From positions 1 through 35,517 of the forward strand of contig CAKKQA010000102.1 in assembly GCA_919901925.1 (NCBI GenBank): DNA of 35,517 nucleotides, in the 5' to 3' direction. Source of the DNA: Omnitrophica bacterium GWA2_41_15 (GTDB taxonomy: Bacteria; Omnitrophota; Gorgyraeia; Gygaellales; UBA12090). Shown piece by piece: positions 1 through 35,517 of the stretch (positions are counted from its first letter, which is position 1; each line of letters begins with the position of its first letter). A program made the position numbers and the translations under genes. The notes under the pieces are model-generated. The model was not told where the DNA came from. It did not search any database and saw only the letters and a program-made list of their open reading frames with translations.

Positions 1-272
1 TGGCCATAGAGATGTTCGTATCTGGTTGTGCCGTCGTCTAATTTTAGTTCACGGCAAAGGCCGCATTCACAAAGCAGCTTAAGTGTCCGGTAGATAGTAG
101 CATTTCCTATGGTTGAATATTTCTTTTGAACAATTCTATAAAGTTCATTGGCGGTTAGATGTTTATCTATGTTTAAGAAGATATACAATATTTCTCTTCT
201 CTGTTCGCTGTGTTTAAGATCCTTGATAGCAAGATAATCTTCGAATATTTTTTCTTCTTTTTCCCAGGCCAT
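1..272 (-). CDS. fur: Fur-family transcriptional regulator (N-terminal part; runs off window edge)
   Basis: Own translation of the reverse complement: MAWEKEEKIFEDYLAIKDLKHSEQRREILYIFLNIDKHLTANELYRIVQKKYSTIGNATIYRTLKLLCECGLCRELKLDDGTTRYEH; Fur winged-helix (TIYRTLK, RYEH). Truncated by the window start so absent from the ORF track. Confidence 0.85.
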   Translation of the reverse strand, partial: MAWEKEEKIFEDYLAIKDLKHSEQRREILYIFLNIDKHLTANELYRIVQKKYSTIGNATIYRTLKLLCECGLCRELKLDDGTTRYEHLYG

Positions 273-294
273 AGAAATCTATCCGTATACTCCT

Positions 295-313
295 GATAAT
301 GAAAATCGTTATC
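295..313. promoter_or_regulatory. Putative Fur box upstream of fur
   Basis: GATAATGAAAATCGTTATC matches the classical GATAATGATAATCATTATC at 17 of 19 positions; lies directly upstream of the fur start codon. Confidence 0.7.
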
Positions 314-328
314 AAACGATAACAGAAT

Positions 329-353
329 AAAGATTACTTGTCAAGTAATCTTT
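329..353 (-). terminator. Hairpin terminator downstream of the sulfite reductase gene
   Basis: AAAGATTACTTGTCAAGTAATCTTT perfect inverted repeat followed on the minus strand by TTTATTCTGTT. Confidence 0.5.
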
Positions 354-359
354 CCATAG

Positions 360-2720
360 CTATTTTTTCTGGATGACAACTGACCAATAATCCGCGCTTC
401 TTTTTTGCGCGATAATTTTATGCCCCTCGGCCTTTACTGAACCCGGGACATTTTCAATCGGGGCTCCGTCATCAAGCCATATTTCCAAAACCTCTCCGGA
501 TTTTAATTTGGCAAGCTCTACTTTGGTTTTCACGAAATTAAGCGGGCAAACTACTCCCCGAAAATCTTTTACCGCTGCCGGCTTGACCTCGAGTTGATTA
601 TCTTGCGAAGGATTTAATCCACCGCGGACAACCGATGGCAGAGCTGGCGCCTTGAAATTAAAAGAATTATCCATTCCATCATAGAGCGCTTGAATTGCCT
701 GCGCTAAATCATACGCCTCGGATTCATTTTCCCCTAAAACAGGATAATCTTTACGCTGGGCAGCTGCAACAATACCCTTAAAATGCTGCGCAACCAAACC
801 TGTTTCAATAAAATATTTAATGAACGCCTCGTAAACTTCCTCTTCGTTTTTGGGATCAACTCCTTTAGCAATAAGCAGCGCCCTGCTTGAGTAAAACACA
901 AGTTCACTTAACAATTTTTGTTTGCCGCCTTTGCCCGCTAAAGAAAGCTTATCCGTTGTTGCTTTTATATTGTTTAAATCCATTTCCAGAAGGTCAAAGA
1001 ATCCGGCAGAACATTCTCCTGCCCCGCGGTCAGCCAGAGAAAATACCTTATCCGCATCCCAATCAAAATAATAGTTTTTGTCTTCTCCAAAGCCGGGGAT
1101 ATCTTTATAGCGGCTGCAAATTTGCCTTAGGTCTTCCTTTCCTTCTTTTGCGATATACTCGCGAAAACTTTTAAACTTTCCCGCATTAGATAAATATGTG
1201 CCGAGAATAACTTTTACCAACGAAGGAAGGTCCCTGGCAGGCACTTCACCTATTTGTTCGGCAAGTTTTGTCCGGCCGTCGTGGACAACTGCCCCGGCAA
1301 ACACATTGTAAGCCGGATATAAACGCCCATCTTTGCGTAAGACTTTTCCGGAAAAACCCAAGTCTGCCGCCGGATGCTGTCCGCAGGAATTGGGACAGCC
1401 GGAGATGTTAATCTTAACCTCCCCTATCTTGTCCAAATCCAAGCCGGAAGCCAGCAAATCTTTTATCAAGGCCCTTGCCGCCTGCCGGGATAAACAAATC
1501 CCAAGCTGGCAAGTAGCCGCGCCGGCGCAGGACAATATATTGCCGTAAATAACCGGCTGATTAAAATTTTTAAAAGTACCTCCGAGAAAATTATACACAT
1601 TCCCTAAGTAGGCCATGGGCATATTTCTCAATAAAATATTCTGCCCCCTGGCCATCCTCAACACATCGTCCCCGAAGGCTTTCAAGAATTGCGCTAATTT
1701 CGATGTTTGCTGGCAAGAAATAAAACCTAACTCTATCGGAACCAACACAGAATACAAGCCATCCTGTTTTTGAGATTTTACGAAACGGGCCTTCCACAAT
1801 GAAAAGTTGTCAGCATCCCGGAATTCTTCCTCTTGAAGGCCGCTAACAGAAAAATTATTCTCAACCACAGCCGCATCCAACGGCTGAAAACCTTCTTGTT
1901 TAATTTTTGTGTATTCTTCAAAGAATTTCTTCTTAAATTCTTCTTCGCCCAGGCTATCCCACAAGAAACGTATGCGGGCGGCGTGTTTATTCTTACGATT
2001 GCCATACTTGAAAAAGACATTTTTGAGGGCTTTGGCTATCGGGTAAACCTCTTTTTCCTCGACGAAATCAAATAAAAGCCTGCCCACTGCGGATTTTGCG
2101 CCTAAACCGCCGGCAACATAAACCTTAAATCCTTTTACGCCATTTTTTATCTTGGCTATAAAACCGAGGTCCGCGATAGTAGCATACCCCTTGTCTTCAC
2201 TGGAGCCCGAAAAGGCTATCTTATATTTTCTGGGCAGGTTCCAGGAATCGCTCTCTGCAATAAGCCTGGTAGTTAAAGCAAAAGGATATGGAGAAACATC
2301 AAATTCTTCTTGCGGGTCAATTCCGGCATCGCCTTCAACTGTGATATTCCTTACTGTGTTGCCGCCGCCGCCTCTGGTTGCCAAGCCTATATCCTTTAAT
2401 TCCCTGATCACAGAAACTATATCATCAAGCTTCACATAATGAATTTGCAATTCCTGACGTGAAGTTATATGCAGGTCGCTAACGCCGTATTTTGAAGCAA
2501 TCATACCAATCTGCTCAAACTGCCCGGGAGTAACTGCCCCAGCCGCGCACCTAATCCTAACCATATAGGTATCATGTTCGCGCTGTTCGTAAACGCCGAA
2601 AGGGACACGATGGGCCTTCAATTCCGTTGCCGAGGCTGCGCCTTTCTTGTATTTATTTATTAGCTCTTCAAGCTGGTTAATTTCTCCGCCTAAATTAGTC
2701 GGCAGGCTATATGCTTTCAT
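360..2720 (-). CDS. Ferredoxin-type nitrite/sulfite reductase with C-terminal TusA/SirA-like sulfurtransferase domain
   Basis: Siroheme/4Fe-4S motifs (CAGAATCQLGICLSR, NISGCPNSCGQH) plus C-terminal VKDFRGVVCPLNFVKTKVELAKLKSGEVLEIWLDDG (TusA-like CPxP-type). ATG at 2720; the ORF-track start at 2726 is TTG. Confidence 0.9.
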   Translation of the reverse strand: MKAYSLPTNLGGEINQLEELINKYKKGAASATELKAHRVPFGVYEQREHDTYMVRIRCAAGAVTPGQFEQIGMIASKYGVSDLHITSRQELQIHYVKLDDIVSVIRELKDIGLATRGGGGNTVRNITVEGDAGIDPQEEFDVSPYPFALTTRLIAESDSWNLPRKYKIAFSGSSEDKGYATIADLGFIAKIKNGVKGFKVYVAGGLGAKSAVGRLLFDFVEEKEVYPIAKALKNVFFKYGNRKNKHAARIRFLWDSLGEEEFKKKFFEEYTKIKQEGFQPLDAAVVENNFSVSGLQEEEFRDADNFSLWKARFVKSQKQDGLYSVLVPIELGFISCQQTSKLAQFLKAFGDDVLRMARGQNILLRNMPMAYLGNVYNFLGGTFKNFNQPVIYGNILSCAGAATCQLGICLSRQAARALIKDLLASGLDLDKIGEVKINISGCPNSCGQHPAADLGFSGKVLRKDGRLYPAYNVFAGAVVHDGRTKLAEQIGEVPARDLPSLVKVILGTYLSNAGKFKSFREYIAKEGKEDLRQICSRYKDIPGFGEDKNYYFDWDADKVFSLADRGAGECSAGFFDLLEMDLNNIKATTDKLSLAGKGGKQKLLSELVFYSSRALLIAKGVDPKNEEEVYEAFIKYFIETGLVAQHFKGIVAAAQRKDYPVLGENESEAYDLAQAIQALYDGMDNSFNFKAPALPSVVRGGLNPSQDNQLEVKPAAVKDFRGVVCPLNFVKTKVELAKLKSGEVLEIWLDDGAPIENVPGSVKAEGHKIIAQKRSADYWSVVIQKK

Positions 2721-3114
2721 TATCAACCACCTCCAAATCTACTGGTTCAGCCTTCCGGCTTTTTATCCTAAACACCTTTACTTCTTCTTTTTCCCCGGCT
2801 AAAGAAACTATTGTATATAAGATATCCGGATCATAAGCTAATTTTATATCCTCTTGGGACGGCCGGGCAGGCGAGGCCGGATGGCTGTGATAAACCGAAC
2901 ATATCTCTAACCCCTTTGCCCGGGCATCCCGCATTGCCGCAAATTGCTCTTTGGTGTCAAAAGAAAAATGCTCATTGCTCTTATCTACATTAGCTAATGC
3001 GTAAACTTGAGTTATTATACCACTACTGCCGGCAAGATATCCACAACATTCAAGCGGCGCTTCTTTTTTTGCGTGAGCGATTATGGTGTCAAGAATGTGT
3101 TTTTTTATTTTCAT
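2707..3114 (-). CDS. JAMM/MPN+ metallopeptidase, HcyD/Mec-like
   Basis: JAMM motif: EAPLECCGYL ... SVYHSHPASPARPSQEDIKLA; adjacent to ThiF- and ThiS-like genes. Confidence 0.88.
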   Translation of the reverse strand: MKIKKHILDTIIAHAKKEAPLECCGYLAGSSGIITQVYALANVDKSNEHFSFDTKEQFAAMRDARAKGLEICSVYHSHPASPARPSQEDIKLAYDPDILYTIVSLAGEKEEVKVFRIKSRKAEPVDLEVVDNESI

Positions 3115-3127
3115 ATGCGTATTATCG

Positions 3128-3252
3128 CGTCACTGCGAGGAACCCTCTTTTTAGAATTGGTGACGAAGCAGTCTGAAGGCGAATTCTGGATTGCTTCGTC
3201 GTCCAACATTGTAGGGGCGGCACACAGTGCCGCCCCCTACCCGCAATGACGC
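3128..3252. repeat. Family A palindromic repeat (GTCATTGCGAGG...GACGAAGCAATC), copy A1, with nested family B element
   Basis: CGTCACTGCGAGGAACCC ... GTGACGAAGCAGTC ... GATTGCTTCGTCG ... CCGCAATGACGC; TGTAGGGGCGGCACACAGTGCCGCCCCCTAC inside its right arm. Confidence 0.85.
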
Positions 3253-3257
3253 AAAGG

Positions 3258-4067
3258 TTATGCTTTTTTCTTCAGGTCGCAAGCTGGTTCTTCTTCATCG
3301 CGCAATTCCTTAATTGACGGATTCTTGCCGCATATAGGGCAAGACGGGTTTCTTTTAAAAGCCACCTCTCTGAATTTCATCCGTAAGGCATCAAAAATAA
3401 GCATCCTATTTACAAGAAGGTCACCCTTGCCGATCAAAAACCTCAAGCATTCGGCGGCCTGTATTGTCCCCAGCATACCGGCGACTGCCCCAAGGATCCC
3501 TGCCTGCGAGCACGTCGGCACCGCGCCTTTTGGAGGCGGAGCAGTAAATACACAGCGATAACAAGCCTCTCCCGGCTTATATGTCATAGCCTGCCCGTCA
3601 AAGCGTAATATCCCGCCGTGAGAAAACGGTTTAGCCGCTAATACGCAGGCATCGTTAATAAGGAACTTGGCCGCGAAATTATCAGTGCCGTCTATAATAA
3701 AATCATACTCTTTAATAATATCCCGGATGTTATCCGCGTAAACTCTCTCTTGATACGTGCTTACTTTAACATCTGGATTAATCGCTTTAATTTTCTCTTG
3801 GGCTGAAATCACTTTTGGCTTGCCCACATCAGGGCTAAAATGAATGACCTGGCGCTGTAAATTCGACAACTCTACATTATCACCATCAACTAAACCAATA
3901 GTGCGCACTCCTGCTGCGGCAAGATATAATGCCGCAGGCGACCCAAGCCCACCCAAGCCAATTATCAGGGCTTTCCCTGCCAAGATTCTTTCCTGGCCCT
4001 CGACGCCAACCTCGCTTAAAATAATATGCCGGCTGTAGCGCTCTATTTGTTCTTCGCTTAGATTCAT
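3258..4067 (-). CDS. ThiF/MoeB/HesA-family adenylyltransferase (HcyF-like)
   Basis: ALIIGLGGLGSPAALYLAAAGV, DFIIDGTDNFAAKFLINDAC, CxxC pairs (CYRC, CPIC). Confidence 0.9.
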   Translation of the reverse strand: MNLSEEQIERYSRHIILSEVGVEGQERILAGKALIIGLGGLGSPAALYLAAAGVRTIGLVDGDNVELSNLQRQVIHFSPDVGKPKVISAQEKIKAINPDVKVSTYQERVYADNIRDIIKEYDFIIDGTDNFAAKFLINDACVLAAKPFSHGGILRFDGQAMTYKPGEACYRCVFTAPPPKGAVPTCSQAGILGAVAGMLGTIQAAECLRFLIGKGDLLVNRMLIFDALRMKFREVAFKRNPSCPICGKNPSIKELRDEEEPACDLKKKA

Positions 4068-5305
4068 CGTACCCTCCCCAAACTCTGCTCTATATCCGCG
4101 ATTAAATCTCCGCTATCCTCAATGCCAACGGAAAGCCTAATCATCGTATCCTTTATCCCCATCTGAAGTTTTGTCTCATCATCGTATTCGCAAAAGATGG
4201 TCGACGCTGGATGCAATATAAGCGTCCTGTTGTCATGGAGGTTGGTGGCTTTTCTAATAAGTTTCAGCCCATTCATAAATTTAAAGCACTGTTCTTTCGA
4301 TCCCAAATCAAATGTTAAAACAGCGCCCGGCTTATCAGCGAATTGCCTGCGGGCAGTTTCATAATACGGAGAATCCTTTAGGCCGGGATGATTTACAGAC
4401 TTAACCTGGCCAGGCTTATTTAAAAATTCAGCAATCTTAAAAGTATTCGCGCAAGAAGCCTCCACGCGCAAAGGCAGTGTCTCAAGCCCTAAACTTTGCA
4501 AATAGGCGTTGTGCGGCGACATACACGCTCCTATATTCCTATACACTTCGCGCCTTAAGCGGTTGATAAAAGCAAAAGGCCCATACTTAACTACGTCGCG
4601 CTTGAGCTTAGGGTTTCTATTCCAATCATAAAGCCCGTGGTCTATAATCACCCCCCCGATAGACGTCGCGCCCCCGGAAATCCATTTTGTGCTTGAGATG
4701 ACCTCAATATCAACTCCGAATTCCTTAGCCGAGAAAACATACGGCGGGGTCATTGTTGTATCCGCGATAACCAATACGCCTTTAGATTTAGCGGCTTCGG
4801 ACAGAGCTTGGATGTCCACTACTTCAAGCTGGGGATTAGTGATTGTCTCTAAGAAAATAGCCCTTGTTCTCTCATCAATAAGTTTAAGCGTTTCTTTGGC
4901 ATTAGTCAAATCAGCATAACGCGCCTCTAATCCCCAATCCTTCAAGGTCTGCTCAAACAAAGAATAAGTATTGCCGAAAAGGTGTTTACTGGTGATGATA
5001 TTATCGCCTGTCTTGGCAATCGTAAGAATGGTGTTTGATATCGCCGCCATCCCGGAAGAAAGCGCGATTACTCCTCTAGCATCGGTGACCGCCCTTATCC
5101 TCTGCTCAAAATGCTCTACCGTAGGGTTGCTGATACGCGAATACATATGCGCAGGCTTCTTCCCGGCAAAAGCAAGCTCTAAATCCTCGGCGGTCTTGAA
5201 TTCAAATGTCACGTTGTCATAAACAGGCATATGCAAAGAGCCGTGCGGGTCTTCTTTTAAAAATTTTGTGTGTAAAATTTTGGTGATAAAGTTCAGATTT
5301 TTCAT
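4064..5305 (-). CDS. PLP-dependent trans-sulfuration enzyme (O-acetylhomoserine sulfhydrylase / cystathionine gamma-synthase family)
   Basis: SSGMAAISNTILTI, VISSTKWISGGATSIGGVIID PLP-lysine motif; genomic context with ThiS/ThiF/JAMM/Sir. Confidence 0.88.
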   Translation of the reverse strand: MKNLNFITKILHTKFLKEDPHGSLHMPVYDNVTFEFKTAEDLELAFAGKKPAHMYSRISNPTVEHFEQRIRAVTDARGVIALSSGMAAISNTILTIAKTGDNIITSKHLFGNTYSLFEQTLKDWGLEARYADLTNAKETLKLIDERTRAIFLETITNPQLEVVDIQALSEAAKSKGVLVIADTTMTPPYVFSAKEFGVDIEVISSTKWISGGATSIGGVIIDHGLYDWNRNPKLKRDVVKYGPFAFINRLRREVYRNIGACMSPHNAYLQSLGLETLPLRVEASCANTFKIAEFLNKPGQVKSVNHPGLKDSPYYETARRQFADKPGAVLTFDLGSKEQCFKFMNGLKLIRKATNLHDNRTLILHPASTIFCEYDDETKLQMGIKDTMIRLSVGIEDSGDLIADIEQSLGRVR

Positions 5306-5332
5306 AATATCTCCCTAAATTAAGCCAATCAT

Positions 5333-5363
5333 TGTAGGGACAGCACAATGTGCTGTCCCTACA
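5333..5363. repeat. Family B palindrome, copy B2
   Basis: TGTAGGGACAGCACAATGTGCTGTCCCTACA, essentially perfect palindrome directly after the ThiS-like stop codon. Confidence 0.85.
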
Positions 5364-5364
5364 C

Positions 5365-5574
5365 TCATACCCCTCCGCCCATGAAATACAGGAAATCAAC
5401 TTCGTCGCTGTCTTTCACAAATGTTTTATCCGTATCCGCCTTATCCACAAAGCAGCCGTTTAACTGCACTGAAACCATTTCCGCAGACTCTACCTTGGCG
5501 ATCTTAAGCAATCCAGCGATTGACAAATCCGTTACGGATACTTCCTGTTCTCTGCCGTTAATCTTAATCTTCAT
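5365..5574 (-). CDS. ThiS/MoaD-like sulfur carrier (HcyS-like) with C-terminal GGGV
   Basis: MKIKINGREQEVSVTDLSIAGLLKIAKVESAEMVSVQLNGCFVDKADTDKTFVKDSDEVDFLYFMGGGV; beta-grasp ThiS signature, followed by residue(s) after GG. Confidence 0.85.
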   Translation of the reverse strand: MKIKINGREQEVSVTDLSIAGLLKIAKVESAEMVSVQLNGCFVDKADTDKTFVKDSDEVDFLYFMGGGV

Positions 5575-5595
5575 AATCCGATTCCTCTCTTCCTG

Positions 5596-6306
5596 CTAAT
5601 CGCTCACCTTGGCTTTAACTATAACTGTTACTTCAGGATAAAGCGGGTCATTGCTTTTTATCGTAACATCCCTGATTACTTCGCCTGTTTTCACGTGAGG
5701 GCTTAATAAATCCAAAATCACATCCAACTGGGCCGCCTCGCCGGGTTTTATTTCTGCCTGCCAGCCTGCCGGCGCGCCTTTAGTTTCAAAATATGGGCTT
5801 TTGACGCCGTGAACATCCAATGCCACAATAGTGCATGGGCAAGATGTCCTTAAATCTTTAATTACCAAATTTTCTTTTCCTTTATTAAACACCTTGAAAG
5901 TTTTGTTGGACTTGCCTTGCTTTTTGCTTACATCGCCGAAATCAAAGGATACCGGATCTAAAACAACCTGCGGCCTGTTTTCTCCTGCCTCGGCTATTAT
6001 TTTTCTCTCTACGCTGGCTTTTATTTGGGGGTCTGTTATTATCTTTACGGTAAATTTATTTCCTAATTTGTAAAAAATATCTTCTTTGCTTACGCCGGTA
6101 TCTATAAGAGCGTCTATGTAACCTTTTATCTGTTTTGCTTCGGGGCAGGCACACTGGGCAAAAGGCTCACTGCAATTACAGCATTTTATCTTAGAATAAA
6201 TTTGCGCCTTTAAATCTTCTGTTTCGTTTGCTTTTACCGCCTGACAAAGAAATAATAAACAAAAAACAGCTAACCCTGCCAAACACTTCTTAAGGCTAAT
6301 TTTCAT
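5596..6306 (-). CDS. DUF1573 protein with N-terminal CcmH-like Cys-rich segment; signal peptide
   Basis: PVSFDFGDVSKKQGKSNKTFKVFNKGKENLVIKDLRTSCPCT (DUF1573); N-terminal YSKIKCCNCSEPFAQCACPEAKQIKGYIDALIDTGVSKEDI resembles CcmH. Confidence 0.75.
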   Translation of the reverse strand: MKISLKKCLAGLAVFCLLFLCQAVKANETEDLKAQIYSKIKCCNCSEPFAQCACPEAKQIKGYIDALIDTGVSKEDIFYKLGNKFTVKIITDPQIKASVERKIIAEAGENRPQVVLDPVSFDFGDVSKKQGKSNKTFKVFNKGKENLVIKDLRTSCPCTIVALDVHGVKSPYFETKGAPAGWQAEIKPGEAAQLDVILDLLSPHVKTGEVIRDVTIKSNDPLYPEVTVIVKAKVSD

Positions 6307-6307
6307 A

Positions 6308-7126
6308 TTAGATCCCCTCTCCTTGCGCTACCTTGTTAATAAGACGAGCCTCTTTATCAAACCAAACCTCATCTAAAAATTCACCCTTGATATACGCCTG
6401 CGTCATTAAAGATTGCGGCGATTTAAAAACCTTATCAGCCGTATCCGCTTCCACAACCTTGCCATAATATAAAAAGACAACATAATCCGCCAGCCTTATT
6501 GCCTGCTGGATATTATGCGTCACGACGACAATCGTGTAACGCTTCTTTAATTCAATCAGCTTTCTCTCTATGCGTTCAGCCGAAAACGGGTCAAGCGCCG
6601 ATGTCGGCTCGTCGCCTAAAATAATCTCCGGCTCTATCGCCAGGCCGCGGGCAAGGCATAAACGCTGCTGTTGGCCTATGGAAAGTTTCGCGGCGTGAGC
6701 GTGCAACCTGTCTTTAACCTCATCCCAGAGGCTGGCCTCTTTTAAATAGTGTTCAACCAAACCTTCGAGTTTTCCTTTACCTAAATGATTATGAATCTTT
6801 AATCCATAGGCGACGTTCTCAAATATGGACATCGGCAAAGGAAAAGGCTTCTGGGGAAGAAGCCCCATCTTCTTGCGCAAGGAGTAAACATCTACCCCTT
6901 TGTCATAAATGTCCTGCCCATCAACAAAAACTTCGCCTGATATTATTATGTCATCATTTAATTCCAGCAGGCGGTTAAATACCTTTAGCAATGTTGACTT
7001 CCCGCAGCCTGACGGCCCGATAATAGCCGTAATCTTGCGCGCGGGGATTTCAATTGAAACATCATTCAACGCCTGATGCTGGCCGTAAGAAACGCTTAAA
7101 AGATTAGTGCGAATAGGATTATTCAT
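6308..7126 (-). CDS. pstB: PstB-like ABC transporter ATP-binding protein
   Basis: IIGPSGCGKSTLLKVFNRLLEL, LSIGQQQRLCLARGLA, LGDEPTSALDP. Confidence 0.85.
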   Translation of the reverse strand: MNNPIRTNLLSVSYGQHQALNDVSIEIPARKITAIIGPSGCGKSTLLKVFNRLLELNDDIIISGEVFVDGQDIYDKGVDVYSLRKKMGLLPQKPFPLPMSIFENVAYGLKIHNHLGKGKLEGLVEHYLKEASLWDEVKDRLHAHAAKLSIGQQQRLCLARGLAIEPEIILGDEPTSALDPFSAERIERKLIELKKRYTIVVVTHNIQQAIRLADYVVFLYYGKVVEADTADKVFKSPQSLMTQAYIKGEFLDEVWFDKEARLINKVAQGEGI

Positions 7127-7137
7127 AGTTTTACCCT

Positions 7138-7243
7138 GTCATTGCGAGGAACCCTCGCTTGGCATGATGTGACGAAGCAATCTCATTCTTTAAAACGGGA
7201 TTGCTTCGTCGCTGTAGTCAAACGAAAGCTCCTCGCAATGACG
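7138..7243. repeat. Family A palindromic repeat, copy A2
   Basis: GTCATTGCGAGGAACCCTCGCTTGGCATGATGTGACGAAGCAATC...GATTGCTTCGTCG...AGCTCCTCGCAATGACG. Confidence 0.9.
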
Positions 7244-7269
7244 ATATGCTAGATGTAAATATGTCTATT

Positions 7270-8130
7270 CTACCTTAAAACATTCTGCTGAAAACGCTTT
7301 GTTAGTATGCGGCTAAAAATGCTGATAAAAAGAATAACCAACATCAAAACCAACGCCGAGGTATAACCTCTCTGCTGGACTTCAGGGAAGGGCGTGCCCA
7401 GCTGATAAAATATCGCTAAAGGAAGCGTGGCCACAGGCCTGAATAAAGACGTCGGCAATGAATCGGTGTATCCGGCAGTAAACATTACTGCCGCGGCATC
7501 TCCTATTCCCCGCCCGAGGCCGATTAGTATTGCCGTGAGTATTCCCGGAAATGCCTGTTTAAAGATAATCCGAAAGGCGGTTTCAAAACGGGTTGCCCCT
7601 AAAGACAAAGATATCTCCTTAAGTTCAAGAGGAACCATTTTAAGAATGCTGTCCGCGGCCCGGGTCATAATCGGTAATTCCAGAAATGCAATTGTTATAA
7701 TTCCTGCCAACAACGATGAGCGCATATGAAAAAAAATCATAATGATAAAACCGAACGCGCCATACACGATTGACGGAATTCCCCATAAAACATCAAAGGA
7801 AAACCTAATCAAAGTAGCAAATCTCGAATTTTTCTTAAGATACACGTTGATAAATAAAGCTACAGGGATACCTATTAGTCCGGCTAAGAACGTAGCTCCT
7901 AATGCCAGATATACCGAACCAAGTATAGCATTTAATATCCCCCCTCCCCCTTCTGCATAAGATCCCCTTAATGGCTGGTGAGTGAGCATTTTTAAATTTA
8001 ATCCGGGCAGGCCTTTAATAACAATCGTTGCCAGCATAATCAAGAATATCAAAACAACCGCCGCGCATACCGTATGCATGACAATTTTAAAGGCCTTCTC
8101 CTCAATTATTCTTTTATTGATTTTAGACAT
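7270..8130 (-). CDS. pstA: PstA-like ABC transporter permease
   Basis: EISLSLGATRFETAFRIIFKQAFPGILTAILIGLGRGIGDAAAVMFTAG EAA-loop motif; pairs with the PstC gene. Confidence 0.85.
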   Translation of the reverse strand: MSKINKRIIEEKAFKIVMHTVCAAVVLIFLIMLATIVIKGLPGLNLKMLTHQPLRGSYAEGGGGILNAILGSVYLALGATFLAGLIGIPVALFINVYLKKNSRFATLIRFSFDVLWGIPSIVYGAFGFIIMIFFHMRSSLLAGIITIAFLELPIMTRAADSILKMVPLELKEISLSLGATRFETAFRIIFKQAFPGILTAILIGLGRGIGDAAAVMFTAGYTDSLPTSLFRPVATLPLAIFYQLGTPFPEVQQRGYTSALVLMLVILFISIFSRILTKRFQQNVLR

Positions 8131-9049
8131 ATGATTTTTCGATCCTCAATAAAATAAACCAGGCACCTATGTTGAAAAAAACCGTAACAGCCAACAAAAT
8201 CAACGCCGCAAGCAATAATGCGGAATCATAAAGAGGGATAGACATCATCTCTCCGTAATTATTGGCAATAAGAGCTGGCAGGGTATATGCCGCGTCAAAT
8301 AAAGAATGCGGAACCTTGATAACATTGCCCACAACCATAAGCACAGCGATGGTTTCACCAAACGCCCGCGATAATCCAAGTATGATAGCGGCGATAATTC
8401 CCGCGCCTGCTTTTTTAACCACCACATATTTGATAGTCTCCCACTTGGTGGCGCCTAAGGCTAAGGAAGATTCCCTTGTCTCTTGAGGGACGCTGTTGAC
8501 GACTTCCTCCGCCACTTGCGCCATCGTCGGAAAAATCATTATGGCTAAGACGATTCCGGCGGACAATACGCTATAGCCGGTAAAATTATCCGAGCGAAAG
8601 AACGGAATAAAACCTAAAAACTTTTCACAAAAAGGCTTTAAGCCGTTACCCACAAAAGGGACAATAACCAAAATCCCGAAGACGCCGAATATTACAGGGG
8701 ATATCCCCGCCAATAAATCAAGGACAGGTTTAATTACGCCTCTGATTTTTTTATGGGCATACTCCGCCAGAAAAATCGCGGTCAACAAGGATGCCGGGAC
8801 AGCCAAAAATATTGCTACTACCGTCACCCAGATAGTCCCCATAATAAAAGGCGCGAAACCGAAATTTCCCCGTGAAGGATGCCAGTCAACAGAAAACAAT
8901 AATTCAGCCAGCGGCTTATTCTTTAAGATGGTGCTAGACTTAAAAAATAATCCGCCGAAGATAAAAATAACCAATAAGCTTACCGCGCATGCCAGAAAAA
9001 ACATCGCGTGCTTAGCTAAAATGTCTTTTATTGTTCTTTTTGTTAACAT
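8123..9049 (-). CDS. pstC: PstC-like ABC transporter permease
   Basis: ESSLALGATKWETIKYVVVKKAGAGIIAAIILGLSRAFGETIAVLMVVGN. Confidence 0.88.
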   Translation of the reverse strand: MLTKRTIKDILAKHAMFFLACAVSLLVIFIFGGLFFKSSTILKNKPLAELLFSVDWHPSRGNFGFAPFIMGTIWVTVVAIFLAVPASLLTAIFLAEYAHKKIRGVIKPVLDLLAGISPVIFGVFGILVIVPFVGNGLKPFCEKFLGFIPFFRSDNFTGYSVLSAGIVLAIMIFPTMAQVAEEVVNSVPQETRESSLALGATKWETIKYVVVKKAGAGIIAAIILGLSRAFGETIAVLMVVGNVIKVPHSLFDAAYTLPALIANNYGEMMSIPLYDSALLLAALILLAVTVFFNIGAWFILLRIEKSYV

Positions 9050-9065
9050 ATCGAATCACTCATCT

Positions 9066-9229
9066 GTCATTGCGAGGAACCCTCGCTTGACATATCAGTG
9101 ACGAAGCAATCCCGTTTTTCCGCCTACGTGCTTCGCACTACGGCGGATCCACCGTAGCTCGTAAGAGCGAAGGTGGAAAAAACGAGATTGCTTCGTCGCC
9201 ACGTCTTGACAATAGCTCCTCGCAATGAC
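9066..9229. repeat. Family A palindromic repeat, copy A3, with inner CCGCCTACG...GGCGG hairpin (family C)
   Basis: Outer GTCATTGCGAGG...CCTCGCAATGAC; inner TTTTTCCGCCTACGTGCTTCGCACTACGGCGGATCCACCGTAGCTCGTAAGAGCGAAGGTGGAAAAAACGAG. Confidence 0.88.
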
Positions 9230-9232
9230 ACA

Positions 9233-10168
9233 TCACAAAGATTTAACAACCTCTTCTCTTTCCTGCGCCGTCATGGAAAGGCTGGCGCCGACCTCATCAA
9301 CAATCTTAGTGCCTTCCTCGGAAAGCGCGAAACTAATAAACTCCTTAACCAACCATTCTGGTTTACCTTTGACGAAAAAATAATTCTTTCTCGTCGCAGG
9401 ATATCGCTTTGCCCTGATTGCTTTTATTGCTTCATCCCGCGTTGTGTATACTTCATCTTGATCCGCAATGCCGTTTTCATTAGAATCTATCGGGGCTAAT
9501 CTAACTCCCGCAGCCACCTGCCCTTCGCGGGTGAAAACATAGCTGAAGTTATTGTAACCAATACCTGCCGGGTCTTTTTTCACTGCCTCAAGCAACCCGG
9601 GATCGCCGTAAACCCCGATTCCCCTAAGGTCATCCTGCTTCTTCCCTAAATATCCTGCCCAGGCCGCTGCCGCGCCGCAGGAATCAGAACGGGTATAAAG
9701 ATGTAGCGGCTTATTTACATTACCTGCTGATACTTGATCCCAAGTAGTAATTGACCCGCTGACATAAGAATCAAAAAAAACATCCTTCTTTATTCCCGTT
9801 TTAAGAATTCCTTCTAACGCCGGATTTTTTTCATTGACTACGGCAAAAACCGCGTCATGTAAAACATAAACCGGGGTTATCCCTTTTTTAATTTCCGAGG
9901 GGTCAGGTTCGCGCGAAACCATTCCTATATCAACTAATCCGGCAATCGCGTCAGCCGCGCCTTTTCCAGCGCCTCCCGCAGAAATATCAATCTTAACATT
10001 TGGGTATTTCTTCTGAAACGCGTCAGCCCAGGCTACGGCTGTCGGATAAATTGCCCAGGCGCCGGAAAGCGTTATTGTGCCTTTATGCTCATTCTCTTGA
10101 GCAAAAGCAACATTGTTTGACAATTTTAAAAAAGTTATGGCTAATAAAAAGATGATTATCTTTTTCAT
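9233..10168 (-). CDS. PstS-like periplasmic oxyanion-binding protein
   Basis: Signal peptide, ITLSGAWAIYPTAVAWADAFQKKYPNVKIDISAGGAGKGAADAIAGLVDIGMVSREPD, YTRSDSCGAAAAWAGYLG; next to pstC/A/B-like genes. Confidence 0.8.
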   Translation of the reverse strand: MKKIIIFLLAITFLKLSNNVAFAQENEHKGTITLSGAWAIYPTAVAWADAFQKKYPNVKIDISAGGAGKGAADAIAGLVDIGMVSREPDPSEIKKGITPVYVLHDAVFAVVNEKNPALEGILKTGIKKDVFFDSYVSGSITTWDQVSAGNVNKPLHLYTRSDSCGAAAAWAGYLGKKQDDLRGIGVYGDPGLLEAVKKDPAGIGYNNFSYVFTREGQVAAGVRLAPIDSNENGIADQDEVYTTRDEAIKAIRAKRYPATRKNYFFVKGKPEWLVKEFISFALSEEGTKIVDEVGASLSMTAQEREEVVKSL

Positions 10169-10181
10169 ATTTTCTCCCCAA

Positions 10182-11453
10182 TTAAAATTTTATGTTCCAG
10201 TCAATTTGAAGTACCTGCGCGGCCGCACGGCCACCCCCGCTTGACTTAGAAAGGCTCCGGCCATAGTAGTAATCTAAAGTCAACGAAGTATTTTTACCAA
10301 GGCCAAAATCAAACTGTGTTTCAATAGCCTGATCATTAGTCTTTCCTGAATATCGGGAAGAATCCGGAAAGATATCCAGCCAGGCATCCCGGCCTAATTT
10401 TGAATAAATAATCTTCGCCTGCCACTTTTTCCAATCTTCGATTTTCGCGTCACCGAATTTCAGGCCAAAATCATAACCGTCTCTACCGGTCGCGCTTCTG
10501 GGCAGACTAAAATTATAGATATAGTCGCCAAATAACACGGCATAAGGAACCAACCCGCCAAACGGCTCCTTAAAGCTTAATTCCAAAGAAGGTTGAAAAG
10601 AATTATAATTGTACTTATATTGGCTTCCTGTCGTCAAGCTGTTGGTCGAGCTGGAAGATGAAAACTTCGCCGCTCCTTTAATACTCGTAAAAACGTTGAC
10701 TGCCAACGCCGACTTGAGGTTGATCTTATCATTAATCGCAATGCTAACGCCCGGCTGGGTTACCAACATAAACACCTGCTTATCGGTGCGCGCATCGTTT
10801 CTTAAAACATTGAGCAACTCGTTCCAAAATAAACTGGTCTTGGAATTAAGTTTATAATCAAAGCTGATCCCTGCGCCTTCAGGATTTATATCTGTATCCC
10901 AAAATACATCCGTCGGCCGCCAAATTGTATCCGGAAACTTTCCACCGATGAGCCTTAACCCTTTAAAGGGCGTATATTCTCCATAGGCATAATTTAAGAC
11001 CACGCTTTTGGCGGAGTCCGGAGTATTACTCTGCTTAGGGTCAGTGCCCAACGTGACATACGATGTACGAGGATCATTCGACGAACCTGTAGCTATTCCA
11101 ATACCCAGCTTTACTTTATTATTAATCTTGCTTTCTACACCCAGTCTTGCCATGATTCTCGCCCTGTTGTAATCAACCTGGCCTTTGTTCCTATCCCATT
11201 CATATCTTGTCCTTACATCGCCCTTAAGCTTGATGTTCTGTGCCCAATCCGGGACAAGCGCAGGCTGTTTCTCTTCCTGCTTTTTTACTGCCAAGTCCGC
11301 CCTGAATGCCGTAGCATCATCTTGGGTAAGCACTTTTTTCTCTACCAACAGGTTTAATAACCTGTCCACATCCGTCTCTGCCGCCCATGAAATAGCGGCT
11401 GTAAAAAATAAGCTGGCAATCAGCCAACTGAAAACAAGAAAAACTCTCATCAC
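10182..11453 (-). CDS. Putative outer-membrane porin
   Basis: Signal peptide, coiled region, then amphipathic beta-strand pattern ending ...LQIDWNIKF (C-terminal aromatic). Confidence 0.7.
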   Translation of the reverse strand: MMRVFLVFSWLIASLFFTAAISWAAETDVDRLLNLLVEKKVLTQDDATAFRADLAVKKQEEKQPALVPDWAQNIKLKGDVRTRYEWDRNKGQVDYNRARIMARLGVESKINNKVKLGIGIATGSSNDPRTSYVTLGTDPKQSNTPDSAKSVVLNYAYGEYTPFKGLRLIGGKFPDTIWRPTDVFWDTDINPEGAGISFDYKLNSKTSLFWNELLNVLRNDARTDKQVFMLVTQPGVSIAINDKINLKSALAVNVFTSIKGAAKFSSSSSTNSLTTGSQYKYNYNSFQPSLELSFKEPFGGLVPYAVLFGDYIYNFSLPRSATGRDGYDFGLKFGDAKIEDWKKWQAKIIYSKLGRDAWLDIFPDSSRYSGKTNDQAIETQFDFGLGKNTSLTLDYYYGRSLSKSSGGGRAAAQVLQIDWNIKF

Positions 11454-11578
11454 TCCTCCTACGTTTTTCTTTCGCCTTCAGTTGACTGATTAGCCTAAGA
11501 AATCAAATTTTAAAATGCTGCAGTGGACTGCTCGCCTGTATAAAATGACGAGAAAACATTTAGAAATACAACATATGC

Positions 11579-11764
11579 TTAGGCATAGAAACCTAAGGCA
11601 TGGTTAAGCCTGAATTTCTCTACCTTGTCAATCTGCACTACTTTAGCGTCTTGCACGGTAATCTGAACATATCCATAGCGGATGCTTTTTAAAGCTTTAA
11701 GTATTTGCGCAACTATTCTCTCCTCGTTTTTTTCTTCGCTAAGGTTTACTTCATCAATTTTCAT
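11579..11764 (-). CDS. DUF2292 (YezD-like) small protein
   Basis: VAQILKALKSIRYGYVQITVQDAKVVQIDKVEKFRL; family typically near sulfur-assimilation genes. Confidence 0.75.
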   Translation of the reverse strand: MKIDEVNLSEEKNEERIVAQILKALKSIRYGYVQITVQDAKVVQIDKVEKFRLNHALGFYA

Positions 11765-11796
11765 ATTTACCTCATAACTTACAATCTTCTCCTAGA

Positions 11797-12510
11797 TTAT
11801 TTTATTGCCTTCTTTAACGGACGAGTATGTATCCCGCATTCACCGCCGCATTTGCTTGTCCCTATCCAGCGGCCGGCGCGCTCGTTATCGTCATTGGTGA
11901 TTTTTGTGCACGGCGCGCAGCCTAATGAACGGTAACCTTCGGCATACAGCTGATTCACCGGCACTTGATAAAGAGCTAAGTATTGCCAAACCTCCCGCTC
12001 TTTCCATATAAGTATAGGATTAAGTTTTATCAAACCCTTATCCCTTTCTTCCACTTCTTTAAAATCCGTGCGGGTGCGGCCTTCGGTACAGCGCAGGCCC
12101 GTAACCCAGCATTGGACATGCATCTCTTCAATCGCCCGCTTGACCGGTTCTACTTTTAAGACGTCGCAACAGCGGTCAGGCTCTGTTTCATAAAGCTTAT
12201 CTGGTATTTTTTCATCACTTTTGTAAACCTTTAACTCCGGATATCTTGCCACCACCTCATTCATAAATTTTATTGTTTCTGTGGGCTTATATCTGGTCGT
12301 AACAATAAACCCGCGTATCTTTAGATTCACCCTTTTGGCCAAATCCCACACTGCCATAGAATCCTTGCCTAAACTATTTGCCACAACTAAAGAATCGCCA
12401 TATTTTTGATATGCCTCTCTAATAAGCTCTTTTGACCTTTCTACTTTTTCTTTAAAATTTAACGCTTCCACCAGCGCCTTTAAATCATCTTTATTTTGTA
12501 ACAAACTCAT
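11797..12510 (-). CDS. cysH: Phosphoadenylyl-/adenylyl-sulfate reductase, probably 4Fe-4S APS reductase type
   Basis: VVANSLGKDSMAVWDLA (PP-loop), RCCDVLKVEPVKRA, LGCAPCTKI ... GGECGIHTRP (CC...CxxC). ATG at 12510 with GAGGAGGAA SD. Confidence 0.88.
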   Translation of the reverse strand: MSLLQNKDDLKALVEALNFKEKVERSKELIREAYQKYGDSLVVANSLGKDSMAVWDLAKRVNLKIRGFIVTTRYKPTETIKFMNEVVARYPELKVYKSDEKIPDKLYETEPDRCCDVLKVEPVKRAIEEMHVQCWVTGLRCTEGRTRTDFKEVEERDKGLIKLNPILIWKEREVWQYLALYQVPVNQLYAEGYRSLGCAPCTKITNDDNERAGRWIGTSKCGGECGIHTRPLKKAIK

Positions 12511-12528
12511 TTCATTCCTCCTCAATGA

Positions 12529-12670
12529 GCACACAATTTACGGAGCGCGCAGCGCGACGTAAATTGTTGTGCGAATTGATCCCCGCAGTTGCAAGTAGAT
12601 TTCGAAGAAATCTACGCAGCGCTTAACTGCGGGGATAACTTGTTGAAATTCCCCCCTTACGCGGGAATTT
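12529..12670 (-). promoter_or_regulatory. Structured cysH leader with three hairpins
   Basis: 12646-12670 AAATTCCC..GGGAATTT; 12579-12636 ATCCCCGCAGTT..AACTGCGGGGAT enclosing GTAGATTTC..GAAATCTAC; 12529-12572 GCACACAATTTACG..CGTAAATTGTTGTGC. Confidence 0.65.
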
Positions 12671-12699
12671 GTTATACAATAACACCTTTCAATACACAA
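12671..12699 (-). promoter_or_regulatory. Putative cysH promoter
   Basis: Minus-strand TTGTGT - 17 nt - TATAAC; inverted repeat TAATCAT-N13-ATGATTA (12700-12726) abuts the -35. Confidence 0.45.
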
Positions 12700-12731
12700 T
12701 AATCATAATCAACATAGTAATGATTAGATTG

Positions 12732-12763
12732 TAAAAAACTGGCCTGGATTTCTCCGGCCATTG
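12732..12763 (-). terminator. Rho-independent terminator after rrf2
   Basis: Minus strand AATGGCCGGAGAAATCCAGGCCAGTTTTTTAC. Confidence 0.7.
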
Positions 12764-12769
12764 TTTGAA

Positions 12770-13201
12770 TTAAATATAATAATTCATCTGCTCATTACGA
12801 AGTTTCAAAGCCAGCGATTCTAAAGATAACTCTTCTAACCGCTTGCGCGCGGCGCGGTTTACATCTTCCCAGATTTCACTAATAAGCTTGTTAGCATCAA
12901 TACGCCCAGATGCCTTGGGTTGATTCACGCTTCCTATAATTGCGTCGTCAATCGCCTTGACCACGTCGGCCACGTTGATTTGAGAAGGATGCCTTTTCAA
13001 AAAATATCCGCCCGAAACACCCCTGTGGCTGACGACGATATCCGCGCTTTTTAAACGGATAAGCAACTGCGTAAGAAAATTTTTCGGGATCTTCTGGGCC
13101 TTGGAAATTATCTCAATCGAAATCGGCACCTCTCCCTTATAACGCGCTGCCAATTCCAAGGTTGCCCTTAAGGCATAATTCACTTTTGCCGGAAGCTTCA
13201 C
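12770..13201 (-). CDS. Rrf2-family transcriptional regulator
   Basis: LPAKVNYALRATLELAARYKGEVPISIEIISKAQKIPKNFLTQLLIRLKSADIVVSHRGVSGGYFLKRHPSQINVADVVKAIDD; GTG start with GGGG-type SD more plausible than the upstream ATG. Confidence 0.85.
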   Translation of the reverse strand: MKLPAKVNYALRATLELAARYKGEVPISIEIISKAQKIPKNFLTQLLIRLKSADIVVSHRGVSGGYFLKRHPSQINVADVVKAIDDAIIGSVNQPKASGRIDANKLISEIWEDVNRAARKRLEELSLESLALKLRNEQMNYYI

Positions 13202-13237
13202 CAGCGCACCCCTTCTTTTGAACACAAAGCTCAAAGC

Positions 13238-13261
13238 TATCGATACATTACTAAATCGATA
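13238..13261. promoter_or_regulatory. Putative operator (inverted repeat) downstream of rrf2 -10
   Basis: TATCGAT-N10-ATCGATA perfect 7-bp arms just downstream of TTGACA(13294..13289)-16-TATACT(13272..13267). Confidence 0.55.
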
Positions 13262-13276
13262 ATATAAGTATACATA

Positions 13277-13897
13277 CTAATTTTGCTCTGTCAAGTTTTT
13301 TTTGACCACAAACTCCAGCACCACATCCGCCTGCTTTGCCGCGGCTACGTTCACTCGTGGGGACAATGCGGGGGAATTATCGATATCCGATCTTAAGTCG
13401 CCTATTATAACCAAATTCTTCTTTACCTTATGGACCTTTATGCCATCGCTTGCGCCAATTCCTCCCAATCCCGATGCCGACACGATAAACTTGCCTAAAG
13501 AAAGAAGTTCAGCAACAAGCATACTTTTAGATTCTGCCTTATCAAGGCACTCTACAATCACTTCGCAATCACTAAACAATTCCCTAACATTCTTACTATC
13601 TATTTTCGCATTTATAGTTTTAAGCTCTATGTCCGGATTAAGCCTCAACAGGTTAGCTTTAAGTGCCTCTATTTTTTTCATCCCCACTTGATCCAGAAAA
13701 TAAAACTGCCTATCTAAGTTTGACGGATCAATAACATCAAAATCTACGATAGTAAGCCTTTTAAAACCTACGCGGACAAGGTTTAAAGCGCAGTTCGACC
13801 CCAGCCCTCCGGCGCCGGCTATGCCTACGCGGGCATTCTCTATTTTTTGTAAATTTACTTTGCCTATTTTCTTGATTAAATTATTTCTCATTGTCAC
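13277..13897 (-). CDS. thiF: ThiF-like sulfur carrier adenylyltransferase (thiamine cluster)
   Basis: RVGIAGAGGLGSNCALNLVRVGFKRLTIVDFDVIDPSNLDRQFYFLDQVG; follows thiS-G-H. Confidence 0.82.
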   Translation of the reverse strand: MTMRNNLIKKIGKVNLQKIENARVGIAGAGGLGSNCALNLVRVGFKRLTIVDFDVIDPSNLDRQFYFLDQVGMKKIEALKANLLRLNPDIELKTINAKIDSKNVRELFSDCEVIVECLDKAESKSMLVAELLSLGKFIVSASGLGGIGASDGIKVHKVKKNLVIIGDLRSDIDNSPALSPRVNVAAAKQADVVLEFVVKKNLTEQN

Positions 13898-13900
13898 CTT

Positions 13901-13919
13901 ACTGACCCCGGGGGTCAGT
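13901..13919. repeat. Family E palindrome ACTGACCCC-G-GGGGTCAGT
   Basis: Perfect 9-bp arms; second, longer copy at 17884-17927. Confidence 0.6.
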
Positions 13920-13928
13920 TTTTCTCGG

Positions 13929-15041
13929 TTAAATGCGCAGCCAGTCTTTTAGAACTGGTTGATATCCTTTACGCGCCAACATTTCTTTGATTTCTACCAC
14001 GCTCCTTGTATCCGAAATCTCAAATTGAGGCGGGTTTGACATTTCAGGAAATTCTATTGTGTGCCCGCCGACTTTTGTGGAGGAGCCTGCCGACATGCGG
14101 GTAATCCCAAGCGGCAAAAGATTTTCCCGCAACTGGGAACTTTCCCGCGTCGACAAGCTAAGGCCGAGCCGCGGCAGAAAAATCCGCAAGGCAATGATTA
14201 TTTGCGCTATATTCCTATCGCTAACATTGCACGGTATTTTGAAATCTCCCGGATGCGGCCTTAACCTCGGCATGGACGCGCCTATTTCCACATCCGGAAA
14301 TTTATCCTGAAGGTATTTCGCGTGCAGGCCCATAAAGAAAACCTCTCTCCGCCAATCATTTAATCCTAATAAAACTCCCACATTTATATTTCTTATGCCG
14401 CCTTTAGCAGCTCTTTCAGGAGCATTCAGCCGAAATAGATAATCTTTTTTAGGCCCTGCCTTATGCACCTTTTCGTAAATCGCTTCGTCGTATACTTCCT
14501 GATATATGGTTAATCCGTCTACCCCCTCCTCAATTATCCCGGCATATTCTTTCTCCATAAGAGGATATATTTCTATTGATATAGAGCTAAAATATTTTTT
14601 TAGTATTCTGACGCATTCTTTGATGTACGCCGGCGGGCTTTCTTTTCGAGACTCTCCGGTAAGAATCAAAATGTGCTCCAAACCGGTCGATGAAATAAAG
14701 GCGGCTTCTTTCTTCACCCCTTCCAAACTCAAGCGCATCCTAGCAACATTATTTTTGGCATTAAACCCACAGTAGGCGCATTGATTATCGCAATAATTTG
14801 ACAGGTACATCGGCGTGTAGAGCTGGATAGTTTTGCCAAAATGCATCTGCGTCAAACGGCACGCACTCTGCGCCATTTCCTCTAAATTATTTTCTGCGGC
14901 TGGGGAAAGAAGCGCTAAAAGCTGGTTTTCGTCCTGGACTTGAGTATCGATCGCGGACTTAGCAGCCTGCGAAGAAACATCATTAAGGATTTTCTCTAGA
15001 GGAAGATTTTTATATTTTTTATAAACTTCGTAATAGCTCAT
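13929..15041 (-). CDS. thiH: 2-iminoacetate synthase ThiH (radical SAM)
   Basis: TPMYLSNYCDNQCAYCGFNAKN (CxxxCxxC), LILTGESRKESP, SMPRLRPHPGDF. Confidence 0.93.
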   Translation of the reverse strand: MSYYEVYKKYKNLPLEKILNDVSSQAAKSAIDTQVQDENQLLALLSPAAENNLEEMAQSACRLTQMHFGKTIQLYTPMYLSNYCDNQCAYCGFNAKNNVARMRLSLEGVKKEAAFISSTGLEHILILTGESRKESPPAYIKECVRILKKYFSSISIEIYPLMEKEYAGIIEEGVDGLTIYQEVYDEAIYEKVHKAGPKKDYLFRLNAPERAAKGGIRNINVGVLLGLNDWRREVFFMGLHAKYLQDKFPDVEIGASMPRLRPHPGDFKIPCNVSDRNIAQIIIALRIFLPRLGLSLSTRESSQLRENLLPLGITRMSAGSSTKVGGHTIEFPEMSNPPQFEISDTRSVVEIKEMLARKGYQPVLKDWLRI

Positions 15042-15080
15042 ATTTGAGCGTGGTTTGATTTGTCAATTGCTAAACCACAC

Positions 15081-15149
15081 TGTAGGGGCGCCATTTATGG
15101 CGCCCGGAACAACGCATAACAAACGGGTCGGATAAATCCGACCCCTACA
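15081..15149. repeat. Family B two-hairpin repeat, copy B3
   Basis: TGTAGGGGCGCCATTTATGGCGCCC...GGGTCGGATAAATCCGACCCCTACA; overlaps the thiG stop codon. Confidence 0.88.
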
Positions 15150-15930
15150 GATGTGCAAAACCGTCACGTAAAAACCCCGTCAACGGCGAAGAAGGGTTGG
15201 CGTATTTATCCACAGGAGTAAGGCCGGCCAAATAAGCGCGCCTGCCCGCGTCGACTGCTTCCTTAAAAGCCCTTGCCATGTTAACCGGGTCGCTGGAAAT
15301 AGCTATTGCCGTATTAACCAGCACCGCCGCGCAACCAATTTCCATACACTCACAGGCTTCTGAAGGCCTGCCCAAACCCGCATCGACTATGACCGGAATC
15401 TTTATCTCATTCACGATTATCTCGATAAGTTCTTTAGTCTTCAATCCCCTACTACTTCCTATGGGTGAGCCCAGCGGCATAACAGCGGCTGCCCCAGCAT
15501 CAACAAGCCTTCTGGCAATCGATAAATCCGGGCTCATATATGGAAGCACCACAAAATCTTCTTTCGCGAGAATCTCCGTAGCTTTTAACGTCTCAAGATT
15601 ATCAGGAAGAAGATACTTATTATCCTGTATAACCTCTATCTTTATCCAATTTCCCGCGCCGCTGGCCTTTGCCAACCTTGCTATGCGCACAGCCTCATCA
15701 GCATTCCTGGCGCCGGAAGTATTCGGCATTATGATAGATTTCTTCGGGATATAATCTAAAATATTATCGGCCTTTGACCCAATATCCACCCGCCTTAACG
15801 CCACAGTCACCACTTCCGCCTGCGCTGATTCCAGGGCATCCTTCATCAGCTGATAGCTGGAAAATTTTCCCGTGCCGATAAACAGCCGGTTACTGATTGC
15901 CTTGCCGCCTATGCTCAATAAATCTGCCAC
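15145..15930 (-). CDS. thiG: Thiazole synthase ThiG
   Basis: [66 protein letters not shown]. Confidence 0.95.
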
Positions 15931-15932
15931 TT

Positions 15933-16133
15933 TTATCCTCCCGAGACAAAACTGACTATCTCTATATTATCGTTTTCCTTTAAAATAATATTTTGCCATT
16001 GATCTTTGGGGATAATGTTAAAATTATGTTCGACCACTATTTTTTCTGAAGATAATCCTTTACTGGCGAGCAAATCTCTAAGATTTGACTTTATTTCTAA
16101 ATTCTCTTCTTTACCATTTATTTTTATAATCAT
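15933..16133 (-). CDS. thiS: Sulfur carrier protein ThiS
   Basis: [66 protein letters not shown]; canonical GG C-terminus. ORF-track N-terminus is translated riboswitch; real start 16133 with GAGGTAGCGAGA SD. Confidence 0.92.
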
Positions 16134-16163
16134 TCTCGCTACCTCATTTTTCCTATAAACAAC

Positions 16164-16194
16164 GATAGCCTTATGCTCCAAGCATAAGGCTATC
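16164..16194 (-). promoter_or_regulatory. 14-bp hairpin between TPP aptamer and thiS (candidate expression platform)
   Basis: GATAGCCTTATGCT-N3-AGCATAAGGCTATC perfect arms. Confidence 0.55.
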
Positions 16195-16203
16195 TCTAAA
16201 CAG

Positions 16204-16352
16204 CATATCCCTACGCTGGCATTATCCAGTCCCCTCGTCCCGCTTAACAGCGGGACTTCGGGGTCCGCCTTAAGTCTTCTCAAGGCGGACAGGTTCATCG
16301 GGTAATCCGCTTTAACAGCAGAACTCTCAGGCCGTATACGGCCTCCCCGCTT
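16204..16352 (-). ncRNA. TPP (thi-box) riboswitch, with additional hairpins
   Basis: Minus strand GCGGGGAGGCCGTATACGGCCTGAGAG...ACCCGATGAACCTG...[two hairpins]...ACTGGATAATGCCAGCGTAGGGA; upstream of thiSGHF. Confidence 0.88.
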
Positions 16353-16410
16353 GTTAATTATTTAAACATAAAACTACAATTATGTCAACGGTTTCAATTC
16401 CCCCGTGCCC

Positions 16411-16908
16411 CTACCAACTAAGGAGCTTTATCCTAACCTTAGATGCATCGTCGGGATCCTCAACCTTAAATTCCGGCTTCATCAAAGACTTATGCGGTGG
16501 GATTTCACTGGTAACTATATCAACTGTCCCGGCTGTCCCGCGCTTAAGGCCGGAAACCACTCCTTGAGCAAACCCAACAGTCAATCCCGCAAGCAAATTC
16601 TCTCTGCTTGCCACATTACCGATCTCCCAAGGCACATCCGCCCAAAAAGTAGCAAGATTGGTTGCTCCATCACCGGCTTTTCCAAGCAGAGTACCGTCAA
16701 AAGATGGCTGGTTTTCCTCAACCTTTTCATTTAAATAGGAAGAGGTAAACAAATTTCCCCGTTCACCGTCTTTTAACATTGTCTCTCTTGAATAACTAAA
16801 GGTGCCGCTCGGTGTAACGCCTGCCGGGCTTTGCGGAAACGCCTGTTGGACTATCAGGAACAAAACAAAGATGACACACACTCCTAATAATACCACTGCG
16901 TTTTTCAT
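16411..16908 (-). CDS. Secreted TIGR04073-like (exosortase system-associated) protein
   Basis: Signal peptide; DGATNLATFWADVPWEIGNVASRENLLAGLTVGFAQGVVSGLKRGTAGTVDIVTSEIPPHKSLMKPEF resembles the TIGR04073 pattern. Confidence 0.6.
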   Translation of the reverse strand: MKNAVVLLGVCVIFVLFLIVQQAFPQSPAGVTPSGTFSYSRETMLKDGERGNLFTSSYLNEKVEENQPSFDGTLLGKAGDGATNLATFWADVPWEIGNVASRENLLAGLTVGFAQGVVSGLKRGTAGTVDIVTSEIPPHKSLMKPEFKVEDPDDASKVRIKLLSW

Positions 16909-16963
16909 CTTCTTACCCCCCTTTTCTTTGGCTTGACGCGCTGCCTTGAAGCCTCGGGGCCAA

Positions 16964-16992
16964 TAAAAAAACCTTGAGGGACGCTCAAGGTT
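16964..16992 (-). terminator. Rho-independent terminator between c-di-GMP riboswitch and TIGR04073-like gene
   Basis: Minus strand AACCTTGAGCGTCCCTCAAGGTTTTTTTATTGG. Confidence 0.8.
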
Positions 16993-17002
16993 AATTATTT
17001 CC

Positions 17003-17082
17003 TTATTTTGGCAACCAGGCTATCCTTATGTTAAGGACCCTTGGCTTTGCGTCCCAAGATTACTCTTGGTTTACCTTTTTCA
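17003..17082 (-). ncRNA. Cyclic di-GMP-I (GEMM) riboswitch
   Basis: Minus strand AAAGGTAAACCAAGAGTAATCTTGGGACGCAAAGCCAAGGGTCCTTAACATAAGGATAGCCTGGTTGCC matches GEMM-I (GGTAAACC...GGGACGCAAAGCC...AGGATAGCC.GGTTGCC). Confidence 0.9.
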
Positions 17083-17127
17083 ATAAAGCAAAACTGCAAA
17101 ATTGTCAATTGCTCAACTTACAACTGA

Positions 17128-17155
17128 AGTATACCATACTTTTTTCGATTGTCAA
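17128..17155 (-). promoter_or_regulatory. Sigma70-like promoter of the c-di-GMP riboswitch transcript
   Basis: TTGACA - 16 nt - TATACT on minus strand. Confidence 0.6.
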
Positions 17156-17202
17156 GTTAGGGGGTGGTTTTTCCCACGAAGAGAATGATATTGCTGGAAT
17201 AA

Positions 17203-17481
17203 CTATATATTGTTTAGGAAACGTTTTATATCATTGTGGTCACCGGCAAGAATAAATTCCACTAAGTCTCCTTCCCAGCGAAATAGAATCCTTGCCTTAA
17301 GGCCGCGTCTTATCTCCCAGAAATCACCCTTAAGACGCTTTAGACCGATCCCCTTATGAAGTATCCGGTCATGAGAGAGTATGCCTATCGCTTAGAGAGT
17401 AGCTTTCTTTATCTCTTCTTTTTCTCTGCCATGAAAACTCTTGACCGACCGGTCAAAGGAAGATTTAAATTCAAATCTCAT
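17203..17481 (-). pseudogene. RelE/ParE-like toxin gene with in-frame TAA at codon 30
   Basis: Own translation: MRFEFKSSFDRSVKSFHGREKEEIKKATL*AIGILSHDRILHKGIGLKRLKGDFWEIRRGLKARILFRWEGDLVEFILAGDHNDIKRFLNNI*; ATGA overlap with antitoxin stop. Confidence 0.78.
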
Positions 17482-17732
17482 AATGCCTCAATATGCCTTT
17501 TGGCTCTTTTGTAGGCCTTACCTTTAGCTGAGGCTAACTTCTCAATTTTCGCCCATTCACTGGCAGTATAAGGCGATTCCGCAGTGACTTTGCAAGGAAG
17601 CAAAACCACTCCTTCTTTGCTTAAACCAAAGGCTAAAGAGGCACCTGTATCTACACGCAGAAGCTTCCTTATACGGTTGGGTATAGTAACTTGACCTTTT
17701 GAAGTAATTTTAGCAGTTTCGATAACAGTCAT
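17478..17732 (-). CDS. AbrB/MazE-family antitoxin-like DNA-binding protein
   Basis: MTVIETAKITSKGQVTIPNRIRKLLRVDTGASLAFGLSKEGVVLLP; SD GAGAGGAG before ATG at 17732. Confidence 0.85.
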   Translation of the reverse strand: MTVIETAKITSKGQVTIPNRIRKLLRVDTGASLAFGLSKEGVVLLPCKVTAESPYTASEWAKIEKLASAKGKAYKRAKRHIEAL

Positions 17733-17883
17733 TTTAATCACTCCTCTCACAACAATGAACACCTGTTTATCCAATAAAGCAATTTTTCATTACTTCCTTA
17801 CATTTTTACTTACAATAAAAGTATACGCTATTGATAACTCTTTATCAAGAGGATTATATATTTTTGCTAACTATGAACCTCTA

Positions 17884-17927
17884 ACTGACCCCCGGGATCC
17901 GCCTGATTGCGGACCCCAGGGGTCAGT
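17884..17927. repeat. Family E palindrome, long copy
   Basis: ACTGACCCC-CGGGATCCGCCTGATTGCGGACCCCA-GGGGTCAGT. Confidence 0.6.
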
Positions 17928-17937
17928 TTTGGTTTGC

Positions 17938-19248
17938 CTACTTTAAATCCGTTTGCTGTATACCCATTGCTACTTCTGTAATAATGCCTTTTTTGACGTA
18001 TATAGGACGGATGAGTTTTTTTATGGAATTAAGCTGGCGGGCAAATAAAAGCGCTCCTATCATACAGGTCAACCCCCCGATTATCAAAGTGTTCGGCGCG
18101 CCAAACCTGCTTGCCAACACACCGGCTATCAAAGAGCCAAAAGGCACCATCCCCATAAATGACATCGCAAATAGGCTCATTACCCTGCCGCGCTTATCAT
18201 CGTCGACAATAGTCTGTAAAATCGTGTTACTGGCGGCGGATTGCACCATAAAACCGAAACCAGTTAACACCAGCATAAACAAAGAAAGCCAAAGAGTCCG
18301 AGATAAAGCAAAGGCAATCAGCCCTACGCCAAAAACAAAAGACGCATAGACGATTATCTGATTAAGCCCGACCACGCTTTTACGCCAGGCAAGATAAATC
18401 GCGCCAATCAGCGCGCCAAAACCCGCCGCGGACATAAGAAACCCCAGCGTAAGCGCCGAGCCATGCAAAACTTTCGTAGCAAAAACCGGCATCAGGATGG
18501 CGTAAGAAATCCCCATTAAACTCATCAGCGCCAGAAGCATCAATATCGCTCTTATTGGCGCGAAACCAAAAGCATAAACAACTCCTTGTTTTAATTCTTC
18601 CCACACAGCCGCGCCGGATTTCTTAACTTCTCTCGGAGCAACTTTGATAGCGTATAACGCGATAATCACCGCGATAAAACTTAAGCCGTTAATAAGAAAA
18701 CACATCCCTTCTCCTACAACCAATATAAGCATCCCGGCAACTGACGGGCCGATAAGGCGGGCGGCATTAAACATCGATGAGTTCAATGCAATAGCATTGC
18801 CTAAATCTTCTCTTTTCTCAACCAATTCAAAAACAAAGGCGTGGCGACAGGGAATATCTAAAGAATTTATCATCCCCAAGAAAATACTAAGCGCGATTAT
18901 CTGCCAGATTTGTATATTGTTGGTAAGGACAAGAAAAGCGAGCACAAGCGCCTGAATCATTGCCAGCGTCTGGGTAATAAGCAAAAGGCGGTGGCGGTTA
19001 TGCCTATCAACAAAAACTCCTGCGAATGGAGTGATGAAAAAGGTAGGGATCTGGCCGGCAAAACCGACAACGCCAAGAAGAAAAGCCGAATGGGTCATCC
19101 GATAAACCAGCCAGCTTAACGCGACATTCTGCATCCATGTGCCGACGAGCGAAATGCCCTGCCCGGCGAAAAACAGGCGGTAATTGCGAGAATGTAAAGT
19201 GCGGATCAAAAATTGAAAACCGCTGCTAGTAGATTCTGTGGGTTTCAT
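17938..19248 (-). CDS. MFS transporter (EntS/MFS_3-like)
   Basis: GQGISLVGTWMQNVALSWLVYRMTHSAFLLGVVGFAGQIPTFFITPFAGVFVDRHNRHRLL and multiple TM segments. Confidence 0.88.
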   Translation of the reverse strand: MKPTESTSSGFQFLIRTLHSRNYRLFFAGQGISLVGTWMQNVALSWLVYRMTHSAFLLGVVGFAGQIPTFFITPFAGVFVDRHNRHRLLLITQTLAMIQALVLAFLVLTNNIQIWQIIALSIFLGMINSLDIPCRHAFVFELVEKREDLGNAIALNSSMFNAARLIGPSVAGMLILVVGEGMCFLINGLSFIAVIIALYAIKVAPREVKKSGAAVWEELKQGVVYAFGFAPIRAILMLLALMSLMGISYAILMPVFATKVLHGSALTLGFLMSAAGFGALIGAIYLAWRKSVVGLNQIIVYASFVFGVGLIAFALSRTLWLSLFMLVLTGFGFMVQSAASNTILQTIVDDDKRGRVMSLFAMSFMGMVPFGSLIAGVLASRFGAPNTLIIGGLTCMIGALLFARQLNSIKKLIRPIYVKKGIITEVAMGIQQTDLK

Positions 19249-19264
19249 AGAAATAATAAGCCCT

Positions 19265-19368
19265 CGTCATTGCGATTAACCACGTTGTAGGGACTGTCCT
19301 TGGCTATTGCCTGACTAACAGTTTAGGACTGTCCCTGAATGTCAGTGACGAAGCAATCTCGTTTTTTC
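19265..19368. repeat. Family A repeat remnant (A4) interrupted by family B-like element
   Basis: CGTCATTGCGA then TGTAGGGACTGTCC...GGACTGTCCCT then GTGACGAAGCAATCTCGTTTTTTCCGCC. Confidence 0.7.
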
Positions 19369-19728
19369 CGCCGCTTTAATCTTATTCCAGTTTCTGATGA
19401 TTTGGTGCGTAGATTTGACTTTCACATTGCCGAAAACATGTGGATGGCGATTTTTAAGTTTCTTAATCAACTCATCAATCACGTCTTCGATATCAAAATT
19501 CTTCTCCTTTGACGCTATTTGAGCATTAAACATCACGTGAAGCAGGATATCGCCTAATTCTTCCTTCATATGATGGCGATTGCCCTTTCTTACCGCGTGA
19601 ATAAACTCTTCCACTTCTTCGCGCAGGCCGGAAATCAGGCTTTTATGCGTCTGCTTCTTATCCCACATGCACCCTTTAGGGCCATGAAGAGTCTTAAAGA
19701 CCTTTTTTAATTCAATAAACTTTGTCAT
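19342..19728 (-). CDS. mazG: MazG-family nucleotide pyrophosphohydrolase
   Basis: LHGPKGCMWDKKQTHKSLISGLREEVEEFIHAV, EELGDILLHVMFNAQIA; last residues lie in repeat A4. Confidence 0.88.
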   Translation of the reverse strand: MTKFIELKKVFKTLHGPKGCMWDKKQTHKSLISGLREEVEEFIHAVRKGNRHHMKEELGDILLHVMFNAQIASKEKNFDIEDVIDELIKKLKNRHPHVFGNVKVKSTHQIIRNWNKIKAAEKTRLLRH

Positions 19729-19734
19729 ATGCGA

Positions 19735-20313
19735 TTAGAAATTCTCCGCTAAAACTTCATAAAAACTTTGCGGGTGTTTACAGGCAGGGCATTCTTTCGG
19801 CGCTTGATCGCTTTCAATAACATATCCGCAATTGATGCAATGCCACTTAACCGGGGCCTTTTTCATAAACACTTCGTTATTTGCGATATTGTTGATTAAC
19901 TTTCGGTAGCGGGCTTCGTGGAATTTCTCTACTTTGGATATCTGCTCAAATGAACGCGCCACCTCCGGAAATCCTTCGCTCTTTGCCGTCTGGGCGAAAT
20001 CCGCGTAAAGAGTGGTCCATTCCATATTTTCTCCGGCTGCAGCAGCCTCGAGATTAGACTTGGTATCTTTTATCTGTCCTGCCGGATATACCGCCACAAT
20101 TTCCACGTCTCCACCTTCAAGGTGTTTAAAAAACATCTTGGCGTGTTCTTTTTCATTCTCAGCTGTCTCGGCGAAAATATTAGCGATCTGCTCCAAGCCT
20201 TCTTTTCTGGCGGCCGAAGAAAAATAAGTGTATCTGTTTCTCGCCTGGGATTCGCCGGCAAAAGCGGCAAGCAGATTTTTTTCAGTTTTGGTGCCTTTGA
20301 TTGATTTTGCCAT
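19735..20313 (-). CDS. Rubrerythrin
   Basis: [31 protein letters not shown]-terminal rubredoxin [30 protein letters not shown]. Confidence 0.95.
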
Positions 20314-20336
20314 AGCAACATTATCTCCAATCTCTA

Positions 20337-20373
20337 TGTAGGGGGCGACACAGTCTGACTGTTCGTCCCCTAC
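20337..20373. repeat. Family B palindrome, copy B6
   Basis: TGTAGGGGGCGACACAGTCTGACTGTTCGTCCCCTAC. Confidence 0.75.
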
Positions 20374-20395
20374 GCTATATTAGCTCAAAAATTCG

Positions 20396-20617
20396 TTAAA
20401 CCGCTTCGACGCTTTTTACTTCCGGGACTTCCTGTTTGATCAAACGTTCAATACCCATCTTTAAAGTCATTGAGCTCATTGGGCACCCCGAGCAGGCACC
20501 GGTAAGCTTTACCTTGACTACTCCATCAGCAGTCACATCAACCAACTCAACCGAACCGCCGTCAGCAGCTAACATCGGCTTAACTTTCTCTAACGCCTTC
20601 AATACTTTTTCTCTCAT
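20396..20617 (-). CDS. NifU C-terminal-like Fe-S scaffold
   Basis: MLAADGGSVELVDVTADGVVKVKLTGACSGCPMSSMTLKMGIERLI. Confidence 0.92.
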   Translation of the reverse strand: MREKVLKALEKVKPMLAADGGSVELVDVTADGVVKVKLTGACSGCPMSSMTLKMGIERLIKQEVPEVKSVEAV

Positions 20618-20634
20618 CTTATCCCCCTTCAATT

Positions 20635-20762
20635 GTGGGGACAGGTACAAAACAACCGTGGGACCAGGTCCAATTTAACCGCCTGAAGTGTCCCCACTAC
20701 TTGGGGACACTTTCCAACCGCATTTTGGACCTGGTCCCAACCGTGTTTTGGACCTGTCCCCA
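20635..20762. repeat. Family D ~128-bp imperfect inverted repeat
   Basis: GTGGGGACAGGTACAAAACAACCGTGGGACCAGGTCC...TGTCCCCACTACTTGGGGACA...GGACCTGGTCCCAACCGTGTTTTGGACCTGTCCCCA. Confidence 0.85.
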
Positions 20763-20764
20763 AT

Positions 20765-22108
20765 CTAGAGTTTTGGCATTTTTAGCCCCAAATCGCTCCA
20801 CATCCTTGTTTCTTCCATACAAAGATACAGTTTCTGCCCGCACGAATGGCTGCCAAGCAGATGTATCATCTCCTTATATACGCCGTAGCGCATTGAATAC
20901 GGATAACGTAGTTTACTATCATATCCCAGCGACAGCTCCTCATCAAGGATTTTATTTGCCGCGAAACGCCTCTCGATTATCCGCTTCACGTCCGGCCGAA
21001 ACCTCAAAGTTCCAATGCTTATCCAGGCAATATCTTCCGGTTTTACCGCGCAAAACAAATTCTCGATAAGATTCCTATATTCTTCCTGCCAGCCGTTAAA
21101 ATAGATCACCGGGTCAAAATGAAAACCTACTTTATATCCTGCCCTTACAATTTTCGATGCCGCGTTTAGCCTTTCTTTTAACGAAGAGGCAAGAAACTCA
21201 TTTTCATCTATAATTATTTGCGGATTTAGCGACCAGGAAATAACGATATTCCCGGGCGCGCTTTTTTTCAGAAGATTATTTATTTCAATACTTTTTGTCT
21301 TAAACTCAAACGTTGTTTTTCTATGCCTCTTAAAAAAGTCAAGAAGCGCCAGGGAATAGTCTGTAAATCCATCCAAAGCTAAAGAATCAGAAAATTCTCC
21401 TGTGCCAATGCGGATTTTTCCGGATGAACTGGCGAACTGATCAAAGAATTTATCAATATTCGCCGGCAATATTATGCCGGGTGAATTAGTATAGGCCTGC
21501 AAATAACAATATGTACATTCAAACGGACAGCCAAACCCTAAATTAAATACATAATACCCGCATCCTACCGCGCCTTTTGTGCAAGGGCATACTTTGAAAA
21601 AATCATAGTTTTCTTTGACTATAAAAACCTTATCACGCCTGCGGTTATATTCCCGGATATCGATCCCGCGGTGCAGCGAGCGGTAAGCCTTCAAAGATTC
21701 TATTTCCTTAAAAACAGCATTAGGAAATATCTTTTTAAAACGGGCTTCCAGATAAGAGCCCGCCGCAACTTTTTCCACAAAAAATTCTTTAGGGTAAAAA
21801 CCCTTACAGCTGGTATCCGCCGCTTCAAGAGTATTTAATTCTATTTTAGGCAAATAGGGAGTAATACTTTTTTGCGTCGATGACGAATAAGGAAACCTGC
21901 GCTTAAGAAGCCCTTCTTTTACAGCCTCAAAATCCGAAAAATCCACCCCTGACAAAATATCCGCGGCTAAGATATTCTCTCTTTTGGCAACTTCATAAAT
22001 CAACCTCGTGATTTCCTGCCGCTTATTGACTCCAAAAGCGGGAAATCTCCTCCTTATGAATGCCTTGACTGCTTTTAGGCGGTTAAGTTCTCTTTGATAA
22101 AACTGCAT
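20765..22108 (-). CDS. Spore photoproduct lyase-like radical SAM protein
   Basis: VFNLGFGCPFECTYCYLQAYTNSPGIILPANIDKFFDQF; SPL-family layout. Confidence 0.85.
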   Translation of the reverse strand: MQFYQRELNRLKAVKAFIRRRFPAFGVNKRQEITRLIYEVAKRENILAADILSGVDFSDFEAVKEGLLKRRFPYSSSTQKSITPYLPKIELNTLEAADTSCKGFYPKEFFVEKVAAGSYLEARFKKIFPNAVFKEIESLKAYRSLHRGIDIREYNRRRDKVFIVKENYDFFKVCPCTKGAVGCGYYVFNLGFGCPFECTYCYLQAYTNSPGIILPANIDKFFDQFASSSGKIRIGTGEFSDSLALDGFTDYSLALLDFFKRHRKTTFEFKTKSIEINNLLKKSAPGNIVISWSLNPQIIIDENEFLASSLKERLNAASKIVRAGYKVGFHFDPVIYFNGWQEEYRNLIENLFCAVKPEDIAWISIGTLRFRPDVKRIIERRFAANKILDEELSLGYDSKLRYPYSMRYGVYKEMIHLLGSHSCGQKLYLCMEETRMWSDLGLKMPKL

Positions 22109-22794
22109 AGTAAGCGGGCGGCTTCTTTTATTGAAGAATTCAAAGCGAGCTTTTGGACGGGATTTTTCTTAGCGTAAAAGTTAACTTTATTTACAATATC
22201 GCTTATATAAAAAAGCGCGATTGCCTTTATGCCAACGTGATGACAGGCAGCAAAGAGCGCTGAACTCTCCATATCCAAAACATCAATGGCCTTCTTCGTA
22301 AAAAAATCCAGCCTCTCCTCTTCTAGTTTTAAAGATGAAACCGTACAGCAAGTTACCTCTTTCACTTTTTGCGTACGGCTAAAATTTAAAAATCTTCCTA
22401 GTAATTCTTTATGCGCGCGAGAAACTTCTAATTCTACCTCGGGCTTTAAAAGCATCCGGCTAAAGCTTTCAAATGAATAGCTTATCGACGGTGAAACTAA
22501 TGAGCCTGTTTCTAACCCTTGCCTTTCTGCTGTCAGCCCACAGGAGCCAAACAGGATTATATTCTCGCAAGGGGTACTTTCTAGATAAAGCGCCGCGTCC
22601 GCGGTTAATCCGGCGTTCATGCCCGTATGGATAACGGTAAAATCTTTGTTGTTGGCGCTGGTATATAATTTTCCCCGGTGAAGAGGGCCTAACCTGAATT
22701 CATCAGAGGCTATTTTAAAAATAAACGGCGCCAAGACACAGGTCTTTTTTACCTGCTTATCTTTTATTCCGAAAAGGACTTCGATTTTTGTCAT
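22075..22794 (-). CDS. Nucleoside phosphorylase-superfamily protein
   Basis: VIHTGMNAGLTADAALYLES, VLDMESSALFAACHHVGIKAIALFYISD. Confidence 0.75.
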   Translation of the reverse strand: MTKIEVLFGIKDKQVKKTCVLAPFIFKIASDEFRLGPLHRGKLYTSANNKDFTVIHTGMNAGLTADAALYLESTPCENIILFGSCGLTAERQGLETGSLVSPSISYSFESFSRMLLKPEVELEVSRAHKELLGRFLNFSRTQKVKEVTCCTVSSLKLEEERLDFFTKKAIDVLDMESSALFAACHHVGIKAIALFYISDIVNKVNFYAKKNPVQKLALNSSIKEAARLLCSFIKENLTA

Positions 22795-22805
22795 GAATTA
22801 TTCTT

Positions 22806-22913
22806 CGTCATTGCGAGGAACCCTCGCTTGGCATTTCTCTGACGAAGCAATCTCGTTTTTAAAAACGAGATTGCTTCGTCGCCTCATCCTAATAACAGCT
22901 CCTCGCAATGACG
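22806..22913. repeat. Family A palindromic repeat, copy A5
   Basis: CGTCATTGCGAGGAACCCTCGCTTGGCATTTCTCTGACGAAGCAATCTCGTTTTTAAAAACGAGATTGCTTCGTCG...AGCTCCTCGCAATGACG. Confidence 0.92.
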
Positions 22914-22923
22914 CTTAAAAGCC

Positions 22924-23982
22924 TTATACTTCAATCGAATTATACTCGATATTCCCTAAACCCTTTTTATGGGCGTATTCGAACATGCCCTGATAAACGT
23001 CTTTGGCCTCATCAAAAAACGCGCCCTTTTTATGTTGCTCGCTAAAATCAGCCGCCGCCTTATCTACGCTAAGAGCATCTTGTGAAGCAAATATCCCGAT
23101 GTTTTCCGCGACCATTTTCTCATCCTTATTAGATATGCAGTCGCATTCTTTGGTAATATCCAGCGCGAAATTAATAAAAAAACGGTTTTTAAATTTTGAG
23201 AGTATGAATTGGGCGACATCAACCATTCTCTTGGAAAAAACATGCGGGTCTTCATGCCAGTTTATGTATATCGCGTCGAATTTACAGGCGCACAGGCATT
23301 CGCCACAGCCAATACAGACCTTCGGATTGATAAATGCCTTTTCTTTCATTGATATCGCGCCAACCGGGCAGATAGCAATACAACAGCCGCAGGCAGTGCA
23401 TTTGGCCTCGATAACATTAGGCTTCAACGAAGAATGCTGGACTTGTTTTGTCGGCCGGCAGCTCATCCCCATTGCCACGTTTTTTATCGCCCCGGCATAA
23501 CCTGATACGATATGGCCGGTAACATGCGATATAACCACCAAGCTATCCAACATACCAATAAAAGAAGGAACTTTTATTTTCTTTATATTTTCGCCTTCCA
23601 GGTCAAATTCCCTGCCATCGTTCCCCATGACTCCATCAGCCACAATAAAAGGCGCGCCTACTCTAGAATGGCCGAAACCTTTACTCTGGGCGAGATTAAG
23701 ATGGTCAACCGCATTCTGGCGTTGGCCGCTATATATAACGGAAGTATCAAAAATAAACGGTTTTGCCCCTGCCTTTTTCATCTGGCCGATTATAGTTTTT
23801 ACTAATTCCGGGCTGACATTATAAATACAGGGAGAATCTCCGATTGTAATCTTAACAGGGATGAACTCATCCTTGCAGTATCCGGCGAAAGGATTGACCT
23901 TCTCTAAGAATTTCTTGAGAGCCGCTACCCTTGCTTCCAAATCCCGCGAATCTGTTTTTATAAAATATACGTCGCTTTTCAT
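22924..23982 (-). CDS. DUF362 domain protein with 2x[4Fe-4S] ferredoxin domain
   Basis: CTACGCCIAICPVGAISMKEKAFINPKVCIGCGECLCACKFDAI. Confidence 0.88.
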   Translation of the reverse strand: MKSDVYFIKTDSRDLEARVAALKKFLEKVNPFAGYCKDEFIPVKITIGDSPCIYNVSPELVKTIIGQMKKAGAKPFIFDTSVIYSGQRQNAVDHLNLAQSKGFGHSRVGAPFIVADGVMGNDGREFDLEGENIKKIKVPSFIGMLDSLVVISHVTGHIVSGYAGAIKNVAMGMSCRPTKQVQHSSLKPNVIEAKCTACGCCIAICPVGAISMKEKAFINPKVCIGCGECLCACKFDAIYINWHEDPHVFSKRMVDVAQFILSKFKNRFFINFALDITKECDCISNKDEKMVAENIGIFASQDALSVDKAAADFSEQHKKGAFFDEAKDVYQGMFEYAHKKGLGNIEYNSIEV

Positions 23983-24002
23983 ATTGTTTTCCTTATCGCG
24001 TC

Positions 24003-24198
24003 TTAGGGCGCCATAAATGGCGCCCCTACAGAATAGCTGGCAGATGCCGTACGTCTGTAGGGGTCGGATTTATCCGACCCGTTTGTTTCCGGCGCGATAA
24101 ATCGCGCCCCTACAGGTGCGGTGCCAATCCATCCGCATTGCCGCCGCGCGGTGTTAACCACGGTTTGTAGGGGTCGGATTTATGCGGCCCGTTCCCGC
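24003..24198. repeat. Cluster of family B elements
   Basis: TTAGGGCGCCATAAATGGCGCCCCTACA; GTACGTCTGTAGGGGTCGGATTTATCCGACCCGTTTGTTTCCGGCGCGATAAATCGCGCCCCTACA; TGTAGGGGTCGGATTTATGCGGCCCG. Confidence 0.9.
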
Positions 24199-24202
24199 TT
24201 AA

Positions 24203-24775
24203 CTATCTTTCAAACTTCGCTAGCTTTAACCACCACTTATTCGCGTCCCAATTTTTCGCGGCTTTCCATAAGCTCTTCGCGCTTTTAGTTTTTAGATGTT
24301 CCGGGGCTTTTTTCTGAAAATTCTTCGCCGAAAGATAACCGTACGCTTGGTATTCCTTTGCCTGTATAAGGCATTCTAAAATATCCGCGTCACGGGCGAT
24401 AATCGCGTCTTTTGTATTCTGCTTAAAACGCTGATTATGCAAATCCGTAAGTTCTTTGCTGATATCCCGCGGAAGATTTTTCATCTGTTCGGCAAACGCG
24501 GCTTTTTCCGCTTTGGGAAAATCAATATATCGATGGCCCATTTTGTGCAAATCATTTATCCGGGCTTCATGGATATCGTTAAACAGCGCCATCATCACGC
24601 ATTTATAAGGCGCGACGCGCTCCATCTTTGCCAAGGCATACGCTATCACAGCGCAACGGAAGCTATGGTCAGCAACGCTCTCGGGATCTTTAATGCCAAC
24701 AACCCACCAACCGCTCCTTTTGACCCGTTTAAGAAGGCCCGCCTCCGAAACAAAATTTAATAAATTATTTACCAT
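24203..24775 (-). CDS. HD-domain hydrolase (YfbR/5'-nucleotidase-like)
   Basis: VADHSFRCAVIAYALAKMERVAPYKCVMMALFNDIHEARINDLHKMGHRYI (H...D pattern). ATG at 24775 preferred; ORF-track ATG lies near the repeat. Confidence 0.8.
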   Translation of the reverse strand: MVNNLLNFVSEAGLLKRVKRSGWWVVGIKDPESVADHSFRCAVIAYALAKMERVAPYKCVMMALFNDIHEARINDLHKMGHRYIDFPKAEKAAFAEQMKNLPRDISKELTDLHNQRFKQNTKDAIIARDADILECLIQAKEYQAYGYLSAKNFQKKAPEHLKTKSAKSLWKAAKNWDANKWWLKLAKFER

Positions 24776-24785
24776 ATGCGTATTT

Positions 24786-24890
24786 GTCATTGCGAGGAGC
24801 TATTATTAGGATGATGCGACGAAGCAATCTCGTATTAAAAGCAAGATTGCTTCGTCACCTAATGTCAAACATGGGTTTCTCGCAATGACG
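24786..24890. repeat. Family A palindromic repeat, copy A6
   Basis: GTCATTGCGAGGAGC...GCGACGAAGCAATCTCG...GATTGCTTCGTC...CTCGCAATGACG. Confidence 0.9.
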
Positions 24891-24936
24891 CTCTGACCTT
24901 CATTTTGCCCACATTGCCAGAATGAATTTATGTTTA

Positions 24937-25650
24937 TTAACCTCTCTGCCTTACCGCCTCATAGCAAAAAATCGCCGCGGCTACGGCTGCGTTAAAAGTC
25001 AAATCCGCGCCCTGCATCGACAAGGTCAGCTTAAAATCCAGATGCCTAATCAACCCCTGCCTAATACCCTTTCCCTCTGAACCAATGACAATGCCTAAGG
25101 GGAAATTAAGTTTTGTTTTTCTTAAATCCTCTCCGCTGTCGACAACAGCACCGCCTATCCAATAACCGGCGGCTTTTGATTTATCGATTGCCTGCGATAA
25201 ATTTACGGCTTTGCATACCGGCACATAATTTTCCGCGCCTTGCGCCACCCGCAAAACCGCTTCGGTCACCTCAACCGAATCGTGCTTCGGGATCACGGCG
25301 CTAAACCTGCCGAAACAAGCCGCAGTGCGCAATATACTGCCTAAATTTTGCGGGTCGTTTAAACTATCGAGAAATAAAATAACATAAGGCTCTTTCTTTG
25401 AACACTCAAGCAGTTCGTCAAAATCAAAATATTCAAATTCGCCTATTTCTGCTATCAATCCTTGTGAAGGTATATCACGGGAGGCTTTTTTAAATTCTTG
25501 GGAAGAAAAATATTGAATAGGAATATGCGAGGCCCGAATTGTTTTCTCGATATCCGCGTTTGCCGGGGATTTTTCCAGAAAAATCCTTACGATACTTTTA
25601 GGGCTTACCTTTAACCGCTCGCTGATAGAATTCTTGCCGTATATTTTCAC
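24937..25650 (-). CDS. TrmH/RlmB-family 2'-O-ribose RNA methyltransferase
   Basis: ILFLDSLNDPQNLGSILRTAACFG, GIVIGSEGKGIRQGLIRHLDFKLTLSM..ADLTFNAAVAAAI. Confidence 0.93.
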   Translation of the reverse strand: MKIYGKNSISERLKVSPKSIVRIFLEKSPANADIEKTIRASHIPIQYFSSQEFKKASRDIPSQGLIAEIGEFEYFDFDELLECSKKEPYVILFLDSLNDPQNLGSILRTAACFGRFSAVIPKHDSVEVTEAVLRVAQGAENYVPVCKAVNLSQAIDKSKAAGYWIGGAVVDSGEDLRKTKLNFPLGIVIGSEGKGIRQGLIRHLDFKLTLSMQGADLTFNAAVAAAIFCYEAVRQRG

Positions 25651-25652
25651 TT

Positions 25653-26099
25653 CTATATCTGATAATTGACAGCTTGATGCTTGTTTTTGATATCTTTTAT
25701 AATATCCTCAAAGGTAACCTTATCCACAATATCCGAAGTGGCTTTGGTAACCTTAAGCCAGATATTTCTAAAGGCGCATTTATAGATATCCGCGCAGCCT
25801 TTATAATTATTTTTTAGCCCCGCGCAGTCTATCGGCTCAATCGGCCCGTCGATAAACCTGACTACGTCTCCTACTTTTATTTCGGCCGGCGGCTTAGCGA
25901 GAAAATATCCGCCCTTTATCCCGCGCTTGCTATCCACAAAGCCTCCGCGCTTTAGGTCTAACAAAACCTGCTCCAAAAACTTTACCGGAACGTCAGCACG
26001 CTTGGCGAGCTCATGTATTGTAACTATTTTTCGCGAATAATGCAAAGCTAAATCCAGGATTGCTTTTAAGGCGTAATCGCCTTTGTAGGTTATTTTCAT
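25653..26099 (-). CDS. Rrf2-family transcriptional regulator (second copy)
   Basis: MKITYKGDYALKAILDLALHYSRKIVTIHELAKRADVPVKFLEQVLLDLKRGGFVDSKRGIKGGYFLAKPP. Confidence 0.88.
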   Translation of the reverse strand: MKITYKGDYALKAILDLALHYSRKIVTIHELAKRADVPVKFLEQVLLDLKRGGFVDSKRGIKGGYFLAKPPAEIKVGDVVRFIDGPIEPIDCAGLKNNYKGCADIYKCAFRNIWLKVTKATSDIVDKVTFEDIIKDIKNKHQAVNYQI

Positions 26100-26686
26100 T
26101 TTTTCAGTATAAATATTGCCTGTTCCGCGAAAAAGTTAGGGAAGAGAGCGATTTTGCTATCATCGGTAAAACCGATAAAATTCTTTATGGCGATACTCTC
26201 GCTTTTACAAAAATCCGTAAAATCTTTTATGGTGAAATAATGCAGGTTCGGAGTAACATCCCAGCGGTAAGGAAGCGCCTTGGTAAGAGGCGTCCTGCCG
26301 CGAATACCTAATGAATATCTTACTGAATAAAAAGCAAAATTAGGAAATGATACAATGGCTGTCTTTCCCACGCGCAGCGCCTCTCTAATTACTTCTTTTG
26401 GTTTTTTTGTCTGCTGTAAGGTGAAATTCAAGATTACATAATCGAAAAAACTATCAGGGAAATCTGAAAGCCCGTTGTTTATATCGGAATGCTCGACGGT
26501 AACTCCTTTGGAGACGCACTTATAAACCATCTTCTCGTCTTTTTCAATGCCTGTGCCCCGCACGCTTCTATTTTCCCTAAGCAGGCGCAAAAGCTCCCCG
26601 TCTCCACAGCCTAAATCAAGGACCTTGGAATCTTTCTCGATAGTATCGAGAATCAATTTGTAATCAAGCCTGACTGTCTCTTGCAT
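26096..26686 (-). CDS. metW: MetW-like methyltransferase-fold protein
   Basis: LDYKLILDTIEKDSKVLDLGCGDGELLRLL..., LQQTKKPKEVIREALRVGKTAIVSFPNFA; adjacent to metX. Confidence 0.88.
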   Translation of the reverse strand: MQETVRLDYKLILDTIEKDSKVLDLGCGDGELLRLLRENRSVRGTGIEKDEKMVYKCVSKGVTVEHSDINNGLSDFPDSFFDYVILNFTLQQTKKPKEVIREALRVGKTAIVSFPNFAFYSVRYSLGIRGRTPLTKALPYRWDVTPNLHYFTIKDFTDFCKSESIAIKNFIGFTDDSKIALFPNFFAEQAIFILKK

Positions 26687-26728
26687 TTTTTATTTTCCTG
26701 AAAAATGTGTTTTAATTATCCAAAACAA

Positions 26729-26836
26729 CGTCATTGCGAGGAACCTTCGCTTGACATGCCGGTGACGAAACAATCTCGCTTTTTAAAACGTGATTGCTTC
26801 GTCGCTTCATTTCAACGACAGCTCCTCGCAATGACA
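26729..26836. repeat. Family A palindromic repeat, copy A7
   Basis: CGTCATTGCGAGGAACCTTCGCTTGACATGCCGGTGACGAAACAATC...GATTGCTTCGTCG...AGCTCCTCGCAATGACA. Confidence 0.9.
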
Positions 26837-26849
26837 CGGTTATTCAAGC

Positions 26850-27992
26850 TTAACGCGATTTATTATACGCGTTGTTTAAGAAATGGCCGATAAGCTGTTT
26901 TTGCTCTTCGCTTTCGATTAAAAAGGCATCGTGGCCAAATGTGGAAGAAACCTCACAATAACTCACATTAACCCAGGCGTATTTAAGTATCTTCACAATC
27001 TCCTTAGACTGATACGGCGGATAAAGCCAGTCATGAGAAAACGAAACAACCAGAAATTTCGTTTTAATCTTGGCGAAATGCCTGATTAAATCCTTATTCT
27101 CTCCCAAATTGAAATAATCGACCGCCTTGGTAATGTACAAATACGAATTAGCGTCGAACCTCTGGACAAAACTTTCTCCTCGGTATTTCAGGTATTTTTC
27201 CACCTCAAACTCGGGATCAAGGTCATATCCGTGCTTTCCGTTGTTGCGTATCCTACGGCCGAACTTTTCTTTCATCGAGTCGTCGCTCATATAAGTGATG
27301 TGGCCGATCATCCGGGCTAAAGCAAGGCCATTAGACGGATTTTTCTTACCGTAGTAATTTCCACCCTGCCAGTCAGGGTCGGAAATTATCGCGCGCCTGC
27401 CGACTTTGTTAAAAGCAATCTGTTGAGGGGTATGTGTCAAAGTAGTAGCAATGGGTATCGCGGTAAAAACTTTTTCCGGATAAGAATATGCCCACTGCAA
27501 AACCTGCATTCCGCCCATTGAGCCGCCCACCACGCAAAAAATCTTTTCCACGCCCAGAGAATCAATCAACCTCTTCTGGGCTTCGACCATATCGGATATA
27601 GTCACAACCGGAAAATCTATTCCATAAGGCGAGCCCGTCTTAAGATTTATTGACCCCGGGCCGCTTGAACCTTTGCATCCGCCGATAACATTGGCACAAA
27701 CCACAAAATACTTGTTCGTGTCAAAGGGCCTTCCCGGGCCAACCATGAATTCCCACCAGCCAAGCTCACCTAAATCTTTAGACACTCCGGCGGCATGGGC
27801 GTCCGCGCTTAAGGCATGACAGACGAGAATAACATTATCTTTGGCGCTGTTTAACGTGCCATAAGTCTCATAAGCTATCCTTACGGGCGAAAGTGTCTCG
27901 CCGCTTTCCAGTTTTAGAGAATCAAAGTCAAAAAACTTTGTCTCTACCACGCCCAAAGGGCTGTCTGATTTTTTAGGAATGTATTCTGACAT
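26850..27992 (-). CDS. metX: Homoserine O-acetyltransferase
   Basis: [27 protein letters not shown] (nucleophile elbow), FGHDAFLIE. Confidence 0.92.
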
Positions 27993-28017
27993 AATTCATC
28001 CAGTTTTTCTCCTCTGC

Positions 28018-28206
28018 GTCATTGCGAGGAGCTTCCCCCCGTGTCATTGCGAGGAGCTATTGTCAGCTTCCAGCGACGAAGCAATCACGTTTTTTCCGCC
28101 TACGTGCTTCGCACTACGGCGGATCCGCCGTAGCAAGAATTGCGAAGGCGGAAAAGCGGGATTGCTTCGTCACCTATATGCCAAGTAAGGGTTCCTCGCA
28201 ATGACG
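28018..28206. repeat. Family A repeat A8 with duplicated left end and inner family C hairpin
   Basis: GTCATTGCGAGGAGCTTCCCCCCGTGTCATTGCGAGGAGC...; inner CCGCCTACGTGCTTCGCACTACGGCGGATCCGCCGTAGCAAGAATTGCGAAGGCGG. Confidence 0.88.
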
Positions 28207-28211
28207 GAATA

Positions 28212-29507
<1,296 letters not shown>

Positions 29508-29545
29508 TCATGTAGAGAACAGGCATGAGCTGTTCCCTGCGCCAG

Positions 29546-30481
29546 TTATTTTAAATATTCCTGAAACAACCAGGTTGATAAATATCTCTCGCCTGTGTCA
29601 GGCAGGATAACCACAATAAGTTTACCCGCGTTTTCCGGACGCTTCCCTACTTCCAAAGCCGCCCACATCGCCGCCCCTGAAGAAATACCGGCTAATATCC
29701 CCTCGTCTTTAGCCAGGCGCTTTGCAATCTCACCGGCATCTTCGTTAGAAACCTGAATTATTTCATCCACCAAATCCTTTTTATACACTTCGGGAACAAA
29801 CCCCGCTCCTATACCTTGAATCTTGTGCAGCCCCGGTTTACCTCCGGACAACACCGGCGAATCTTTAGGCTCAACAGCAATTGCTTTAAACGCAGGCTTT
29901 TTCTTTTTTAAAGCCTCGGAAATTCCGGTTATGGTCCCGCCGGTGCCTACCCCTGAAATCAATATATCAACTTTCCCGTCAGTATCATTCCATATTTCTT
30001 CGGCGGTTGTCCTGCGGTGAATATCGGGATTAGCTTCATTGCGAAATTGCTGGAGGATAAAACTTTTAGGATATTCTCTAGCCAGTTGTTCTGCTTTTTG
30101 CACCGCGCCGGTCATCCCCTTTACTCCTTCAGTAAGAACAACTTCCGCTCCAAAAATACGCAGAAGCGCACGCCTTTCCAAACTCATTGTGTCCGGCATA
30201 GTCAGAATCAACTTATATCCTTTTGCCGCGCAAACAAAAGCAAGAGCAATTCCAGTATTTCCCGAAGTCGGTTCAATAATAACCGTATCTTTGCCAATCT
30301 GTCCTTGGCGTTCTGCAGCCTCTATCATCGCCACGCCGATTCTGTCTTTGACGCTGGAAAGAGGATTGAAACTTTCCAACTTAACAACAATCTGCGCTTT
30401 TGAACCTTCAGATAGCCTGTTGATTTTTACCAAAGGCGTATTACCTACAGTCTTAGTTATATCGTCGTATATTTTTGCCAT
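29546..30481 (-). CDS. cysK: Cysteine synthase A
   Basis: [55 protein letters not shown]. Confidence 0.95.
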
Positions 30482-30522
30482 TTAATCAGCTCCCTTCTAA
30501 TTCAATATACCTTATCTACAAT

Positions 30523-30568
30523 CTCTACCAATTTAGTAGAGTATATCCCGGCTTTTTGCTTTTGTCAA
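30523..30568 (-). promoter_or_regulatory. cysK-operon promoter with overlapping inverted-repeat operator
   Basis: Minus strand TTGACA (30568..30563) - 17 nt - TATACT (30545..30540) followed by CTCTAC-N7-GTAGAG (30523-30541). Confidence 0.7.
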
Positions 30569-30758
30569 GTTTTTTTAGCATTGACACCACACAACAACAC
30601 AACAAAACTTGTTTTGCCTTTAGAAGATTACTATGATAATATTTCGGGGAGTTTTGCTAATGCGCCTCTTAAAAGAAGCTTTTATCTTTTAGGAATTCTA
30701 TCAGTCTGGAATGCATGGTTCCATTTTACATATATTTATGGAGTTGTTAATATAAATC

Positions 30759-33700
30759 TTAATGTATTGATTTTGGCTCATTGGACAAACAAGAGATATT
30801 GATTAAGCTAAGCTTCAGTTCATCGGCGGTCTTTTCGGAATCAACCAATACCAGAATATCCCTCAATTCTGTATCGCCGGGCAAGTCTCGGTCCTCTTCT
30901 ATTCTCATAATATTGGCGATACAGCCTAAAATACTGTCCATCTGCTGGTCTAAGACGCCTCTCTGGCAAGAGGCAAACACGTATTCCTTAATGCGCTCGT
31001 TAGAGGGCGTAATCCCGGCGCTAAGCATCTTCTGAATCTCCTGCCATTCAGCGGCAAGGTTAAAAGTTTTTGTAGAAGCTGTACGTCTGTAGGGGCCGGA
31101 TTTATCCGGCCCGTTTGTTTCGGGCGCGATAAATCGCGCCCCTACATTTCGTGCCAAACCCGCCTGCGCCGCAATCGGCAAGGCGCGTAAATCGATTCCA
31201 CCTTTGTTATGTATTGGCGAAGAGGCCTGCGTCTCTTTAACCGCAGGCGGCGAGGCAGGGCCCTGCTCCAAAGTTTTTGAATCACCGATTATTTGAATCA
31301 GGCCGCCTGTGCGTTTAAATTTAAAAACAGGGCCTATTCGCGGGACAACAACTGAATCCTGTCTTTGTATAGTAACCGGAAGACTTGACGAATCTACAGC
31401 AGGAAGAATATGCTCTCTTAAGAAATTAATCCTGCCCCTAAGCCCATCTTTATCTAAAATCTTTTCATTGAGAAGCGCGGCAGTCAGGCTATCGCAGAAA
31501 TCTTCATCCGGATCGGAACTCGCATAACTAGATACAACCGCGCCGTCATTCTCATAATTACTTGTAGCTCCTCCTTTTAACTGCCTGGCTTTATTCAGAA
31601 AACGCCAGCCAAACTTTTCTGCCCAAGCGTTATGCAAACTATCTTTACCAATAACTATACCCGTAAGGCTGTGCGCTAGCTCATGTATGATTGTTCCATC
31701 AAGATTATTGATACCTTCCATTTCATGAAAATATAGAGGCCTAAAAGCATTAAGATACAAAGTTATTGCTTTACTCGAGCCTGCGCCATAGCCATTTAGT
31801 TTTTCGCCTGATTTAATGTTTACCTTATCATCGTTATCAATAAGAATATACCTTACGTTTTCTAAAGCCTTTCCATCAGCGATTACCGCAAATTTCCCCA
31901 AAGCATTAACAATACTCTTAAGTTCATCCCCTGTAAGAGCTTTATCCCTCCAGCTATATATATCTATAGCCCTATCGCCTATCTTTATCGTTATTTGCTC
32001 GCTAGGAACACCTTTCTGCCCATAATTATCCTGGAGCCACCAGTTTTTTCCCTTAAGCTCCCAATCTTCTATAAAATGCCTAATGTCTTCTATTGAACCA
32101 TCAGAGCCGTAATGGACCGCGATAGCCTCTTCATAACCCACATCGCCTTCGCGCAATTCTTGAAGCTTAATCTCCTCCATCTTTTGCATCGTCGGCGACG
32201 AGGCCGCTTCTTTTAAAAGCCAAGTAGGCGCTATTTCCCACTCTACTAACTTTTGAACAAACTCTTCTTTAACACCTTTTCTAAGACCTTCAAAATTTCT
32301 TATACGGCTAGTAATAAGCCTATCTATTTCGCATGCAAAAAATTCCGAAATCACATCCACACTATCCCTTCCAACAACTATTCCCAATCTTTTTAAAATA
32401 CCTTCCAATTGCTCTTTTTCGTTTATTTCAGCATACGCTCTAATCTTATCGCGTATACCTATCGGTAAATTATAATAAAAGTGATGGCCAAATTCGTGAG
32501 CAAAAGAGGTTGCCCCGCCAACTATACCTCCGAATGAAGGCAGATAAGCCCCTCCGACCCAAAATCTCCCGTCCATTATTTTTATATCTTTTGAAAAGCA
32601 TAAACCCGCTGAAAAAGCCGTTGTTAATAGCCATGCAAAATAATCAGAATGTTTTTCTAACCCATTGGCTATTCCTAAATTAAACGATTGTTCAAAAATA
32701 AAATGTGGTTTTTTGCCTTTGTCATCCTTATCTTTAATAGAAACCATTATACTGTTAATTTTTTCTATTAATTGCGGAAGGGCATAGCGAGATAAAAATT
32801 GGTCGTTAAATGGAAGGGCAGATAGATTAACAAAATAAATTCCTTCCCCACCCATCCCCCGTCCGAGATTATCATCGGCTACTCTGCCTCTGCGAGAATC
32901 TACGCCTGCTGTTGCTAACCAAATTTCTTTTATTGTATTTTTCTCTATTTTTAATAAAAATAACGGTTTATCTTTCCAACTTCTCCTTTCACCATATGAG
33001 CCTCCTTTTATTAAGGTGGGTTCCGTTGTATATGGTTGAACCAAAAGATACTCAACGCCCTTTCCGTCTTCTCCCTCTACAGCCTTCTCTACGGTAGCCA
33101 TAAAATAGTCATAGGTTAAATCTTTGCCTAAAAGATAAATCAATAATTCAGTTGCTTTTTTAACGTCTTGATCTCTAATTTTTACATATCCCTGAAGCCT
33201 CTGAACTGCTGATAAAGGCGATGAAGAGGCCGGATTCGCCATTTTTAAATCAGAAAGATTGAATTGTAATCCACGAGCACTGAATAATTCAATAATCTCC
33301 TCCTCGCTAAGACGCTCCCTGTTCTTTAGCTTTTTTAAAAGCTGATTATCAGCAGTAAGCGGCCTGGCAGGGATTAAAGCTCCCGAAGCGCTGCGTCTAA
33401 AAACTACCGGGACAATCTGAAATCCCATTGTATTCACATAAAAGCTTGCCGCGGGGCCAAAAGAATAATATTCCGGAAAATTGTTATACTTTAGGATTTC
33501 CCGCGCTCTTAGCGGTAACGGCAAACCGCTCCTTATCGCACTGATAAACCCGGAAGCCGCGGCATCCCAACCAGGCCGCCCGCCATAATAAGCCCTTGCG
33601 CGCTTTGCCAATTGATCCTCGCTGATAACTTGATCCGGAGGCACAAGCACTGTCTTTATATTTTTACCCTCGCCTTTCAATACAGACTTTAACTGCTCCA

Positions 33701-35498
33701 TCCTTTCCCGATAAATATCTCCCCAATATCCTGCCATACCGGCAGATTTCTCAAAACTCTGAAATCGCAATATTGCGTTTTCCTGCATTAAAGTAACAAT
33801 GCCATATCCGACAATTTCGTTTTGTCTGATAAATATTTCAATGTATCTATTATCACCCATTGGAAAAAGATGCCAGCCCAAGTCACTGATATTAGCGGAA
33901 GCGATCATATACGGGCCAATTTCATCCACGCCTTGAAAAGTAGAATTACGTTCTCTAAGCATAGACTTAAAATGTTCCACCATCGGATTAGAAGCCGGCG
34001 ACGAGGCCGCTGGCCCTGCCGGCGAGGATGCCCGTTCGGCACGCTGTGCTTGTTCAGGGCTTTCGCCCACCCCAGGCGCAACCAGTGCATGCGGCACGGC
34101 TTCCGAAACGAAACCCTTCCTGCATATATTTTTTATTTCTTCAAGTATACGCGCGCGTTCTTTGATACTATCGCGAATATCAGAAGGGATCATACCCTTT
34201 CCTGCATTACTTTCCACTCCAAAACTGTTTAGCGGTTTGCCATTAAACAAATAGTTTCTAACGTCTTCTGTAAAATATTCGTAATATATATTTACCATAC
34301 CAGTTATTCCTTTGGAACGCGTCTTAGGGCCGAACCGCTTGTAGACAAAATGTTCATAGTACCTATCTATATCTGGGCGTAATATTTTAAGCCTATCAGT
34401 AACAAGATGACATAACTCATGAGTAAATACTTCCTCCATATAATTAGATGCAACATCAGATACTTTTTCTCCTGAATAAGTGCCGTATGTATTACTGCCG
34501 TTTATATCACCTTCTTCTATAATAATTGTATCACCGCCTCTAACTGTTGATGGCATCTTATTACCTAAAACAAATTCTATACTTTTAACCAACAAAATGA
34601 GACGCGGATATCTTCTCTTAACCATAACTAACGTATCGTATAGCTGTCTAACGTATATCCTATAATTGGGAATGTTGTGAAGATTAACGATTTGCATCTG
34701 AGGAAAATCTCTATGAAGTTTTTCAATGTATTTTTCTGTATTTTTTTCCGCTGTACGCCTTATTGACGGCGTTGTTATAGTTTGCGAACCACTGTCTTTT
34801 GCAACTATAACATTGCTATGTTTCGGCAAATACATAACAGTATTTACAACAGCCAGCTGCATCCCTACGATACTTAACAATGAACCCAGTATTAAAATAA
34901 TAAATGATCTAGTTATTAAGGAAGTCCTTCCTGCCGCTTTAGCGACAACTAAACTAATGCCGGCTGTTCTAATGGTAGGATTTTGCGCCTTTCTGCTTAA
35001 ATCAATAGGCGATAATCCGCCACCTACAGGAGACTGTCCCAGCATATTGACATTTTCCTTTGTTGGGACCATCTCCGGAGGCAAACCTTTGACTAGCGAA
35101 GAGGCGCCTGCTTTTAGGCCTTCGGCTGGTAAAGAGGAAGGAGCAAACGCCTCTCCAAAGTTTATGTTTACATCATCCGGGTTAATCGGACTACTGCCAG
35201 TGACTTCAACAGCTAGATTAACAGGCGAGGAAGACGGATTATGATTGGCATCTCCCCATACGGCAGTTACGGGGCCGGCTTGGACCGGGCTTGAGGCTTT
35301 CGGAGTTGACCATTGAGGAATATTAAAATTCATCCCTCCGCTAAAGTAGCTTCTGATGCTTTGGCCAAAGGCGCTATAAATAGGTTGTTTGATGTTGTAT
35401 TCGCCGTTTTTGAAGGATTTCTGGTATTCGTTGAAGTAAGTTGTCTTTGACCACGGAGTTTTGGAAGTGAGGTTAGTGAGGTTTCTTGAATTGATCAA
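30759..35498 (-). CDS. Giant multidomain membrane/secreted protein with three HExxH zinc-metallopeptidase-like modules and SSP linkers
   Basis: HELCH (34407-34421), HEFGHH (32481-32498), HELAH (31671-31685); TM segment SFIILILGSLLSIVGMQLAVVNTVMY; linkers ASSP, SSSP, AASSP. TTG start with GGGAGG upstream. Confidence 0.75.
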   Translation of the reverse strand: MINSRNLTNLTSKTPWSKTTYFNEYQKSFKNGEYNIKQPIYSAFGQSIRSYFSGGMNFNIPQWSTPKASSPVQAGPVTAVWGDANHNPSSSPVNLAVEVTGSSPINPDDVNINFGEAFAPSSLPAEGLKAGASSLVKGLPPEMVPTKENVNMLGQSPVGGGLSPIDLSRKAQNPTIRTAGISLVVAKAAGRTSLITRSFIILILGSLLSIVGMQLAVVNTVMYLPKHSNVIVAKDSGSQTITTPSIRRTAEKNTEKYIEKLHRDFPQMQIVNLHNIPNYRIYVRQLYDTLVMVKRRYPRLILLVKSIEFVLGNKMPSTVRGGDTIIIEEGDINGSNTYGTYSGEKVSDVASNYMEEVFTHELCHLVTDRLKILRPDIDRYYEHFVYKRFGPKTRSKGITGMVNIYYEYFTEDVRNYLFNGKPLNSFGVESNAGKGMIPSDIRDSIKERARILEEIKNICRKGFVSEAVPHALVAPGVGESPEQAQRAERASSPAGPAASSPASNPMVEHFKSMLRERNSTFQGVDEIGPYMIASANISDLGWHLFPMGDNRYIEIFIRQNEIVGYGIVTLMQENAILRFQSFEKSAGMAGYWGDIYRERMEQLKSVLKGEGKNIKTVLVPPDQVISEDQLAKRARAYYGGRPGWDAAASGFISAIRSGLPLPLRAREILKYNNFPEYYSFGPAASFYVNTMGFQIVPVVFRRSASGALIPARPLTADNQLLKKLKNRERLSEEEIIELFSARGLQFNLSDLKMANPASSSPLSAVQRLQGYVKIRDQDVKKATELLIYLLGKDLTYDYFMATVEKAVEGEDGKGVEYLLVQPYTTEPTLIKGGSYGERRSWKDKPLFLLKIEKNTIKEIWLATAGVDSRRGRVADDNLGRGMGGEGIYFVNLSALPFNDQFLSRYALPQLIEKINSIMVSIKDKDDKGKKPHFIFEQSFNLGIANGLEKHSDYFAWLLTTAFSAGLCFSKDIKIMDGRFWVGGAYLPSFGGIVGGATSFAHEFGHHFYYNLPIGIRDKIRAYAEINEKEQLEGILKRLGIVVGRDSVDVISEFFACEIDRLITSRIRNFEGLRKGVKEEFVQKLVEWEIAPTWLLKEAASSPTMQKMEEIKLQELREGDVGYEEAIAVHYGSDGSIEDIRHFIEDWELKGKNWWLQDNYGQKGVPSEQITIKIGDRAIDIYSWRDKALTGDELKSIVNALGKFAVIADGKALENVRYILIDNDDKVNIKSGEKLNGYGAGSSKAITLYLNAFRPLYFHEMEGINNLDGTIIHELAHSLTGIVIGKDSLHNAWAEKFGWRFLNKARQLKGGATSNYENDGAVVSSYASSDPDEDFCDSLTAALLNEKILDKDGLRGRINFLREHILPAVDSSSLPVTIQRQDSVVVPRIGPVFKFKRTGGLIQIIGDSKTLEQGPASPPAVKETQASSPIHNKGGIDLRALPIAAQAGLARNVGARFIAPETNGPDKSGPYRRTASTKTFNLAAEWQEIQKMLSAGITPSNERIKEYVFASCQRGVLDQQMDSILGCIANIMRIEEDRDLPGDTELRDILVLVDSEKTADELKLSLINISCLSNEPKSIH
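31080..31146. repeat. Family B two-hairpin repeat inside the giant ORF, copy B5
   Basis: TGTACGTCTGTAGGGGCCGGATTTATCCGGCCCGTTTGTTTCGGGCGCGATAAATCGCGCCCCTACA, near-identical to 24048-24115. Confidence 0.93.
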
Positions 35499-35517
35499 TT
35501 TAGAAATTGCCTCCCTG

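Follow-up and report, generated by a model that had tools for sequence, protein, structure and literature searches.

The TPP riboswitch that lies 5' of the thiS–thiG–thiH–thiF genes in Omnitrophica bacterium GWA2_41_15 has its J4/5, the junction between P4 and P5 beside the pyrophosphate pocket, replaced by two hairpins, and insertions at exactly this site recur in other genomes of its phylum and in Bacillota. Judged from sequence, the best explanation, to which we give a probability of about 0.68, is that this riboswitch tolerates a repeat-derived hairpin pair in J4/5 and still works. It would thus be one example of a recurrent, apparently tolerated variant of a known riboswitch class. In the freely accessible literature covered, no description was found of a J4/5 insertion in a TPP riboswitch or of repeats inside riboswitches.

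In the window, the whole stretch of 35,517 nt analysed here, cmscan aligns the entire RF00059 model (positions 1-105) to 16359-16191 of the minus strand with 36.1 bits, which falls short of the gathering score of 54.3 bits, and default thresholds give no TPP match anywhere in the window. This alignment bears out the TPP riboswitch elements named in the initial annotation and adds the strand, which had not been given. Pfam matches on the genes, all on the minus strand, identify thiS as the first gene of the operon (15933-16133, PF02597), followed by thiG (15145-15930, PF05690), thiH (13929-15041, PF04055 and PF06968) and thiF (13277-13897, PF00899). A terminator-like hairpin, GUUGUUUAUA, lies at 16164-16194 on the same strand, at the position occupied in relatives by the terminator CCCTTATG..CATAAGGG-T6. 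Its stem is perfect over 14 bp and its U tract is unusually weak, so regulation in the window could be weakened or translational. Two further features of the window are a c-di-GMP-I-GGC riboswitch (RF03167, 68.7 bits) at 17006-17084 of the minus strand, 5' of a 165-aa ORF (16411-16908, minus strand) with no Pfam match, and an imperfect long inverted repeat at 20636-20762 with 38-nt arms of 87% identity and a further palindrome inside.

From 5' to 3' the aptamer consists of GCGGGGAGGCCGUAUACGGCCUGAGAG, P3a, ACCCGAUGAACCUG, 60 additional nucleotides (16289-16230) and CUGGAUAAUGCCAGCGUAGGGA, all on the minus strand, and P1 to P5 are all able to form in the RNA, P1 being bulged. According to the RF00059 alignment, the 5' strand of P2 (GGGG, 16345-16348) pairs with CCC at 16302-16300, and the P3 hairpin GGCCGUAUACGGCC occupies 16330-16343. 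It is followed by the UGAGA of J3-2 (16329-16325), the T-loop that binds the pyrimidine (PMC3764141), and by P3a (16307-16321), an optional stem-loop present in 552 of 907 TPP riboswitches (PMC2258182). The hairpin CTGCT..AGCGG that had been noticed after CTGAGAG is indeed there, but it is this ordinary P3a and not a further element. The 5' strand of P4 (CCUG, 16290-16293) ends in G60 (position 16290); P5 with its loop (CUGGAUAAUGCCAG) lies at 16216-16229, J5/4 (CG, C77 and G78) at 16214-16215 and the 3' strand of P4 (UAGG) at 16210-16213. G60, C77 and G78 (E. coli numbering) are located at the pyrophosphate or its metal, and G78 contacts the pyrophosphate directly (PMC3764141). CCUG, CG and UAGG are intact, and the pocket residues U59, G60, C77, G78 and A80 are thereby retained. 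The proposal that the insertion site contacts the pyrophosphate needs qualifying: the insert adjoins G60, C77 and G78, and these contact residues are all kept and not replaced. The RNA resembles RF00059 (the THI element) in P1 to P5, UGAGA, ACCC, AACCUG, CG-UAGGGA and the thiamine genes downstream, and differs from it in having a 60-nt hairpin pair as J4/5 instead of 2 nt and a score under the family threshold.

The covariance alignment places the extra sequence between CCUG of P4 and the GCG that comprises the end of P5 and J5/4, ahead of UAGGGA. In uninserted relatives the corresponding segment reads AACCUG-AU-CUGG, with the 2-nt AU as J4/5. Alignment, relatives and folding agree on an insertion of 60 nt at 16230-16289 that replaces A61-U62, in line with the two-hairpin insert of about 60 nt described earlier at J4/5, and the covariance alignment excludes P3 or P3a as the insertion site. 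P3a is the only optional variable part named for TPP riboswitches in the available text of Barrick and Breaker (2007, PMC2258182); unlike P3a as treated there, the part that varies here is the P4-P5 junction beside the pyrophosphate pocket, into which a hairpin pair is inserted. Hairpin A (16264-16289) is UCCGCCUUGAG-AAGA-CUUAAGGCGGA and has 11 bp, including one G-U pair. Hairpin B (16231-16263) is CCCC-GAA-GUCCCGCU-GUUA-AGCGGGAC-GA-GGGG, in which a 4-bp stem, a GAA/GA internal loop and an 8-bp stem follow one another; its 3' loop strand, previously written GAG, is GA by folding. The isolated insert folds with -43.3 kcal/mol (z = -9.1 against dinucleotide shuffles) and the entire leader gives z = -8.8; the pattern CCGCCTT..AAGGCGG has 0 occurrences expected by chance in the window. 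The insert begins directly 3' of G60 and replaces the two nucleotides before P5, leaving the opposite strand, C77-G78, unbroken. Linkers of 0, 0 and 1 nt between P4 and A, A and B, and B and P5 turn the internal loop between P4 and P5 into a compact four-way junction. The full aptamer in the four-way-junction fold has a free energy of -69.6 kcal/mol, or -73.1 kcal/mol with the remainder free to refold, which is 4.6-8.1 kcal/mol above the ligand-free minimum of -77.7 kcal/mol. A, B and P5 are formed in both folds; P4 and P2 are absent from the ligand-free minimum, which counts against the explanation favoured here.

The insertion is neither universal among relatives nor unique to the window. 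RF00059 was run against 58 close genomes. Most gave normal aptamers, among them two genomes of the same family (G004 and G005) with a 2-nt J4/5 (CCTGATCTGG), and in four others a long insert occupies the site. The hairpins are therefore not conserved in all relatives. A pattern search, which demanded intact P5, CG and AACCTG, found inserts of about 45-105 nt in 19 of 386 genomes of the phylum, which a second scan, through its named records, identifies as Omnitrophota. That scan contributed a further five Omnitrophota, including STB_55, which has two inserted TPP riboswitches, and five Bacillota (mostly Syntrophomonadaceae), and the fetched loci added one insert of 153 nt (L137). Inserts at exactly J4/5, 46-153 nt long, are thus present in 25 Omnitrophota genomes, the window's own counted, and 5 Bacillota genomes, so that the single accidental landing first envisaged gives way to a recurrently used site. 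Folding shows exactly two adjacent hairpins in 25 of the 30 inserts. Their linkers are short (0-3 nt) and yield a compact four-way junction, with 0-3 nt between P4 and A, 0 nt between A and B in 18/25 and 0 nt between B and P5 in 17/25. Matches of the named-genome scan in Flavobacterium, Pseudomonas, Calothrix, Coriobacteriaceae, Thermomicrobium and similar genomes were set aside as chance or as normal TPP riboswitches with a stray upstream AACCTG. A cyanobacterial contig (L068) resembles another inserted case. Long P3a regions occur in a few relatives (L024, L138, L156, L157 and L159); those of L038 and L138, from two genomes, are 120-131 nt long and alike in sequence. A group I intron (L034, 47-290, minus strand) lies close to the inserted TPP riboswitch of G208.

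Some of the inserts are demonstrably of repeat origin, and for the window's insert such an origin is likely. Units of the insert in G064 are found elsewhere in G064, G208, G319 and the window's own genome, where 11 matches to hairpin A of that insert occur. Many inserts have UUC/UUC-like loops in hairpin A and GAA/GAA loops in hairpin B, as expected of one unit followed by its inverted copy. The genome of the window contains no second copy of the window's insert. It does contain four further GTCCCGC..GCGGGAC palindromes, against 0 in a reversed-pattern control, and two of the four resemble hairpin B in their GA-type loops and in their outer stem. The resemblance to dispersed palindromic repeats noted at the outset therefore holds for the hairpins of some relatives, which are dispersed in their hosts, and extends to the window only as a stem-level likeness of B, its insert being single copy. 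Another two-hairpin palindrome has at least 13 copies in the window's genome, one of them at 28092-28155, nested within the outer stem GACGAAGCAATC..GATTGCTTCGTC. REP/BIME elements, which are moved by TnpA-REP (RAYT) transposases (PMC6006769), offer a parallel, being dispersed palindromic units often arranged as inverted pairs; the window's insert likewise consists of two hairpins but, unlike REP/BIME, is present once. Its genome has three Y1_Tnp (PF01797) genes, beside which no palindromic unit of the form searched for was found.

An insert beside the pyrophosphate site, a low RF00059 score and a terminator with a weak U tract could also mean that the switch was disabled by the insertion and is now a decaying relic. 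This is quite unlikely, since the cores of the inserted aptamers are undiminished: over 35 aligned core positions, identity is 94.95% in the 30 inserted aptamers and 95.07% in the uninserted ones (Mann-Whitney p = 0.83), a comparison that is partly circular because the search pattern itself required P5, CG and AACCTG. In agreement with this, none of the 18 inserted loci tested reaches the Rfam threshold despite intact cores, and both uninserted controls pass, indicating that the score deficit is the effect of the insert. Most inserted loci, moreover, keep a strong terminator with a T run, and one type of insert persists in three families. Where an ORF was found downstream of an inserted aptamer and checked with Pfam, it encodes ThiS, Thi4 or hydroxyethylthiazole kinase; several inserted loci have no clear first gene by the simple rule used. 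Toleration, as proposed in the initial annotation, is thus consistent with the intact core, and the inserted variant is most likely functional as a switch. That the feature is an assembly artefact, given the fragmented metagenome assembly from which the window comes, or a set of chance hairpins has a negligible probability. Independent assemblies have it as well, and so does the complete Candidatus Velamenicoccus archaeovorus genome (L066), a recurrence that refutes both readings; the folding z-score of the insert also speaks against chance.

The least improbable alternative, although still unlikely, is that Omnitrophota inherited a TPP riboswitch with the two-hairpin J4/5 domain from early on and then lost the domain many times, with no separate insertions. 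The constant two-hairpin plan would fit such descent, as would two shared insert types. One of these, 57 nt long in G024, is common to G024, G289 and G197 from three families, where the single-copy inserts are 84-86% homologous, with compensatory changes in two pairs and disruption of none. The other, found in G064, G208, G319, G047 and two further genomes, has 10 of 35 pairs changed on both sides among its six homologous inserts, where shuffles give 6.0 and slid controls 2-6. These pair changes speak for long-term maintenance of the helices, although their statistical weight is modest. The sharing of a type may stem from descent, from horizontal transfer or from one repeat having landed more than once. 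Most inserts, however, have no recognisable sequence similarity to one another, and Bacillota show the same plan. Inserted and uninserted TPP riboswitches also occur within the same families, the window's included: among 69 sampled TPP riboswitches in families with listed P5 sites, 14 are inserted, 55 have exactly 2 nt and none is intermediate. The identical site and plan in two phyla, the compensated pairs and the tight linkers could instead mean that the hairpins have been recruited to a new role, for example to stabilise the pyrophosphate-sensor arm, to tune affinity or to respond to a second input. The RNAs L026 and L073, which have an additional hairpin pair in J5/4, between G78 and P4, and thus four hairpins around the P4-P5 junction, may be counted on the same side. 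Recruitment is nevertheless as improbable as decay, because the inserts vary freely in loop, length and sequence and have no conserved loop or pocket, and because inverted copies of dispersed units account for the GAA/GAA and UUC/UUC internal loops that recur.

We therefore favour toleration of a repeat-derived hairpin pair by a working switch, and both TPP binding and the descent of the window's insert from a repeat are what we infer. A two-hairpin palindromic element, probably from the dispersed repeats common in these genomes, would enter J4/5 after G60, and such entries would have occurred repeatedly across genomes. Since little or nothing separates the hairpins from each other and from the adjoining helices, the P4-P5 loop would become a four-way junction in which P4 and P5 still stack through the unbroken C77-G78 strand, and A and B would stack on each other, giving a self-contained side arm attached to just one strand of the pyrophosphate-sensor helix. 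On the best reading, it is this arrangement that makes the inserts tolerable: the pyrophosphate pocket and the L5-P3 contact would be preserved, and the switch would still work. A bolder proposal, that the P4-P5 junction is a general plug-in site at which hairpin pairs, whether derived from mobile palindromes or not, complete a four-way junction and that in some lineages these have been recruited to tune or add ligand sensing, is speculative and rather doubtful.

J4/5 is a natural insertion site within the arm that binds the ligand in a riboswitch ranking among the most thoroughly studied, and it has been used repeatedly in Omnitrophota, very few members of which have been cultured. Because all the inserted loci tested score under the Rfam threshold, such loci will be missed by annotation pipelines, and Rfam searches at present undercount the TPP riboswitches of this phylum. 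The inserted aptamers offer a ready test of how far an RNA pocket tolerates a neighbouring four-way junction, and they suggest a route by which dispersed palindromes add structural parts to functional RNAs.

What the first reader, a model, noticed from the sequence alone, without database searches (positions are those of the whole stretch)
30759..35498. Giant protein with three distinct HExxH zinc-peptidase modules separated by SSP tokens
HELCH (with downstream EYFTED), HEFGHH (with downstream SEFFACE) and HELAH (with downstream SSDPDEDFCDSLTAALL) lie in one 1579-aa chain with an N-terminal region, a TM helix and linkers ASSPVQAG, SSSPVN, GSSPIN, PAASSPAS, PASSSPLS, EAASSPTM, QASSPIH. The tokens sit at module boundaries and recur in DNA as GGCGA-GAGGCC. 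Inference: a polyprotein-like secreted or surface protease array, possibly self-processed at the SSP tokens. Of everything here, this is the most plausible undescribed system.
Basis: partly seen in the sequence, partly recalled or inferred. Interest (0 to 1): 0.74.

Follow-up and report, generated by a model that had tools for sequence, protein, structure and literature searches.

The report
Capped modular exported proteins of Omnitrophota
The "giant protease" is one member of an apparently undescribed family of exported, mix-and-match proteins found throughout the uncultured bacterial phylum Omnitrophota, in which two fixed end pieces carry interchangeable enzyme modules joined by short signature words that differ between lineages.

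Summary
Observation largely confirmed. A minus-strand ORF (1579 aa) holds three HExxH motifs (0.02 expected), and all eight SSP tokens fall between homology-defined modules. But the ORF's start is an artefact: the window stops at a scaffold gap, and the gene continues upstream through a conserved ~330-aa N-terminal domain with a signal peptide. "N-cap", cargo and "C-cap" (GGIDFRALP plus a helical bundle) form a superfamily found in 136 of 384 Omnitrophota genomes, with roughly 57-70 copies in some. All 53 complete genes with both caps have the N-cap first and the C-cap last; neither cap matches Pfam, or PDB by sequence or fold. Cargo is shuffled and diverse: diverged glycolytic enzymes (PGK, TIM, aldolase, iPGM, enolase), GNATs, phosphatases, and zincin-like HExxH modules (23 vs 1.4 expected; uncapped ORFs at background). 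In the window, modules 2 and 3 keep HExxH and a third ligand in relatives; module 1 does not. SSP is 18-fold enriched in this genome's capped ORFs. A sister family uses D-x-A-M instead, and one module is followed by SSP, NSAM or AAPAGG in three lineages. Processing at tokens is plausible but unshown; processing in cis by the HExxH modules is unlikely, because proteins without HExxH carry the same tokens.

The parts
35325..35498 (-). C-terminal end of the N-cap (aa 1-58, LINSRNLTNLTSKTPWSKTTYFNEYQKSF...RSYFSGG). The rest of the N-cap and the signal peptide lie beyond the window, contig C102 35528-36741
   Evidence: BLAST to many unrelated giant ORFs; N-cap profile; upstream frame
34749..35324 (-). 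low-complexity linker with SSP tokens at aa 69, 90 and 102 and a hydrophobic helix (aa 194-220, 34839-34919)
   Evidence: sequence
34062..34748 (-). cargo module 1 (aa 251-479), zincin-like; HELCH at 34407-34421, FTED downstream
   Evidence: homologues L177 and L178; FTED kept, HExxH not kept in them
33996..34028 (-). two SSP tokens (aa 491, 499) between modules 1 and 2a
33264..33983 (-). cargo module 2a (aa 506-745), possibly GNAT-like (guess from sequence; no Pfam match)
   Evidence: 36% identical stretch in capped protein L175
33216..33224 (-). SSP token (aa 759)
32214..33206 (-). cargo module 2 (aa 765-1095), zincin; HEFGHH at 32481-32498, third-ligand Glu in SEFFACE (aa 1052, 32343-32345)
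   Evidence: stand-alone homologue L176 with signal-peptide-like start keeps HEFxHH and NEWFA
32193..32201 (-). SSP token (aa 1100)
31311..32186 (-). cargo module 3 (aa 1105-1396), zincin; HELAH at 31671-31685, acidic third-ligand candidates E1332/D1333
   Evidence: homologues L174 (stand-alone, signal-peptide-like start) and L047 (capped) keep HELxH and P-x-[ED]-D-x-x-[DE]-S; weak SprT/Peptidase_Mx hits
31215..31223 (-). SSP token (aa 1426) before the C-cap
30801..31202 (-). C-cap (aa 1433-1566): GGIDLRALP linear motif plus helical bundle
   Evidence: profile A2/A6 at the ends of capped ORFs; AF2 helices pLDDT ~94
31071..31148 (-). in-frame insertion of a dispersed palindromic (MITE-like) repeat inside the C-cap linker (VGARFIAPETNGPDKSGPYRR)
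   Evidence: recurs in short frames at C102:24021, C60, C168, C12 and in L042

Best explanation
The locus is one member of an Omnitrophota superfamily of exported modular proteins. A Sec signal peptide and a conserved N-cap take the chain out of the cytoplasm, and a C-terminal GGID motif with a lineage-specific C-cap marks its other end. Between the caps sit independently evolving, shuffled cargo modules that act outside the cytoplasm. Here they are one probably inactive and two probably active zinc-peptidase-like modules plus one module of unknown (perhaps GNAT-like) type. Short lineage-specific tokens (SSP here) join the modules as exposed joints, which are either flexible linkers or sites for a trans-acting processing peptidase. 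Shown: architecture, distribution, cargo diversity, token enrichment and placement, and conserved zinc ligands in modules 2 and 3. Inferred: export, extracytoplasmic action, catalytic activity, and the role of caps and tokens.
For: Caps shared by unrelated giant ORFs while cargo differs. 53 ORFs carry both caps in order; median N-capped ORF 1461 aa. N-cap in 136/384 phylum genomes, about 22 copies in G002, 57 in G141, 70 in G136. Signal-peptide-like start in every complete N-cap inspected. Both caps fold confidently in AF2, with no PDB sequence or fold match. Each window module has its own homologue elsewhere. HExxH 23 vs 1.4 expected in capped ORFs; 3 vs 5.1 in uncapped; permuted motifs 1 and 2. 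Token enrichment and placement.
Against: No experiment or proteomics. Most cargo has no Pfam match. Many cargo enzymes are cytosolic types with degraded active sites, so some modules may be inert. The window copy is interrupted in its N-cap by two TGA codons and a gap and may not be expressed as one chain. The signal peptide was judged by eye; no SignalP-type tool was available.
Confidence: 0.66

Rival explanations
1. Polyprotein: the tokens are recognition sites of a genome-encoded, trans-acting processing peptidase whose specificity differs by lineage (SSP, D-x-A-M, AAPAGG), so that each exported chain is cut into separate modules.
For: One token type dominates each genome and differs between lineages of the same superfamily: 60 SSP vs 2 SPS; 48 [DN].AM vs 0 [DN].MA. 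The same module is followed by SSP, NSAM or AAPAGG in three lineages. Asp codons of D-x-A-M are unbiased, so that motif is kept at protein level. Modules 2 and 3 exist elsewhere as single proteins with signal-peptide-like starts. Two intein/Hint domains sit beside AAPAGG tokens in L177.
Against: No cleavage evidence and no candidate peptidase identified. Many capped proteins of other genera have 0-2 SSP. SSP-type linkers are also common as plain flexible linkers.
Confidence: 0.3
2. The tokens are traces of DNA-level module shuffling: short repeated joints at which modules are recombined, with no function as peptides.
For: Strong codon homogeneity of SSP (second Ser TCG 42/60 vs 15% background, p 4e-24); the 12-mer GCCTCNTCGCCG occurs 54 times in the genome. 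Cargo modules occur at different positions in different proteins.
Against: Some SSP tokens use quite different Ser codons (AGC/AGT). D-x-A-M has a free second position and unbiased Asp codons. The joints are very short for homologous recombination.
Confidence: 0.25
3. A secreted protease array only: the three HExxH modules digest prey or host protein, and the rest of the architecture is incidental.
For: Three HExxH motifs in one chain; ligands conserved for modules 2 and 3.
Against: Module 1 ligands not conserved; a fourth module is not a zincin; 64 of 82 capped proteins have no HExxH; cargo in relatives includes glycolytic enzymes.
Confidence: 0.15
4. Decaying captured genes: the capped ORFs are a graveyard in which duplicated genes are trapped and drift, with little function.
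For: Cargo PGKs mostly sit on branches of 1-4.5 changes per site against 0.05-0.5 for the housekeeping copies, and some lost catalytic residues; repeats insert in frame.
Against: Frames stay open over 1000-5600 aa; caps are strongly conserved (58% mean column identity over 54 N-caps); tens of copies kept in 2-Mb genomes; zinc ligands kept in modules 2 and 3.
Confidence: 0.12

Closest known systems
Giant ORFs of Omnitrophota/Velamenicoccia (PMC10066038)
   Same: same phylum, very long ORFs, proposed role in interaction with other cells
   Different: that paper calls them poorly conserved with few annotated domains and mentions adhesin-type domains; conserved caps, lineage tokens, glycolytic and zincin cargo are not in the passages read or in other papers searched
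Polymorphic toxin systems (PMC3482391)
   Same: constant trafficking part plus variable, shuffled cargo, with processing domains in some systems
   Different: here constant parts flank the cargo on both sides, several modules per chain, cargo often metabolic-type enzymes; no immunity gene looked for
Polyvalent proteins of phages and conjugative elements (from memory; Pfam ART-PolyVal hit)
   Same: giant chains of unrelated enzymatic domains; one capped protein has a weak ART-PolyVal match
   Different: signal peptide, fixed caps, cellular genomes; only 2 relatives in 2.9 million viral contigs
Zincin metallopeptidases (SprT-like, Peptidase_Mx, WLM)
   Same: HExxH with an acidic third-ligand candidate in modules 2 and 3
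   Different: all Pfam matches are below the curated cut-offs
Bacterial intein-like/Hint domains (from memory)
   Same: inteins at module joints of a relative of module 1 (L177)
   Different: none in the window protein

Membership tests
Zincin metallopeptidase | HExxH motif | tested here: met
   three motifs, 0.02 expected
Zincin metallopeptidase | HExxH and acidic third ligand conserved in homologues | tested here: inconclusive
   met for modules 2 (HEFxHH...E) and 3 (HELxH...[ED]D), not met for module 1 (HEVSL, YKAAH); only 1-2 relatives each
Zincin metallopeptidase | match to a curated family above cut-off | tested here: not met
   best hits SprT-like E 0.01, Peptidase_Mx 0.03, WLM 0.027, all below cut-off
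Zincin metallopeptidase | zinc binding and proteolysis | not testable with these tools
   needs biochemistry
Omnitrophota capped-protein superfamily (defined here) | signal peptide and N-cap at the start | tested here: met
   N-cap profile hits C102:35331-36732 in pieces; interrupted by a repeat with 2 TGA and a gap
Omnitrophota capped-protein superfamily (defined here) | C-cap with GGID motif at the end | tested here: met
   C102:30792-31211, E 1.7e-49; GG[IVL]D in the last 220 aa of 52/53 capped vs 5/555 uncapped ORFs
Polymorphic toxin system | toxin domain at the C-terminus after a trafficking domain | tested here: not met
   the C-terminus is a constant cap, cargo is internal
Polymorphic toxin system | adjacent immunity gene | not tested
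   neighbouring genes not examined for this
Self-processing polyprotein | boundary motif between independent modules | tested here: met
   8/8 tokens outside modules covering 71%
Self-processing polyprotein | in-cis protease responsible for cuts | tested here: not met
   7 of 8 other capped ORF fragments of this genome carry 3-11 tokens and no HExxH; this speaks against an HExxH protease in cis, not against every protease
Self-processing polyprotein | cleavage at the motif | not testable with these tools
   needs proteomics or an in vitro assay

The most novel reading that the evidence does not exclude
Omnitrophota make exported polyproteins: chains of unrelated enzyme modules, including diverged glycolytic enzymes and zinc peptidases, framed by two caps known from nowhere else, and cut apart outside the cytoplasm at a lineage-specific peptide token by a co-evolving peptidase.
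Probability: 0.25. Interest if true: 0.93.

Novelty: new variant of a known kind. Interest (0 to 1): 0.78.

Why it matters
In the two richest genomes examined, roughly 8-9% of the sequence (my estimate from copy number and frame length) goes into one family whose caps Pfam, NCBIfam and PDB do not recognise, in a phylum thought to prey on or parasitise other cells. The caps and tokens give a handle (profiles, motifs) for cataloguing this protein set, and they make the question of what Omnitrophota giant proteins do testable. A boundary peptide that is uniform within a genome yet switches between lineages would be a new sort of processing or joining signal.

Tried and rejected
PDB sequence search of the cargo: nothing. 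Foldseek of both caps: best E 0.28 and 1.5, meaningless. Cargo PGK as the genome's only copy (relocated glycolysis): rejected; nearly all genomes also have an ordinary ~395-aa PGK. Tokens as simple composition: rejected by SPS/PSS controls. Viral origin: only 2 viral-collection relatives of the N-cap. HExxH modules as the token-cutting enzymes in cis: rejected as a general explanation. A structure job for the HExxH modules was not run: both jobs went to the caps, and too few eligible homologues exist for a useful alignment. Literature searches for the caps or tokens found nothing.

Full report
Observation. The feature is on the minus strand of the window: 30759-35498 is an open frame of 1579 aa. 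Three HExxH motifs are present against 0.02 expected. In this genome's capped ORFs, SSP occurs 60 times in 12,348 aa against 2 SPS and 5 PSS; consensus [A/V/G]-S-S-P-[V/A/I/L]. Giant ORFs filling further contigs (C77, C145, C172, C185, C189 and others) hold 106 more, 6.3 expected. At DNA level GCCTCNTCGCCG occurs 54 times in the genome and its reversed control never.

The ORF is truncated. The window ends at a 10-N scaffold gap (contig C102 35518-35527). The same gene continues upstream with a signal-peptide-like start (MPQKPIKIIALVLCFFLIFEQSGISQ) and a conserved ~330-aa domain, here interrupted by dispersed palindromic repeats, one of which brings two in-frame TGA codons. Whether this copy is expressed as one chain is therefore open.

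Caps. BLAST of the ORF against its own genome and 40 relatives returned almost only its two ends, from ORFs of roughly 100 to 5600 aa, plus one hit to the third HExxH module and some short hits to the inserted repeat. From these I built an N-cap profile (A1, later A5 with 54 sequences) and a C-cap profile (A2, later A6 with 50). A scan of 85,462 genomes gave 206 N-cap-encoding stretches; the 79 loci kept are nearly all titled Omnitrophota. Among 384 genomes of the phylum 136 have the N-cap; single genomes hold roughly 57-70. In the 79 loci, 53 ORFs carry both caps, always in that order and at the ends. N-capped ORFs without a C-cap are mostly cut by contig ends or followed by a C-capped ORF; L085 is a clear exception. 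AlphaFold gives confident models for both (N-cap pLDDT 84, C-cap helices about 94). Neither matches Pfam, NCBIfam, PDB sequences or PDB folds.

Cargo. Between the caps only 30 of 1378 cargo pairs share similarity, often at different positions, so modules are shuffled. Pfam finds PGK, iPGM, TIM, GAPDH, enolase, fructose-bisphosphate aldolase, PPDK, PGM, GNAT, calcineurin-type phosphatases, PP2C, FHA, TPR, HEAT and more. PGK was examined: genomes keep an ordinary ~395-aa enzyme, and the copies in giant ORFs are extra, long-branched, partly degraded, and in G175 and G228 circularly permuted. HExxH is a recurrent cargo signature: 23 in 82 capped ORFs against 1.4 expected, permuted controls 1 and 2, and 3 against 5.1 in 555 uncapped ORFs.

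The window's modules. Each has its own homologue. Module 1 (aa 251-479) lost HExxH in both relatives but kept FTED. Module 2 (765-1095) keeps HEFxHH and a downstream Glu in L176. Module 3 (1105-1396) keeps HELxH and P-x-[ED]-D in L174 and L047. L174 and L176 are single ORFs with signal-peptide-like starts, so these modules probably work alone and outside the cytoplasm in other lineages (judged by eye). Module 2a (506-745) is matched in the capped L175; its GNAT-like label is a guess.

Tokens. All eight SSP lie outside homology-defined modules that cover 71% of the chain, p about 5e-5 if independent (two pairs of tokens lie close together, so the true value is weaker). In a sister family (genome G141) the most enriched motif in an unbiased count is D-x-A-M: 38 against 1.6; [DN].AM 48 against [DN].MA 0. 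It sits after the N-cap and before the GGID motif, which is all that its C-cap visibly shares with this one. Module 1 is followed by SSP in the window, by NSAM in L178 and by AAPAGG in L177, where two intein/Hint domains sit beside the tokens. The SSP codons are strongly uniform (TCG 42/60), which suggests copying of DNA joints; the Asp codons of D-x-A-M are not, which suggests selection on the peptide. I cannot choose between processing site, linker and recombination joint.

Mechanism. Most likely an exported modular chain whose caps handle transport or assembly and whose modules act outside the cytoplasm. Export, activity and cap function are inferred; architecture, distribution, enrichment and ligand conservation are shown.

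Comparison with what is known. The Omnitrophota genome paper (PMC10066038) describes giant ORFs as poorly conserved with few annotated domains. Polymorphic toxins (PMC3482391, abstract) share the constant-plus-variable logic but not the double caps or internal cargo. No paper found describes these caps or tokens; the library lacks most subscription journals and bioRxiv.

Noticed in passing
L182-L198 (giant ORFs of G004, G010, G186 and others) and L181 (G022): Extra, diverged phosphoglycerate kinases lie inside giant ORFs, several of them demonstrably capped, alongside an ordinary housekeeping PGK; in G175 and G228 the domain is circularly permuted (profile 285-392 precedes 13-286).
   Followed up: partly
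cargo of L059-L137, L209-L228 and L046: Most of glycolysis (PGI, aldolase I and II, TIM, GAPDH, PGK, iPGM, enolase, PPDK) appears as cargo in signal-peptide-bearing capped proteins; why is unexplained.
   Followed up: partly
L177 (G122:C26), about aa 375-670 and 940-1395 of the 1531-aa ORF: Two intein/Hint domains (PF14890, E 2e-46) sit next to AAPAGG module-boundary tokens.
   Followed up: partly
L201, L202, L204, L206, L207 (own-genome contigs C77, C145, C172, C185, C189): Long open frames (up to 5915 aa) without detectable caps carry most of 106 further SSP tokens, often as GCC TCC TCG CCG; possibly pieces of one or a few still larger proteins.
   Followed up: partly
window 31071-31148; C102 35764-35844; C102:24021-24116; C60; C168; C12: A dispersed palindromic MITE-like repeat (GTAGGGGC...GCCCCTAC type) inserts in frame into capped genes and is translated (VGARFIAPETNGPDKSGPYRR).
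   Followed up: partly
C102 about 36150-36200, just outside the window: Another palindromic repeat brings two in-frame TGA codons into the N-cap of the window gene; this copy may be broken or mis-assembled.
   Followed up: partly
L084 (JAGVGM010000297.1): A contig titled Thermodesulfovibrionia carries a typical capped gene; probably a binning or labelling error.
   Followed up: no
window 29546-30481 (-): The neighbouring gene, on the same strand, looks like cysteine synthase (by eye), so the capped gene sits among ordinary housekeeping genes.
   Followed up: no
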